Assembly (NCBI RefSeq): GCF_000407165.1
Contig: NZ_KE136479.1
Location: 1-64,000 of the forward strand
Origin: Enterococcus haemoperoxidus ATCC BAA-382
Lineage (GTDB): Bacteria; Bacillota; Bacilli; Lactobacillales; Enterococcaceae
Direction of reading: 5' to 3'
Length of the DNA stretch: 64,000 nt
Part shown: positions 1 to 64,000 of the stretch, in pieces
Position numbering within the stretch: position 1 is the stretch's first letter
Layout: each line of letters opens with the position of its first letter
Notes under the pieces: generated by a model
What the model was told of the DNA's origin: nothing
The model's database searches: none
The model's input: only the letters and a program-made list of their open reading frames with translations
Program-made: the position numbers and the translations under genes

Positions 1-2247
<2,247 letters not shown>

Positions 2248-2345
2248 AAGAAACGAAATAAAAAAGTTTTTCGGACTGTTTGATTACATTACTTCAATCC
2301 AGTTTTGAGTGAATAATCACTCAATTGAATAGCAACAACACCCAG

Positions 2346-2461
2346 TGTGGTGGCGATAGCGAGAAGGATACACCTGTTCCCATGCCGAACACAGAAGTTA
2401 AGCTTCTTAGCGCCGATTGTAGTGAAGGGTTTCCCTTTGTGAGAGTAGGACGTCGCCACGC
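2346..2461 (+). rRNA. rrf: 5S ribosomal RNA
   Basis: A 116-nt 5S rRNA starting TGTGGTGGCGATAGCGAGAA and containing the conserved CATGCCGAACACAGAAGTTA block. It lies about 100 nt after the 23S gene and about 15 nt before the first tRNA, the usual rrn layout. Confidence 0.97.
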
Positions 2462-2475
2462 TAAAGTGTTGTCTT

Positions 2476-2548
2476 GGAGGTTTAGCTCAGCTGGGAGAGC
2501 ACCTGCCTTACAAGCAGGGGGTCGGCGGTTCGATCCCGTCAACCTCCA
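2476..2548 (+). tRNA. tRNA-Val (TAC)
   Basis: 73-nt cloverleaf; anticodon loop CTTACAA. First gene of the array; 3' CCA is not encoded. Confidence 0.96.
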
Positions 2549-2554
2549 TTTTTT

Positions 2555-2627
2555 GAGCCGTTAGCTCAGTTGGTAGAGCATCTGACTTTTAATCAGAGGG
2601 TCGCAGGTTCGAGCCCTGCACGGCTCA
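2555..2627 (+). tRNA. tRNA-Lys (TTT)
   Basis: 73-nt cloverleaf; anticodon loop CTTTTAA, acceptor arms GAGCCGT and ACGGCTC. No encoded CCA. Confidence 0.96.
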
Positions 2628-2639
2628 TAGGAATATTTT

Positions 2640-2721
2640 GCGGGTGTGGCGGAATTGGCAGACGCACTAGATTTAGGATCTAGCGCCTTACGGCGTGGGG
2701 GTTCAAGTCCCTTCACCCGCA
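2640..2721 (+). tRNA. tRNA-Leu (TAG)
   Basis: 82-nt class II tRNA with a long variable arm; anticodon loop TTTAGGA. Acceptor GCGGGTG pairs with CACCCGC. No encoded CCA. Confidence 0.95.
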
Positions 2722-2756
2722 TTTTTAGTCTCGTTTTATTACTAGGCGATTATAAC

Positions 2757-2829
2757 GCCGGCTTAGCTCAGTTGGTAGAGCATCTGATTTGTAATCAGAG
2801 GGTCGAGGGTTCAAATCCTTTAGCCGGCA
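2757..2829 (+). tRNA. tRNA-Thr (TGT)
   Basis: 73-nt cloverleaf; anticodon loop TTTGTAA. No encoded CCA. Confidence 0.95.
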
Positions 2830-2837
2830 TCCAGACT

Positions 2838-2909
2838 GCGGAAATAGCTCAGTGGTAGAGCACCACCTTGCCAAGGTGGGGGTCGCGGGTTCGAACCCCG
2901 TTTTCCGCT
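2838..2909 (+). tRNA. tRNA-Gly (GCC)
   Basis: 72-nt cloverleaf; anticodon loop TTGCCAA. No encoded CCA. Confidence 0.95.
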
Positions 2910-2923
2910 TAGCTTGTTCTTTC

Positions 2924-3009
2924 GCCGGGGTGGCGGAACTGGCAGACGCACAGGACTTAAAATCCTGCGGTGAGTGATCACCGTACCGGTTCGATTCCGG
3001 TCCTCGGCA
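2924..3009 (+). tRNA. tRNA-Leu (TAA)
   Basis: 86-nt class II tRNA; anticodon loop CTTAAAA and a long variable arm. No encoded CCA. Confidence 0.95.
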
Positions 3010-3019
3010 TAGAAATGTA

Positions 3020-3093
3020 GCACCCATAGCTCAACTGGATAGAGTGCTTGACTACGAATCAAGAGGTTAGGGGTTCGACTCCCTTTGGGTGCA
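3020..3093 (+). tRNA. tRNA-Arg (ACG)
   Basis: 74-nt cloverleaf; anticodon loop CTACGAA. Position 34 A is expected to be edited to inosine by TadA, from family knowledge. No encoded CCA. Confidence 0.95.
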
Positions 3094-3103
3094 TTTGTAA
3101 ATA

Positions 3104-3177
3104 CGGGAAGTAGCTCAGCTTGGTAGAGCACTTGGTTTGGGACCAAGGGGTCGCAGGTTCGAATCCTGTCTTCCCGA
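3104..3177 (+). tRNA. tRNA-Pro (TGG)
   Basis: 74-nt cloverleaf; anticodon loop TTTGGGA. No encoded CCA. Confidence 0.95.
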
Positions 3178-3187
3178 TTTATTTTGT

Positions 3188-3260
3188 GGGGCCTTAGCTC
3201 AGATGGGAGAGCGCCTGCTTTGCACGCAGGAGGTCAGCGGTTCGATCCCGCTAGGCTCCA
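3188..3260 (+). tRNA. tRNA-Ala (TGC)
   Basis: 73-nt cloverleaf; anticodon loop TTTGCAC. No encoded CCA. Confidence 0.95.
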
Positions 3261-3278
3261 TTAGTACTTTATTATTTT

Positions 3279-3352
3279 CGCGGTGTAGCTCAGCTGGCTA
3301 GAGCGTCCGGTTCATACCCGGGAGGTCGGGGGTTCGATCCCCTTCGCCGCGA
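3279..3352 (+). tRNA. tRNA-Met (CAT), probably elongator
   Basis: 74-nt cloverleaf; anticodon loop TTCATAC. The body resembles the elongator Met tRNA of Bacillus-type Firmicutes. It lacks the GTGGAGCAG D-arm of the initiators at 3685 and 4462. Confidence 0.85.
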
Positions 3353-3370
3353 TTACTTTTTAAGAGCCAA

Positions 3371-3444
3371 GGACCTTTAGCTCAGTTGGTTAGAGCAGAC
3401 GGCTCATAACCGTCCGGTCGTAGGTTCGAGTCCTACAAGGTCCA
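3371..3444 (+). tRNA. tRNA with CAT anticodon, probably tRNA-Ile2
   Basis: 74-nt cloverleaf; loop CTCATAA, acceptor GGACCTT. It resembles the Firmicute Ile2 tRNA, whose C34 is changed to lysidine by TilS so that it reads AUA. Assignment rests on recalled similarity; Met is the alternative. Confidence 0.75.
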
Positions 3445-3469
3445 TTGTAGTGACAATTTATTTTATTCC

Positions 3470-3559
3470 GGAGGATTACCCAAGTCCGGCTGAAGGGAAC
3501 GGTCTTGAAAACCGTCAGGCGGGTAAAACCGTGCAAGGGTTCGAATCCCTTATCCTCCT
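3470..3559 (+). tRNA. tRNA-Ser (TGA), copy 1
   Basis: 90-nt class II tRNA; anticodon loop CTTGAAA. Lies inside duplicated segment copy 1. Confidence 0.95.
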
Positions 3560-3561
3560 TT

Positions 3562-3680
3562 GTTGATAACCACAGTGTTTTAGCACTAATGCTTATCAAT
3601 ACTTGGCGAACATAGTGAGAGAAGTAACCTTACTAGGGATCACCAAGAATCATCACCTTTCTATAGTCAATAGACTATAA
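3562..3680 (+). other. Inter-tRNA spacer with three hairpins
   Basis: Three successive inverted repeats. The first has outer arms TTGATAA/TTATCAA (about 3563-3598). The second runs CTTGGCGA to TCACCAAG with inner AGTGAG/CTTACT (3602-3647). The third is TATAGTC-AATA-GACTATA (3662-3679). Other spacers in the array are mostly short and unstructured. Repeated exactly at about 4339-4457. Confidence 0.7.
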
Positions 3681-3684
3681 TTAT

Positions 3685-3758
<74 letters not shown>

Positions 3759-3806
3759 TTGCTTTTTAAAAGCATATGTAATATAGTGATGCAATACATT
3801 TATTTT

Positions 3807-3880
3807 GGTTTGGTAGTTCAGCTGGTTAGAATGCCTGCCTGTCACGCAGGAGGTCGCGGGTTCGAGTCCCGTCCAGACCG
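3807..3880 (+). tRNA. tRNA-Asp (GTC), copy 1
   Basis: 74-nt cloverleaf; anticodon loop CTGTCAC. Ends about 5 nt before duplicated segment copy 1 stops. Confidence 0.95.
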
Positions 3881-3892
3881 TTTTAAAGTATT

Positions 3893-3963
3893 GCGGGTGT
3901 AGTTTAGTGGTAAAACCACAGCCTTCCAAGCTGTTGTCGCGAGTTCGATTCTCGTCACCCGCT
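3893..3963 (+). tRNA. tRNA-Gly (TCC), copy 1
   Basis: 71-nt cloverleaf; anticodon loop CTTCCAA. The same gene occurs at 4762. Confidence 0.95.
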
Positions 3964-3967
3964 TTAT

Positions 3968-4041
<74 letters not shown>

Positions 4042-4059
4042 TTTTTAAATATTTTTCTT

Positions 4060-4147
4060 GGGGAAGTACTCAAGTGGCTGAAGAGGCGCCCCTGCTAAGG
4101 GTGTAGGTCGGGAAACCGGCGCGAGGGTTCAAATCCCTCCTTCTCCG
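4060..4147 (+). tRNA. tRNA-Ser (GCT)
   Basis: 88-nt class II tRNA; GCT anticodon within CCCCTGCTAAGGG, G discriminator. Present only in the first half of the duplicated set. Confidence 0.94.
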
Positions 4148-4156
4148 TTTCATAGC

Positions 4157-4228
4157 GGCCCGTTGGTCAAGCGGTTAAGACACCGCCCTTTCACGGCGGT
4201 ATCACGGGTTCGATTCCCGTACGGGTCA
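4157..4228 (+). tRNA. tRNA-Glu (TTC), copy 1
   Basis: 72-nt cloverleaf; anticodon loop CTTTCAC. The same gene occurs at 4931. Confidence 0.95.
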
Positions 4229-4246
4229 TGTTTTAATATTTATTCC

Positions 4247-4336
4247 GGAGGATTACCCAAGTCCGGCTGAAGGGAACGGTCTTGAAAACCGTCAGGCGGG
4301 TAAAACCGTGCAAGGGTTCGAATCCCTTATCCTCCT
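4247..4336 (+). tRNA. tRNA-Ser (TGA), copy 2
   Basis: Identical to the tRNA at 3470-3559. Confidence 0.95.
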
Positions 4337-4461
4337 TTGTTGATAACCACAGTGTTTTAGCACTAATGCTTATCAATACTTGGCGAACATAGTGAGAGAA
4401 GTAACCTTACTAGGGATCACCAAGAATCATCACCTTTCTATAGTCAATAGACTATAATTAT

Positions 4462-4535
<74 letters not shown>

Positions 4536-4583
4536 TTGCTTTTTAAAAGCATATGTAATATAGTGATGCAATACATTTATTTT

Positions 4584-4657
4584 GGTTTGGTAGTTCAGCT
4601 GGTTAGAATGCCTGCCTGTCACGCAGGAGGTCGCGGGTTCGAGTCCCGTCCAGACCG
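4584..4657 (+). tRNA. tRNA-Asp (GTC), copy 2
   Basis: Identical to the tRNA at 3807-3880. Confidence 0.95.
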
Positions 4658-4671
4658 TTTTATTAGTTTTT

Positions 4672-4744
4672 GGCGCAGTAGCTCAGTTGGTAGAGCAACG
4701 GATTGAAGCTCCGTGTGTCGGCAGTTCGATTCTGTCTTGCGCCA
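4672..4744 (+). tRNA. tRNA-Phe (GAA)
   Basis: 73-nt cloverleaf; stem ACGGA/TCCGT around loop TTGAAGC. The body matches Firmicute Phe tRNAs (GTGTGTCGGC variable/T region). Position 37 is G rather than the usual A. Confidence 0.88.
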
Positions 4745-4761
4745 TTTGAAAGAAGAAACAT

Positions 4762-4832
4762 GCGGGTGTAGTTTAGTGGTAAAACCACAGCCTTCCAAGC
4801 TGTTGTCGCGAGTTCGATTCTCGTCACCCGCT
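4762..4832 (+). tRNA. tRNA-Gly (TCC), copy 2
   Basis: Same gene as at 3893-3963, with different flanks. Confidence 0.95.
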
Positions 4833-4844
4833 TTTTTTCTTTAA

Positions 4845-4918
<74 letters not shown>

Positions 4919-4930
4919 TAATTTTTAAAA

Positions 4931-5002
4931 GGCCCGTTGGTCAAGCGGTTAAGACACCGCCCTTTCACGGCGGTATCACGGGTTCGATTCCCGTACGGGT
5001 CA
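4931..5002 (+). tRNA. tRNA-Glu (TTC), copy 2
   Basis: Same gene as at 4157-4228; last tRNA of the array, followed by a terminator. Confidence 0.95.
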
Positions 5003-5010
5003 TGCTTTGA

Positions 5011-5041
5011 AAACATTTAGCTATGTGCTGAATGTTTTTTT
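5011..5041 (+). terminator. Terminator of the rrn-tRNA operon
   Basis: Hairpin AACATTTAG/CTGAATGTT (one G-T pair) followed directly by a run of seven T, 9 nt after the last tRNA. Confidence 0.85.
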
Positions 5042-5062
5042 ATTATTTTTAAAACAAATTTA

Positions 5063-5100
5063 ATGAAAACGTTGACAATGCTATTATAATAGGGTATTCT
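5063..5100 (+). promoter_or_regulatory. bgl promoter overlapped by a cre site
   Basis: TTGACA at 5072-5077, then 17 nt, then TATTCT at 5095-5100. The 15 bases at 5063-5077 (ATGAAAACGTTGACA) fit the CcpA consensus WTGNAANCGNWNNCW at every fixed position, and cover the -35 box. CcpA with HPr-Ser-P would therefore be expected to block the operon when preferred sugars are present (inference). Confidence 0.8.
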
Positions 5101-5127
5101 ATGCTTGTACACAACAAGTAAATAGAT

Positions 5128-5158
5128 GGATAGTGATTGTTTAAATACAAGCTAAACC
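5128..5158 (+). promoter_or_regulatory. RAT 1: BglG-type antiterminator binding site
   Basis: A 31-nt imperfect inverted repeat opening GGATAGTGATTG and closing CAAGCTAAACC, the layout of ribonucleic antiterminator sites. Its 3' end AAACC is shared with the next terminator hairpin, so the two structures exclude each other. Confidence 0.85.
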
Positions 5159-5217
5159 TAATTTTTCCAATGAGGAAGATATTCTTCTTTTTTGGAAAGG
5201 TTGGGTTTTTCTTTTTT
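5154..5217 (+). terminator. Leader terminator controlled by RAT 1
   Basis: The arm AACCTAATTTTTCCAA pairs with TTGGAAAGGTTGGGTT (G-T pairs allowed), followed by a T-rich run. The 5' arm overlaps RAT 1. Unphosphorylated dimeric antiterminator protein would stabilise RAT and allow read-through. Confidence 0.85.
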
Positions 5218-5256
5218 ACAATTAAAGGGGATAAGCGTGAAGAAGGGAGCGAAAAA

Positions 5257-6096
5257 ATGGTTATTCAAAAAATTTTGAATAATAATGTTGTGATTACGTT
5301 GGATACAAATGAGCAGGAACAAATCGTGATGGGACGTGGTATTGCTTTTAAAAGAAAAATAGGTGATTTTATTCCAGAAGAACAAGTTGATCAAGTATTT
5401 CGGCTAGCAAACCAGGATACTTCTTTGAAATTCCAAGAGTTATTGGAAGAATTACCCTTAGAAGTAATGCAATTATCAGATGAAATTATAACATATGCTA
5501 AGACCAAACTGGGTAGACGACTAAATGATACAATCTTTATTTCTCTAACAGATCACCTTCATACGGCTTTAGAGCGTATGAGACAAGGAATTGAAGTGAA
5601 GAACTTTCTATTATGGGATATTAAGCGTTTTTTTTCAGATGAATACATCATTGGGAATAAGGCTGTCGAGATGGTTAAAGAGAAGTTTGATGTGCAACTA
5701 CCAGAAGATGAGGCAGGATTTATTGCTTTACATATAGTCAATGCCGAAATGGATGAAGAAGTTGGAAATGTTTATGAACTAACAAAAATTATGCAAGAAA
5801 TTACGAATATTGTGAAATATCATTTTAAAATTACTTTTAATGAAGACTCGGTCTATTTTTATCGTTTTAGTACTCATTTAAAATTTTTTGCTTATCGTTT
5901 ATTAAATCATAAAGAATTACATGATGAAGATGATGGGGAACTATATGAAGTAATTAAAAAAAAGTATCGTAATGCCTACAATTGTGTGAATAAAATTTCT
6001 AAATTCTTAACTGAAGGCTATGACTATACTATTTCTAAAGAAGAGAAAATGTATCTGATTATTCACATTGCAAGAGTTATACAGACAAATGGTTAA
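5257..6096 (+). CDS. bglG: BglG/LicT-family transcription antiterminator
   Basis: 279 aa. The ATG at 5257 is chosen over an in-frame upstream start at 5137 because it follows GAAGGGAG and gives the family's usual N-terminus (MVIQKILNNNVV), and because the upstream start lies inside the RAT. An N-terminal RNA-binding domain (about 1-60) precedes two PTS-regulation domains. PRD histidines are visible in TDHLHTALERM, FIALHIVNAEM, RFSTHLKF and LIIHIARV. The family binds RAT RNA and blocks terminators. Phosphorylation by the cognate EII inactivates it when sugar is absent, while HPr phosphorylation activates it. It lies upstream of the EII gene and should autoregulate through RAT 1 and act at RAT 2. 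Confidence 0.93.
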   Translation: MVIQKILNNNVVITLDTNEQEQIVMGRGIAFKRKIGDFIPEEQVDQVFRLANQDTSLKFQELLEELPLEVMQLSDEIITYAKTKLGRRLNDTIFISLTDHLHTALERMRQGIEVKNFLLWDIKRFFSDEYIIGNKAVEMVKEKFDVQLPEDEAGFIALHIVNAEMDEEVGNVYELTKIMQEITNIVKYHFKITFNEDSVYFYRFSTHLKFFAYRLLNHKELHDEDDGELYEVIKKKYRNAYNCVNKISKFLTEGYDYTISKEEKMYLIIHIARVIQTNG

Positions 6097-6177
6097 CAAG
6101 ATTATCAAATCTAAGTATAGATTAGTAATGGAACGAAAGGTGGGGAGAAGAGTGGGAACCGCAAAGCAAGACCCCTT

Positions 6178-6202
6178 GGATAGTGACATTAAGTTGGCTA
6201 AA

Positions 6203-6204
<2 letters not shown>
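6178..6204 (+). promoter_or_regulatory. RAT 2, between bglG and bglP
   Basis: A 27-nt RAT-like element sharing GGATAGTGA at the 5' end and GCTAAACC at the 3' end with RAT 1. No T-run terminator follows. Its 3' CC instead overlaps a hairpin that covers the bglP Shine-Dalgarno sequence. Confidence 0.65.
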
Positions 6205-8153
<1,949 letters not shown>

Positions 8154-8162
8154 AAATAATAG

Positions 8163-9665
<1,503 letters not shown>

Positions 9666-9681
9666 AATAGGGGGCTATCAA

Positions 9682-10503
9682 ATGAAAAAAGTAGTAAAAC
9701 TGTTAGGGGTTTTAATGTTAGGGTTATTAGTAGTTTCAGGATGTGGTAATGGTAACGTCAAAAAAGATGATGCATCAACAGCAAAAAAAGCACCGGAAGA
9801 ATTGACATTGTACATTGTGCGTCATGGTAAAACAATGTTAAATACAACCGATCGAGTTCAAGGTTGGTCAGACGCAGTCTTAACGAAAGCTGGCGAAGAC
9901 GTTGTAACAGCTGCAGGAGTTGGTTTAAAAGATATCGAATTCCAAAATGCTTATAGTAGTGATAGTGGTCGTGCAATTCAGACAGCAAATTTGATTGTAA
10001 AAGAAAACGAAAAATCATCTGATCTAAAAGTCATCACAGATGAGCGTTTAAGAGAATTTAATTTTGGAACTTACGAAGGCGATTTAAATCATACCATGTG
10101 GCAAGATATTGCGGATGATCAAGGCGTTACATTAGAAGAGTTTATGAAAAATATGACACCAGAATCATTTGCGAATAGCGTTGCTAAGTTAGATGCTAAA
10201 AATGTAGAAGAAGCTAAAGTCAATTGGCCAGCTGAAGATTACAAGACAATCACGACTCGACTTAAAGCAGGTCTTGATGATATCGTTGAAAAAGAAATGA
10301 AAAACGAAGGTTCTGGCAATGTCTTGATTGCTTCACACGGATTGAGCATTTCTGCTTTACTCGCTACATTATTTGATGACTATAAGATTCCAGAAGGCGG
10401 TTTAAAAAACGCCAGTGTTTGTACTGTAAAATATAAAGATGGGAAATACACGTTAGATAAGATCAATGATCTAAGTTATGTTGAAGCAGGGCAAAAAAAA
10501 TAA
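9682..10503 (+). CDS. Histidine phosphatase family lipoprotein
   Basis: 273 aa. The signal peptide ends in lipobox VVSGC, with lipid-modified Cys21, so the mature protein should be on the outer face of the membrane. The catalytic domain starts at about residue 41 with LYIVRHGKT (Arg47, His48, Gly49). A second catalytic His is at about 219 in IASHGLS, and RLREFNFGTYEG is also typical of the phosphoglycerate-mutase-like superfamily. It lies 16 nt after bglA with its own GGGGG site and ends at a terminator, so it is the last gene of the bgl operon. Substrate unknown; a surface phosphatase of sugar or nucleotide phosphates is possible. Confidence 0.85.
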   Translation: MKKVVKLLGVLMLGLLVVSGCGNGNVKKDDASTAKKAPEELTLYIVRHGKTMLNTTDRVQGWSDAVLTKAGEDVVTAAGVGLKDIEFQNAYSSDSGRAIQTANLIVKENEKSSDLKVITDERLREFNFGTYEGDLNHTMWQDIADDQGVTLEEFMKNMTPESFANSVAKLDAKNVEEAKVNWPAEDYKTITTRLKAGLDDIVEKEMKNEGSGNVLIASHGLSISALLATLFDDYKIPEGGLKNASVCTVKYKDGKYTLDKINDLSYVEAGQKK

Positions 10504-10537
10504 ACCAGAAACAGACAACTTCAACTTCATTTAAGCA

Positions 10538-10574
10538 AAAATTCGATCAAAGAAACATTTTTGATCGAATTTTG
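10538..10574 (+). terminator. Terminator of the bgl operon
   Basis: Perfect arms AATTCGATCAAA/TTTGATCGAATT followed by TTG; 35 nt after the phosphatase stop. Confidence 0.8.
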
Positions 10575-10614
10575 TGTATAATAAGAACAAAAAGAAGGAA
10601 AAGGGATAAAAATT

Positions 10615-11376
10615 ATGGTGACTATTACAAATTTTCGTGATATCGGTGGTATTAAAAATAAAGCTGGCAAGGAAATTAAAAAAGATGTTTTTTTAAGATC
10701 AGGAGAGCTATCTAATTTAACAAAAGATGACGAACAGCGATTAGAAACAATCTATCGTTTAGGCAAAATCATTGATTTAAGAAGTGAAGCTGAAGTTGGA
10801 GAAAGGCCAGATATGTCTGTTCCTAAAGCAGAATACATCCATATTGATATTTTGGAAGATATCAAAGATGAAGGCGCGTCGATCGAAGATTTTGTTAAAA
10901 TCGGATCTCCTGAGAAATCAGCCGCTTATATGGAAAAACTTTATGCTGATATTGCTTTAAATACGACATCACAAAAAGGCTACAATAAGTTTTTTGAAGA
11001 AATTTTAGCGTTACCACAAGAAGAAAGTATATTATTCCACTGCTTTGCAGGAAAAGATCGTACAGGAATTGCTGCATTATTAGTTTTAGAAACATTGGAT
11101 GTACCAAGAGAAGCTATTTATACAGATTATCTGTTAACAAATAATTTAAGAAAAAAAGAAAATGCACAGATTTTAGAACAAGCTAAAAAAGCCCAGTTAG
11201 AAGAAGCAAATTTAGAAGCGTTACATGTTGCTTTAAATGTAGATAGTAGCTATCTAGATAATTTTTATCAGACCGTTGAAAAGCAGTATGGAGACGTCTC
11301 TGCTTATTTAAAACAAGCAATTGGCATCGATAAAGGAACAAAAGAAGTATTGAACCATCGCTTTGTTTTAGATTAA
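10615..11376 (+). CDS. Tyrosine/serine protein phosphatase family protein
   Basis: 253 aa, start ATG after AAAGGGAT. The CX5R P-loop is HCFAGKDRTG, with nucleophile Cys143 and Arg149. The N-terminal FRDIGG and LRSGELS elements match the bacterial tyrosine phosphatase group that includes Mycobacterium PtpB and Listeria LipA. No signal peptide, so cytoplasmic. Members act on phosphotyrosine proteins or phosphoinositides; the substrate here cannot be read from sequence. The deaminase gene starts 26 nt after it, so the two are probably co-transcribed. Confidence 0.88.
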   Translation: MVTITNFRDIGGIKNKAGKEIKKDVFLRSGELSNLTKDDEQRLETIYRLGKIIDLRSEAEVGERPDMSVPKAEYIHIDILEDIKDEGASIEDFVKIGSPEKSAAYMEKLYADIALNTTSQKGYNKFFEEILALPQEESILFHCFAGKDRTGIAALLVLETLDVPREAIYTDYLLTNNLRKKENAQILEQAKKAQLEEANLEALHVALNVDSSYLDNFYQTVEKQYGDVSAYLKQAIGIDKGTKEVLNHRFVLD

Positions 11377-11402
11377 AACGTATGAGAGGTGAGGAATCAG
11401 TT

Positions 11403-11885
11403 ATGACGAAAAATCAACATATTAAACTATTGAATCGCTGTATTGAAATTTCTCAAAAAGCTCGTGAACATGGCAATACGCCTTTTGGGGCTTTATTGGC
11501 CGATAAGGAAGGGAATATTCTTTTAGAGCAGGAAAATATCGAAATGACAGAAAATATCTGTACAGGACATGCGGAGACGACCTTAGCGGCAAGAGCTTCA
11601 CAAAAATATAGCAAAGAATTTTTATGGGAGTGCTCGTTGTATACTACAGCAGAGCCATGTGCGATGTGTACTGGAACGATATACTGGGGAAATATTGGAA
11701 CCATCGTATATGCAATGACTGAAAAACGTTTACTAGAACTAACTGGTGATAACGAACAAAATCCAACTTTTGACCTCCCTTCAAAAGAAATATTGCGTCA
11801 TGGTCAAAAAAATATTCAAGTAATTGGCCCGTTTCCTGAAATTGAGCAAGCGGCAGCCGCTGTTCATGAAGGCTATTGGGGTTAA
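11403..11885 (+). CDS. Nucleoside/nucleobase deaminase, CMP/dCMP-type zinc fold
   Basis: 160 aa. The ATG at 11403 lies 8 nt after GAGGTGAGG; the upstream ATG at 11382 has no site. Zinc and catalytic motifs are HAE at 56-58 and PCxxC at 85-89 (EPCAMC). Length and N-terminus resemble guanine or cytosine deaminases of the TadA-like branch rather than TadA itself. It hydrolytically removes an amino group from a base or nucleoside. Substrate unresolved; guanine is plausible. Confidence 0.82.
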   Translation: MTKNQHIKLLNRCIEISQKAREHGNTPFGALLADKEGNILLEQENIEMTENICTGHAETTLAARASQKYSKEFLWECSLYTTAEPCAMCTGTIYWGNIGTIVYAMTEKRLLELTGDNEQNPTFDLPSKEILRHGQKNIQVIGPFPEIEQAAAAVHEGYWG

Positions 11886-11916
11886 TAAAAAAATTCCATT
11901 GTGAAAATAGTTATAG

Positions 11917-11955
11917 GGTGTGGGTCAAAACTGAATATCAGTATTGATCCGCACC
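11917..11955. repeat. Intergenic hairpin
   Basis: Inverted repeat GGTGTGGGTC/GATCCGCACC with inner ACTGA/TCAGT and almost no loop. Weak T-run, so either an inefficient terminator for the deaminase transcript or one of the dispersed hairpins of this genome. Confidence 0.6.
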
Positions 11956-12084
11956 TCTACTTTAAATAATTCTATTTTAACTTAAATTAAAATGTCAGAA
12001 TTTTCAAAAATGTTATTGACTTATTGAAAACTTAAGGCAATAATAGATAAAATCACCTACAAAAAAAGGAGAGGTTATTAAAGT

Positions 12085-12402
12085 ATGATTATCAAACCAT
12101 CGCTGCCGCAAGAAATGACGATTTTTTTCGATGCAGAGAATCAACCAAATGAAAACGTCCAGATGGGTGTAGTTATTCTACAACCAGGAGAAAAAAGACC
12201 ATTAGATGGTTTTGCTAGACATGATCAAGATGAATATTCTTATGTAGTTGCTGGTGAAGCTCATACAATTTTAGAAGATGGACAAGATTTAGTTGGAAAA
12301 CCAGGTGATGCTCAGCTGATCGAAGCAGGTGAAGGACATATCAACTATAACGATGGGGACCAAGCGGCGGTTGTTGTTTGGATGTTAGTTGAACGCACGT
12401 AA
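12085..12402 (+). CDS. Small cupin-domain protein
   Basis: 105 aa, single conserved beta-barrel. Cupin-type motifs are visible: the first with HDQDEYSYVVAGEAH, the second around GEGHINYN. GGAGAGG lies 12 nt before the ATG. The cupin fold usually binds a metal through His and Glu and serves as a sugar, dioxygenase or regulatory domain. No specific function can be assigned. It sits 22 nt before an oligopeptide-binding lipoprotein, so it is likely in the same operon. Confidence 0.75.
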   Translation: MIIKPSLPQEMTIFFDAENQPNENVQMGVVILQPGEKRPLDGFARHDQDEYSYVVAGEAHTILEDGQDLVGKPGDAQLIEAGEGHINYNDGDQAAVVVWMLVERT

Positions 12403-12424
12403 AACAAACATAAGGGAGAAACGT

Positions 12425-14062
12425 ATGAAAAAAGGAATTAAAGCAATTATCGGTCTAACACTTATGCTGACCATCATTTCGGGATGTTCTGGTGGAAAAG
12501 AAGCAACAAAATCACAAGAGACAAAACCATTAAATCTAATGTCACCTTCGGAATTAACCACGTTGGATACATCTGTTATGCTAGATTTTCCAGATGCAAT
12601 TGTCCAAACCGCAGCGTTTGAAGGTTTATATGCACTAGATGACAAAGATCAACTAATTCCAGCAGCAGCAAAAGAAATGCCAGAAATTTCAGAAGACGGT
12701 AAAACCTATAAGATCAAGCTAAGAGAAGAGGCTAAATGGAGTAACGATGATCCAGTGACAGCAGCAGACTTTGAATATGCCTGGAAAAAAATGATTGATC
12801 CTAAAAATGGCTTTGTGTATAGTTTCCTAGTAGCAGATACAATTTTAAATGCTGAGGAAATTTCAAAAGGAGAAAAACCAGTTGATGAACTTGGGGTAAA
12901 AGCAATAGATGATCAAACACTAGAAATAAAATTAAAAGAAGCGAAACCTTATTTCACATCCGTTCTTGCTTTTCCAACCTTTTTCCCGCAAAATCAAAAA
13001 TTTGTTGAAAAAATGGGAACGGATTACGGAACAACAAGTGAAAATGTTATTTACAATGGACCATTTACTGTGGCTAACTGGAAGCAAACAGATTTAAGCT
13101 GGGATTTAAAGAAAAATGAAAAATACTGGGATCAAGCAAATGTAAAATCAGATAAAATACATTATGAAGTAGTCAAAGAAGCTTCGACAGCATTGAACCT
13201 TTTTGAAGATGGGCAGTTGGATGTCGCGACAGTCACTGGTGAATTAGCGAAACAAAACCAAAGTAATCCAAACTATCATTCCTATCCAACAGCAACTATG
13301 AATTATATTCGCTTAAACCAAAAACGTAAAGATAAAGAGACACCTTTGAAAAATGAAAACTTAAGAAAAGCCTTAGCACTAGGTATCGATAAAGAGAATT
13401 TAGTGAATAATATTATTGCAGATGGATCAAAACCTTTGTATGGAGCGGTTACAGAAGGTTTTGTAAGTAATCCTGAAACAGGTGTAGATTTTAGAGAAGA
13501 AGCTGGCGATTTAATGACGTACAACAAAGATGAAGCTTTGAAATATTGGACACTAGCTAAAAAAGAATTAGGCGATAATATTACACTCGATTTAATGGTG
13601 ACGGATGATGGCTCGTATAAAAAAATGGGAGAAAGTCTTCAAGGGAGCCTAGAAAAACTATTTGAAGGTCTCACAATCAACGTAACAGCATTGCCAACTG
13701 AAACAGCATTGAATCTTAGCCGTGAGAGTGATTACGATATGTTCTTGATTTACTGGACACCAGATTATCAAGATCCAATTTCAACACTGAACATGTTACG
13801 TACAGGAAATGATCGCAATTACTCAAATGCCAAGTATGATGCGTTGTTGGATGATGCTTCACAAAAATATGCGACTGATTTAGAAAAACGCTGGGAGACT
13901 TTGATCACTGCTGAAAAAGTAGGTATTGAAGATACAGCTGGAATGATTATTATCAGCCAAAATCAGCAATCAGTTTTACAAAATGAACAGGTTAAAGGGG
14001 TTAATTACCACACTTTTGCAGCACCTTTAACGTTAAAAAACATCTATAAAGAAGCTGAATAA
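12425..14062 (+). CDS. OppA-family peptide-binding lipoprotein, orphan
   Basis: 545 aa. The ATG at 12425 follows AAGGGAG; an upstream in-frame ATG overlaps the cupin end. The signal peptide has lipobox IISGC (Cys21). The body is a family 5 extracellular solute-binding protein (STLDTSVMLDF, AKWSNDDPVTAADF, YWTPDYQDP). It should hang on the outer membrane face and present peptides to an ABC importer. No permease or ATPase genes are adjacent, so it probably feeds an Opp system encoded elsewhere, as pheromone-binding OppA homologues of enterococci do. A paralogue lies at 60446. Confidence 0.88.
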   Translation: MKKGIKAIIGLTLMLTIISGCSGGKEATKSQETKPLNLMSPSELTTLDTSVMLDFPDAIVQTAAFEGLYALDDKDQLIPAAAKEMPEISEDGKTYKIKLREEAKWSNDDPVTAADFEYAWKKMIDPKNGFVYSFLVADTILNAEEISKGEKPVDELGVKAIDDQTLEIKLKEAKPYFTSVLAFPTFFPQNQKFVEKMGTDYGTTSENVIYNGPFTVANWKQTDLSWDLKKNEKYWDQANVKSDKIHYEVVKEASTALNLFEDGQLDVATVTGELAKQNQSNPNYHSYPTATMNYIRLNQKRKDKETPLKNENLRKALALGIDKENLVNNIIADGSKPLYGAVTEGFVSNPETGVDFREEAGDLMTYNKDEALKYWTLAKKELGDNITLDLMVTDDGSYKKMGESLQGSLEKLFEGLTINVTALPTETALNLSRESDYDMFLIYWTPDYQDPISTLNMLRTGNDRNYSNAKYDALLDDASQKYATDLEKRWETLITAEKVGIEDTAGMIIISQNQQSVLQNEQVKGVNYHTFAAPLTLKNIYKEAE

Positions 14063-14070
14063 TGATAGAG

Positions 14071-14105
14071 CTAAAAAAGTCTTTCAAATGAAAGGCTTTT
14101 TTAGT
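14071..14105 (+). terminator. Terminator after the OppA-like gene
   Basis: CTAAAAAAGTCTTTCA pairs with TGAAAGGCTTTTTTAG; the T-run is inside the 3' arm. Confidence 0.8.
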
Positions 14106-14200
14106 CATATTAATATCAGAAATTATGTTCCGGTTGTATGATAGTAGTATGCAAAATAAGATAAAATAGAAAGAGCAACGATAAAAAGGAGTGAAGTGTC

Positions 14201-14917
14201 GTGGTTAAGCAAGAACATAAAAAGCATACGACTAGTAATGAAATGCCATTAAAGAATATAGAAGAAGAAATTCGACAATTTATTTTGAAACAGCGTCCAG
14301 ATTTAACAGAAGATTCCGCTATTTTATTTCCAGAGCTTTTAAATTATCGTTTAGACTATATAAAGACAATGATTAAAAGTGATTCACAAACAATGGAAAA
14401 ATTGAATGAGACAATTGTTGAAAATATCAAAAATAATGAAACAATCTCAAATAATTTAAATACGACTGTCGAAAAAAATTTAACATTAGGACAAAAAACA
14501 GCTGATAACATTGCTAAATTTGGTGGAAGTTGGCCATTCATTTTCTTATTTATTGCGGTATTAATTATTTGGATCGTCGTTAACTCAACGCAATTGCTTG
14601 GAAAACCATTTGATAGCTATCCGTTCATTCTGTTAAATTTAGCCTTATCTTGCTTAGCTGCAATTCAAGCACCAGTCATCATGATGAGTCAAAATCGTCA
14701 AGAAACAAGAGATCGAGAACAGGCAAACAATGATTATAAAGTGAATTTGAAAGCCGAAATAGAAGTCAACCTGTTACATGAAAAAATGGATTATTTAATC
14801 AATAGCCAATGGCAACACTTAGTTCAGATGCAGCATATGCAAATTGAACTGTTAAGTGAACTGCAAGAACAACTCAATGAATTGAGTGAAAAGAAAAGAG
14901 TTGATGCAGAGCGTTAG
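14201..14917 (+). CDS. DUF1003 membrane protein
   Basis: 238 aa, GTG start with AAGGAG 9-10 nt upstream. The middle holds the DUF1003 signature: KTADNIAKFGGSWPFI followed by two membrane segments (about 108-127 and 142-162) and AIQAPVIMMSQNRQ. N- and C-terminal parts are charged and predicted cytoplasmic, with coiled-coil potential near the C-terminus. The function of the family is unknown. The acetyltransferase gene follows 31 nt later. Confidence 0.85.
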   Translation: MVKQEHKKHTTSNEMPLKNIEEEIRQFILKQRPDLTEDSAILFPELLNYRLDYIKTMIKSDSQTMEKLNETIVENIKNNETISNNLNTTVEKNLTLGQKTADNIAKFGGSWPFIFLFIAVLIIWIVVNSTQLLGKPFDSYPFILLNLALSCLAAIQAPVIMMSQNRQETRDREQANNDYKVNLKAEIEVNLLHEKMDYLINSQWQHLVQMQHMQIELLSELQEQLNELSEKKRVDAER

Positions 14918-14948
14918 GGAAAAAGAACAAGTATGATAGGAGGATAAC

Positions 14949-15389
14949 ATGAATCAGCACCAAGCAACTGAAAATGAATACAGTAAACTAGTAGATATCT
15001 GGGCAAGATCTGTAAGACAAACTCATGATTTTTTGAAAGATGACGATTTTAAAACAATAAAATCTGAATTAGCGACTTATTTTCCTCATTTAGATGTAAG
15101 AGTGTGGACGGATGATGAAAAGATTATTGGTTTTTCTGGAGTGGATGGCACTAAATTAGAAATGCTGTTTCTAGATCCTGTATACATTGGAAAAGGATAC
15201 GGAAAACAGGTAGTGACAAGTCTAGTAAAAGAAAATAATATTCAATTTGTCGACGTCAATGAACAAAATTACTCTGCAAAAGCTTTTTATTTCGCAATGG
15301 GGTTTGAAGAATATTCACGAAGTGAAGTGGATGATGCTGGAAGCGCGTATCCAATTTTACATTTAAAAAAAAGTACTAAGGAAAAGTAA
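14949..15389 (+). CDS. GNAT family N-acetyltransferase
   Basis: 146 aa. AGGAGG lies 6 nt before the ATG. The acetyl-CoA binding motif A is LDPVYIGKGYGKQVV (about 78-92) and the family's C-terminal pattern is QNYSAKAFYFAMGFEEYSR. The substrate cannot be predicted. The closest recalled types are single-domain acetyltransferases near 145 aa acting on small amines. Confidence 0.85.
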   Translation: MNQHQATENEYSKLVDIWARSVRQTHDFLKDDDFKTIKSELATYFPHLDVRVWTDDEKIIGFSGVDGTKLEMLFLDPVYIGKGYGKQVVTSLVKENNIQFVDVNEQNYSAKAFYFAMGFEEYSRSEVDDAGSAYPILHLKKSTKEK

Positions 15390-15411
15390 CGAATTCCTTA
15401 GTACTTTTTTC
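15371..15411 (+). terminator. Terminator after the GNAT gene
   Basis: AAGTACTAAGGAA/TTCCTTAGTACTT followed by T5; overlaps the last codons of the gene. It may also slow the opposing oxidoreductase transcript. Confidence 0.85.
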
Positions 15412-15425
15412 TTTCATACTAAAAA

Positions 15426-16001
15426 TCAAATAGTCAATTTAGAACTTTGTTCGAACATCTTTTCAAGAAAAATTTTCCTTTGTTTGTCATTTAGATTTTT
15501 CAGGGAAGATAGTGAAAAATGTTTAACTTTTTTGATACCGGACATTTTTAATACCTGCTTTTTCAGAACAGTACCATAATCTTGTTGAAATAACGTTTTA
15601 TACCATTTAGGTGCATCTTCTGTTGTGATGATCCAGGCTGATTTATTTTTTAAAAGACCTACGGGGAGATTCCCTTTATAAGTATAAGCAAATCCTTTAC
15701 TAAACACTTTATCAATAAAACCTTTTAAAATGGCAGGCATGCCGCCCCACCAAATTGGAAATATAAAGATGATGTGGTCAGCCCATAAAATCTGTTCTCG
15801 ATAAACAGCTGTTTCCTCGTCGAACTGCATATTTCTTCGTTTCTTTGTTTCGTTGAAAACTAATACAGGATCGAAATTTTCTTTATAAAGATCGATAATT
15901 TTGACAGTATTTTTTTGTTCAGCTCCTTGCTGGACATGATTCATGATAGAGTGGGTATAGCCTGTTGTATTAGGATAAGCATAGAGAATCAGTATATTCA
16001 T
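15426..16001 (-). CDS. NAD(P)H-dependent flavin oxidoreductase, flavodoxin-like fold
   Basis: 191 aa. Starts MNILILYAYPN and has the quinone-reductase/MdaB pattern: ADHIIFIFPIWWGGMPAILKGFIDKVF (about 73-99) for flavin binding. It reduces quinones or other electrophiles with NAD(P)H, a cytoplasmic detoxification role. It starts 24 nt after the MerR gene on the same strand, and both should be made from the palindromic MerR promoter, as in electrophile- or thiol-stress systems. Confidence 0.85.
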   Translation of the reverse strand: MNILILYAYPNTTGYTHSIMNHVQQGAEQKNTVKIIDLYKENFDPVLVFNETKKRRNMQFDEETAVYREQILWADHIIFIFPIWWGGMPAILKGFIDKVFSKGFAYTYKGNLPVGLLKNKSAWIITTEDAPKWYKTLFQQDYGTVLKKQVLKMSGIKKVKHFSLSSLKNLNDKQRKIFLEKMFEQSSKLTI

Positions 16002-16025
16002 TTGTAACGCCTCCGGATAATAAAT

Positions 16026-16466
16026 TTAAGGATGCAGGTCTTCAAAGATTGTATCTGAAAATTCTGCTAGTTCTTTTTTCATTTGTTCGTAGTTTGTTTC
16101 ACATTCTTCATAGGTTTCAGGGATTGGCAATGACTTTATTGAGTCAATGATCAATTGGTAATGTTTGATCGTTGTTTCTAGATCAGTGATCTTGTTCGCC
16201 ATAAGTTCACGACTACGGTTGTTGCATTCTAAAGAGACGGGCTGATCAAATAATTGCAGTAATTCTTTCATCTCTTTTAAAGAAAAATGAGCATACTTCA
16301 TAACCGAGATATACTTTAGACGCGCGAATTCATCTTGACCATAAAGCCGATAATTATTTTCCCCACGTTGAGGTTGGATCAATTGTTCTTTCTCATAATA
16401 TCTGATCGTATCTTCGCTCAAATGGACTTGCTGAGAAATTTCTTTGATGGTTCGTCTTTTTTCCAT
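16026..16466 (-). CDS. MerR-family transcriptional regulator
   Basis: 146 aa. The ATG chosen lies 6 nt after GAGGTG; a GTG three codons upstream is part of that site. N-terminal winged helix: RTIKEISQQVHLSEDTIRYYEKEQLIQPQR, then NNYRLYGQDE and a coiled coil from about 80 to 125. There is one Cys at the start of the dimerisation helix (SLECNNRS) and another near the C-terminus. MerR proteins bend promoters with over-long spacers. The promoter at 16485-16515 fits, so autoregulation with the downstream oxidoreductase is likely. Effector unknown. Confidence 0.88.
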   Translation of the reverse strand: MEKRRTIKEISQQVHLSEDTIRYYEKEQLIQPQRGENNYRLYGQDEFARLKYISVMKYAHFSLKEMKELLQLFDQPVSLECNNRSRELMANKITDLETTIKHYQLIIDSIKSLPIPETYEECETNYEQMKKELAEFSDTIFEDLHP

Positions 16467-16484
16467 TGCAATCACCTCAAAACT

Positions 16485-16515
16485 ATCTTAACATTGGAGC
16501 ATGCTCCAATGTCAA
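16485..16515 (-). promoter_or_regulatory. MerR-type promoter with a 19-bp spacer and perfect dyad
   Basis: On the minus strand TTGACA, a 19-bp spacer, then TAAGAT. The spacer region is a perfect 22-bp palindrome, ACATTGGAGCA/TGCTCCAATGT, at 16491-16512. This is the classic geometry for activation by a MerR protein. Confidence 0.85.
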
Positions 16516-16833
16516 TAACCCAAATTAGTTTTTTTGCTCAGTGAGCGTTATGGTTTTACAGATTCCTGATAATGTGTATAATTCTTATAAATAGATCAAT
16601 ATTTTTTTATCTTTATAATGAATAAAATCCTTAAATATGTAAAAATACGAGATAAATAGGTAATAAACCAAATAGAAAAATAATTGCATTTAGATAGTGT
16701 CAAAAAAAATAAAAAATGCTTAATTTCCTTATAAACACTGGGGAATGGGCTTTTTTTTTGTTTTAAAGTAGAAAAAAAATAGACATAGGAATGAAAAAAA
16801 TGACAAATAAAATTCATTTTAATAGCATATTAC
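16516..16833. other. AT-rich intergenic region
   Basis: About 320 bp between the divergent MerR promoter and the promoter of the 16914 gene. Very AT-rich with long A and T runs. No convincing gene, RNA motif or strong hairpin was seen; a 73-codon minus-strand frame here is low-complexity. Confidence 0.6.
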
Positions 16834-16863
16834 TTGATATAAGAGATTGAGAGATACTATAAT
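16834..16863 (+). promoter_or_regulatory. Promoter of the 16914 gene
   Basis: TTGATA (16834), 18-nt spacer, TATAAT (16858-16863), about 50 nt before the start codon. Confidence 0.65.
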
Positions 16864-16913
16864 GAACTTAAGTCAGCGTTTTTAGCTGCTTAGATATGGG
16901 AGGAGAGAGCATT

Positions 16914-17345
16914 ATGTTTAGTTACACGGATATGATTTTGTCAGTAATGCAACGAGTTGAAGTCTACAATGAGATTTTTAATGCCATTTCTAAGGAAGTA
17001 CAAGAGAACAGCTGTAGCCAAGCCATTAACAGAAGAGGGAAAGATACGTATTTATTTTGCCGCAGTAATGTTAATCGGTTCTTTGTAGAAGAAGAAAGTT
17101 TTAGAAAAAACTTAGTATTTTATGGCGAAAAAGAAGCAACAAAAATCTTGTTAGAAGGCTTAGATGCCTATAAAGAAGGAATCTATTTTTGGTTGGAAGC
17201 ATTAAACGACAAGTGTGAAGTGATTGATGAAATCAAGTACAAACGTGGTTTGAATAGTACAGAGAGTTCATTTGAATTAATTAATCAAGCATGTAAAGAA
17301 GCTTGTGGTGGTATTCAAAGTGCACATAGTGTACATAAAATGTAA
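16914..17345 (+). CDS. Hypothetical protein
   Basis: 143 aa. The ATG at 16914 is preceded by GGGAGGAGA; an upstream ATG at 16896 overlaps that site. No family recognised. The protein looks soluble and helical, with no signal peptide or membrane segment. Five Cys residues are present, three of them near the ends of likely helices (SCSQ, FCRS, ACKEACGG). It stands alone with its own promoter and a terminator near 17478. Conserved-looking codon use and a strong ribosome site suggest a real gene. Confidence 0.7.
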   Translation: MFSYTDMILSVMQRVEVYNEIFNAISKEVQENSCSQAINRRGKDTYLFCRSNVNRFFVEEESFRKNLVFYGEKEATKILLEGLDAYKEGIYFWLEALNDKCEVIDEIKYKRGLNSTESSFELINQACKEACGGIQSAHSVHKM

Positions 17346-17477
17346 ATTAGATAGACATCCTATAAATTAGTAGAAAACATCGTTCAGTTGCCCTAATAAG
17401 TATCGAAAATTGATATCATCTGGTTTTAATTCCATTCATTTTGTAGTTTTTTTTAATTATTTATTTCAAAATAAATA

Positions 17478-17518
17478 AAATACCAAGGCAAGTATTCTGT
17501 TGGCTTTGGTATTTTTTT
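17478..17518 (+). terminator. Terminator after the 16914 gene
   Basis: ATACCAAGGC/GCTTTGGTAT around a 13-nt loop, followed by T7; it also abuts the end of the broken minus-strand gene at 17519. Confidence 0.75.
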
Positions 17519-17836
17519 CTATATTTTTGTTAAGAATTTTTCTGTCAGTGAATCTAGTGCTTGGTCGATTACTTGAGCGTTCTTAGGATCTCGTTGTAAG
17601 AAAATTTGCGAGAAATATTACATACCAATCACTGTTAATGTGATCGCTTGCCCGTCGGCTATTGAAATCATAATTTGAGGTGTAACAACACTTTTACCAC
17701 GGAGACCTAAACCGATATAAGCCAATTCTATCGTCTGTTTAATGATTGTTCTAATTCGATAATAACCATCTGTTATAAATTTTTTATCCTCATTAAAGCA
17801 CTTCAATAAAGTATCAAGTTTCTTTTTTCTGTTCAT
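17519..17836 (-). pseudogene. Broken regulator-like gene with an in-frame stop
   Basis: The minus-strand frame from ATG (17836, after AGGAAGG) reads 72 codons to VIGM, then TAA. The same frame continues for 32 more sensible codons (YFSQIFLQRDPKNAQV to FLTKI) to a natural stop at 17519. Together this gives a helical C-terminal part about 105 residues long that resembles the ligand domain of TetR-type regulators, without a DNA-binding part. The family guess is weak. It may be a decayed remnant. Confidence 0.5.
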
Positions 17837-17997
17837 TTTATCCTTCCTTTCTAATTATTGTAGCATTTCTCATAAATATGGATCAAGCATCGAGAGAATG
17901 TTATAAATCGCTATTATCTCCAATAAATATTTAAGAAAAACACTAGGAAAAACAATAGGAAACGATATAATACTCACATAATTCTCAAATATTTGTG

Positions 17998-18023
17998 TTA
18001 TTTATCAAAAATATGATAAATAA
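17998..18023. promoter_or_regulatory. Perfect 10-bp dyad upstream of the winged-helix regulator
   Basis: TTATTTATCA-AAAATA-TGATAAATAA, about 175 bp before the regulator start. A possible operator for the downstream OmpR-like protein or an AT-rich cruciform. The surrounding 17837-18198 region is otherwise AT-rich with no gene seen. Confidence 0.4.
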
Positions 18024-18198
18024 AAGATTATAATTGTATAGACTTGGCAAATAAAATAGATTAAACTTATTTTAGTTTGGTAAGTATATTAATTTTATAT
18101 TGAATTTATAACTTTTCTGACATTTATGTGGTACGAATATGCGTAATATCGATACAAATGGCTAATCTAATAACGAAATCATAAAGGGGAACTACTAT

Positions 18199-18888
18199 AT
18201 GTACAACATAGGTTTTGTCTTGCTTGACAACGAAGATGAACAAAAATACATAGATTCACTAAAAAGCACTCAATTAAATGTGTATCCAATCAATAAAAAT
18301 GAAATTACTGAAAAAATTGGGCATTATGACGGTATTATACTTAACGAACAGAATGCACAAAATATTGGTGTGATTTGCGAACTGCTTCTTCTGTTAAAGA
18401 AAAAACAAGATCCTTTTATCTGGGTGATCTCACAACAGAGCAATAAAATGAATCATATTGTTTATTTACAACTGGGTGCTGACGGTATAATCGATCAAGA
18501 ATGTGACCCAGAAGAGTGTAAGCTTTTGATGTTCAATGCATTCGATAGATATAATCGAGCATATCCGATTGCCGAAGAACCCACAGACAAGATGGTTGAT
18601 ACTCAAAAAATCCAATTACGTCCTTGTAATTATAGTGTCCTTTTAAATGGTGAAGAGATCAATTTAACAAAGTTAGAATTTAAAACGATTGAATTTCTAG
18701 AAACAAAAAAGGGTGTGGCAGTTTCTTATGAAGAGATTTACAAAAAAGTTTGGGAGAATGAAGGAAATGATAAGCAATATCGCGTATCAAATTTGATTTT
18801 CCATTTAAGACAAAAAATTGAAGAAGATGCTGCGCATCCAAAATATATTAAAACAGTTCGTTCAAAAGGCTATAAGTTAACTGTATAG
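18199..18888 (+). CDS. Winged-helix regulator with pseudo-receiver domain
   Basis: 229 aa. The C-terminal half (about 130-229) is an OmpR/PhoB-type DNA-binding domain (LTKLEFKTIEFLETKKG, RVSNLIFHLRQKI, RSKGYKLTV). The N-terminal half has a receiver-like alternation (NIGFVLLDNEDE, YDGIILNEQN), but Asn/Glu stand where the phosphorylated Asp is expected, and no sensor kinase is adjacent. It is therefore probably an orphan regulator that does not use phosphorylation. It directly precedes the WxL cluster in the same direction, 344 bp away, and is the likely controller of it. Confidence 0.83.
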   Translation: MYNIGFVLLDNEDEQKYIDSLKSTQLNVYPINKNEITEKIGHYDGIILNEQNAQNIGVICELLLLLKKKQDPFIWVISQQSNKMNHIVYLQLGADGIIDQECDPEECKLLMFNAFDRYNRAYPIAEEPTDKMVDTQKIQLRPCNYSVLLNGEEINLTKLEFKTIEFLETKKGVAVSYEEIYKKVWENEGNDKQYRVSNLIFHLRQKIEEDAAHPKYIKTVRSKGYKLTV

Positions 18889-19042
18889 TTTAATCCCTAT
18901 TTATAGAATAATCTAATTAGAAAAGTAAGTAGAAATGTCATGGCGGTTGATCTAAAAAAACAAGACAATGACGGTGACAAAAAACAAAATATGTTTTCTT
19001 TTTTTCAAACCAACTGTTGATCATAACAAAATAGAGAAAATC

Positions 19043-19111
19043 AGTGCTCTTTTACTAACGTCTATATAGAGAACAGCCATTCTCCATAGACTAGTAAAAA
19101 AAATGAGCGCT
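19043..19111 (+). other. Long imperfect hairpin in the WxL cluster leader
   Basis: Four nested paired blocks: AGTGCTC/GAGCGCT, TTTTACTA/TAGTAAAA, GTCTAT/ATAGAC and GAGAA/TTCTC, closed by a loop of about 6 nt. It lies about 120 nt before the first WxL gene, and no T-run follows. It may be an mRNA stabilising structure or a protein/RNA regulatory site. The rest of 18889-19232 is AT-rich without another clear signal. Confidence 0.6.
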
Positions 19112-19232
19112 AATTTTCCCCTGCATTGTGAATGTATCAAAAATTTAAACAATTGGCAAGAAAAATAGAAATAGATTGTACGTTCTTTTAAGACAGACGT
19201 ACCAAAAATGTTAGGGGAGGAGTTGAGAATAT

Positions 19233-22200
19233 ATGAAAATCGGAAAAAAGTCTTATATTGTTTTTGGATTGGTTTTATTGGTGGGAATTCTCTGTACGGT
19301 TGTATGGCATAATACTACACTTACGAAAGCTTCAGAAGAAAAATTTTCCATTAAAACTGAATCAATAAATGAATCTGGGGAAATACCAGTAACATTAACG
19401 ATTTCTGAACCGAAAAATGAACAGCTAAAGCTTTCGTTTGAAGGAGTTTATGAAGTAAAAGCCGATGAATTATTAGCTGGTCTTTCTGATAACTATGATG
19501 GGACAGTATCAATAGAAGCTGTGGATGAAACGAGTGTTAAACTTACAACCAAAAATTATGAGGAGTCTTTAAAAATCAGTTTTATAGTTAGGCCATTAAA
19601 TCAGGCTGAAACAGGCAAGCTCGTACTGTCTAATTCAGCAGGGGAAGAGTTGGCAACTAGTAAACTAAGTTTTTCTGAAAAAAAGACTAAGCTAGATGAA
19701 AATATTTTAGCGGATAACCTATCTTTGCTTAAAACCACAAGAACTGGAATAACCAGAGATGAGATTAGCGGACCAATTCCAGCTACACCGGAAGAAAAGG
19801 CTGCAGCAAATGAAGCGGCTAATACTAGATTTGGTTTTGACCCATCACAAAATTCAGTAACAGTTGATACTTGGGCAGACTTTAAACTTGCTTATCAGAA
19901 TAATGCTGTTACAAAAATTACGATGACAAATAATATCTCAAACAGAGCCGTGAGCGGAGCTGCTGGAAACCTGGGTGAAAGATCCAAGTCCATTGAAATT
20001 GATGGTGGTGGTTTTTTACTTGATTTAAATGATCAAACACTTCGTTTAGCAGGTACACCAACAGATGGAATTGGTTTTGTCCATGTGCATAACATGTCTA
20101 TCAAGCAAAATGTAACTGATGCTGGTTACAATGGTGGAACTTATAGTTGGGCATTTATCATGGGAAATAATGGGACTGCTTCTGCAAGAAACTGGTACTT
20201 TAGAGTTGGAGATATTCGTAGTTTTGAAGAGGTCAATGGTGAAAAAATTGCCCGTTTGATTCGTGGTACACGTAGTGAAATCACAGTTTACGGGAAAATG
20301 ACCCTATACACAACGTCTGAAAACTTTTATGCGGGAAGCGTCATTATTGAAGATGGGACAGAATGGTATGGCGTAAATACAACATCGCCTTGGTCTTTGG
20401 TCTGGTATGAGCAAAATTCCTCAGGAACAGATACGGGTGCGGCTCAGAAATATATTGTAGGAAAGCATAGTTATATTTACCTACAAAATAGAGGGAACAA
20501 CCCGACTTATCCATCTGTATTCAGTTACTATAAAGAATTAGAGGTTGGAGAAAACTCGATTTATAATGCAAATATGGCTGGAAATTCTGTAAGATTCGAT
20601 AATCCGGGAGTTATGACTGTAAAAGCAAATGCAGTAGTCAATTTGCTGAGTCGCGGAACAGGTGAAGTTCTTCAGTATTCTTCAAATGATGCTTCAGTAG
20701 TTGTTGAACCAACAGGAAGTTTATATGTTGTTGGGAATACGACTGGAGGAGTTGTTGGTTTAAATGGTGGAAACAATCGCTCACTAACGTTAAATTCACC
20801 TAAAGGATATGATATTCGAAACCGAAACAACAGTGGAAGAGCGATTGCAATGACAGCTGTTGCAACACAAACATTCAATATAAATGATTCTGATATTGAC
20901 TTATGGACTGTTGGTAAGGATATGTCTGGACCTTCGCAAGAAACCTATGCTTTAGTTACAAACTTCACTTCTACTGGTACGAATGTGATTACTACTTCTG
21001 AACCAGGGTTACAAACGTTTAGATACGCAAACTATCGAAGAATTACAGGGATGAATTCTAAGCCTACGATGGAATGGACACCAGTGACTGATGCAGATAA
21101 AACATATCAAGCAAAGGTCAAAATTGGGATGACTCCGTCAGACGACTTTGATGAAAATGGTAACGTTGTTTTAGTTCCAGTGTATGCTTCTAAAGGTCAA
21201 GCATCTGTCACATATACAGATACTTTCAATGATGCACACACCGCGTCAACTTTAGATGATGGTTTAGCACCATTTACTGATACAAAATTCAATATTGCTG
21301 GTAAACAAATCAGTGCTCATGCAATTAGAGGTCCGTGGCTATCGGAACCTGATGAAGTAACAACAGTTATTGATGTTACACCTCCAGAACCGGCAGTTGT
21401 AACGGGTGGTAAGGTAACAAATGCAATGAAACAGCTAAGTGGTAAAGAGGCTGAACCAAAAGCAAAAATTTACCTTGATATCAACGGTGTTCGTCAGAGT
21501 GCGGTAGGCACTGTCAATGACGATGGAACATGGACATACAATCTACCTCATTATTTAGAAAAAGGCGATACAATCCAAATTTTCTTAGAAGATAATGCTG
21601 GGAGAGTTACTGAAACACTAACTCCAGCAGCACCATCAACTAATAGTGATACTGGTAATATCAATCCAGCAGCAAATATGACCTATCGTGATGCAACGTT
21701 TAAAGCTGCAACAAAGTATACAGTAGAAGATGTTCTTCCCGATAAACCACTGATGGAAAAAACAGTTACTTCTTCAGGAGGCGCTACAACGCAAGTTGGT
21801 GATAACTTGACGTACACGTTAACAGCTAAAAACAATAAAGAAGAGTCCTATACTACATTATGGGCGAATACTGTTGTGACAGATACGATTCCTTCAGGCT
21901 TAGATTTTGATCCAGCAACGGCTGAAATCAAAATTGACGGAGTTGCTGCTGAAACGCCAAAAGATTATTCCTATGATTCTAACTCACGAGTATTAACAGT
22001 TAAATTGGGAAATCTAGCATCTGGGGAATCATCAGTTATCACCTTTAAAGCCCAAGTTGCTTCTTCTGCTGTAGGGACTGTAATTAGTAATATAGCAGAT
22101 ATAGTTGGTGATTCACCAAGAGAAATGCCATTTGTTGAAGGTCCGATTGATCCAGATGCTAAACATGAAACTTACAATGCCACCTCTCAGGAAGCTAAAA

Positions 22201-22661
22201 ACCCTGGTGGCACAGTCTTTGGTGTTCTAGAATTAGCTTCTGCACCAACAGAGATTGACTTTGGCAGCGTGAAGTATCAAGGGAAGAAGACTCGTATCAA
22301 TTCTGCTGAACATCGTGGAGCAGATTTAGTGATCAAAGACAGCCGAGCCAATAAAAAAGGATGGTCATTGACTGCCAAACTTACAACGCCGATGACAAAC
22401 CAGAATCCTGATGTACCAGAATACACATTGGATGGTGCGCTCAAATATGTTTACAAAAATAAGGAGATCACCTTGAATGGCGGTGCTCAGGATATTATGA
22501 TACAAAATGCTAATGCTTCAACAGCAGAAACAACCTATAACATTAGTGATACGTGGTCTGAATCTGGAGATGGCTTCAAATTTGAAACCTCAGCTCAAGA
22601 TGTAAAAGCATTAGGTACTTACCAAGGTGAGATTCTCTGGGAATTGGGCGATACTCCATAA
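19233..22661 (+). CDS. Large WxL-domain surface protein (CscC-like)
   Basis: 1142 aa; ATG after GGGGAGGAG. Signal peptide about 1-33. Residues about 205-600 hold a parallel-beta (pectate-lyase-like) adhesin region starting DTWADFKLAY with LTNN-type repeats. An Ig-like stretch follows at 690-790. A DUF11-type domain (about 841-950, VGDNLTYTLTAKN, LDFDPATAEI) comes next, then the C-terminal WxL domain (about 996-1142) with its motifs GWSLTAKL and ILWELGDTP. WxL domains bind peptidoglycan non-covalently and work in complexes with small WxL proteins and DUF916 proteins. First gene of the csc-type operon. Confidence 0.92.
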   Translation: MKIGKKSYIVFGLVLLVGILCTVVWHNTTLTKASEEKFSIKTESINESGEIPVTLTISEPKNEQLKLSFEGVYEVKADELLAGLSDNYDGTVSIEAVDETSVKLTTKNYEESLKISFIVRPLNQAETGKLVLSNSAGEELATSKLSFSEKKTKLDENILADNLSLLKTTRTGITRDEISGPIPATPEEKAAANEAANTRFGFDPSQNSVTVDTWADFKLAYQNNAVTKITMTNNISNRAVSGAAGNLGERSKSIEIDGGGFLLDLNDQTLRLAGTPTDGIGFVHVHNMSIKQNVTDAGYNGGTYSWAFIMGNNGTASARNWYFRVGDIRSFEEVNGEKIARLIRGTRSEITVYGKMTLYTTSENFYAGSVIIEDGTEWYGVNTTSPWSLVWYEQNSSGTDTGAAQKYIVGKHSYIYLQNRGNNPTYPSVFSYYKELEVGENSIYNANMAGNSVRFDNPGVMTVKANAVVNLLSRGTGEVLQYSSNDASVVVEPTGSLYVVGNTTGGVVGLNGGNNRSLTLNSPKGYDIRNRNNSGRAIAMTAVATQTFNINDSDIDLWTVGKDMSGPSQETYALVTNFTSTGTNVITTSEPGLQTFRYANYRRITGMNSKPTMEWTPVTDADKTYQAKVKIGMTPSDDFDENGNVVLVPVYASKGQASVTYTDTFNDAHTASTLDDGLAPFTDTKFNIAGKQISAHAIRGPWLSEPDEVTTVIDVTPPEPAVVTGGKVTNAMKQLSGKEAEPKAKIYLDINGVRQSAVGTVNDDGTWTYNLPHYLEKGDTIQIFLEDNAGRVTETLTPAAPSTNSDTGNINPAANMTYRDATFKAATKYTVEDVLPDKPLMEKTVTSSGGATTQVGDNLTYTLTAKNNKEESYTTLWANTVVTDTIPSGLDFDPATAEIKIDGVAAETPKDYSYDSNSRVLTVKLGNLASGESSVITFKAQVASSAVGTVISNIADIVGDSPREMPFVEGPIDPDAKHETYNATSQEAKNPGGTVFGVLELASAPTEIDFGSVKYQGKKTRINSAEHRGADLVIKDSRANKKGWSLTAKLTTPMTNQNPDVPEYTLDGALKYVYKNKEITLNGGAQDIMIQNANASTAETTYNISDTWSESGDGFKFETSAQDVKALGTYQGEILWELGDTP

Positions 22662-22683
22662 GAGTAAAGGAGATTTTTAATTT

Positions 22684-23037
22684 ATGAAAAAAATAATCAA
22701 ATCTACAATCATCTCCTTTACTTTTGCGTTAACGTTGGCACTCACCTATCCACTGAATGCTGCGGCTAAAGCAAATGGAGGAGAAGTTCAAACTAATGGT
22801 GTCATCAGCTTTTATGAAGAGAGTTCTTCAACTGAAATCTCCAGTACAACAGAATCTTCTTCTATATTAGAACCATCAACAAGTGAACCAAAAGTGGTGA
22901 AACCTGTTGGTCGTTATCCAAGTACAGGTGAGATGGTGAAGACAAGTCTTGTCTTTACAGGGATTGCTTTAGTAGTGATTGGTTTACTTCTGTTTTTCTG
23001 GAAACGTAAGAAAGAGCATGAAGGGCGGGATGAATGA
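22684..23037 (+). CDS. Small LPXTG-like wall-anchored protein (CscD-like)
   Basis: 117 aa. Signal peptide 1-28 (NAAAKA), a Ser/Thr-rich middle, then a sorting-signal-like tail: RYPSTGE (78-82 YPSTG), a hydrophobic span (about 87-105) and KRKKE. The motif differs from canonical LPXTG at its first position. Csc clusters usually include such a small sortase-type protein. The next gene overlaps by 4 nt (ATGA), so translation is probably coupled. Confidence 0.82.
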   Translation: MKKIIKSTIISFTFALTLALTYPLNAAAKANGGEVQTNGVISFYEESSSTEISSTTESSSILEPSTSEPKVVKPVGRYPSTGEMVKTSLVFTGIALVVIGLLLFFWKRKKEHEGRDE

Positions 23038-23846
23038 TGGAAAAAAAATCTAAACTAATTTCGTCACTTATTTTATCGCTCGCAGTATTATCTTCATTAT
23101 CATGGGGACACACTCAGGTTTATGCTGAAACGGGATCAATCAATGGTTCTGGCACCATTAAATTTGAGGGAGAATATCCTCAAAATATTGTTGACCCTGA
23201 AAAACCGGGTGAAATTGTTGATCCTGGTGAATCTCCTAAATTAGAGGGAGATTTAAGAATCGATTTTGTGCCAAGATTCGATTTTTACCAGAATAAAATT
23301 TCTAATAAAGATGAAGTCTATTACGCGAATGCCCAAAATTTCTTTGGTGCAACGAAGCCTAGAGGGAATTTTGTTCAGGTTACTGACTTGAGACAAAAGC
23401 CGACAGGTTGGACTTTACAGCTTCGTCAAGAAATGCAATTCACCAACAATGATACAAAAAATAAAGAAATCAAAGGCGCAATGCTTTCACTAGATAAATC
23501 TTGGGTGAATTCTACCAAAAACCTTATTGAGGCTCCACAGTTGTCAAAAGAAATTATTAACATAGACAATGTGGGCGCTTCATACAATTTAGCTCAAGCT
23601 AGTTCAGGACAGGGCAGTGGAACTTGGACAATTTCCTTTGGTGCATCAGAAGAAAATAATAGTAACCAAAAGAACACCTTAGAGCCAAGACTGGATAAGG
23701 AAGGGCAAGCAGTGCTTGATCCAATCTTTGATCAAAAACCTGTCTATCAAAATAGAGCAGTTTCATTATCGATACCGGGAACAGCGATAGTTGAGCCGGT
23801 ACCGTACACTACGGTGTTAACTTGGATATTAGCCGAGTTGCCATAA
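23034..23846 (+). CDS. WxL-domain surface protein (CscB-like)
   Basis: 270 aa; the ATG overlaps the previous stop. Signal peptide 1-31 (VYAETG). Acidic Pro-rich linker VDPEKPGEIVDPGESP, then a WxL domain with both motifs: GWTLQLRQEM (about 120) and TWILAELP at the C-terminus. Expected to sit on peptidoglycan together with the large WxL protein and the DUF916 protein. Closely related in layout to the next gene, a likely tandem duplicate that has diverged. Confidence 0.9.
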   Translation: MMEKKSKLISSLILSLAVLSSLSWGHTQVYAETGSINGSGTIKFEGEYPQNIVDPEKPGEIVDPGESPKLEGDLRIDFVPRFDFYQNKISNKDEVYYANAQNFFGATKPRGNFVQVTDLRQKPTGWTLQLRQEMQFTNNDTKNKEIKGAMLSLDKSWVNSTKNLIEAPQLSKEIINIDNVGASYNLAQASSGQGSGTWTISFGASEENNSNQKNTLEPRLDKEGQAVLDPIFDQKPVYQNRAVSLSIPGTAIVEPVPYTTVLTWILAELP

Positions 23847-23849
23847 ATA

Positions 23850-23871
23850 ACACACACACAAACACACACAA
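23850..23871 (+). repeat. CA-dinucleotide tract before a WxL gene
   Basis: Alternating CA for 22 nt with one AA interruption, ending about 6 nt before the AGGAGG of the next gene; more CA follows directly before its ATG. Slippage here would change leader length but not a reading frame. Confidence 0.7.
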
Positions 23872-23889
23872 TACTAGGAGGAAACACAC

Positions 23890-24663
23890 ATGAAAACAAA
23901 AACATTATGTTCAGTAGCTTTATTAGCAGTAGTAGGAGCAAGCTTATCTTTACCAGCAGCAGCAAACGCTGAAGCAAAATCACAAGCAGCAGAGGGTACA
24001 ATGACTTTTACAGAAGATAACGATCCTAAAGATATAGTTGACCCGGAAGATCCAGAGAAACCAATCGTAGAACCAAAAGAACCAATCATCATTAACCCAG
24101 ATCGCGGTTCATTCAGTATCGATGCTGTAACAAAATTGGATTTTGGTACTGATAAAGTTAAAGCTTTTGCAGAAAACCCTGAATATTATGCAGCAGCAAT
24201 TCCAGCAAAAAATGCTGATGGCGATATCACTCGTGGAAACTTTGTTCAATTCACAGACGTACGTGGTACAGCAAACCATAAATATACAGTAAGTGCACAA
24301 TTAACAAAACAATTTGAAGCGGGCGCAAATGCCGGTACTTTCTTGAAAGGTGCTACAATTGACTATTCAAATGCAGTAATCACTTCTAAAGATCCAGCGG
24401 CTCAATGGCCAGCGACTACAGTTGCAGGATTTCAATTAGCACCTGATGCAGCAGGAACAGGTACTGGAGATTCAGTTCCAGTATTAGAAAACAAAGATGC
24501 CTCAAAAGGTATCGGAACTTATACAATTGAATTTGGTCAATATGGTGACGGAACTGCTGATACAACAGCTGACTCTGTTAAATTAACTGTACCAAATACA
24601 AATATTTTATTAGCTGATACTTACACAGCTGAAATCACTTGGTCAATTGCTGAAGTATTATAA
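23890..24663 (+). CDS. WxL-domain surface protein with degenerate motifs
   Basis: 257 aa. AGGAGG lies 8 nt before the ATG. Signal peptide about 1-28 (AANAEA), acidic Pro-rich linker VDPEDPEKPIVEPKEP, then a WxL-type domain. The first motif reads HKYTVSAQL (Tyr-x-Val instead of Trp-x-Leu) and the second ITWSIAEVL (Trp-x-Ile). The rest of the fold (RGNFVQFTDVRG, IGTYTIEFGQ) still matches. Codon use is strongly biased, suggesting high expression. A terminator follows, so it may be the most abundant product of the cluster. Confidence 0.88.
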   Translation: MKTKTLCSVALLAVVGASLSLPAAANAEAKSQAAEGTMTFTEDNDPKDIVDPEDPEKPIVEPKEPIIINPDRGSFSIDAVTKLDFGTDKVKAFAENPEYYAAAIPAKNADGDITRGNFVQFTDVRGTANHKYTVSAQLTKQFEAGANAGTFLKGATIDYSNAVITSKDPAAQWPATTVAGFQLAPDAAGTGTGDSVPVLENKDASKGIGTYTIEFGQYGDGTADTTADSVKLTVPNTNILLADTYTAEITWSIAEVL

Positions 24664-24725
24664 TTTAAACTAAATAATAGGTTGGATTATAAATGATGCT
24701 TTAAGTAGTCATGTTTCAAATGAAT

Positions 24726-24768
24726 GGCGAGACAGAAATTAAAAAGTATTTCTGTCTCTGCCTTTTTA
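24726..24768 (+). terminator. Internal terminator in the WxL cluster
   Basis: GGCGAGACAGAAAT pairs with ATTTCTGTCTCTGCC (one bulge), followed by T5. It lies 16 nt before the DUF916 start codon, so the three downstream genes are expressed by read-through or from another promoter. Confidence 0.75.
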
Positions 24769-24783
24769 AAGGGAGGGATATCG

Positions 24784-25854
24784 ATGAATAAAAAGAATCT
24801 ATTATTTTTATTAACAACAGTTATTATAGCAGTATTTCTGCCAGTCACAACCTATGCAGAAGACAGCAGTAGCGGCAACGCAACTGGCTTTACATATGAA
24901 TCAATTAAACCGGACAATCAAAGAGATACAGGGGCAGGTTACTTTGATTTAAGGATGACGCCTGGTCAAAAACAAACGGTCAAAATCAAAATCAAAAATT
25001 TAGCTGCAGAAGAAATCGAAGTCTCTGTAAAACTCAATAGTACAAAAACAAATGCGAACGGAGTTGTAGAATACGGTCCAACGACAATAAAAAATGATAA
25101 GTCGCTAAAATATGATTTTGAAAAAATAGTTAAAGCACCTGAGACAGTTAAAGTACCAGCAAAAGGTGAACAGGATATTGACATAGAAATAAATATGCCA
25201 GAAGCCTCATTCGATGGAATGATTGCAGGTGGGATTCAACTTCAAAAAGTTGAAAAAGAACAGAAAAATGAACCGAAAAAAACAGGAGTTATCAACAAAT
25301 ATGCTTATGTTATTGGGATGATCCTTACGGAAACAGATAAAGAAATACTACCAAATTTAGAATTAAACAAAGTGTATGTTGATTTAAATAACTTTAGAAA
25401 TACCTTTTTCGTCAACTTTTCTAATGTTGAAGCAGCTTATTTAGAAAACATGACAACACAAGTTCAGATCATGAAAGAGGATAGTGACGAAGTATTATAT
25501 GAAACTAAACGTTCAGGTATGCGAATGGCACCCAATACATTGATCAATTTTCCAGTTAGTATGGAAGGAGATCGGATGGTAGCGGGAAATTACCGTGCGA
25601 AGATCCTTGTAACAGCTGGGGACAAAAAATGGAACTGGGATGAAAACTTTAAAATCACAGATGAGGAAGCAGATAAGTTCAATAATCAGGATGCTGGTTT
25701 AGAAGATGTTCAAACGTTCAACTGGAAATTAATCGCAGGGATTATCGGTGGGGTCGTTGTTTTAGCAGTAATTATTTTTCTAGTAATCAGAACGATCGTC
25801 AAAAAGAAACAAGCAAAAAAAAAGCTAGCAAGAAAAAAGAAGTCAAGAAAATAA
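24784..25854 (+). CDS. DUF916/DUF3324 protein, WxL-interacting (CscA-like)
   Basis: 356 aa. The ATG at 24784 follows GGGAGGG; an upstream in-frame ATG lies in the terminator hairpin. Signal peptide 1-25 (TYAED). DUF916 (about 30-165, YFDLRMTPGQKQTVKIKIKN) is followed by DUF3324 (about 180-300, GVINKYAYVIGM). A C-terminal membrane span (about 318-340) and a poly-Lys tail follow. These membrane-tethered proteins bind WxL proteins and peptidoglycan, holding the complex at the surface. A standard partner in csc clusters. Confidence 0.92.
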   Translation: MNKKNLLFLLTTVIIAVFLPVTTYAEDSSSGNATGFTYESIKPDNQRDTGAGYFDLRMTPGQKQTVKIKIKNLAAEEIEVSVKLNSTKTNANGVVEYGPTTIKNDKSLKYDFEKIVKAPETVKVPAKGEQDIDIEINMPEASFDGMIAGGIQLQKVEKEQKNEPKKTGVINKYAYVIGMILTETDKEILPNLELNKVYVDLNNFRNTFFVNFSNVEAAYLENMTTQVQIMKEDSDEVLYETKRSGMRMAPNTLINFPVSMEGDRMVAGNYRAKILVTAGDKKWNWDENFKITDEEADKFNNQDAGLEDVQTFNWKLIAGIIGGVVVLAVIIFLVIRTIVKKKQAKKKLARKKKSRK

Positions 25855-25884
25855 CTAAAACGGAGACAGTGAGGAGGTAAAGAA

Positions 25885-26547
25885 ATGACAATATTAGATT
25901 GGTTTTTTATTATTTCTTTGTCTCTAGCCAGTATCGGTTTAGTATTCTCAGGTATTTCTTTTTATCTGATGACTCAAACGAAAAAGGCTTTGAAGAAAGT
26001 AAAAAGAACAAAAGTAAGTAAGAAAAAACGTAAACAAAAGAAATATAAAGTCAGAAAGTTGTTACAGAAAAGTAAAAAGCAGCGTAACTGGGGCACAGCC
26101 TTAATCATACTCTTTTTACTCTCTGGATTTACAGCAGGTTATTCTTTGTATTACCAAGCAATGCATTTAAGTCAGAAAGATTCTAAGGCGGTAGTTCAAG
26201 GGTACTACTTAATGGATAATCTAGAAAATGAACTGAAAACAGCAAAGGCGACAGAGAATGACGTGAAATCAGGGAAAAATATCAAGTTGCTAGCAGGACA
26301 GCTATCTAGTTATGGTATCTACAAAGCAACAATTAGAAACAGCGAGGCTGGACAAAAGAAATTGAACAAGTACTACAAATCAATGAAAGAGTTAGGGATT
26401 AATTTGTCCTCTCAACCAAACGATTTCTTTAAAAATGAGACTCTTTTGAATGAATTTGAAATGGATTTAGCCACAGTTAAGAAAAATCATGAAGAAGTTG
26501 TTCACTACTTTAATATTAATAAAAATGCGTTGGTAAATAAAAAATAG
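25885..26547 (+). CDS. Two-span membrane protein, function unknown
   Basis: 220 aa. Span 1 about 6-28, a very basic cytoplasmic loop (residues 32-66, mostly Lys/Arg), span 2 about 70-92, then a mostly helical extracellular domain of about 125 residues without Cys. GAGGAGG precedes the ATG by 7-8 nt. No known family recognised. It lies between the WxL-interacting protein and the signal-peptidase-like gene (gaps of 30 and 12 nt), so an accessory or chaperone role in WxL complex assembly is likely but inferred. Confidence 0.7.
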   Translation: MTILDWFFIISLSLASIGLVFSGISFYLMTQTKKALKKVKRTKVSKKKRKQKKYKVRKLLQKSKKQRNWGTALIILFLLSGFTAGYSLYYQAMHLSQKDSKAVVQGYYLMDNLENELKTAKATENDVKSGKNIKLLAGQLSSYGIYKATIRNSEAGQKKLNKYYKSMKELGINLSSQPNDFFKNETLLNEFEMDLATVKKNHEEVVHYFNINKNALVNKK

Positions 26548-26559
26548 CCTGGTGATTTT

Positions 26560-27276
26560 ATGGAAAAAACAACTCATAAAAAAGAGAATAGAGATGTTAA
26601 GAAGAAGTCAGGGCAAAAAAAATCAGTCAAAGTACCCCAAAGAATTTCTAAAAAAGCACAGAAGAACCAAAGGAACACTAGACCGAATAACCATAGGAAA
26701 AAGAAAGTAACGAAACGAAAAAAAAGATTTAAAAAATTAACTATTCTTTTTTTTGAAATAGTGTTAACTCTGATTGTGACACTGAGCATTTTATATATTA
26801 CTTCTCTTTTTACATTCACTTTTGCAAGGGTAGAAGGTTATTCGATGAGTGAGACGTTAGAAGATGGCGATGTTGTTATAGTCAATAAAATGGCCCAAAT
26901 AAAGCGGTTTGATCTTGTTTATATCAAGGTGCCAAATTCAAAGGATAAATCTGTCCGTCGAATTATCGGGTGTCCAGGTGATAGTTTATACTATAAAAAT
27001 GGACAGCTCTTTATTGATGAACAAGAAAAAGACGAAAGCTTTATTGCAGATTATAAAAGACAATTTGAACAAGATGGAATGATTTATACAGAAGATTTTA
27101 CATTAAAAGCATTGACTGGTGATCCAACTATTCCTAAAGGAAAGTACCTTGTTTTAGGAGACAACCGTCCTTATGCCACCGACAGTCGCTATTACAAATT
27201 AGTGGATGAAAAAGAGCTTATCGGAAAAGTGGAAATGAGGGTTTTACCGTTGCATAAGATTCAGAAAGTTAAATAA
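26560..27276 (+). CDS. Signal peptidase I-like protein lacking catalytic Lys
   Basis: 238 aa. A long Lys/Arg-rich cytoplasmic N-terminus (1-59) and one membrane span (about 61-85) precede an S26A catalytic domain. The Ser motif is intact (GYSMSETLEDGD, Ser95), and box E is present (LGDNRPYATDSR). In box D the usual KR-x-I/V-G-x-PGD reads VRRIIGCPGD, so Arg133 stands where the general-base Lys is expected. The enzyme may be inactive and serve as an assembly factor, as SipA does in streptococcal pilus loci. Its place at the end of the WxL operon supports a dedicated role. Confidence 0.85.
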   Translation: MEKTTHKKENRDVKKKSGQKKSVKVPQRISKKAQKNQRNTRPNNHRKKKVTKRKKRFKKLTILFFEIVLTLIVTLSILYITSLFTFTFARVEGYSMSETLEDGDVVIVNKMAQIKRFDLVYIKVPNSKDKSVRRIIGCPGDSLYYKNGQLFIDEQEKDESFIADYKRQFEQDGMIYTEDFTLKALTGDPTIPKGKYLVLGDNRPYATDSRYYKLVDEKELIGKVEMRVLPLHKIQKVK

Positions 27277-27413
27277 CTTATAAGGAAACAAGGACCTGAA
27301 ATACGCCTTGTAGTATGCATCATCGAATCACTTCGTTCTTCGTAAGATATGAAAATCTGATTGGGGTTTAATATGGTTGCTTTTTTTTACCATCGTTTAT
27401 TTGGATTTTAAGG

Positions 27414-27459
27414 GGCTGGGATCTAACTCGAAGAGTTTTGTCCCAGCCTTATGTTTTTT
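27414..27459 (+). terminator. Terminator ending the WxL cluster
   Basis: GGCTGGGA/TCCCAGCC with inner AACTC/GAGTT, then TTATG and T6. Shares wording with other dispersed hairpins in this window (GGGAC, AACTCGAAG). Confidence 0.85.
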
Positions 27460-27507
27460 AGTAAAAAAATAAAGTCAGTTAAAAAACGAGTTTTTTATAA
27501 TGATATC

Positions 27508-27516
27508 TGTTATAAT
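27508..27516 (+). promoter_or_regulatory. Extended -10 promoter of metK
   Basis: TGT-TATAAT at 27508-27516, seven nt before the riboswitch; the -35 region is poor, so the TGn extension probably compensates. Confidence 0.6.
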
Positions 27517-27522
27517 TGAAAC

Positions 27523-27623
27523 GTTACAAGTTCCCGAAAGGATTTGTTTAGAGCTGTATAAAAGTATATGTAATGCTTTGATTGCTTGACAAAGATGCCT
27601 TGTAACCGAATATGATTAGGGGG
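27523..27623 (+). promoter_or_regulatory. S_MK (SAM-III) riboswitch
   Basis: Core motifs: GTTACAAG (27523) pairing with CTTGTAAC (27598-27605), TTCCCGAAAGGA (27531-27542), AGATGCC (27592-27598) and TAGGGGG containing the metK Shine-Dalgarno. In this class SAM binding pairs the SD with the anti-SD, blocking translation. The apical insert between GGA and AGATGCC is about 50 nt and partly self-complementary. Confidence 0.9.
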
Positions 27624-27631
27624 AATACATT

Positions 27632-28819
27632 ATGACAGAGAGACATTTATTTACATCAGAATCTGTTTCAGAAGGACATCCGGATAAGGTTGCTGACCAA
27701 GTGAGTGATGCAATACTAGATGCGATTTTAGAACAAGATCCTAAAGCCCGTGTGGCATGCGAAACAAGCGTTACAACTGGGTTAGTTTTAGTTTTTGGAG
27801 AGATTTCTACTACAGCTTATGTAGATATTCAAAAAGTCGTTCGTCAAACACTGAAAGATATTGGCTATACTCGAGCTAAATATGGTTTTGATGGAGACAC
27901 TGTTGCAGTTCTGGTTGCAATTGATGAGCAATCGCCAGATATTGCACAAGGTGTAGATGATGCGCTAGAAACACGTGGTGACAAAGATACTAAAGATGAT
28001 ATTGGTGCTGGAGATCAAGGATTGATGTTTGGTTTTGCAGTAGATGAGACACCAGAACTAATGCCTTTACCGATTTCGTTAAGTCACAAACTTGTGCGCC
28101 GTTTAGCACAATTGCGTAAAGAAGAAAAACTTCCTTATTTACGCCCAGATGCAAAATCGCAAGTCACAGTGGAATACGATGAAAATGGTAAACCACAACG
28201 TGTAGATACCGTCGTGATCAGTACACAACATGATGAAGAAGCTACGCTGGAGCAGATTCAAGCAGACGTAAAAAAATTCGTTATTGAAGAAGTGATCCCA
28301 GCAGATTTATTAGATGAAGAAACAAAATACTTTATTAATCCGACAGGTCGCTTTGTTATTGGTGGACCACAAGGTGATGCTGGTTTGACCGGACGTAAAA
28401 TAATTGTCGATACTTACGGAGGTTATGCTCGCCACGGTGGCGGTGCCTTTTCAGGTAAAGACGCGACAAAAGTCGATCGTTCTGCAAGCTATGCCGCTCG
28501 ATACATTGCTAAAAATATCGTTGCAGCTGGTTTAGCTGGAAAAGTTGAAGTACAATTGGCTTATGCGATTGGTGTAGCACACCCCGTATCGATTTCAATC
28601 AATACTTTCGGGACAAGTAATGTACCAGAAAGCAAATTGATTAAAGCCGTTAGAGAAAACTTTGACCTGCGTCCAGCAGGAATAATTGAAATGCTTGATC
28701 TACGCCGTCCAATCTACAAGCAAACGGCAGCATATGGTCATTTTGGTCGTACAGACATTGAACTACCTTGGGAGCAGACGGATAAAGTCGATGCAATCAA
28801 GAAAAGCTTGATGGAGTAA
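27632..28819 (+). CDS. metK: S-adenosylmethionine synthetase
   Basis: 395 aa, full length. It makes SAM from methionine and ATP in the cytoplasm. Family motifs: GHPDK near the N-terminus, [10 protein letters not shown] (about 129-138) and the phosphate loop GGGAFSGKD (about 269-277). The ATG is 8-9 nt after GGGGG within the riboswitch, so SAM should repress its own synthesis. Single-gene unit ending at the terminator 28826-28859. Confidence 0.97.
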
Positions 28820-28825
28820 ACGAGG

Positions 28826-28859
28826 CGGCGCTACTAATGAAAATTAGTGGCGCCGTTTT
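28826..28859 (+). terminator. metK terminator
   Basis: CGGCGCTACTAA/TTAGTGGCGCCG around TGAAAA, followed by TTTTG. Confidence 0.85.
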
Positions 28860-29191
28860 GCTGCAAATCACTGCGACTGCTGCGCAGTGCAGAGCAGATG
28901 ATGAGCAGTACTAGGCGACCAAAGGGAGCGTAGTTACCTTACTAGTGAATCACCAAACGCTGTAATCCCGAATAACCAATAGCAGTCAGCAACAGAAGTG
29001 CTTGTAACCACCAAACGCCATAAATAAAAAAACAAATAGAAGTCAACTAGCCATAAAACCATGAAGTAAGTAGCAACAAATCTAAAAACGCTAATAATAA
29101 TGTAAAGCCTCACAATCGTACTAACAAAACTCTGTAAATGAATTTATAAGTAACTTTATTAAACAAAAAATATCAAAAAGGATGGAGATAC
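28860..29191. other. Intergenic region with relic-like repeats
   Basis: About 330 bp without a gene. At 28911-28957 it holds a sequence similar to the inter-tRNA hairpin at 3602-3647 (shared GGCGA, AGT-ACCTTACTAG, ATCACCAA), with the outer stem partly lost. CACCAAACGC occurs twice (28951 and about 29012). No clear promoter or RNA family was identified. Confidence 0.5.
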
Positions 29192-30655
29192 ATGGAAAGA
29201 AAAACAAACGTCAAACTTGTAACAATCAGCGTTTTCGTTGCAACGTTTATGACAGCAATCGAAGGAACGATCGTTTCAACAGCGATGCCAACGATCGTAG
29301 GATCACTGCACGGCATGGAAATTATGAACTGGGTCTTTTCTATTTACTTATTAACCAATGCAATGTTAACACCGATTTACGGAAAGCTAGCAGATAAAAT
29401 TGGGCGTAAACCGATATTCATGATTGGAATTATTATTTTTATTATCGGTTCGTCACTTTGCGGCTTAGCACAAAATATGATTACCTTGATTATTGCTCGA
29501 GCAATTCAAGGAATCGGGGCAGGGGCAATAATGCCAGTTGCTTTGACGATTTTGGCTGATATCTATTCAATTGACAAGCGTGCAAAAATGTTAGGTCTGA
29601 ATAGTGCAGCTTGGGGAATTGCCAGTATTTTTGGTCCGCTTGCAGGTGGATTTATTGTAGATACAGTTGGTTGGCATTGGATTTTCTTCATTAATGTACC
29701 GATAGGACTTGTCTTGATGGGCTTGATTGCTTATTTTTTAGTGGAGCCGAAAAGAGAGAAATCTAAAGTACCAATGGATATTTTAGGTAGTGTTCAGCTG
29801 ATGTTCGTTTTATTAACGCTATTATTAGGATTCCAATTAATTGGTGATGGCGGTTTTAGTTTAAAAGTGTTCCTGTGTTTGGGGGCATCTGTTTTATTCT
29901 TCATTGGATTTATCTTTGTGGAAAAAAGAGCCAAAGATCCTGTTATCGATTTGATGCTATTTAAAAATTCCACGTTTGTGATCGTTAATATCGTAGCAGC
30001 TTTGATCAGCGGTTTTTTGATGGGTGTGGAAGTATATATTCCAATGTGGATGCAAGGCGTTTTAGGTAAAAGCGCAGGAATTGGTGGCTTGGTATTAGCA
30101 CCAATGTCGATTTTATGGATGGTAGGATCGTTTATTGCCAGTAATTTAATGGAGAAACATACAACCAAAAGAGTGCTGACTATTGGCTTGAGTATTACTT
30201 TGTTAGGTGGTATTTTCTTAGTGTTGGTTCCAGCGACCATTTCATTTGTCTGGTTCTTCGCAATTTCTTCTGTTTTAGGAGTTGGCTTTGGGATTACGAT
30301 CACAACAACAACTGTGACTGCTCAAAGTAGTGTGGATCCATCTGAGATGGGTGTTGCAACGTCATTTAACACATTGGCTAGAACCATCGGACAAACGTTG
30401 ATGGTGTCGATTTTTGGGGTTATTATTAATGCAGTGACAACTTCAGAACTGGCGAAAAGTTCGTTAAAAGTCGATCCTGATGTGATGAATCAACTTGTTA
30501 ATCCACATACGGCGAACACGATTTCAGCAGATTTATTAAAACCTTTGCGTGGTATGCTGTATGCAGGTCTTCATAATGTGTATGTAGTTGGAATTGGATT
30601 GATCATTGCTGCGATTATTTTAAATGTAAGTGTTAAAAAGAAAATAGCTAAGTAG
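29192..30655 (+). CDS. MFS exporter, DHA2 (14-span) family
   Basis: 487 aa; AAGGATGGAG lies just before the ATG at 29192. EmrB/QacA-type: motif D-like MTAIEGTIVSTAMPTIVG, motif A GKLADKIGRKPIF, motif B ARAIQGIGAGAIMP and motif C GPLAGGFIVD. Fourteen hydrophobic spans are likely. A proton-driven drug or metabolite exporter; the substrate cannot be read. No adjacent regulator. A weak C-terminal variable loop is present before the last two spans. Confidence 0.9.
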   Translation: MERKTNVKLVTISVFVATFMTAIEGTIVSTAMPTIVGSLHGMEIMNWVFSIYLLTNAMLTPIYGKLADKIGRKPIFMIGIIIFIIGSSLCGLAQNMITLIIARAIQGIGAGAIMPVALTILADIYSIDKRAKMLGLNSAAWGIASIFGPLAGGFIVDTVGWHWIFFINVPIGLVLMGLIAYFLVEPKREKSKVPMDILGSVQLMFVLLTLLLGFQLIGDGGFSLKVFLCLGASVLFFIGFIFVEKRAKDPVIDLMLFKNSTFVIVNIVAALISGFLMGVEVYIPMWMQGVLGKSAGIGGLVLAPMSILWMVGSFIASNLMEKHTTKRVLTIGLSITLLGGIFLVLVPATISFVWFFAISSVLGVGFGITITTTTVTAQSSVDPSEMGVATSFNTLARTIGQTLMVSIFGVIINAVTTSELAKSSLKVDPDVMNQLVNPHTANTISADLLKPLRGMLYAGLHNVYVVGIGLIIAAIILNVSVKKKIAK

Positions 30656-30798
30656 AGGAGTTACTTTTTCTTTAGAAAAAAAGACCATATAATGCGTAAT
30701 TTTGACATAAAAAGTTCATAGTTACTTTGTATGATTTAGCTATACCAAAAGCAAACAACTTTTAGCACAATTATTTTTCATTTTTAACTCCTCCTCTG

Positions 30799-30830
30799 CT
30801 CGTTCTTCTAAGAAGAACGAGTATTTTTTT
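30799..30830 (+). terminator. Terminator after the MFS gene
   Basis: CTCGTTCTTCT/AGAAGAACGAG with a short loop, followed by TA and T7. It lies 140 nt after the stop codon. Confidence 0.85.
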
Positions 30831-30890
30831 AGTCAAAAAATACTCAAATTAATGCTACAATAAAAGAAAACAAAAAATGAGGGATGTTGA

Positions 30891-31679
30891 ATGGCTTTTC
30901 TACAAGCAAATATTTATTCAAACGTATTAGAAATGGAAGTATCAATGAATGTTATCTTGCCTCAAAAAACGGAGAAAAAAATCGGTTCAGCGACAAAAGG
31001 AAATTCTACTGATGTCCCTGTTATGTATCTGCTTCATGGGATGGGTGGAAATCATAGTGTGTGGGAACGCCGGACATCAATAGAACGTTATGTTTCAGAT
31101 TTAGGTTTGGCTGTGATCATGCCATCTACAGATCTTGGTTGGTACACGGATACAACTTATGAAATGAATTACTGGACGTTTATTTCGGAAGAACTGCCGG
31201 CTATCTGTCAGGAATTATTTCCCCAAATAACAACGAAAAGAGAAAAAACGTTTGCTGTAGGACTCTCAATGGGCGGATATGGTGCTCTAAAATTGGGACT
31301 AACTAAACCTGAAAACTTTGGTGCTGTGGCTTCCTTATCAGGTGCTGTGAATCTTGCTGACAGAATAGAAGATTTGTTAGCGGTCAAAGGGAGAAAGTTT
31401 TGGGAAGGAATTTTTGGTCCGTTAGAAAAGGTTCAAGGATCGATTAATGATCCCATGTTTTTACTAGATCAGTTAGCTGCAAGTGGTAAAAAAGTACCGA
31501 ATATTTTTCTTTGCTGCGGTGAAGAGGATCTACTTTTACATGGAAATAAAAAAATGGCGGAAGCACTGACAGCTCATAATATCGAGTATACATTTGAAAC
31601 AGGTCCTGGTAACCATGATTGGATTTTTTGGGATGCTTGGATTCAACGGGTGCTAGAGTGGCTACCTTTAGGGAAATAA
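30891..31679 (+). CDS. Alpha/beta-hydrolase esterase, EstA/FrmB-like
   Basis: 262 aa. Elbow GLSMGGYG carries the nucleophile Ser (about 126). A CGEEDLLLHGNKK segment likely gives the Asp, and GPGNHDWIFWD the His. N-terminal MNVILP and LLHGMGGNHSVW fit the S-formylglutathione hydrolase/tributyrin esterase family common in lactic acid bacteria. No signal peptide, so cytoplasmic. Acts on short-chain esters by family; the in vivo substrate is unknown. Confidence 0.87.
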   Translation: MAFLQANIYSNVLEMEVSMNVILPQKTEKKIGSATKGNSTDVPVMYLLHGMGGNHSVWERRTSIERYVSDLGLAVIMPSTDLGWYTDTTYEMNYWTFISEELPAICQELFPQITTKREKTFAVGLSMGGYGALKLGLTKPENFGAVASLSGAVNLADRIEDLLAVKGRKFWEGIFGPLEKVQGSINDPMFLLDQLAASGKKVPNIFLCCGEEDLLLHGNKKMAEALTAHNIEYTFETGPGNHDWIFWDAWIQRVLEWLPLGK

Positions 31680-31689
31680 ATAAAAAATA

Positions 31690-31800
31690 GGCCGAGACAA
31701 AAGCGTTTAGCTCCGAGAAATAAGAGGGAATTCACGAAAATTGCTTTTCAAATTTTTGTGAATTTCAGCTTATTTCCGAAGGAGCTGCTTTTTTCTCGCC
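31690..31800. repeat. Long intergenic hairpin, dispersed repeat family
   Basis: Paired blocks around a short loop: GGC-GAG/CTC-GCC, AAAAGC/GCTTTT, AGCTCC/GGAGCT, GAAATAAG/CTTATTTC and AATTCAC/GTGAATT. The 5' arm (GAGACAAAAGCGTTT) recurs at 63955, and related forms occur at 27414 and 48388. Confidence 0.75.
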
Positions 31801-31814
31801 GTTTATTCGGATTT

Positions 31815-31857
31815 AGAGCGCGAAACAAAACTGTTTTTTAGTTTTGTTCCACGCTCT
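31815..31857. terminator. Hairpin between converging esterase and TetR genes
   Basis: AGAGCGCGAAACAAAACT pairs with AGTTTTGTTCCACGCTCT (two mismatches) around TTTTTT. T-rich on both strands, so it could serve both genes. Nearly the same hairpin occurs at 54887. Confidence 0.75.
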
Positions 31858-31866
31858 TTCTTACGA

Positions 31867-32523
31867 TTAGATGAATGTATCTAACCCATTCAAAAACACT
31901 CGCAATGTTTTCATAAAAAAATCTTTTTGCTTTTCTTTTTGCCGATATTGAATACTTTCGCTGATATTATTCAGCTCATGTTCTTGAACATATTGTTTCA
32001 TCAAGATAATTTGCTTTTTCAAATAGTCGTCGCCAGCCATGACTTTATTATATAATTTCTTCTCCTCGGCAGAATCCATCAGCATGCCAAATAGTAAATG
32101 CTGTAAAGAGGTGATTGTCATATAACTTAATTCGATGGAAAATCCAGCTTTATTAAGAATACCTAGAATGGCATCGAGATTTCTTAAACGAGAGGGGTAT
32201 GAAGGAATTGTTTGAATTTCGATTTCAATAGCGCAAGGATATTGTTGATACAATTCATAGTAATTTTCCATATAAGCATATAGTGTTTCTTTCCAGTTTT
32301 CTTTCGGTTTTGGTGGTATAAAATGATTCTCTATCTCTTCGGCCATACTTTGAAGTAGCGCCTGTTTATTTTCTACATGCCAATAAATCGCAGGAGCTTG
32401 AATCCCAAGTTTTTGAGCGACTTTACGCATGGATAATTTTTCTAATTCAGGATTTTCACTTAATAATTGAAATGCTGCATGAACGATTTTTTCTTTTGAT
32501 AATTTTTCTTCCAAATTTCTCAT
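31867..32523 (-). CDS. TetR/AcrR-family regulator
   Basis: 218 aa. N-terminal helix-turn-helix: IVHAAFQLLSENPELEKLSM then RKVAQKLGIQAPAIYWHVENKQALL, the pattern of the TetR class with a TetR_C-type ligand domain. It is divergent from the ABC exporter genes, with about 215 bp between starts, and is their probable repressor, released by an unknown drug or metabolite. Operator not identified with certainty. Confidence 0.88.
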   Translation of the reverse strand: MRNLEEKLSKEKIVHAAFQLLSENPELEKLSMRKVAQKLGIQAPAIYWHVENKQALLQSMAEEIENHFIPPKPKENWKETLYAYMENYYELYQQYPCAIEIEIQTIPSYPSRLRNLDAILGILNKAGFSIELSYMTITSLQHLLFGMLMDSAEEKKLYNKVMAGDDYLKKQIILMKQYVQEHELNNISESIQYRQKEKQKDFFMKTLRVFLNGLDTFI

Positions 32524-32740
32524 CCTTTTATCTAAAAATATAAGCTAACTTCTTGAATTTCATTTCTAAAAATGGTAAATTGTTATGCGGCCTAATTTTA
32601 CAGTGTTAAGTTTGTGAAGTCAATGATGACAGCGCATCTAACATTACCACATAATAACATTAAATGATCGTTGAAAGTTGCACAACGAATCGGACAAGGC
32701 TAGTTTTACAAAGAAAGTTGGGATACAAGTGAGTATTATT

Positions 32741-34450
32741 ATGGAACATGTAAAAAAGTACAAGCTGGAAGTTACCATAGCATTGATTACCGTTATTGTC
32801 ATGGTCATGTCAGCGTTATGGCAGCCTAAACTATTACAAAAAGTGTTAGAAGCAATTATTAAAGATGATAAGAGTCAAATGAAAGAGCTTGGGTTATATT
32901 TAATTGGAATCGCAGGTCTAGGCTTGATCGCTGGTGTTTTCAATACGATTTATTCTGCAAAAGTTGCACAAGGTGTAAGTGCAGATATTCGTGAAGCAAC
33001 ATTTCGTAAGATCCAGACATTCTCATTTGGAAATATCGAAGAGTTTTCAGCGGGGAATTTAGTTGTTCGTTTAACAAATGATGTGACTCAAATTCAAAAC
33101 GTGATCATGATCGCACTACAGTCATTATTTAGAATCCCGATTCTGTTTATCGGTAGTTTTATTCTAGCGATGATGACACTACCGCAATTATGGTGGGTGA
33201 TTGTTTTACTAGTCATTGCAGTGTTCATTATCACAGCATTATCATTTTCTCAAATGGGCAAACATTTTATGATCATTCAAACATTGATCGATAAAGTAAA
33301 TGGCTTAGCAAAAGAAAATCTTTTAGGGATTCGTGTAGTTAAATCTTTTGTACAAGAGAAAAATGAGTTAAATCGCTTCACCAAAGTCAGTGAAGAATTG
33401 ACGAAACATAACTTAATCGTGGGTACGCTTTTTTCAGTAATGATTCCATCTTTTATGTTGGCAGCTAATCTAGCGGTCGTAGGATCGATTTTCCTAGTTA
33501 GTAACTTAGTCAAAGACGATCCAACCGTTATTGGCAGTATAGCGTCATTTATGAGTTACTTAATGCAAATCATGATGGCAATCATTATCGGTGGAATGAT
33601 GATGATGATGACTTCTCGTGCAGCTGTTTCAATCAAACGGATCAAAGAAGTCATGGATACAGTACCAGCACTTACGTATAAAGATGTACCAGAACAAAAT
33701 TTAGATGGCAGTGTAGTTTTTGAACATGTTAGTTTCCGTTATCCAGGAGATGATTCAGATACATTGAAAGATATTTCATTTTCTATAAAACCTGGTGAGA
33801 TGGTCGGAATCGTAGGCGCTACTGGTGCAGGTAAATCAACCTTAGCTCAGTTGATTCCTAGATTATTTGATCCTTCTGAGGGGAAAGTAGAAGTCGGTGG
33901 TATCAATTTGAAAGAAGTCAATGAACACAGTTTACGTAAAGCTGTATCTTTCGTGTTACAAAAAGCGATTCTTTTCTCTGGCACGATTTCACAAAATCTG
34001 CGCCAAGGAAAAAGAGATGCCAGTGAATCTGATATGTCGCGGGCAACTGAGATTGCACAAGCAAAAGAATTCATCGAGAAGTTATCGTTACAATATGAAG
34101 CGCCAGTTGCTGAACGAAGTAATAACTTTTCGGGAGGACAAAAACAACGTTTATCTATTTCACGAGGTGTGATCGGAGATCCTAAGATCTTGATTTTAGA
34201 CGACAGTACAAGTGCGTTAGATGCTCGTTCAGAACGGTTAGTTAGAGAAGCATTAGATAAAGATTTAAAAGAAACAACGACGATCGTGATTGCACAGAAG
34301 ATTTCTTCAGTTGTTCACGCAGATCGTATTTTGGTTTTAGATAAAGGCCAATTAGTGGGTGAGGGAACGCATGAAGAATTAGCGAAAACAAACCCAATCT
34401 ATCAAGAAATCTACGAAACACAAAAAGGAAAGGATGAAAATAATGACTGA
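32741..34450 (+). CDS. ABC exporter half-transporter with degenerate ATPase site
   Basis: 569 aa from the ATG at 32741. The start is uncertain: an in-frame TTG at 32678 and a GTG at 32729 exist, and none has a strong ribosome site. Six-span membrane domain, then ATPase with Walker [10 protein letters not shown], signature FSGGQ and Walker [11 protein letters not shown]. Asp488 replaces the catalytic Glu, and the switch His is Gln519 (IAQKISS), so its own site should hydrolyse poorly. Forms a heterodimer with the next gene product (8-nt overlap). Resembles multidrug pairs such as EfrAB or LmrCD. Confidence 0.88.
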
Positions 34451-36212
34451 TTTAATAAGAGCTAGTAAATTCTTTTTTCATTATTTAAAGCGGTATAAAC
34501 TTTCCTTCTTGTTTATCTTTGTGACAATTGTTATTGCAACCTATTTACAAGTTAAAGCACCTCAATTTGTTGGGGAAGCGATTCAAGAATTAGCCAATTA
34601 TGTGGGTGCTTTGATGCAAGGAACAGATGATAAAAGCAAATTTATTGATATTATCTGGAAGTTATTGATTTTTTATGTGCTGACAAGTGCAGCAAATTTT
34701 ATTTACAGCATACTATTTACTCAAGTTGTTGGAAAATCAACAAACCGGATGCGTATTGGATTATTCAATAAATTAGAAAAATTAACGATTCGTTTCTTTG
34801 ACTCTCATCAAGATGGAGAAATTTTAAGTCGTTTTACTAGTGATTTGGATAATATTCAAAATAGTTTGAATCAAGCATTGCTTCAAGTTTTGACGAATGC
34901 TGCATTGTTTGTAGGAATTTTGATTGTGATGTTCCGTCAAAATGTTCAATTAGCCTGGGCGACGATTGCTTCTACACCTGTAGCGATCTTGATTGCTGTA
35001 GTTGTGATCAGCAAGGCACGAAAATATGTTGATATCCAACAAGATGAAGTCGGTAAATTAAACGGCTATATGGATGAAAAGATTAGTGGACAACGTGTGA
35101 TCATCACAAATGGTTTACAAGAAGAAACAATCGATGGATTTTTAGAACATAATGAAACAGTGCGTAAGGCAACCTTTAAAGGTCAAGTATATTCTGGTCT
35201 ACTATTCCCAATGATGCAGGGGATGTCCCTTGTAAATACCGCTATTGTGATTTTCTTTGGTGGTTGGTTAGCGCTAAATGGTGACTTGGAAAAAACAGTT
35301 GCTTTAGGTTTAGTAGTAACATTTGTTCAGTATTCACAACAATATTATCAACCGTTGATGCAAATTTCTTCTGGATACAGCATGATCCAGTTAGCAATCA
35401 CAGGAGCTCGTCGTTTGAATGAAATGTTTGATGAGCCGGATGAAATTAATCCAAAAGATGGAAAAGAAATCGATGGCGTCAATGAATCAGTTTCCTTGAA
35501 CCATGTTGATTTTGGTTATGATCCAGAAGTTCCGATCTTAAAAGATGTTACAATTAACGTTAAAAAAGGTGAAATGGTCGCTTTAGTTGGACCAACTGGC
35601 TCAGGTAAAACAACGATCATGAATTTATTGAATCGTTTTTATGATGTAAATAACGGTTCAGTTACCTTTGACGGAACAGATATTCGTGAGATCGATTTAA
35701 GTAGTTTACGCTCTCATGTGGGGATTGTATTGCAAGATTCAGTCTTATTTTCTGGAACGATTCGAGCAAATATTGCGTTTGGTAATCCGGATGCTTCAAA
35801 TGAGGAAATCATAAATGCAGCTAAACAAGCGAATATCCATGAGTTTATCATGGAGTTAGAAAACGGCTATGATACAGAAATCACTGAAGAAAATAATGTT
35901 TTTAGTACAGGTCAAAAACAATTGATCAGTATTGCTAGAACCATCATTACGAATCCTTCATTATTGATTTTGGATGAGGCAACTAGTAACGTAGATACGG
36001 TGACAGAAGCCAAAATCCAAAAAGCAATGGATGAAGCAATCAAAGGCAGAACGAGCTTTGTGATTGCGCATCGCTTAAAAACAATTTTAAATGCAGATCG
36101 TATCGTCGTTCTAAGAAATGGTGAAGTGATCGAAGAAGGAAGCCATCATGAATTATTGAAACAAGAAGGTTTTTATTCGGAATTGTATCATAATCAATTT
36201 GTGTTTGAATAA
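34443..36212 (+). CDS. ABC exporter half-transporter with consensus ATPase site
   Basis: 589 aa. The ATG at 34443 follows AAAGGATG; a start three codons upstream overlaps this site. Membrane domain (about 15-310), then ATPase with Walker [10 protein letters not shown], Walker [13 protein letters not shown] and switch His in IAHRLK, all intact. Its signature reads FSTGQ instead of LSGGQ. In the heterodimer the good site pairs this Walker region with the partner's FSGGQ. The degenerate site pairs the partner's Asp/Gln residues with FSTGQ, the usual asymmetric design. Confidence 0.9.
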
Positions 36213-36250
36213 AATAGTTAAGTGGTTTATTTTCTTTAAGAAAGCTTGAA

Positions 36251-36295
36251 AAAACAAGGTGATTCTTTTTTTGTAGGAGAATCACCTTGTTTTTC
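36251..36295. terminator. Bidirectional terminator
   Basis: AAAACAAGGTGATTCT/AGAATCACCTTGTTTT with T-runs on both sides; ends the ABC exporter operon and the opposing mnmM operon. Confidence 0.88.
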
Positions 36296-36317
36296 TATTT
36301 AGATTGTTAAGATAGAT

Positions 36318-36881
36318 TTATTTTTTCTCAATACAAAATAAAATTGGTGGGTTATTTTTCTGATTGATAAACTGATAAGTCAATACGCTATAGGTTTCTT
36401 GCGGTAGCTCTTGGCAATAATTTTGTACAAGGGTTAATTCCATTTCACCACCAAGATGCCCATAATAAACGACTATAATAATTCGACCTTTGGGTGCTAA
36501 ACGAGGAAGCAAGGCATCTAGAGCCTTTTTTGTTGTATCTGGTTTTGTGATAATTTGCTTATCACTTTTAGGAAGATAGCCTAAATTAAAAATAGCAGCA
36601 GTTAGTTGTGTTTTTTCTGGAATGGTTCGATTAATCGTTTCATGCCCTTTATGAACTAAAGACACGTGATCCGTTAAGCCTAGTTCTGTGAGTTTTTTTT
36701 CAGTATTTATCAGAGCTTGTTCTTGAATATCAAAAGCATAAACCAAACCAGTTGATCCAACAAGATCAGCTAGGAAAGCTGTATCGTTACCGTTTCCCAT
36801 CGTAGCATCAACAACAGTATCTCCTTTTTGAATAACTTCTTTTAAAAGAGTGTGACTAAAACGAAGTGCGGTCTGTAACAT
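36318..36881 (-). CDS. mnmM: tRNA nm5s2U methyltransferase (YtqB-like)
   Basis: 187 aa class I SAM methyltransferase. Motif I is VVDATMGNGNDTAFLA (about 23-38) and motif IV NLGYLPKSDK. Matches the small Firmicute YtqB/MnmM family, which adds the last methyl of mnm5s2U at wobble position 34 of certain tRNAs. Its start overlaps the radical SAM gene end by one base, the same ytqA-ytqB pairing as in Bacillus. The symbol rests on recalled similarity. Confidence 0.82.
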   Translation of the reverse strand: MLQTALRFSHTLLKEVIQKGDTVVDATMGNGNDTAFLADLVGSTGLVYAFDIQEQALINTEKKLTELGLTDHVSLVHKGHETINRTIPEKTQLTAAIFNLGYLPKSDKQIITKPDTTKKALDALLPRLAPKGRIIIVVYYGHLGGEMELTLVQNYCQELPQETYSVLTYQFINQKNNPPILFCIEKK

Positions 36882-37849
36882 TAATGCAGGACCTCCTTAG
36901 CCATACGAACATTCTGGCATCCTTGAAAACTATTCCGACGTTTCATTTCATCATCGATCGCATTTAATACTTCCCATTTTTTTAAACTCCACATAGGACC
37001 AACCAAAGTATCTGTTGGAGCATCACCAGTTAGGCGATGGATTACGATTTCTGGTGGAATCATTTCCAGTTGGTCACAAATAACATGGACATAGTTTTCA
37101 CGTGTCATCAATTGCAAGCGTCCTTCGTGATAATCTCTTAACATCCGTGTATTTGTCATTAAGTGAAGTAGATGCAATTTGATTCCTTGAATATCAGAAT
37201 CAAGAATTGTTCGGCGAACATTTTCTCTCATCATCTCTAAACTTTCACCAGGCAAGCCATTGATCAGATGCGTACAGACGCGAATATTGTGTTTTCGTAA
37301 TTTTGCTACACCATCCAGATAAGTTTGGTAATCATGTGCTCTGTTGATTGTATTACTGGTATTCTCATAGGTAGTCTGTAAGCCTAATTCTACCCATAAA
37401 TAATAGCGCTGGTTCAGTTCTGCTAAATACTCAACAACATCATCAGGCAGACAATCTGGGCGAGTACCAATCGAAATGCCGACAACGCCTTTTTCATTGA
37501 CCACTTGCTCAAAACGATGTCGAATCACTTCAACAGGCGCGTGAGTATTTGTGAAATTTTGAAAATAGACGATATATTGGTCGACATTCGGCCACTTTTT
37601 GTGCATCATCTGAACTTCTTTTTGAAATTGAATGGGTAAAGGATCTTTAGGCGCTACGATCATATCGCCTGATCCTGAAACACTACAAAAAGTACAACCG
37701 CCCTTAGCTACCGTTCCATCTCGATTAGGACAATCAAAGCCACCATCTAAAGGGACTTTAAAAATTTTACCGCCAAATTGTTCGCGTAAGGCATAATTCC
37801 ATGTATGATAACGTTTATTAGGATCTTCCGTATATAAAAATTTAGACAT
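36881..37849 (-). CDS. TIGR01212-family radical SAM protein (YtqA-like)
   Basis: 322 aa. Iron-sulfur cysteines are Cys40, Cys52 and Cys55 in a CX11CX2C arrangement (DCPNRDGTVAKGGCTFC). Further features are GISIGTRPDCLPD and LIN-GLPGE-type elements of the Elp3-like radical SAM fold, without an acetyltransferase domain. Reaction unknown. Genetic coupling to MnmM suggests a role in tRNA or translation-related modification. First gene of the two-gene operon, 14 nt after the PAP2 gene on the same strand. Confidence 0.87.
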   Translation of the reverse strand: MSKFLYTEDPNKRYHTWNYALREQFGGKIFKVPLDGGFDCPNRDGTVAKGGCTFCSVSGSGDMIVAPKDPLPIQFQKEVQMMHKKWPNVDQYIVYFQNFTNTHAPVEVIRHRFEQVVNEKGVVGISIGTRPDCLPDDVVEYLAELNQRYYLWVELGLQTTYENTSNTINRAHDYQTYLDGVAKLRKHNIRVCTHLINGLPGESLEMMRENVRRTILDSDIQGIKLHLLHLMTNTRMLRDYHEGRLQLMTRENYVHVICDQLEMIPPEIVIHRLTGDAPTDTLVGPMWSLKKWEVLNAIDDEMKRRNSFQGCQNVRMAKEVLH

Positions 37850-37863
37850 CGTTCTTCTTCTTT

Positions 37864-38514
37864 CTATTGTTGTTTACTTTTAAAGCGCCAGACAAAGCGT
37901 TTTTCTAAATAAATCGGGTAGGTCATCAATAACCAAGCTAAACCAAAACAAAAACCACCTAAAACATCACTAGGGAAATGAACACCAACGTAAATCCGGC
38001 TGATACCGATCAGAAAAATACCTAAACCTAAGATACTTTGTAAAAATAAACAAAGGTTTTTTTGCTTAATAAATTGTGGTAGCAATAAAATGATCGTTCC
38101 ATATAACAGAACGCTTCCAGTTGAATGTCCACTAGGAAAACTATAGCTATGCTCAGTTACTAAATGATTTAGGGCCGGACGCGGGCGCATAAATAATAGC
38201 TTGATCAATGGGTTTGCGATGCCAGCGATCAATGCTGTATTGATTAAAAGCCAGAGAGTTTCAGCATAATATTTTCCTCTAAATAGTATAAACGCAGTGG
38301 CTAAAGTCAAAAGCCCAATGGTCAATGGATCAGCAAACTTTGTATACCAAATAAAAAATTGGTTCGCTGAAGGATATGGTGTTCGTACGATTGTTGTGAT
38401 TGTTTGATCGAAACCTTTTAACCAACCAGAATAAAAACGCACTACATAGCCTAAAAACATAAAGACAACTAAAAAGCAGCTACCAGCAAATTGATAATAT
38501 AATTTATTTTTCAT
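37864..38514 (-). CDS. PAP2-family membrane phosphatase
   Basis: 216 aa with about six spans. The three acid phosphatase motifs are visible: KLLFMRPRP, PSGHSTGS and SRIYVGVHFPSDVLGG. The active site faces outside. Likely dephosphorylates undecaprenyl-pyrophosphate, phosphatidylglycerol-phosphate or a similar lipid phosphate; sequence does not decide. Upstream neighbour of the radical SAM/mnmM pair and possibly co-transcribed. Confidence 0.88.
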   Translation of the reverse strand: MKNKLYYQFAGSCFLVVFMFLGYVVRFYSGWLKGFDQTITTIVRTPYPSANQFFIWYTKFADPLTIGLLTLATAFILFRGKYYAETLWLLINTALIAGIANPLIKLLFMRPRPALNHLVTEHSYSFPSGHSTGSVLLYGTIILLLPQFIKQKNLCLFLQSILGLGIFLIGISRIYVGVHFPSDVLGGFCFGLAWLLMTYPIYLEKRFVWRFKSKQQ

Positions 38515-38584
38515 GAAATATCCTTTCCAGATTAGATAAAGTTTATTATAACATCAAATAATTAAGAACACATCTGAGAATCAC

Positions 38585-38632
38585 AAAAAAAGAAGCCTAT
38601 ACGAAAACTTTAAAAGTTCAAGTATAGGCTTT
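38585..38632 (-). terminator. Terminator after the DUF4097 gene
   Basis: Minus-strand arms AAGCCTATAC/GTATAGGCTT followed by CTTTTTTT. Confidence 0.8.
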
Positions 38633-38647
38633 GAATTCAATAGAATG

Positions 38648-39679
38648 TTACCCCTCATCTCCATCTTGATAATCAGATGGACCTTCAACTGAAATATCTC
38701 CAGAATTTGTTTCCAAAGTGAGTGTTTTTGTACCTTTTCCTCGTTTGTAGGAAGTTCGCTCTTTTCCGAAAATCGTACTATCGCCCAACTTAGTTTTTGT
38801 TTTGATCATTACATCATATAAGATTTCTTCTGTGTGTAGATCAATACTTCCTTGTTGGGATTCAACGAGTAATTTTTGGGGAATTTCTGTTCCATATAAC
38901 GAAAAATCACCATTGGTACTTTTAACTTTGACTTCGCCTTTAAGATCAGTTACCTGGATCTCACCATTTGTTGTCTCGATTGTAGCAATTCCTTTGACAC
39001 TATTTATATAAATATCTCCAGAAGTACTAGCAGCAGACCAAGTAGATGCAGCAAAATCATTTAGTTGAATTTCGCCGTTTGTAGTTTTGAATGAAGCATC
39101 ATCTGTTCGGACATCGGTATGAACATTAAGATTACCATTCGTTGTTTCGATTGTTAATTTTTCTGAATTACTATCACTAAGGTTGATATCCCCATTACTC
39201 ATTGAGATGGATAAATCCTTTGTTCGAGTGTTTGAAAGATAGATTGCTCCGTTGGCTTTTCCGTCGATGACTATGCGTTCAGTATCATCAGGAATCGTTA
39301 AGGTTACAGCAGAACCACGATCGAAAATATCAAATTTTAATCCGTTTGACTCTTTCTTTTTTTTGCTACTATTTGCTGAAACAGTCAGTTGATTATTTTT
39401 TTCTTTAACGTCTAAGGAACTGTTAAGTGAAACAGGTACAGAACTTCGAGTGTTCATTGTGATTTTATTTGAATTTTCAGTGAGAATATAAAAATCTGCG
39501 TTGCCTGAAAGATCAAGATGAATTTCTTTTGTATTTTGTTTGTTTTTTATCTCATATGTTTGCGTTTTTGTGTCGGTCATAGAATTTTCAGCGCGTCTGA
39601 AATAGACAGCACTGCCGATTCCGCCGATGATCATGGCTAAAACCCCAATGGTTAGAAAAAAAGCAGTTGTCTTTTTCAT
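38648..39679 (-). CDS. DUF4097 beta-repeat membrane protein
   Basis: 343 aa. One N-terminal membrane span (about 8-27), then an extracellular-type right-handed beta-repeat domain. Repeats of the form TTNGxIxLxD/STNGDFSL are visible from about residue 160 to 270. The family includes the LiaG-type proteins found near envelope-stress regulators, but its function is not established. It starts one base after the DUF1700 gene ends, so the pair forms one transcript. Confidence 0.85.
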   Translation of the reverse strand: MKKTTAFFLTIGVLAMIIGGIGSAVYFRRAENSMTDTKTQTYEIKNKQNTKEIHLDLSGNADFYILTENSNKITMNTRSSVPVSLNSSLDVKEKNNQLTVSANSSKKKKESNGLKFDIFDRGSAVTLTIPDDTERIVIDGKANGAIYLSNTRTKDLSISMSNGDINLSDSNSEKLTIETTNGNLNVHTDVRTDDASFKTTNGEIQLNDFAASTWSAASTSGDIYINSVKGIATIETTNGEIQVTDLKGEVKVKSTNGDFSLYGTEIPQKLLVESQQGSIDLHTEEILYDVMIKTKTKLGDSTIFGKERTSYKRGKGTKTLTLETNSGDISVEGPSDYQDGDEG

Positions 39680-39680
39680 G

Positions 39681-40337
39681 CTAAATCTCCCCTCTCAAAA
39701 CGCGAATATTCCATTGTAAATAACGTTTGAATACTTTTCCAAAAAATTTTGTTAGCGGCGTTAGAATCAGCAAGCCAATAACACCCGCACCAGAAAGAAA
39801 AATACTGAGGAACAACTGGAACATCGTCCCGTCATTAAAGCCAGCAGAGACTGAAATTCCGCCTAAAACCGGTGAAAGTAAGAAAACAACCGCCACTAAC
39901 CAACAAGAAAATAAAACCATAACAAATGCAAAAATAAGCCAAAACATCAAAAGAAAATTAAAAGAAAGAACACCAGCAATCTGACAAAATCGTGTAAATC
40001 CATTGTGTTGAGGACGTTCGTAAGAATGGTAAGTCTGCTCATAAGGGTGCTCAGGTACTTCTTCGTAGTAATAGTCTTTGTTTGCAACAGGCTCAATTTC
40101 TTGCCAACCATCACGCTCAAGTTTTTTTTCAGGGACAGTGATGTCAAATTCTTGTAAGATTTCTTCGGCGATGCCTCTTGGTTTTCCTAAACTTTTAGCG
40201 ATCTCCTCTTCGGTTTCACCGACAGCTAAACGTTCTTCAAAGATTGCCTCATATTTATTCAAGATAAACACTTGCTGTTGGGCAGTTAAAGGTTTTAAAT
40301 AGATCTTTAATTCGATTAAAAAGTGTTCCTTATTCAT
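39681..40337 (-). CDS. DUF1700 membrane protein
   Basis: 218 aa. The ATG at 40337 lies 4 nt after GGGGGAA; an upstream in-frame ATG includes that site. The N-terminal helical DUF1700 domain (FLIELKIYLKPLTAQQQVFILNKYEAIFEE, KSLGKPRGIAEEIL) is followed by about four membrane spans. Such proteins usually sit between a PadR regulator and a DUF4097 protein. No PadR gene is present here, so it stands as a two-gene unit. Confidence 0.83.
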   Translation of the reverse strand: MNKEHFLIELKIYLKPLTAQQQVFILNKYEAIFEERLAVGETEEEIAKSLGKPRGIAEEILQEFDITVPEKKLERDGWQEIEPVANKDYYYEEVPEHPYEQTYHSYERPQHNGFTRFCQIAGVLSFNFLLMFWLIFAFVMVLFSCWLVAVVFLLSPVLGGISVSAGFNDGTMFQLFLSIFLSGAGVIGLLILTPLTKFFGKVFKRYLQWNIRVLRGEI

Positions 40338-40635
40338 CTTGTTCCCCCATCTCATTTTCAAATCCGTTACTTCTTCTCAACTATAATTTTTTTTGGGTGT
40401 AATAACAAGCCTTTAATTAAAAAATCAGCCTAAGGTAAAGAGAGTAATCAGTCTTGAGACCTAGTCTCGTTGAAAATGAGGTATGATGATTGTGATAAAA
40501 TCAAAAAGAAAGAAAAAAATTACATTTTTGTTTTAATAACTAATGAAGAAAAATCGAAAAATATTTCTATTTTCTTTAAAAAAGGGTATACTATAAATCA
40601 AAGAATACTTTTTTAGAAAATTCGGAGGATATATT

Positions 40636-42732
40636 ATGGAGAAGTACAAAATATCAAGAAAAGAGCGGAGAAAAGCTGAACAGAATAAGATGACTTCTGA
40701 TCAGCTAAAAAAAGGAACCACTATGCTTAGCTCTGCGATTGTTGTCTCATCAATTGCTGCACCTATTGTCGCGCCAAAAATTGCTGAAGCGTCTGAAGAT
40801 AAAATTCCAAGTGAACAAGTAAGTTACTCAGATACCAACACACATACAGAAGTCGTTCAAACACAAACAACGGCGACTGATTCAAACAATTCGATGACAC
40901 AAGACACTCAGTCAACAGCACCTGAGACATCTTCAAGCGAAGAAACGTCTGAAACACAAGAATCATCAGAATTAAATACATCAGAAACAGCACAAAGTAC
41001 TGAGGTAACCGAATCTACAGAAGAATCAACTGAAGCGACTGATTCATCCTCCACTGAAACGGAAGAACCAAAAACTCCAGACCTTTCGATGCGTGCAGCT
41101 TTTTCTGCGCAATCTAGAAGTGTCAGCCCAAGTACCTTTATCGCTGAAATAGCCGGACACGCTCAATCTGTGGCTGCAGCGAACGATCTTTATGCTTCTG
41201 TAATGATGGCTCAAGCAATCCTGGAAAGTGACTGGGGGAAAAGCACATTAGCAGCAGCTCCAAACCATAATTTATTTGGAATTAAAGGAAGTTATCAAGG
41301 GCAATCTGTTACGATGAAGACGTGGGAAGTTATTAATGGTCAGTGGATTCAAGTAAACGCTGCTTTTAGAAAATACCCATCTTTTTCAGAGTCATTTGGG
41401 GACAATGCCTATGTTTTAAGAAATACTTCATTTCAAGCAGGAGTATATTATTATTCAGGCGCATGGAAGAGCAATACAAACTCTTACAGAGATGCAACAG
41501 CTTGGTTAACAGGTCGTTACGCGACAGATCCTAGTTATAATACTAAATTGAATAATATTATTACAACATACAATCTAACTCAATATGACTCACCTTCATC
41601 TGGAGGCGGTAATACAGGCGGTAATACCGGAGAAGGAAACACTGGTGGTAATACAGGGGGAAATAACGGTGGGAACACAGGAGGCGAAACAAGTGGTCAA
41701 GATGTGATTCACACCGTAAAAGCTGGCGATAGCTTATGGGCGTTATCTGCAAAATATGGCACCTCGATCGCTAACATCAAAAATTGGAATAAGCTTTCTG
41801 GTGATGTTATCTATGTAGGCCAAAAATTGATTGTGAAAAAAGGATCTGGCAATACTGGTGGAGGTAACACTGGAGGAAATACTGGTGGCTCAACAGGAAA
41901 TACCGGCGGTTCTGGTAATGCAGGAACAACAAATTCTTATTACACAGTAAAATCGGGTGATTCGCTATGGGCAATAGCCAATGCAAATGGCATAAGTATT
42001 GCGAATTTACGTCAATGGAATAATTTAAATGGCGATATCATTTATCCAGGCCAAAAATTAATCGTGAAAAAAGGATCTGGCAATACTGGTGGAGGCAGCG
42101 CTGGAGGAAATACTGGCGGCTCAACAGGAAATACCGGCGGTTCTGGTAATGCAGGAACAACAAATTCTTATTACACAGTAAAATCAGGTGATTCACTATG
42201 GGCAATAGCCAATGCAAATGGCATAAGTATTGCGAATTTACGTCAATGGAATAATCTAAATAGCGATATCATTTATCCAGGTCAAAAACTGATCGTGAAA
42301 AAAGGATCTGGGACTACTGGTGGAGGCAACACAGGAGGTAATACCGGCGGCTCAACAGGAAATACCGGTGGTTCAAATACTGGATCAACCAGTAGTTCTT
42401 ACACAGTAAAATCAGGTGACTCATTATGGGCGATTGCCAATGCAAATGGTATAAGCGTTGCAAATCTACGTCAATGGAACAATTTAAGTGGAGATATTAT
42501 TTATCCAGGTCAAAAATTGATTGTGAAAAAAGGCCAAGGCGGCTCGTCAGGTTCTAGTAGTTCAACTGGTAATCAAGGTGGCAGTCAAACCGCGGGCTTA
42601 CATACTGTGAAAAGCGGAGATACACTATGGGGACTTTCTCAAAAATATGGATCAAGCGTTCAAAAAATCAAACAAATGAACGGTTTATCTGGCGATATCA
42701 TCTATATTGGTCAAAAGTTGAAAGTTAAATAA
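40636..42732 (+). CDS. GH73/LysM autolysin, N-acetylglucosaminidase
   Basis: 698 aa; CGGAGGA precedes the ATG. Long signal peptide ending near IAEASED (about 53), a Thr/Ser/Glu-rich linker (55-150), then a GH73 domain (about 155-310, MAQAILESDWGKS with catalytic Glu197, NLFGIKGSY). Five LysM modules follow (YTVKSGDSLWAI, DIIYPGQKLIVKKG), joined by GNTGG linkers. Layout matches enterococcal AtlA-type cell-separating glucosaminidases. LysM modules bind peptidoglycan glycan chains. Three 231-bp linker-LysM units (from 41841, 42072 and 42303) are nearly identical DNA. Confidence 0.92.
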   Translation: MEKYKISRKERRKAEQNKMTSDQLKKGTTMLSSAIVVSSIAAPIVAPKIAEASEDKIPSEQVSYSDTNTHTEVVQTQTTATDSNNSMTQDTQSTAPETSSSEETSETQESSELNTSETAQSTEVTESTEESTEATDSSSTETEEPKTPDLSMRAAFSAQSRSVSPSTFIAEIAGHAQSVAAANDLYASVMMAQAILESDWGKSTLAAAPNHNLFGIKGSYQGQSVTMKTWEVINGQWIQVNAAFRKYPSFSESFGDNAYVLRNTSFQAGVYYYSGAWKSNTNSYRDATAWLTGRYATDPSYNTKLNNIITTYNLTQYDSPSSGGGNTGGNTGEGNTGGNTGGNNGGNTGGETSGQDVIHTVKAGDSLWALSAKYGTSIANIKNWNKLSGDVIYVGQKLIVKKGSGNTGGGNTGGNTGGSTGNTGGSGNAGTTNSYYTVKSGDSLWAIANANGISIANLRQWNNLNGDIIYPGQKLIVKKGSGNTGGGSAGGNTGGSTGNTGGSGNAGTTNSYYTVKSGDSLWAIANANGISIANLRQWNNLNSDIIYPGQKLIVKKGSGTTGGGNTGGNTGGSTGNTGGSNTGSTSSSYTVKSGDSLWAIANANGISVANLRQWNNLSGDIIYPGQKLIVKKGQGGSSGSSSSTGNQGGSQTAGLHTVKSGDTLWGLSQKYGSSVQKIKQMNGLSGDIIYIGQKLKVK
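41841..42533 (+). repeat. Three tandem 231-bp linker-LysM units
   Basis: Units begin AGGATCTGG at 41841, 42072 and 42303. The first two are almost identical; the third has diverged. 231 bp is 77 codons, so gain or loss by recombination keeps the frame and changes LysM number. Confidence 0.85.
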
Positions 42733-42795
42733 AACAATTGAAATTGACTGAAATATTTGGTAGTATGATAGCACATGACAGATATCTAAACAGTG

Positions 42796-43089
42796 AAGAG
42801 GAATAGTAGAAAGAACCATGTTTTAGAGAGCGTATGGTTGGTGAAAATACGCACAGAAGCTTTCGAACTCGCCTTTGAGTTATTTTACTGAATGAGTGCA
42901 GAATTGCTCTTTGAGCTTTTTCTGATACAGATGGATGACGAATAGTAATTCGATGATTCTCTAAACTTTACTAAGTAAGATCGGTGACGACCGTTAGCGC
43001 GTTGAGGCTTGTAATAATACAAGTAAATTTAGGTGGTACCACGTTGTAGATCACACGTCCTATAGGAATATTTTCCTGTAGGACTTTTT
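42796..43089 (+). promoter_or_regulatory. Leucine T-box riboswitch before leuS
   Basis: Stem I starts near AGTAGAAAGAACC. The specifier loop reads GAA-CTC-GCC with CTC (Leu) at 42868-42870. The antiterminator T-box AGGTGGTACCACG is at 43031-43043, and the terminator GTCCTATAGGAA/TTCCTGTAGGAC plus T5 at 43057-43089. Uncharged tRNA-Leu(GAG) would pair with CTC and prevent termination. Confidence 0.9.
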
Positions 43090-43329
43090 GTTGTTCATCA
43101 CTACACTTCATTTTGATCTAATCAATTTCTAAGAGCTAATGCCCTAAAAATTGAGGATTTACGACGGGCTATGCCAGCACAGATGAAGAAAGACACAAGG
43201 TATAAAAAGGTATCAAACGAGTGAATCAATACCAAGTAAACATTCAACAAAGCGATTCTAAGAGAATGCAGAACCAGCGTCATCAAACATTATTAATAAA
43301 AATGCTACTTAAAATAGGAGGAAACAAAC
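43090..43329 (+). other. 240-nt leader between T-box and leuS
   Basis: No gene. Leaderless T-boxes normally sit close to the start codon, but here 240 nt intervene. It contains TTTCTAAGAGCTAATG near 43124, similar to TTCTAAGAACTAAAGG near 54988. No hairpin with a T-run seen. An extra promoter or an inserted sequence cannot be excluded. Confidence 0.5.
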
Positions 43330-45843
43330 GTGAGTTACGATCATAAAGTAATTGAGAAAAAATGGCAAAAATATTGGGCTAAGCATAATAGTTTCACTAC
43401 CCACGATGATGTTAGTAAAGAAAAATTTTATGCCCTAGATATGTTCCCTTATCCATCTGGGCAAGGTCTTCATGTTGGACATCCTGAAGGTTATACAGCA
43501 ACAGATATTTTGTCTCGAATGAAAAGAAGCCAGGGATATAGTGTTTTACATCCAATGGGATGGGATGCTTTTGGTTTGCCAGCAGAACAATATGCTCTAG
43601 ATACTGGTAATGATCCAGCTGAATTTACGAAAAAAAATATTGAAACATTTAAACGTCAAATCAATTCATTAGGATTCAGTTATGATTGGAATCGTGAAAT
43701 TAATACGACAGATCCTGACTACTATAAATGGACCCAATGGATTTTCACAAAACTGTATGAACATGGTTTGGCTTATGAAGCAGAAGTAGCAGTCAACTGG
43801 GTGCCAGAGCTTGGAACAGTAATTTCAAATGAAGAAGTTATTGATGGAAAAAGTGAACGAGGCGGTTATGATGTTGTCAGAAAACCAATGCGTCAATGGA
43901 TGCTGAAAATCACAGCGTATGCAGATCGCTTACTAGATGATTTAGATTTAGTTGATTGGCCAGAAAGTATTAAAGACATGCAGCGCAATTGGATTGGGCG
44001 TTCTGAAGGTGCCAATGTCACGTTTAAAGTAGCGGGGACAAAAGAGGAATTTACAGTATTTACGACTCGTCCAGATACATTATTTGGTGCAACTTATACC
44101 GTTTTAGCACCTGAATTAGAATTGGTGAAAAAAATTACTACACCTGAACAAAAAGAAGCTGTAGAAGCTTATATAGAAGCTGCTTCTAAAAAATCTGATT
44201 TAAATCGGACAGATTTAGCCAAAGAAAAAACTGGTGTCTTCACAGGTGCTTATGCAATCAATCCAGTTAATGGGGCTGAAATTCCAATCTGGATCGCAGA
44301 TTATGTTTTAGCCTCTTATGGAACTGGCGCAATTATGGCTGTTCCTGCTCATGATGAGCGTGATTATGAATTCGCAAAAGCATTCAATATCGATATCATT
44401 CCAGTATTAGCAGGAGGGAATATCGAAGAAGCACCATTCACAGGCGATGGAGCACACATCAATTCTGAGTTTTTAGACGGTATGAATAAAGAAGAAGCAA
44501 TAGCTAAAATAAATGAATGGCTAGAAGAAAATAAAGTAGGGAAAAAAGAAGTTAGCTATCGCTTACGTGATTGGTTGTTTTCTCGTCAACGATACTGGGG
44601 TGAGCCAATTCCTGTAATCCATTGGGAAGATGGGACAACAACAACTGTTCCAGAATCTGAATTACCTTTAAGATTGCCAAAAACAGATGATATCAAACCA
44701 AGTGGAACAGGAGAATCACCACTTGCGAATATTACTGAGTGGATCAATGTAGTCGATCCTGAAACAGGTAAAAAAGGCAAACGCGAAACCAACACGATGC
44801 CGCAATGGGCGGGAAGCTCATGGTATCATTTACGTTATATCGATCCACATAACAAAAATGAAATTGCTAATTATGAAAAACTAGAACGCTGGTTGCCAGT
44901 AGATATTTATATTGGTGGAGCGGAACATGCCGTACTTCACTTGTTATATGCACGTTTCTGGCATAAATTCTTATATGATATTGGTGTTGTACCAACAAAA
45001 GAACCATATCAAAAACTCTATAACCAAGGCATGATCTTAGGTCAAAGTTTCCGTGATAGTCGAGGAGTACTAGTCCCTACGAATATGGTTGAGAAACGTG
45101 ATGGCGTTTGGGTGAATAGTGAAACGGGTGAAGAGCTAGAAGAAGCACCAGCTAAAATGAGTAAGTCATTGAAAAATGTTGTAAATCCTGATGATGTTGT
45201 CGAAAAATATGGTGCGGATACCCTGAGAATGTATGAAATGTTCATGGGTCCCCTTGACGCATCGATTGCTTGGAGTGAAAATGGGCTTGAAGGCAGCCGT
45301 AAATTCTTGGATCGTGTATGGCGTTTGATTGTAGATGAAAATAATAAAATGCGTGACCGCATCACGACTATCAACGACGGACGTCTAACTAAGGTTTATA
45401 ATCAAACAGTGAAAAAAGTGACAGAAGATATGGAAAATCTCCATTTCAATACTGCAATTTCTCAATTGATGGTCTTTGTAAATGAAGCGAATAAAGTGGA
45501 TGTTTTACCGTATGAATACATTGAAGGCTTTGTTCAATTACTAGCGCCAATCGCACCACATATCGGTGAAGAGCTATGGGCAATCCTTGGAAATGAAGAG
45601 AGCTTGACGAATGCACCTTGGCCAACATATGATGAAGCTGCATTGATCGAAGATGAGGTCGAAGTCGTTTTCCAAGTTAACGGAAAAGTTCGTACAAAAT
45701 TAAATATCGCTCGAGGGTTGAGTAAGGAAGAGTTAGAAGAGAAAGCATTAGCAGCAGAAGAAATCCAATCGTTTATTGAAGGGAAAACAGTACGTAAAGT
45801 CATTGTTGTTCCAGATAAATTGGTGAATATTGTAGCGAATTAA
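43330..45843 (+). CDS. leuS: Leucyl-tRNA synthetase
   Basis: 837 aa, GTG start after AGGAGG. Class I signatures: GLHVGHPEG (HIGH-type, about 46-54) and KMSKSLKN before the C-terminal third. The CP1 editing domain is present ([27 protein letters not shown]). An insertion of about 35-40 residues lies just before KMSKS ([16 protein letters not shown] to [10 protein letters not shown]), the leucine-specific domain seen in some LeuRS. Charges tRNA-Leu and hydrolyses mischarged products. Controlled by the T-box at 42796. Confidence 0.97.
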
Positions 45844-45851
45844 ATCTATTA

Positions 45852-45889
45852 GAAACAGAGGTGCTGAATAAAATCAGTATCTCTGTTTC
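45852..45889 (+). terminator. Hairpin after leuS
   Basis: GAAACAGAG...CTGA pairs with TCAG...CTCTGTTTC. Few T follow, so it is a weak terminator and some read-through into fosX is possible. Confidence 0.6.
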
Positions 45890-45916
45890 ACTATAAATAG
45901 GAATGTGAGGGAAAAA

Positions 45917-46318
45917 ATGATCAGTCATATGACATTTATCGTTCGAGATTTAGAAAAAGCTACCCTGTTTTTTGAAACAATATTTTCTGCAAAAGAGATT
46001 TATTCAAGTGGAACAGCGATGTTTTCTGTAGCGCAAGAAAAATTTTTCCTGATCGATAATCTTTGGATAGCGATTATGCAAGGGGATTCTTTACCAACAA
46101 GGACATATGATCACATTGCATTTAAGATAGAAGAAAGTGAGTATGACAATTACTTAGCGAAAATCAACACTCTCGGATTAGAAATAAAAGCTGGCCGTTC
46201 ACGAATTGAAGGCGAAGCAAGCTCTATTTATTTCTACGATTTTGATAATCACTTATTCGAACTGCACACAGGAACTCTGGAAGAACGATTAAAACGTTAT
46301 CGACAAGGGGCTAAATAA
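45917..46318 (+). CDS. fosX: FosX-type fosfomycin hydrolase
   Basis: 133 aa, ATG after GAGGG. Vicinal oxygen chelate fold. Strong match to the recalled Listeria FosX pattern: MISHMTFIVRDL, QEKFFLIDNLWIAIM, RTYDHIAFKI and YFYDFDNHLFELHTGTLEER. Metal ligands are His4, His66 and Glu115. Glu41 lines up with the FosX general base that activates water. The enzyme opens the fosfomycin epoxide with water and Mn(II), inactivating the drug in the cytoplasm. No mobile-element signs nearby, so it appears intrinsic. Confidence 0.9.
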   Translation: MISHMTFIVRDLEKATLFFETIFSAKEIYSSGTAMFSVAQEKFFLIDNLWIAIMQGDSLPTRTYDHIAFKIEESEYDNYLAKINTLGLEIKAGRSRIEGEASSIYFYDFDNHLFELHTGTLEERLKRYRQGAK

Positions 46319-46325
46319 ACACATT

Positions 46326-46354
46326 TTGCACAAATAACAGCATCATGCTAAAAT
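46326..46354 (+). promoter_or_regulatory. Promoter upstream of the small ORF and ABC-F gene
   Basis: TTGCAC (46326-46331), exactly 17 nt, then TAAAAT (46349-46354). Confidence 0.65.
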
Positions 46355-46390
46355 ATACTTAAGAAATGACGAAGGTGGTGAATAAGTACA

Positions 46391-46510
46391 ATGGTCAACA
46401 TGCCAAAAATAACAACAGGTTTTTCATATATAATAGCGTACCTAGCTTTTTGTCATGTTATTATTTCCATTTTTTTATCTCAAGGGACAAGTGTGTCTAA
46501 AAAGGGATAA
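46391..46510 (+). CDS. 39-codon small membrane-type ORF
   Basis: 39 aa (MVNMPKITTGFSYIIAYLAF to VSKKG). One hydrophobic span of about 20 residues and a basic tail. GGTGG lies about 12 nt before the ATG, and a good promoter lies 37 nt upstream. Too short for usual gene calls. It could be a small membrane peptide, or the translated leader of an attenuator for the ABC-F gene, since a terminator follows at 46648. Confidence 0.45.
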   Translation: MVNMPKITTGFSYIIAYLAFCHVIISIFLSQGTSVSKKG

Positions 46511-46570
46511 AAAATTAAATAAAACAGACCATTCAGACTTATTTACTTGAAACGAATCAGTCATAAAATA

Positions 46571-46617
46571 ACAGAAGTATAGTGATTTTTTCGCTCATTT
46601 TAAACAGAAGTGTAGTG
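46571..46617 (+). repeat. Pair of 14-nt direct repeats
   Basis: ACAGAAGTATAGTG (46571-46584) and ACAGAAGTGTAGTG (46604-46617), differing at one base, between the small ORF and the terminator. Confidence 0.65.
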
Positions 46618-46647
46618 GAGAATCTCTCGCTAACAGTAAATAATGAA

Positions 46648-46678
46648 GGTTGAACGGAGAATTTTGTTCAGCTTTTTT
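46648..46678 (+). terminator. Terminator between small ORF and ABC-F gene
   Basis: GTTGAAC/GTTCAGC stem with inner pairs, followed by T6. Lies 78 nt before the ABC-F start. Confidence 0.75.
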
Positions 46679-46755
46679 GTGTACGCTAAAATTTAGTATA
46701 AAAGACGATAACGTTTATTGTCGTTGATCTGTCTGAATGGCAGAAAGAGGAAGAA

Positions 46756-48357
46756 ATGTTAGTACAATTACAAAAAATAACTAAAAATTATGGAACGGAA
46801 CCACTGTTTGAAGAATTGAATTTACAATTAAACAAGGGTGAAAAAATCGGATTGGTTGGTACAAATGGCTCGGGAAAATCAACAATTTTAAAAATCATCA
46901 CAGGAATCGAAAACGTTGATTCAGGAACAGTCAGCTGCAAGAAAAACGCACGTATTGGCTATTTAGCTCAAATGCCAGATGTTTGCGAACAGAAAGTCAA
47001 AGACTACTTGCTAGAAACGTTCACATTACTAAATACGATTCAAAAGCAATTAACACATTTGGAAGAGCAAATGGCGACTACAGAATGTGACGTAGAAAAA
47101 ATACTAGCACACTACGGTCAAAAACAAGAAGAATTTCAACAAGCTGGCGGTTACGAGATGGAAAATAAATTGGAGATGATCGCTAATGGTCTAATGATCA
47201 ATTATTTGTTACCAAAAAAACTTTCGGAATTAAGCGGTGGGGAGCAAACGATTGTTTCATTGGCAAGAATTCTATTACAGGAAAATGATCTTGTACTGTT
47301 AGACGAACCAACGAATCACTTGGATGCCAAAAGAATTACCTGGCTGGAAGGCTATTTGACTCATGAGAAAACGGCTTATTTGATTGTTTCTCATGATCGA
47401 TTATTTTTAGATCATACAGCTGAAAAAATTGTAGAACTAGAAGATGGCAGATTACTGGAATACAAAGGGAATTATACAGCTTATAAACGACAAAAAGAAG
47501 AGCAACTTGAGAAGCTTAGAAAAGATTTTGCCGAGCAGCAAAAGGAAATTCAGAAAATAAAGCTGGCCATACGTCGCTTTCGACAGTGGGGACACGAAGG
47601 CGATAATGAAAAATTCTTCAAAAAAGCCAAGCAACTTGAAAAAAGGTTAGAAAAAATTCGAAAAATCCCAAAACCTAAAGATGAAACAGCTAAAATAGGT
47701 AAAAAATTTAAAGATATAAATCGTTCAGGTAAAGAAGTTCTTCAATTTAAGGAAGTTAGCAAAAGCTACGCTGATCGAATAGTGTTTGATAAGGTTGAGT
47801 TTTCACTATTTTGGAAAGACCATTCGGCGATTATAGGGGAAAATGGTGTAGGCAAAAGCACCTTGCTAAAACTTGCACTAGCATTAGAACCCTTCGATAG
47901 CGGCGAAATCAAGCAAGGAACAAACCTTCAGGTAGGCTATTTGCCTCAAGTTATTCAATATGAAAATCCTAAACAAACAGTGCTGCAATCCTTCAGTGAA
48001 GGTTGTTCTTTAACAGAACAAGAAAGCCGTCGCGCACTTGCTAAGTACTCCTTTTATAGTGAGGATGTGATGAAACAGGTACGATTTTTAAGTGGCGGTG
48101 AAAAAATTCGTTTAGAATTAGCCAAATTGATGCATAATGAGGTCAATTTTTTAGTATTAGATGAACCAACGAACCATTTAGACATTGAGACGAGAGAAGA
48201 GATAGAAGAAATACTGGAAGAGTTTAAAGGAACAATGCTAGTAGTTTCACATGATCGCTTCTTTCTACAAAAAATGTTTGATTCGTTTTTAATTGTCGAC
48301 CAACAGAAAATCAGAAAAGAAACGGGGACATACTTAGATGTACTTGCTTCTAAATAG
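46756..48357 (+). CDS. ABC-F family ATPase, possible ribosome protection
   Basis: 533 aa, no membrane span. Two ABC ATPase domains: Walker A GTNGSGKST and GENGVGKST, signatures LSGGEQ and LSGGEK, and Walker B LLDEPTNHLD and LVLDEPTNHLD. The connecting linker (about 235-310) is highly charged with RRFRQWGHEGDNEKFFKKAKQ, the kind of arm that reaches the ribosomal P-site in antibiotic-resistance ABC-F proteins. It may protect against lincosamide, streptogramin or pleuromutilin drugs. A housekeeping translation factor is the alternative. Confidence 0.88.
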   Translation: MLVQLQKITKNYGTEPLFEELNLQLNKGEKIGLVGTNGSGKSTILKIITGIENVDSGTVSCKKNARIGYLAQMPDVCEQKVKDYLLETFTLLNTIQKQLTHLEEQMATTECDVEKILAHYGQKQEEFQQAGGYEMENKLEMIANGLMINYLLPKKLSELSGGEQTIVSLARILLQENDLVLLDEPTNHLDAKRITWLEGYLTHEKTAYLIVSHDRLFLDHTAEKIVELEDGRLLEYKGNYTAYKRQKEEQLEKLRKDFAEQQKEIQKIKLAIRRFRQWGHEGDNEKFFKKAKQLEKRLEKIRKIPKPKDETAKIGKKFKDINRSGKEVLQFKEVSKSYADRIVFDKVEFSLFWKDHSAIIGENGVGKSTLLKLALALEPFDSGEIKQGTNLQVGYLPQVIQYENPKQTVLQSFSEGCSLTEQESRRALAKYSFYSEDVMKQVRFLSGGEKIRLELAKLMHNEVNFLVLDEPTNHLDIETREEIEEILEEFKGTMLVVSHDRFFLQKMFDSFLIVDQQKIRKETGTYLDVLASK

Positions 48358-48387
48358 ATAAAGAAAAATATGGAAGAGTAGGCTAAA

Positions 48388-48514
48388 GGTTGGGACAGAA
48401 GAGTTTAACTCCGAGAACCAAGTAAGTATTGTGCAACAGCAGTTTACTATATTTACTGTGTTTTACAATAATTTCAGCATATTTCTCAAGGAGTTACTTC
48501 TGCTCCCACCTTTT
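48388..48514. repeat. Long intergenic hairpin, dispersed repeat family
   Basis: GGTTGGGACAGAAG pairs with CTTCTGCTCCCACC, AACTCC with GGAGTT, GAGAA with TTCTC, and TATTGT with ACAATA, around a loop of about 30 nt, ending in TTTTATT. The 5' arm shares GGGACAGAAGAGTTTAACTC-type wording with 27414 and 31690. Probably also ends the ABC-F transcript. The remaining 48515-48784 is AT-rich leader with no gene seen. Confidence 0.75.
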
Positions 48515-48784
48515 ATTCAGTCTTTTCTTTTTAGCATAGATGTCTAAAGAAAAAGTTAAGAGCTTTGAAAAAACTTAATAATTGTGAAGTATTAAACAAA
48601 AGTGCTTGAAACAGCGATGTAATATAAATATAGTTTGAAAGGAAAAGTTATAAACTGTGGAATAAATATATAATATTTTAAAAATATAAATATTAAATTG
48701 ATATTTATATAGAATTGCAATACAATGTTATAAGTAATGTATATTATCGTTGTGTTTTATATAAAATAGTAAGGGAGGACTGTC

Positions 48785-51421
48785 ATGAAAAAAAATATAC
48801 ACTTGATATTTACCTGTTTTATTATAGTAATAATTTTTCCGATTGATTGGTCCTACGCCATAGAAATTGAAAAACCTGCTATAGAGACATCGTCAACAAC
48901 TGAAGTGATTGAAGAGGATGTAACATCAGATTCGTCAGAAATGCCAGTCAGTGATTCTTCATCTAGTCAGGAATCAACAATGGAAGAAGTTATAGAAAAT
49001 GAAAAAATAACGGATAGTAATGATATAAATGACGATATTTCTGAAATAAACAGTAAAAATATGGTGAAAGCAGTTGCTACACAAGATGCAGATGGCTTCT
49101 GGTTAGTTGATTCAGCTGCTACTTTGACTGAATATTTAAAGGATAGTCAGAAGCTGAAATTTCGTTTAACCAATAATATCGACTTAGGCTCCACTGGTTA
49201 TCAGCTTAAAGATGGTGTGATTATCGATGGTGCAAATCATATTATTACATATAATAAAGGGGCTTCAGCTACTAGTGGTTTTTATGCAAATCAAGCAAAT
49301 GCCGTAATTGAGATTCGTAATACACAGTTTGGAAATCTTGATGGTTCAGGCGCAGTGGGGTATTATGGCTTTTTATCTGGAGGAGCCGCGGCTAATATGA
49401 CATTTATCTTTGATGGTGTCGATTATTATTCAACAAATGGTCAAATGATCTATAACATAAACGGATCGGTCATTATGCGAGGGCAAAATACGATCGACCA
49501 AAGAGGAACAAGTACATATTCCCAAGAATGGGCAGAAATCAATTACGTAGAAATTCAAAGAGGTCATACTTCGATCAAACATTCTTCCAATCAAACAAGT
49601 GCATTTATTTGGTCAACTAGTAACTCTTCAGCTAATCCTTATGCAGGTAAATCCCAAATCATAGTTAGAGAAAATGCACAACTTGATATCCAAACAAACA
49701 GTAATATGACGTATGGCACGTTGTCGCCAAATTATATCGTTGAAAAAAATGCTGTTTTCAATTTGGACAAGGTGACACTTGCTACAGGAGGTGCAAGAAA
49801 TCAATTTTTTGCATCGGCTCAAACACAACCAGTAACATTTGATTTCCAAGAAAATGCTCAAGTCGATTTTAAACTCCCTTCACCAATCAATCTCTATACG
49901 GCTAAAGGTGGAATGACAGTCGCTGAAAATGCAGATGTCTCACTAGATGTTGTTAGTGGCACTATCTTTTCAACTGCTTCGTCTAGTACATTTGCACTTA
50001 ACATGAACAAAGCAAAAAAAGTGTCGCTTGCAGGAACGAGTCTGGGAACTTTGGGGCTAAATGGGGCAAATGGTGTAAAGAATTTATCTTTTACAAGTAA
50101 CTTTTTACAAAAAATAGAAACCTTTTCAAGTAAAACAAGCAGTACACCGACACAAGAAATATTTAAAAAAGCTTCAGATTTGAGTGTTCAAGGAACGAAC
50201 TTTACAAATATACAAGGTTCGAGTAATCCATTTAGTGCATCAGAAATACTTGCTTTAAAAAATGCACAGAAAATGGTGTTTAGCGAGTTTGTTGATGTTC
50301 CAGATCAATTAGGGCTATTTGCATATGATGCATCCGATACGTCAATTTCATTACATGGAAGCTCGGTGAATAATGGAAGTCAAGCAACAGAAGTAAAATT
50401 CTTTATTTTTTCTGCTGAAGAAGAGGCAAATGATCTAAGAAATGCAAGGCAAATCGTTACGTTAAGATCGTTTGATGATCAAGAAAACACAGCGCTTAAT
50501 TCATATTATAATGTCACCGTAGATGGCTTAAATCCAAACACCGTTTATTGGGTTCAAATGATTGTTGTTAACCGAGCAGGGGAAAGTGAATTTTCTGATA
50601 CTGAACTATTTGCTACCAAGCCACAACTAAGTACCCTTACAGCTAACGTCACAAACACTACCGCAATCATCAATGGTGAGCTAGCTAGTGATACAGGGAA
50701 GTGGACTGATTATTCAAATGGAGAAGCAGCAGCAATACCTGATCAACAGGCTTATTTTGGCGGTATGTATCGAAAAGTCACAATAGAGTATAGTAAAAAT
50801 AAGGACTTTCCAGAAAATGAAACAAAAGCTCAAGTCGCTGATCTTTCTGGCAATAAGAATCAAAAATTTAGTACGAAATTAAAAGGACTCGAAGGCGAGG
50901 TCACTTATTATGTTCGTGTTAGAGTTGCAGGAGTTTATGGAGAAGAAGTTGTTTTGGCGATGAACCCTTTAACTGAATTTCAAACAGTGACAGAGATAAT
51001 CAACGTTGAAGTTCCTATCGAAATGGCTTTTCAAACCCAAAATAAAGATTTAGGAACCTTAAATGAAGGCAATGTATCTTCAGCTGAATATCCTGTTATA
51101 AACAAAGGGAATACACCAACAAAAATATCCATAACCAATCTAACAAAAGAAAATACAGCAGCTAATCAACTGTTGCTATTAGATAGTCTTTCTGGAAATC
51201 CAGGCAAAGATGAACTAGCGCTGCAAATGCTAGTAAACAACAAACAGGAAGCACCACTTTTTTTAACGAGTGAATTATCTAAGAATCCTTTATCGATTGG
51301 CGTTTTAAACGTGAATGAAGAAAAAAAATTGAGCTTGCAAGGCAAGTACTTTAATCCAACGAAACAAGCAGTATTTCCAAACTACAAAGTGACTTTTAAA
51401 GTTGAAAAAAATGAAGAATGA
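48785..51421 (+). CDS. Large surface protein with pectate-lyase-like fold
   Basis: 878 aa. Signal peptide 1-26 (WSYAIE), an acidic Ser/Glu linker (30-90), then a parallel-beta adhesin region from about 101. It shares the layout of the large WxL protein at 19233 (DSAATLTEYLKDS, FRLTNNIDL, VIIDGANH versus DTWADFKLAY, TMTNNIS, IEIDGGG). Fibronectin-like repeats are at about 515-735. The C-terminal part (about 739-878) lacks WxL motifs but parallels the protein at 52035. No LPXTG or membrane tail, so it should be held by partner proteins. First gene of the second surface cluster. Confidence 0.83.
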   Translation: MKKNIHLIFTCFIIVIIFPIDWSYAIEIEKPAIETSSTTEVIEEDVTSDSSEMPVSDSSSSQESTMEEVIENEKITDSNDINDDISEINSKNMVKAVATQDADGFWLVDSAATLTEYLKDSQKLKFRLTNNIDLGSTGYQLKDGVIIDGANHIITYNKGASATSGFYANQANAVIEIRNTQFGNLDGSGAVGYYGFLSGGAAANMTFIFDGVDYYSTNGQMIYNINGSVIMRGQNTIDQRGTSTYSQEWAEINYVEIQRGHTSIKHSSNQTSAFIWSTSNSSANPYAGKSQIIVRENAQLDIQTNSNMTYGTLSPNYIVEKNAVFNLDKVTLATGGARNQFFASAQTQPVTFDFQENAQVDFKLPSPINLYTAKGGMTVAENADVSLDVVSGTIFSTASSSTFALNMNKAKKVSLAGTSLGTLGLNGANGVKNLSFTSNFLQKIETFSSKTSSTPTQEIFKKASDLSVQGTNFTNIQGSSNPFSASEILALKNAQKMVFSEFVDVPDQLGLFAYDASDTSISLHGSSVNNGSQATEVKFFIFSAEEEANDLRNARQIVTLRSFDDQENTALNSYYNVTVDGLNPNTVYWVQMIVVNRAGESEFSDTELFATKPQLSTLTANVTNTTAIINGELASDTGKWTDYSNGEAAAIPDQQAYFGGMYRKVTIEYSKNKDFPENETKAQVADLSGNKNQKFSTKLKGLEGEVTYYVRVRVAGVYGEEVVLAMNPLTEFQTVTEIINVEVPIEMAFQTQNKDLGTLNEGNVSSAEYPVINKGNTPTKISITNLTKENTAANQLLLLDSLSGNPGKDELALQMLVNNKQEAPLFLTSELSKNPLSIGVLNVNEEKKLSLQGKYFNPTKQAVFPNYKVTFKVEKNEE

Positions 51422-51431
51422 GAGGAATTCT

Positions 51432-51971
51432 ATGGATAAGACAAATCAAACAAATGAAGAGAAGAAGAAAAAGAAACGACTGCTGATTTTATTGCTGTTA
51501 TTCTTGTTAGCTGTATCAGTAGGCGGGTTATATTATTATTTTTCAACTAAAACAGAACCTGTTCAAGTCGTTTCGGGAGAGTATTTGCCAGATACCAAAG
51601 GTGCTAAAAAAATGAGTGACAAAGAAGTTAAAGCAGCTGAACAAAAAGCTGTGGACGAAAGTAAATTCAATATGGTCATTAAATCAGAGGCTGTGTTTGA
51701 AACAAGTGACAGTGAAGGTAGCTTGTACATTCAAAATCCAGTCGAAAACGGTTATCCGATCAATGTGGTGATTCGTTTAGACAGCAATAATGAACAGGTT
51801 TATTCCTCTGGTGCAATTCAACCAGGTTATGAAATAAATGGAGCAAAACTAGAAAAAAAACTTGCTCAAGGAGATCATCCAGCAACTGCCACATTTGATA
51901 TTTATGATTCAAAAACAAACAAGAAACGTGGACAAGTTCAAGCTGGAATTACAATTCGCATCAACAACTAA
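51432..51971 (+). CDS. Membrane-anchored extracellular protein, unknown
   Basis: 179 aa. The ATG at 51432 follows GAGAGGAA; an earlier in-frame ATG overlaps the previous gene. Lys-rich cytoplasmic start (KKKKKR), one span (about 16-36), then an outside domain of about 120 residues with a beta-rich pattern (GSLYIQNPVENGYPINVVIRLDS, GDHPATATFDIYDS, GITIRINN). The order of extended strands resembles small Ig-like accessory domains. It may take the place of the DUF916 protein as the membrane link of this cluster (inference). Confidence 0.72.
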   Translation: MDKTNQTNEEKKKKKRLLILLLLFLLAVSVGGLYYYFSTKTEPVQVVSGEYLPDTKGAKKMSDKEVKAAEQKAVDESKFNMVIKSEAVFETSDSEGSLYIQNPVENGYPINVVIRLDSNNEQVYSSGAIQPGYEINGAKLEKKLAQGDHPATATFDIYDSKTNKKRGQVQAGITIRINN

Positions 51972-52034
51972 TCTCGTTATTTAACAGATTTTCTGTTAAA
52001 AATAAATCATCTTACACATAGAAGGAGAAACAAT

Positions 52035-52691
52035 ATGAAAAAAACTAACTTTTTACTTGCTGCAATGATGCTAGGTCTAAGCGTATCAGGACTAACACAA
52101 CTAGCTTCAGCAGAAACCATCGATGGAGAAAATTCAGCTGATGTTATCATCAACGGAACAATTGGTAAACTAGACAATACTGATCCAGATGCGACTATTC
52201 CAGAAGGTTCTGATGAATGGATCAACGTTACGGTCGATACAGCGACAGCATTTCATACAACGACTGCAAGTGCACACAAGAATATTCAGTCTGCTGATTA
52301 TAGTATCGTGAATAATTCAGGTCGTGGTGTTGCTGTTACATTGAATAAAATGGAGGGAACACCTAAGTATGTCGATACGTTAACAATCAATGCAAAGGGG
52401 AGTGGTTTAGTTGCGACTCCTACTGCGACTAATTTGGTTGAAAACAATGCTTTAGTTGATTTGACAAGTGCGCCAGTTTGGATGCGTTTAGCTAATAAGG
52501 ATGGGCGTTTAAATATCGCTAGTGACGCTGCTTCAGCATATGCAAATTCTGCAAAATTTAATTATACTGGGACAACAACCGCTAACTTGCCAATTGACGT
52601 CAATGAAAATGCAGCAAAAGAAAACTACACATTAACATTGAAATTCACATCGATCCAAAAAGACGGTACAACAATTGGTGTAACGCCATAA
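52035..52691 (+). CDS. Secreted protein with the cluster's shared C-domain
   Basis: 218 aa; AGAAGGAG precedes the ATG. Signal peptide 1-26 (LASAET). Residues about 62-210 parallel the C-terminus of the 878-residue protein: INVTVDTATAFHT versus INVEVPIEMAFQT, SADYSIVNNSG versus SAEYPVINKGN, and YTLTLKFTS versus YKVTFKVEK. No Trp-x-Leu motifs. By layout it is the counterpart of the small WxL proteins of the first cluster. Function unknown; probably a wall-surface subunit. Confidence 0.75.
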   Translation: MKKTNFLLAAMMLGLSVSGLTQLASAETIDGENSADVIINGTIGKLDNTDPDATIPEGSDEWINVTVDTATAFHTTTASAHKNIQSADYSIVNNSGRGVAVTLNKMEGTPKYVDTLTINAKGSGLVATPTATNLVENNALVDLTSAPVWMRLANKDGRLNIASDAASAYANSAKFNYTGTTTANLPIDVNENAAKENYTLTLKFTSIQKDGTTIGVTP

Positions 52692-52714
52692 TCAAACAAA
52701 GGTTGTGATATACA

Positions 52715-53038
52715 ATGAAGCGATTTAGTTGTCACATCATTATATTCATTCTTTTGGCTGGCTGTGGTATCTTGTTTCAAGATTTTGCTTATGCTACTAC
52801 TGATGTAGAGATCCATGGGCGAATCGGTGGAAATGAAAGGCACACACAGCCATCAAAGGAACCAGAATCAAAAACAGATACAAAATTAGCCCAACCAAAA
52901 CAAACACATATAGAACTAACGAAATTTCCTAATACTGGCAGTATCATCGAACAGCTAACGCCCATAGGTTTATTGCTGTTGTTGATTTATTTATTGCTTA
53001 ATCGATGGAAAGCACATAGACATAAACGTTTGGGATAG
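52715..53038 (+). CDS. Small protein with LPXTG-like tail (FPNTG)
   Basis: 107 aa. N-terminal signal sequence with two possible ends: a lipobox-like LAGC (Cys17) or cleavage after AYA (27). Residues 71-75 are FPNTG, followed by a hydrophobic span (about 80-95) and RWKAHRHKR, a sortase-signal layout with Phe for Leu. It is the counterpart of the YPSTG protein at 22684 and closes the second surface cluster. Confidence 0.78.
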   Translation: MKRFSCHIIIFILLAGCGILFQDFAYATTDVEIHGRIGGNERHTQPSKEPESKTDTKLAQPKQTHIELTKFPNTGSIIEQLTPIGLLLLLIYLLLNRWKAHRHKRLG

Positions 53039-53088
53039 AGCTGTTGGATTCCAAACTATACTTAATGGGAAACCGGATAATGTAGAAA

Positions 53089-53143
53089 ACGCATTATTTG
53101 GTTTTTGCATGATCAAAATAGATAATGCGTCATCGAGTTTTTT
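53089..53143 (+). terminator. Probable terminator of the second surface cluster
   Basis: Perfect 9-bp arms ACGCATTAT/ATAATGCGT with a 24-nt loop, then CATCGAG and T6. The distance between stem and T-run makes it weak. Confidence 0.5.
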
Positions 53144-53185
53144 CAATAGGATCTATTTTTATAGGGTGGTTGATTAATAATCGAA

Positions 53186-53213
53186 TTGACAGCGCTTTCT
53201 GTTGTGTTATAAT
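53186..53213 (+). promoter_or_regulatory. Promoter of the second GH1 gene with cre-like site
   Basis: TTGACA (53186), 16-nt spacer, TATAAT (53208-53213). The bases 53186-53200 (TTGACAGCGCTTTCT) match the cre consensus with one mismatch and overlap the -35 box, so CcpA repression is likely. Confidence 0.75.
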
Positions 53214-53223
53214 TATATATAAC

Positions 53224-53252
53224 GGAATGTAACTGAATTTTCAGGCATAACC
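53224..53252 (+). promoter_or_regulatory. RAT 3: antiterminator site of the second GH1 gene
   Basis: A 29-nt element GGAATGTAACTG...CAGGCATAACC, close to the LicT/SacT-type consensus and of different sequence class from RATs 1 and 2. Its 3' AACC opens the following terminator. Confidence 0.85.
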
Positions 53253-53307
53253 ATAATATAGTAAAGATGACAATTGATTTGTTGTGTTTATTCTATTATG
53301 GTTTTTC
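53249..53307 (+). terminator. Leader terminator controlled by RAT 3
   Basis: AACCATAATA pairs with TATTATGGTT, followed by TTTTC; the 5' arm overlaps RAT 3. About 100 nt before the GH1 start. Confidence 0.8.
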
Positions 53308-53404
53308 TATTTTCTAGTAAAAAATAGAGATATACAGTACTGATTATACGTTCTTTTATATGACTAAAATATGTTTCTTAAAAATTTATAGTAAGGAGAA
53401 ATGA

Positions 53405-54874
<1,470 letters not shown>

Positions 54875-54886
54875 TAAAAAAGGGAC

Positions 54887-54927
54887 GAGCGTGAGACGAA
54901 ACTAAAAATCAGTTTTGTTTCACGCTC
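54887..54927. terminator. Hairpin after the second GH1 gene
   Basis: GAGCGTGAGACGAAACT pairs with AGTTTTGTTTCACGCTC around AAAAATC; nearly the same as the hairpin at 31815. T-rich only weakly on the plus strand. Confidence 0.7.
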
Positions 54928-55194
54928 TTAAATTTGAATAAATGGTGAAAAAAAGCAGATTATACTCCATTCCGATCGCATCAACTTCTAAGAACTAAAG
55001 GATTAAGTGTTGTATGACCTCGGAAATAAGGTAAATGCTTTAGGTTCGCCTTTCTTTTTTTTTTAATAAAATTCACAAAAAAGACGTAAAATCTATGAAT
55101 AGTGGTATACTGCTAATGAGGCAAATTTGCTGATTACGGAATTAAGCAATAGTAGTCAGATGTTTGAAAAAGCCGCAGGGGGAATAGTAATAAG
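54928..55194. other. Intergenic region before the rhodanese gene
   Basis: No gene seen. Contains TTCTAAGAACTAAAGG near 54988 (similar to 43124) and a T10 run near 55050. GTATACTGCTAAT near 55113 could hold the rhodanese -10 box. Otherwise featureless. Confidence 0.45.
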
Positions 55195-55503
55195 ATGAAA
55201 AGAGTATCGATCAAGGAATTAAAAGAATTAATTGAATTAACCGTCAATGAGCCAGTTTCGATCATTGATGTTCGAGAAGTGGAGGAATTTGCGGCAGGGC
55301 ACATTCTCAATGCAAAGAATTATCCTTTGTCTACCTTACCAGAAGCAATGGCTCAGATCGATCATGAACAACCGCATTATGTTATTTGTCAGCATGGTGT
55401 GCGTTCTGAGCATGCGTGCTCTTTTCTTGAAAATTATGGATACAATGTGGTTTCTGTTTCAGAAGGTATGTCAGTTTGGGATGGAAAAGAAAATAATTAC
55501 TAA
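55195..55503 (+). CDS. Single-domain rhodanese
   Basis: 102 aa. Rhodanese fold with SIIDVREVEEFAAGHILNAKNYPL and the active loop CQHGVRS, where the Cys (about 64) carries persulfide sulfur. Cytoplasmic, no signal peptide. Single-domain members hand sulfur to acceptors or protect against cyanide and reactive sulfur. Stands alone before a strong terminator; AGGGGGAAT lies before the ATG. Confidence 0.88.
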   Translation: MKRVSIKELKELIELTVNEPVSIIDVREVEEFAAGHILNAKNYPLSTLPEAMAQIDHEQPHYVICQHGVRSEHACSFLENYGYNVVSVSEGMSVWDGKENNY

Positions 55504-55544
55504 AAAAAGTCGTAATGAGCCTGGTACTCATTACGACTTTTTTT
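55503..55544 (+). terminator. Terminator after rhodanese
   Basis: AAAAAGTCGTAATGAG/CTCATTACGACTTTTT with loop CCTGGTA; overlaps the stop codon. Confidence 0.88.
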
Positions 55545-55675
55545 GAAAAAACTGAGGGAAGAGTAAAGTTTGAAAAAAACTTACTTTTAATAAGTGAAAA
55601 CTCTTGTAAATTCACTTACTTTTTGTTAGTATATAAATATAGATAAGAAAACAACAGTTATTGGAGGAAAAAATC

Positions 55676-56281
55676 ATGACAACAAAATTATTAATTGCTT
55701 ATTACAGTTCAACAGGAACAGGTACACAAATGGTAAAATGGGCCAAAGAAGCAGCGGAAGCAAATGGTGCAGAAGTTCGTTTGAGAAAAGTTCATGAGCT
55801 AGCACCAGATGTGGCAATCGATTCAAATCCAGCTTGGCGTAAAAACGTTGAAGCAAGTAAAGAAATCCCAGAAGTGACAAGTGACGATTTATTATGGGCA
55901 GATGCCTACATCTTCTCTTCACCTTCACGCTTTGGTGTAATGGCTAGCCAATTAAAACAATTCTTTGATTTACAAGGTGGACTTTGGGCACAAGGAAAAT
56001 TAGCGAATAAATTTGTCACAGCATTCTCTTCTGCACAAAATCCAAATGGTGGACAAGAGCAAGTAATCCAAGGTATTTACACAGTAATGCAACACTGGGG
56101 CGCAATCATAGTCCCTGCAGGCTACGTAAATCCATCAACTTTTGCAGCTGGCGGTAATCCTTATGGAACAAGTGCTTCAATCGATGGAGAAGGAAATATG
56201 TTAAAAGCGGATGAAGTAAAAGCAGCTATTCAAGATCAAACAAAACGTTTGGTTGATGTGACTAGTAAATATCTAGGTTAA
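55676..56281 (+). CDS. wrbA: WrbA-type NAD(P)H:quinone oxidoreductase
   Basis: 201 aa. The ATG at 55676 follows GGAGG; an upstream TTG overlaps that site. Flavodoxin-like FMN fold: AYYSSTGTGTQMVKWA binds phosphate, SPSRFGVMASQLKQFFD and SSAQNPNGGQEQ are WrbA signatures. It reduces quinones by two electrons with NAD(P)H. Single gene with its own terminator. Confidence 0.9.
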   Translation: MTTKLLIAYYSSTGTGTQMVKWAKEAAEANGAEVRLRKVHELAPDVAIDSNPAWRKNVEASKEIPEVTSDDLLWADAYIFSSPSRFGVMASQLKQFFDLQGGLWAQGKLANKFVTAFSSAQNPNGGQEQVIQGIYTVMQHWGAIIVPAGYVNPSTFAAGGNPYGTSASIDGEGNMLKADEVKAAIQDQTKRLVDVTSKYLG

Positions 56282-56364
56282 TAAAAAAAGAATAATTCTA
56301 AAAAATACAGTACTTTTTAATAGGTTTACTAAAAAGCGGTATAAGCAACTCACAGATAAATGTT

Positions 56365-56402
56365 AACCCCCAAGAGAAGTGGTTTCTCTTGGGGGTTTTT
56401 AT
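56365..56402 (+). terminator. Terminator after wrbA
   Basis: AACCCCCAAGAGA/TCTCTTGGGGGTT followed by TTTATT. The following 56403-56555 holds no feature. Confidence 0.88.
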
Positions 56403-56555
56403 TATTTATACCACCTAATATGATTCTATTTCTTATATTTGGTAGTGAACCAATACTAAAAAAGGGAAATGGAATCTCGACAAGAATTGGATAGATACAT
56501 GGGTATAGCAGGGAGATAAGCAAAATAAGAGATAATTCATCATAAAGAAATAGGT

Positions 56556-57374
56556 TTATTTCATCACATCTTCTCCAAACCATTCCTTAGAAATTTCAGC
56601 CAGTTTTCCAGATTTTCTTAACTGTTCAAAGCCGTTGTTGATTTTTTCAGCCAGTTTTTTATCAGATTTACGTAAGCCAACCGCAAAAGCCTCGCTTTCA
56701 AATTCTCCGCTAATAATTGAATAGTCAGCCAAATTATCCTCGTGAGAAAGATAATAATTCGCGTAAACACGATCAATCAATAAGCCATCGATTCGTCCTG
56801 ATTTTAAATCCATAAAAGCTTCATTGAAACCATCATATAAAATAGCGGTCTGATCTTTAACAAAATTTTTCAAAATTTCAGGTTGCTGTTCAAAGCTGTT
56901 GTAGCCAGAAGATCCATTTTGAGCACCGAGGATTTTTCCTTTCATATCAGTGAAACTAGTGATATTATTTTTCTTCAAGGACACAACGACTTGTTCATTT
57001 TTCATATATTCATCACTGAAAAGAACTTTTTCTTCCCGTTCAGCACTTTTAGAGTAACCATTCCAAATCAAATCGATGGTTTGATTCTGTAACTCATTTT
57101 CTTTCATCGACCAATCAATTGGTTGAAAGTCCACGCTGATTCCATACAAATCAAACACTGCTCGAGCTAGATCAACATCAAACCCGATGATCTCCCCAGA
57201 TTTATTTTGAAAGCCCATAGGGACAAAGGAATCATCAAGACCAACAATGATACGTTTTTCAGAATTGATTCGGGACCATTGATCGATGTCTGTTTTTTTT
57301 CTACCGCAAGCGGCTATAGATAGGACAGCAATTAATGCAGTTATGGTAAGAATTAGATAGTTTTTTTTCTTCAT
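56556..57374 (-). CDS. Amino-acid-binding lipoprotein of an ABC importer, probably for histidine
   Basis: 272 aa. Signal peptide with lipobox SIAAC (Cys23). Family 3 solute-binding protein pattern: IIVGLDDSFVPMGFQNKSGEIIGFDVDLARAV and DLIWNGYSKSAEREEKVLFS. Anchored on the outer membrane face. Last gene of the operon permease-ATPase-binding protein. The histidine assignment rests on the two His-specifier T-boxes upstream of the operon, not on the protein itself. Confidence 0.87.
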   Translation of the reverse strand: MKKKNYLILTITALIAVLSIAACGRKKTDIDQWSRINSEKRIIVGLDDSFVPMGFQNKSGEIIGFDVDLARAVFDLYGISVDFQPIDWSMKENELQNQTIDLIWNGYSKSAEREEKVLFSDEYMKNEQVVVSLKKNNITSFTDMKGKILGAQNGSSGYNSFEQQPEILKNFVKDQTAILYDGFNEAFMDLKSGRIDGLLIDRVYANYYLSHEDNLADYSIISGEFESEAFAVGLRKSDKKLAEKINNGFEQLRKSGKLAEISKEWFGEDVMK

Positions 57375-57388
57375 ATAAAGTGTCCTTT

Positions 57389-58024
57389 CTACTGAACAGG
57401 TTTTACTGTTAGCAAGTTATCGGCAATATTTTCAGCAAAATTCATATCATGAGTGACGACGATTTGAGTCATGCCTTGAGCTTTTAGGGTTAAAATCACT
57501 TCTTCGACTTGTTGGCGAAGTTCAGGATCAAGCGCACTAGTTGGTTCGTCATAACCTAATACTTTAGGTTTCATAGAAAGAGCACGTGCGAGAGCAACTC
57601 GTTGCTTTTGACCCCCAGATAATTGATAAGGATACAAGCGCTCTTTACCACTGAGACCGAATTTTGTCAGTAAATCAATTGCTTCAGATTCACTTTCTTC
57701 TTTTGATTGTTTCAATGAAAGAATCGGTGCTAGTGTTATATTGTCTAAAACTGAAAGGTGAGGGAATAATTGGAAATCTTGAAACACGATTCCAACAACT
57801 TGATCTGCATTATCCATTTCAACAGGATTAAAAGGCACACCATCCATCGTCAGTTCACCAGAATCGATTGTTTCTAGACCAGCTAAACAACGTAATAAAG
57901 TTGTCTTTCCACCGCCAGAAGGTCCGACAATTGTCAATATTTCTCCATTTTTGATTTCTAAATTCAATTGATCGATGATACGACGACCATCGAAACTTTT
58001 AGTTAAATTTTTTATTCGTAACAT
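57389..58024 (-). CDS. ABC importer ATPase, probably for histidine
   Basis: 211 aa. The ATG at 58024 follows GGAGGAAAA; longer in-frame starts have no site. Walker A GPSGGGKTT, signature LSGGQKQR, Walker B VLGYDEPTSALDP and switch His in VTHDMNFA, all intact. Powers polar amino-acid uptake. Starts about 120 nt after the permease end, an unusually long gap within such operons, and 15 nt before the binding protein gene. Confidence 0.92.
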   Translation of the reverse strand: MLRIKNLTKSFDGRRIIDQLNLEIKNGEILTIVGPSGGGKTTLLRCLAGLETIDSGELTMDGVPFNPVEMDNADQVVGIVFQDFQLFPHLSVLDNITLAPILSLKQSKEESESEAIDLLTKFGLSGKERLYPYQLSGGQKQRVALARALSMKPKVLGYDEPTSALDPELRQQVEEVILTLKAQGMTQIVVTHDMNFAENIADNLLTVKPVQ

Positions 58025-58144
58025 GATTTTCCTCCTAAATTTAAAGGCGTAGCGGGCTCGTTTAGCTCTGATAGGAAAATAGGCCGCAAAGCCAGATAAT
58101 ATACGGTAACGATAATTCACTAATGAATGGAAGTAACCTTCTTT

Positions 58145-58786
58145 TTATTTGTAATATTGATAGTGTTTTTCCAATTTTTTTGAAGCTAAAGTCAACACGG
58201 CCGTTAATAGCAGATAAATAATACCAACTAAAACCAATGGTAATAAACTAACATCACGACTCATCGCAATTTTCCCAGCGCGTAATAAATCGCCTAAACC
58301 AAGTACATAAATCAATGAAGTATCCTTAACCAAATTAATCACTTCATTACCAATAGAAGGTAATACAACTTTGATTACTTGAGGTAAAATAATTCTTGAG
58401 ACTGTTTGAAATCGTGTTAAGCGTAAAACTTTAGCCGCTTCATATTGCCCTTCTGGAATCGATTGAATCCCGCCGCGAAAAATTTCTGCAAAATAAGCTG
58501 CATAATTTAAAATAAAAGCGAACAAGGCTGCATCATATCGCTCGAAGACGATCCCGATCAATGGTAATCCGTAAAAAACAAAAATAAGTTGCAATAATAA
58601 AGGCGTTCCTCGCATTAACCAAATATAAATATTGATCAAAAAATTCAAGGGTTTAAAATTTGTCTGCAAGGCAAAGGCAACTAAAATCCCTAGCGGAATC
58701 GAGCCTAGTAGTGTAAAAATAAATACTTTCAATGTCATGAGTGCGCCGTCCAGTAAAGCCGGCATGATTTCTAAAACGTAGTTCAT
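58145..58786 (-). CDS. ABC importer permease, probably for histidine
   Basis: 213 aa; GGAGG 7 nt before the ATG. About five membrane spans and the EAA loop (EGQYEAAKVLRLTRFQTVSRIILPQ). Belongs to the HisM/GlnP polar-amino-acid family. First gene after the tandem T-boxes; probably works as a homodimer because only one permease is present. Confidence 0.92.
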   Translation of the reverse strand: MNYVLEIMPALLDGALMTLKVFIFTLLGSIPLGILVAFALQTNFKPLNFLINIYIWLMRGTPLLLQLIFVFYGLPLIGIVFERYDAALFAFILNYAAYFAEIFRGGIQSIPEGQYEAAKVLRLTRFQTVSRIILPQVIKVVLPSIGNEVINLVKDTSLIYVLGLGDLLRAGKIAMSRDVSLLPLVLVGIIYLLLTAVLTLASKKLEKHYQYYK

Positions 58787-58827
58787 AATTTTTCCTCCAG
58801 TTTTTCCAATTTTTTTCTAAGAATAAA

Positions 58828-59085
58828 TAAAAAGTCCTCTTGGCTGATTTGCCAAGAGGACGAAAGAATCGTGGTTCCACCTCAATTTGCTAATACCTCA
58901 CAGTATTAACCTCATAGAATCTTTTGTAAGCTAAAGATTCTTTTCTGATAACGGAGAATGCCGCATCTTCTTACTTGATTCAGAAGATGACTGAAACAGA
59001 TGTGTTCATCAAAGGTTTCCAGCTTTTTTTCTCAGCCAATAAAAAAGTCTCTGTCAGGAAATGGTCTGTGATTACTTGTTCTGTT
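58828..59085 (-). promoter_or_regulatory. Histidine T-box riboswitch, proximal copy
   Basis: On the minus strand: AGAACAAGTAATC stem I start, specifier GAA-CAC-ATCTG with CAC (His) at 59002-59004, T-box AGGTGGAACCACG at 58870-58882. The terminator GTCCTCTTGGC/GCCAAGAGGAC plus T5 ends 42 nt before the permease. Confidence 0.85.
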
Positions 59086-59153
59086 TATACGTTTTGGTTT
59101 AGTTGATCATTTTATTTTGTATTAAGGTTAATGCCTAAATTTATGAGTAAACA

Positions 59154-59395
59154 AAAAGTCCTTTGGCAATTAAGCCAAAGGACGTAAAATTCGTGGTTCC
59201 ACCTTTTTTTATTATCGCTTCACAACGATAACCTCATGAAGTCATAGACTTCTAATGCTATAACGGGCATGCCCGAACTTTCCTACTAATCTGTTCAAAA
59301 AGTTAACTCCCAGATGTGGTTCGCTTTATCTTTTTGTCTTTTTACACCAGCCAAAGACTCTCTTCAATAAAAAATAAAGGTACTCTTCTGTTCTT
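59154..59395 (-). promoter_or_regulatory. Histidine T-box riboswitch, distal copy
   Basis: On the minus strand: AGAACAGAAGAGTACC start, specifier region CGAAC-CAC-ATCTG with CAC at 59316-59318, T-box AGGTGGAACCACG at 59192-59204, and a terminator GTCCTTTGGC/GCCAAAGGAC plus T5 at 59154-59183. It lies upstream of the proximal copy, so both must be read through. Confidence 0.85.
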
Positions 59396-59406
59396 TGTTT
59401 TTTATA

Positions 59407-59435
59407 ACTTTACCACCAGTTTTTCCACTTGTCAA
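59407..59435 (-). promoter_or_regulatory. Promoter of the histidine importer operon
   Basis: Minus strand TTGACA, 17-nt spacer, TAAAGT; about 12 nt upstream of the first T-box. Confidence 0.75.
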
Positions 59436-59658
59436 CAATTCTTTGTTTAGAAAATTCAGAAAATAAGATAGTTTAAGCATAAAAGTAACCAATCAAGGAA
59501 AGTTGGGGTAAAATAGAAATAGTTGTTTCCTATTAAAAAGTAAGTAAATAGCGATAGCGAAAAACTATCGCACCTTTTCTATTTATACTATCCTTTCATA
59601 TATATATCTGATAAACTATGTACAATTATTGTCGGAAAGTAAAAAGGAGTGGTGTCGT

Positions 59659-60381
59659 TTGAGACGGCCTATTATTGGGATTGCAGCAAATGAAATTGAA
59701 GATGCAGGAGGGCGATTGTATCACCTACCAATCAGTTACACTCCTTGTGGTTATGTTAAAGCAGTTCAAAACGTGGGCGGCTTACCTATGATTTTGCCGG
59801 TTGGCGCTCCTGATTTGGCTAAAGAGTATATTAATCAGATCGATAAGTTGATTTTGGCTGGTGGACAGAATGTTTCACCAGCGTTGTATGGTGAATCAAT
59901 TCAAGTTGAAGAAGCATCTTTATTTGAAGAAAGAGATCGATTTGAGTTGGCTTTGATTGAAGAAGCAATTATACAAAAGAAACCTATTTTTGCCGTTTGT
60001 CGTGGGTTGCAACTGGTTAATGTGGCACTTGGTGGTAGTTTATATCAAGATATCAGTCATTTGAATGATACGAAGATTGCTCATATGCAAGTACCAATAT
60101 CTAGAGAAATTCCTACTCATCAGATTCGCACAGAAGATACGAGTATTTTACGTGAAATCTATGGTGAAAAAACAACGGTTAACTCGTTTCATTTTCAAGC
60201 GGTGAAAAAATTAGCAGAAAAACTAAGGGTTACAGCGCTTAGCGAAGATGGCATCATTGAAGGTGTGGAAAGTGATGATTCAAGTTTAGCATTTTTAGGA
60301 GTGCAGTGGCATCCTGATTTTGCTTATGATCATGTAGAACAAGAAATGGCCGTTTTTCGTTATGTCGTGGAAGAATTATAG
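59659..60381 (+). CDS. Gamma-glutamyl-GABA hydrolase-like (C26) amidotransferase
   Basis: 240 aa, TTG start 7-9 nt after AAGGAG; an upstream TTG (59629) has no site. Class I glutamine amidotransferase fold: ILAGGQNVSPALYG, nucleophile elbow FAVCRGLQL (Cys114) and VQWHPDF (His218). Asp220 stands where members usually have Glu. PuuD-type enzymes cleave gamma-glutamyl bonds in small molecules. It lies 64 nt before an OppA-like gene, suggesting shared use of peptides or gamma-glutamyl compounds. Confidence 0.87.
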   Translation: MRRPIIGIAANEIEDAGGRLYHLPISYTPCGYVKAVQNVGGLPMILPVGAPDLAKEYINQIDKLILAGGQNVSPALYGESIQVEEASLFEERDRFELALIEEAIIQKKPIFAVCRGLQLVNVALGGSLYQDISHLNDTKIAHMQVPISREIPTHQIRTEDTSILREIYGEKTTVNSFHFQAVKKLAEKLRVTALSEDGIIEGVESDDSSLAFLGVQWHPDFAYDHVEQEMAVFRYVVEEL

Positions 60382-60445
60382 ATTTTCTAGATTGCTCAGG
60401 AACGAATTGTTCTGTTTAGCTTTAAGAAAGAGGAGGAATTAGATA

Positions 60446-62092
60446 ATGAAGAAAAAGTTTGGTGTTTTTGTATTGGCGGCCAGTTTGTTATTGACTGCTT
60501 GTAGTGGGGGAAAAGGAACAAATACATCTGGTGAAAAAACAGATAGTGGTAAAATGGATCAAACACAAGTGATCAAAGTCGCTTCAGGTGGAGAATTATC
60601 AACATTGGATAGTGCTCACTATACAGATGTTTACAGTTCAGATATGATCGGTCAAGTTGTTGAAGGGCTATATCGTATGGATAAAAACCATGACCCTGAA
60701 TTAGCAGTTGCTGCTAGTGAACCGACTGTTAGTGATGATGGATTAGTTTATACCTTCAAATTAAAAGAGATAAAATGGAGTAATGGGGATCCTGTTGTAG
60801 CGGGTGATTTTGTTTCTTCATTTAGAAATGTTGTGGATCCAAGCTTTGGTTCAAGTAGTAGTAACCAAATGGATATTTTCAAAAATGGACGAAAAATTCG
60901 TGAAGGACAAGCTAAATTGGATGAACTTGGTGTGAAAGCAATTGACGATCAGACCTTAGAAATGACGTTAGAATATCCAATCCCTTATTTAGCGCAAGTC
61001 TTAGTAGGAACACCCTTTATGCCTAAAAATGAAAAATTCGTCAAAGAAAAGGGCGAAGCGTATGGCACTTCAGCAGATAATTTTGTTGGCAATGGCCCAT
61101 TTGTGATTTCTGGTTGGGATGGCAATACAGAAAATTGGAAATTATCGAAAAATAAAGACTACTGGGATCAAAAAAATGTCAAGTTAGATACGATCGATGT
61201 TCAAGTAGTCAAAGAGCTCGGTACAGGAACAAATCTGTTTGATGCAGGTGATTTAGATTACACTGTTTTAGCAGATACGTATGCGTTGCAATATAAAGAT
61301 TCACCTCAAGCACATTTTACACCAAAAGCCATGGTTGGTTATTTAAGCCCTAACCATAAACGAGAAGTAACTGGGAATGTTAATGCTCGTAAAGCGATTT
61401 TACAAGCAATCGATAAAGAGACTTTCGCCAAAGATATTTTAGGGGATGGCTCAACTGCAATCAATGGTTTTGTACCAAAAGATTTTGCCAAAGATCCTGG
61501 AAGTGGTGAAGACTTCCGGAAGGAAAATGGTGATTTTCTTCCGTTTGATTTAAAAGCAGCTCAAAAAAGCTGGGAAACCGCTAAGAAAGAATTAGGCAAG
61601 GATGAAATTGAATTAGAATTACTTTCAGCCGATTCAGCACTTGCAAAAAAGACGATCGAATATGTTCAAGGACAGTTACAACAAAATCTACCCGGGTTAA
61701 AAATCACCTTAAAATCAATTCCATTACAAAACCGATTGGATTTACAAACAGCTGGTAATTTTGACTTAGTTTTTGGTACATGGACACCAGATTATGCTGA
61801 TCCGATCAACTTCTTAGAATTTTATGATTCTAAGAGCGGTTTGAATACAGCGGGCTATAACAATCCTGAATATGATAAAGGATTGAATGATGCCAGGATC
61901 ACATTAGCCAACGATCCAGAAAAACGTTGGGATAAATTGAAAGAATTAGAAGAAACACTGATCGAAAAAGATGCTGCTGTTTTACCGCTTTACCAAGGAG
62001 CAATCGGTTATCTAAAAGCGGATCAATTAAAAGAACTGCAAGTTTTTCCTTTTGGGAGAACAGTATCTTATCGTTTAGCCTATGTTGAATAA
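60446..62092 (+). CDS. OppA-family peptide-binding lipoprotein, orphan
   Basis: 548 aa; AGAGGAGG before the ATG. Lipobox LLTAC (Cys19). Family 5 solute-binding protein (GGELSTLDSAHYTD, IKWSNGDPVVAGDF, WTPDYADPINF). Paralogue of the gene at 12425, sharing KAIDDQTLE and YWDQ-NVK stretches. No permease or ATPase neighbours. Probably lends substrate specificity to a housekeeping Opp importer. Confidence 0.88.
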   Translation: MKKKFGVFVLAASLLLTACSGGKGTNTSGEKTDSGKMDQTQVIKVASGGELSTLDSAHYTDVYSSDMIGQVVEGLYRMDKNHDPELAVAASEPTVSDDGLVYTFKLKEIKWSNGDPVVAGDFVSSFRNVVDPSFGSSSSNQMDIFKNGRKIREGQAKLDELGVKAIDDQTLEMTLEYPIPYLAQVLVGTPFMPKNEKFVKEKGEAYGTSADNFVGNGPFVISGWDGNTENWKLSKNKDYWDQKNVKLDTIDVQVVKELGTGTNLFDAGDLDYTVLADTYALQYKDSPQAHFTPKAMVGYLSPNHKREVTGNVNARKAILQAIDKETFAKDILGDGSTAINGFVPKDFAKDPGSGEDFRKENGDFLPFDLKAAQKSWETAKKELGKDEIELELLSADSALAKKTIEYVQGQLQQNLPGLKITLKSIPLQNRLDLQTAGNFDLVFGTWTPDYADPINFLEFYDSKSGLNTAGYNNPEYDKGLNDARITLANDPEKRWDKLKELEETLIEKDAAVLPLYQGAIGYLKADQLKELQVFPFGRTVSYRLAYVE

Positions 62093-62105
62093 TAGTTAAC
62101 CAATT

Positions 62106-62160
62106 AAAAAGTAAGTTGATGTTTAAGGTATTTATCTTATAGCTCAACTTACTTTTTTTA
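62106..62160 (+). terminator. Terminator after the second OppA-like gene
   Basis: AAAAAGTAAGTTGA pairs with TCAACTTACTTTTT (the fit GTTGA/CTCAAC is slightly offset), followed by T-rich sequence. Confidence 0.8.
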
Positions 62161-62186
62161 TTCGTTAAAATGAAGTGCTAAATATG

Positions 62187-62215
62187 TTGATACCAGTATT
62201 TATAGCGTATAGAAT
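62187..62215 (+). promoter_or_regulatory. Promoter of the amaP-gls operon
   Basis: TTGATA (62187), 17-nt spacer, TAGAAT (62210-62215), about 130 nt before the amaP start. No general-stress sigma motif was recognised. Confidence 0.55.
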
Positions 62216-62346
62216 GTGAGAAAATAATAGGAAAATCCAATAAAGAGTATGCGTATCTTTTGTAATTGTTGGATAATGCGTTTAACATTAAATATGTAGA
62301 CAGGAAAACTTTTGCAAAAGAACAAACAACGTTGGAGGGAAAAACG

Positions 62347-62916
62347 ATGCGAGTGATCAAAGGATTTATCTCTTTATTATTAATAGCTGGTATTTTTGGG
62401 ATCGTCGGTTTATATTCTCAAATGGTGGATTTAGGCGTTGTGTCTACGTTTTTCAATAATTTACTATTTCAATATGACTGGTTGTTTTACTTTTATCAGG
62501 TTGTACTTTTTGTTTTACTAGCAGTCTTGTTGTTGACTTTTTTGATGATTCTATTCAAACCAATCGCAAAAAAACAAATCCACATAAAAAAAGACACAGG
62601 ACAGGTCAACTTGCCGTTGAACACACTGGAATCAATTGCTAAATCTTCATTACATGGCATTGTAAATGTTGATGATGCACAGGTGAAAGTAAGATTGACA
62701 AAGAAACAAACTGCCGATGTAGAAGTCACCATAGCAGATGAAAAACAGCAGCAGTTCTTAAGTCGTGGGAAACAAATTCAAGAATTGATTCCACAAGCGT
62801 TGCAAAACATGGCAATGATCGAGACGAATAAGATAAAAGTTATTTTCAAAAAGAAAAAAGCAGAATCTTCCTTGTTGCCACTGTCAAGCAGTAAAAAAGA
62901 GTCACGTGTGGTTTAA
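62347..62916 (+). CDS. amaP: Alkaline shock response membrane anchor protein
   Basis: 189 aa. The ATG at 62347 follows TGGAGGG; upstream in-frame starts are unsupported. Two membrane spans (about 5-27 and 49-73), then a cytoplasmic Asp23-related domain (ESIAKSSLHGIVNVDDAQVKV). AmaP tethers Asp23-type proteins to the membrane. First gene of a four-gene envelope-stress operon. Confidence 0.85.
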   Translation: MRVIKGFISLLLIAGIFGIVGLYSQMVDLGVVSTFFNNLLFQYDWLFYFYQVVLFVLLAVLLLTFLMILFKPIAKKQIHIKKDTGQVNLPLNTLESIAKSSLHGIVNVDDAQVKVRLTKKQTADVEVTIADEKQQQFLSRGKQIQELIPQALQNMAMIETNKIKVIFKKKKAESSLLPLSSSKKESRVV

Positions 62917-62929
62917 AGGAGGAAGTATA

Positions 62930-63145
62930 ATGAAAAAACAACTACCATTAGCTCCTTACCGCAATCAGATTGTCTTCACCACTTTAGCCGTCTTAGTTGC
63001 CATACTTTTTATGACAATCGGCTTTTGGAAAACCGTTTTGCTTGTCGCTTTAACAGGAATCGGCTATCTTATTGGCAAAACGAAAGATGAAAAACGCTCT
63101 ATCTCTTCAATTTTAGCTTCTATACAAGCTTTTTTTGAAAGGTAA
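62930..63145 (+). CDS. DUF2273 small membrane protein
   Basis: 71 aa. The ATG at 62930 follows AAAGGAGG, 14 nt after amaP. Two short membrane spans (about 13-33 and 35-52) and a charged C-terminus. DUF2273 proteins regularly lie between AmaP and Asp23/Gls24; exact role unknown. Confidence 0.82.
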   Translation: MKKQLPLAPYRNQIVFTTLAVLVAILFMTIGFWKTVLLVALTGIGYLIGKTKDEKRSISSILASIQAFFER

Positions 63146-63182
63146 AATAAATTGAATCAAAATCAGAAAGGTTGAGAAGAAA

Positions 63183-63653
63183 ATGGATAACAAAGCAAAT
63201 GGAAACACAACTGAGGCAACAAATGCAAATGGGATCAAAACAAAATTAACATTTGACGATCAAGTCGTGAAAAAAATTGCTGGTATCGCCGTATCAGAAA
63301 TCCCAGGTATTTTGGGATTAAGCGGAAATGCAATTACAAACTTGACCGATAAATTTACGAATGGAAACAACCCAACTAAAGGAATCAGTGCAGAAGTTGG
63401 AACAAAACAAGTAGCAATCGATTTAGACGTAATTGGGGAATATGGTAAAAATATTGCTCAAGTATTTGATACAGCAACTAAAAAAGTTGCAGATGAAGTA
63501 AAAAATATGACGGGTTTGGATGTTATTGAATTTAACATGAATGTTGATGATGTCATGTCAAAAGAACAATACGAAGAAAAATTTGAAAACAAGAAAAAAG
63601 ATGATAACGAAAATGAGAAAAAACAAGAAAATAATACACGTGGATTACAATAA
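63183..63653 (+). CDS. gls24: Asp23/Gls24 family envelope stress protein
   Basis: 156 aa. Asp23 domain about 20-125 (VVKKIAGIAVSEIPGILGLSGN, GTKQVAIDLDVIGEYGKNI, VIEFNMNVDDVM), then an acidic Lys/Glu/Asn tail. Gls24 of enterococci is a general stress protein needed for bile tolerance and virulence. Probably bound to the membrane through AmaP. 'Gls24' is given by operon context. Confidence 0.88.
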   Translation: MDNKANGNTTEATNANGIKTKLTFDDQVVKKIAGIAVSEIPGILGLSGNAITNLTDKFTNGNNPTKGISAEVGTKQVAIDLDVIGEYGKNIAQVFDTATKKVADEVKNMTGLDVIEFNMNVDDVMSKEQYEEKFENKKKDDNENEKKQENNTRGLQ

Positions 63654-63690
63654 TATTTCGCTGTATTTGAATTAGAGGAGGACATTTAAT

Positions 63691-63939
63691 ATGTTTAGTT
63701 TTATTTGGTCATTGATTGTAGGTGGTGTGCTAGGAGCCATCGCTGGAGCAATTTTAGGTAGAGATGTACCGGGTGGTGTGATTGGTAATATCATCGTTGG
63801 ATTTATTGGTAGCTGGGTAGGTACAATGCTTTTAGGAAACTTTGGTCCGATTATCGGCGGTTTCCCAATTATTTCCGCACTGATCGGTGCAGTGATTTGT
63901 ATTGCGATTTATTCATTTATTGCAAAACGAATGGCATAA
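63691..63939 (+). CDS. glsB: GlsB/YeaQ/YmgE family membrane protein
   Basis: 82 aa, three membrane spans with Gly-rich turns (VGGVLGAIAGAILGRDVPGG, IVGFIGSWVGTMLLG), typical of the transglycosylase-associated/GlsB family. GAGGAGG precedes the ATG. In enterococci glsB directly follows gls24 in the stress operon, as here. Confidence 0.9.
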   Translation: MFSFIWSLIVGGVLGAIAGAILGRDVPGGVIGNIIVGFIGSWVGTMLLGNFGPIIGGFPIISALIGAVICIAIYSFIAKRMA

Positions 63940-63949
63940 TCGAAAAAAA

Positions 63950-64000
63950 GAGGACGAGACAAAAGCGTTTATTTCCGAAGCCATCAAATCTTAGTGCTTT
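63950..64000. repeat. Dispersed hairpin family member, cut by window end
   Basis: GAGGACGAGACAAAAGCGTTT and TTTCCGAAG are shared with the 5' arm of the hairpin at 31690-31800. Probably the terminator hairpin of the gls operon; its 3' arm lies outside the window. Confidence 0.6.

Follow-up and report, generated by a model that had tools for sequence, protein, structure and literature searches.

Organization of the four-gene cluster

What might hold together a surface complex whose genes follow the plan of a csc/WxL operon but encode no recognizable WxL domain? The question is raised by the Enterococcus haemoperoxidus DNA analyzed here (the window, a stretch of 64,000 nucleotides), in which four adjacent open reading frames, here termed A, B, C and D, follow one another on the forward strand; a first cluster, of the csc/WxL type, occupies positions 19233-25854. 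The features of the second cluster are as follows.

48785..51421, + strand: gene A, 878 aa, large secreted surface protein with homologues in 11/11 related loci; behind the signal peptide come an N-terminal region (about 95-500), an Fn3-like part (about 530-730) and, at the C-terminus, the shared domain
50993..51418, + strand: A residues 737-878, C-terminal domain in common with C; acceptor in the proposed model
51402..51971, + strand: gene B, 189 aa, N-terminal transmembrane (TM) helix and an extracellular domain without known family
52035..52691, + strand: gene C, 218 aa, small secreted protein made up of a signal peptide, the strand at the mature N-terminus, a DNTDP linker and the shared domain
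52140..52166, + strand: C residues 36-44, DVIINGTIG, N-terminal strand motif that would serve as donor
52215..52664, + strand: C residues 61-210, shared domain as delimited by sequence profiles and a model
52715..53038, + strand: gene D, 107 aa; a signal peptide and a short peptide, then the sorting-like FPNTG, a C-terminal TM and a basic tail
52802..52828, + strand: D residues 30-38, DVEIHGRIG, strand motif similar to the C strand
52925..52939, + strand: D residues 71-75, FPNTG, sorting-signal-like motif preceding the TM

The start of B, called at a TTG codon, overlaps the end of A, and gaps of 63 and 23 bases separate B from C and C from D, respectively; a promoter scan found 12 sites, against 21.1 in shuffles. 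In a Pfam scan the N-terminal region of A (about 95-500) had no match, the Fn3-like part matched fn3 (E 1e-5) and B, C and D returned nothing credible. The extracellular domain of B is probably beta-rich.

Like the csc/WxL system (CscA/WxLIP, CscB small WxL, CscC large WxL and CscD small LPXTG), A-D make up a four-part surface operon in which a large adhesin with a C-terminal domain is clustered with a small protein of related domain, a membrane-anchored partner and a very small C-terminally anchored protein, and the two systems occur in the same genomes. The cluster differs in lacking the WxL domain, DUF916 and DUF3324, in its strand motif and in the position of the TM helix, which is N-terminal in B and C-terminal in WxLIP.

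A domain common to the large and the small secreted protein

At the level of sequence profiles, the C-terminal domain of A and the protein C are established as one domain family. As a single pair, the two show a faint likeness (BLASTP E 0.022), and a comparison of 12-row profiles reaches 78%. A profile made from A tails only, with no C sequence included, matches C proteins of other loci (best E 1.3e-6, in L020), and an HMM iterated from the C family, with A tails incorporated along the way, matches the A protein of the window at 9e-17. When the A tails recovered by that same HMM are compared with C, the profiles match at 99.2% (E 8e-20), and still at 99.1% (E 1e-18) once signal peptides are removed and C is trimmed to its domain. 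The pattern that the preliminary description had quoted for both proteins is present in approximate form: INVEVPIEMAFQT in A corresponds to INVTVDTATAFHT in C, SAEYPVIN to SADYSIVN and YKVTFKV to YTLTLKF.

No Pfam family matches more than one of the 33 C-family members scanned, and the single matches to Peptidase_S3/Sindbis capsid (weak, 1/33) and to a CBM-like family (1/33) were taken as chance. The profile search with the shared domain that had been proposed earlier thus leaves the relation between A and C clear and provides no shared Pfam name; the two domains are not unrelated, nor do they belong to an already named family of the libraries searched. Sequence searches against solved structures, with A and C singly and with C and B profiles, gave nothing convincing. 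Foldseek returned TasA rows for C that are non-significant on their own, and the top VIA-align row for C is an archaeal thread subunit (Saci_0406, 7pnb) with a marginal fold match; the quality of the predicted model of the A domain was too poor for use.

Conservation and distribution

A search among close relatives yielded 11 loci, from Enterococcus species and Vagococcus salmoninarum, with homologues of A, B and C in 11/11 and of D in 10/11 (BLASTP). The C profile matches 42/295 sampled Lactobacillales genomes, our own included, in 13/74 genera. A wider B profile reaches 57/295 genomes and 21/74 genera, its weakest matches lying near the threshold, and in a class-level sample it matches 5/299 genomes (our own, two others of its order and two from outside the order, where the distant B-like frames G729:C95:2548-3096 and G855:C1:670567-671115 have E values of about 1e-10). 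A narrow B profile run on a phylum sample finds 7/348 genomes, namely our own and six weak matches that all fall within profile positions 5-64, the TM end.

The co-occurrence of the four genes, which the preliminary description had suggested surveying, was read in 52 loci (the window, the 11 named loci and 40 chosen from the genomes matched by the C profile). B accompanies C in 51 of them, 46 have a protein of more than 500 aa immediately upstream of B, and 43 have a recognisable D (39 identified from position and topology, four added after a motif scan). The C-domain HMM matches 31 of the 46 large proteins upstream of B. Modules of the mucin- or carbohydrate-binding, MucBP, Big_3, DUF285 or InlB-type B-repeat kind occur in five of six A-type proteins from other loci, in keeping with an adhesin whose front varies and whose tail is constant.

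B and C are also found on plasmids, in Enterococcus raffinosus, E. gilvus, Melissococcus plutonius and Leuconostoc mesenteroides. In the three plasmid regions that were opened A, B and C are annotated as 'hypothetical protein', no A gene being seen in the Leuconostoc region, and D of the E. raffinosus plasmid is annotated as an LPXTG anchor protein. On the E. raffinosus plasmid pCX012922 (L130 3451-4680), a gene for an IS110 family transposase lies between B and C.

Distant B-like genes (E about 1e-16) were observed at L131 3969-4472 (G000:C2:642531-642968) and L136 4867-5493. Their neighbours encode a large protein and another small secreted protein, in which an IP-containing N-terminal stretch precedes an xxIxIPSxLxF-like one; these loci are perhaps a third cluster type with the same plan.

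Relation to WxL systems

The reported absence of WxL and DUF916 from the cluster holds: none of the A-D proteins matches WxL (PF13731), DUF916 or DUF3324 at E<=10 in HMMER, whose filters drop most weak matches, and the 73 matches to PF13731 found genome-wide include none inside this cluster. Similarly, B has no match to PF06030 or PF11797 at E<=10, nor any detectable relation to the WxLIP families. Homology between C and WxL was considered and rejected. A 93% profile match between C and small WxL proteins arose from their signal peptides and vanishes once these are cut, leaving 0.4% (0.2% for the reversed control), so that a relation between C and WxL is undetectable by sequence. One WxL protein compared by sequence with the PDB had no match at E<=1.

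WxLIP genes are present in 41/41 other C-positive genomes, and the system therefore coexists with WxL systems. Because A and C share a domain, the four genes form a set, no homology to WxL is found and WxLIP genes accompany the system in 41/41 genomes, the proposal of a parallel cluster in which an unnamed domain replaces WxL is well supported. The accompanying claim, that the adhesins of both clusters align in their N-terminal regions, had to be abandoned: the best BLASTP match (E 0.17) lies outside those regions, and their profile probability is 0.9% (reversed control 0.1%). The best explanation of these observations is that the cluster has the general plan of csc/WxL, a domain family without a name taking the position of WxL and an unrelated membrane protein that of WxLIP.

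The same analogy of position would suggest that the A/C domain binds peptidoglycan non-covalently, as a passage of one report proposes for WxL loci (PMC9772566), with D as a minor accessory and the strand as part of a complete C fold. The constant company of WxLIP genes is in keeping with such a function. It is nonetheless a distinctly unlikely one in our judgement: trimmed of signal peptides, the domain has no sequence relation to WxL, and the strand found in D, described below, is left unexplained.

The 3.58 Mb genome holds a large stock of such surface clusters (73 matches to PF13731 and 70 to NF053819), many of the NF053819 matches being anchors of other proteins.

A strand motif in C and D

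Mature C proteins begin with a short strand, followed by a DNTDP-like linker and the domain. The D proteins are very variable except for one conserved extracellular element, the strand [IV]x[IV]xGx[IL]G, which resembles the N-terminal strand of mature C. To score this resemblance, a matrix was derived from the nine C-strand columns cut from the HMM alignment of 53 C-family proteins, rather than from words picked by eye; the columns hold an ungapped word in 51/53 proteins, with 36 unique words. D ectodomains were scored with this matrix against 1000 shuffles each, two candidates (L020, an ORF of 70 aa that overlaps other genes, and L127, of 59 aa) having been excluded before the count. At p<=0.05, 35/39 D proteins match the matrix; after clustering at 40% identity, 15/17 do so at p<=0.05 and 13/17 at p<=0.01, and the best window lies in the N-terminal half of D in 17/17. 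The counts remain at 15 and 13 of 17 when C words from loci whose C is >=50% identical to the protein's own C are omitted. Among the controls, the p<=0.05 level is reached by 0/17 B proteins, 1/30 A proteins after the signal peptide, 4/19 D proteins of WxL loci and 10/61 other ORFs with signal-peptide-like starts. The regex form of the motif is found in none of 12 A proteins; internal matrix look-alikes in A are scattered and score up to 13.7, the best after the signal peptide being 4.9.

The outcome of this test depends on the use of aligned strand columns of the C family. One unanchored motif search preferred a VNGWLG-like word (weak D signal, 18/35) and a second the DNTDP linker (weak or no D signal, 3/30 and 1/30); words from the HMM alignment replaced them. 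An initial regex-based test (32/36 at p<=0.05), weakly de-duplicated, has been superseded.

Among 3424 ORFs, 28 outside the A-D calls score >=9.5 with the strand matrix, and seven of these, which rank high, are D-like proteins that the D filter missed or never reached. One of the seven has a small WxL gene as its neighbour, in L118; the small WxL protein of that locus itself scores 15.5, and the D of the WxL locus in the window scores 10.2, so the strand motif is not exclusive to this system. Two strand copies, 16-17 residues apart, were noted in two of the seven, the D-like proteins L116 6474-6836 and L109 6190-6537.

Across 18 loci, C and D of the same locus are more alike than permuted pairs (8 of 5000 permutations reach the observed value), a comparison from which shared descent is not removed. 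The likeness could indeed reflect descent, D having arisen by partial duplication of the C N-terminus, or a common export or processing signal, with no strand exchange in either case. The location of the strand after the signal peptide of both C and D in many loci favors this reading. We deem it quite improbable, given that the strand has been kept while the remainder of D diverged, that A and B are exported and have no strand at that position, and that at least 13 of the 43 D proteins begin with the strand despite lacking a signal peptide.

Anchoring of D

The last group comprises D proteins with no room for a signal peptide (a regex gave 14, of which L059 was discounted): those of L050-L054, L056-L058, L063, L064, L112, L115 and L120, only 75-84 aa long, with the strand at the start and a sorting-like motif and TM at the end. 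It is possible that they are N-out membrane peptides.

In the window, the sorting region of D consists of FPNTG, a TM segment and a basic tail. The preliminary description of D as a small LPXTG-like protein goes no further than likeness: the motif is FPNTG, D scores 42.8 bits (E 6e-11) against NCBIfam NF053819 (EF2685/EF0750 sortase-dependent surface proteins), recognisably similar though below the cut-off of 47, and some close relatives have lost the threonine. An exact LPxTG occurs in 11/43 D proteins and a threonine-containing xPxT in 38/43, by a loose regex that also admits L016, whose own site is FPNNG; the other 5/43, four of them close relatives, have no threonine-containing motif. D further differs from NF053819 members of WxL loci in its [IV]x[IV]xGx[IL]G strand, where those have a GxIxF-like word.

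A donor-strand model for the complex

This anatomy, read from sequence, points to strand exchange among D, C and A rather than to a wall-binding domain. We postulate, with about even confidence, that A-B-C-D is an operon for a cell-surface adhesin complex joined by donor-strand complementation. Passages of two reports on Bacillus describe how the N-terminal strand of TasA completes the next subunit of the fibre, and how the N-terminus of the accessory protein TapA resembles the TasA strand and is thought to start the chain (PMC9674648, PMC10151520). It is because of this precedent that D is assigned the role of donor, C those of donor and acceptor, and A that of acceptor. We infer all of the binding steps, their order and any polymer. 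D would be held by its C-terminal anchor, in the wall via sortase where the motif permits and otherwise in the membrane, and its strand would be offered to the groove of a C domain. The N-terminal strand of C would in turn be offered either to a further C or to A, at its C-terminal domain; A, as an acceptor only, would terminate the chain and display the adhesin. The membrane-anchored B would receive or hold subunits at the membrane prior to assembly, as proposed for WxLIP or TapA.

The likeness to TasA/TapA is one of working principle, as no sequence relation between these proteins and those of the cluster was found. To our knowledge, TapA is not a sortase-type mini-protein and the TasA/TapA system has no large adhesin bearing the subunit domain. 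Chaperone-usher pili and the archaeal thread (Saci_0406, 7pnb) are comparable in the same sense, through their donor-acceptor logic and a strand with alternating hydrophobic residues, a feature of chaperone donor strands in the relevant passage of one source (PMC4133393); they differ in that the A-D cluster has neither usher nor periplasm, and no sequence homology was found.

The position of B allows for another arrangement, in which C and D use their strand to dock onto the extracellular domain of B at the membrane, and the A/C domain has some other function. Such a receptor would agree with the good conservation of B and its presence with C in nearly every locus read, and one report predicts that an inserted strand mediates the pairing of WxL with WxLIP, which occupies the position of B in its own loci (PMC10599100). 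We consider it unlikely, since it does not account for why A and C share a domain yet the strand sits only in C and D, and no relation of B to the WxLIP families was detected.

Should strand exchange among D, C and A prove correct, strand-exchange assembly, known in Bacillus matrix fibres, would extend to sortase-type complexes of enterococci and their relatives. The cluster adds an unnamed four-gene adhesin system, present in about one in seven of the sampled Lactobacillales genomes. It also gives the tiny LPXTG-type proteins found in loci of this kind a concrete proposed role; the 2006 csc paper was unable to align them usefully (PMC1534035). In the titles and abstract openings of the papers listed by searches of the open-access PMC literature we found no account of this cluster or of a strand role for the small LPXTG protein.

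A possible counterpart in WxL loci

In a similar vein, a GxIxF-like word tends to open the small WxL proteins of our own genome, and a comparable word is present in several of their CscD-type partners. Tested against a motif derived solely from small WxL proteins, WxL-locus D proteins reach p<=0.05 in 6/19 cases at width 7 and 3/19 at width 9 (4/19 with an earlier matrix), the corresponding figure for D proteins of the new type being 1/30 at either width. These proportions are a weak hint that WxL loci may use the same strand logic with another motif, which, if true, would unite both systems. It is conceivable, though we would sooner bet against it, that both are donor-strand machines in which a tiny LPXTG-type protein, fixed covalently or in the membrane, serves as a donor strand modelled on the N-terminal strand of the small subunit from the same locus, chains of small subunits bear a large acceptor-only adhesin at the tip and the membrane partner acts as chaperone.

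As a separate observation, one stop-free frame at L101 1501-2508 (G000:C1, about 710494) encodes both a small WxL protein and a CscD-like protein with LPNTG.
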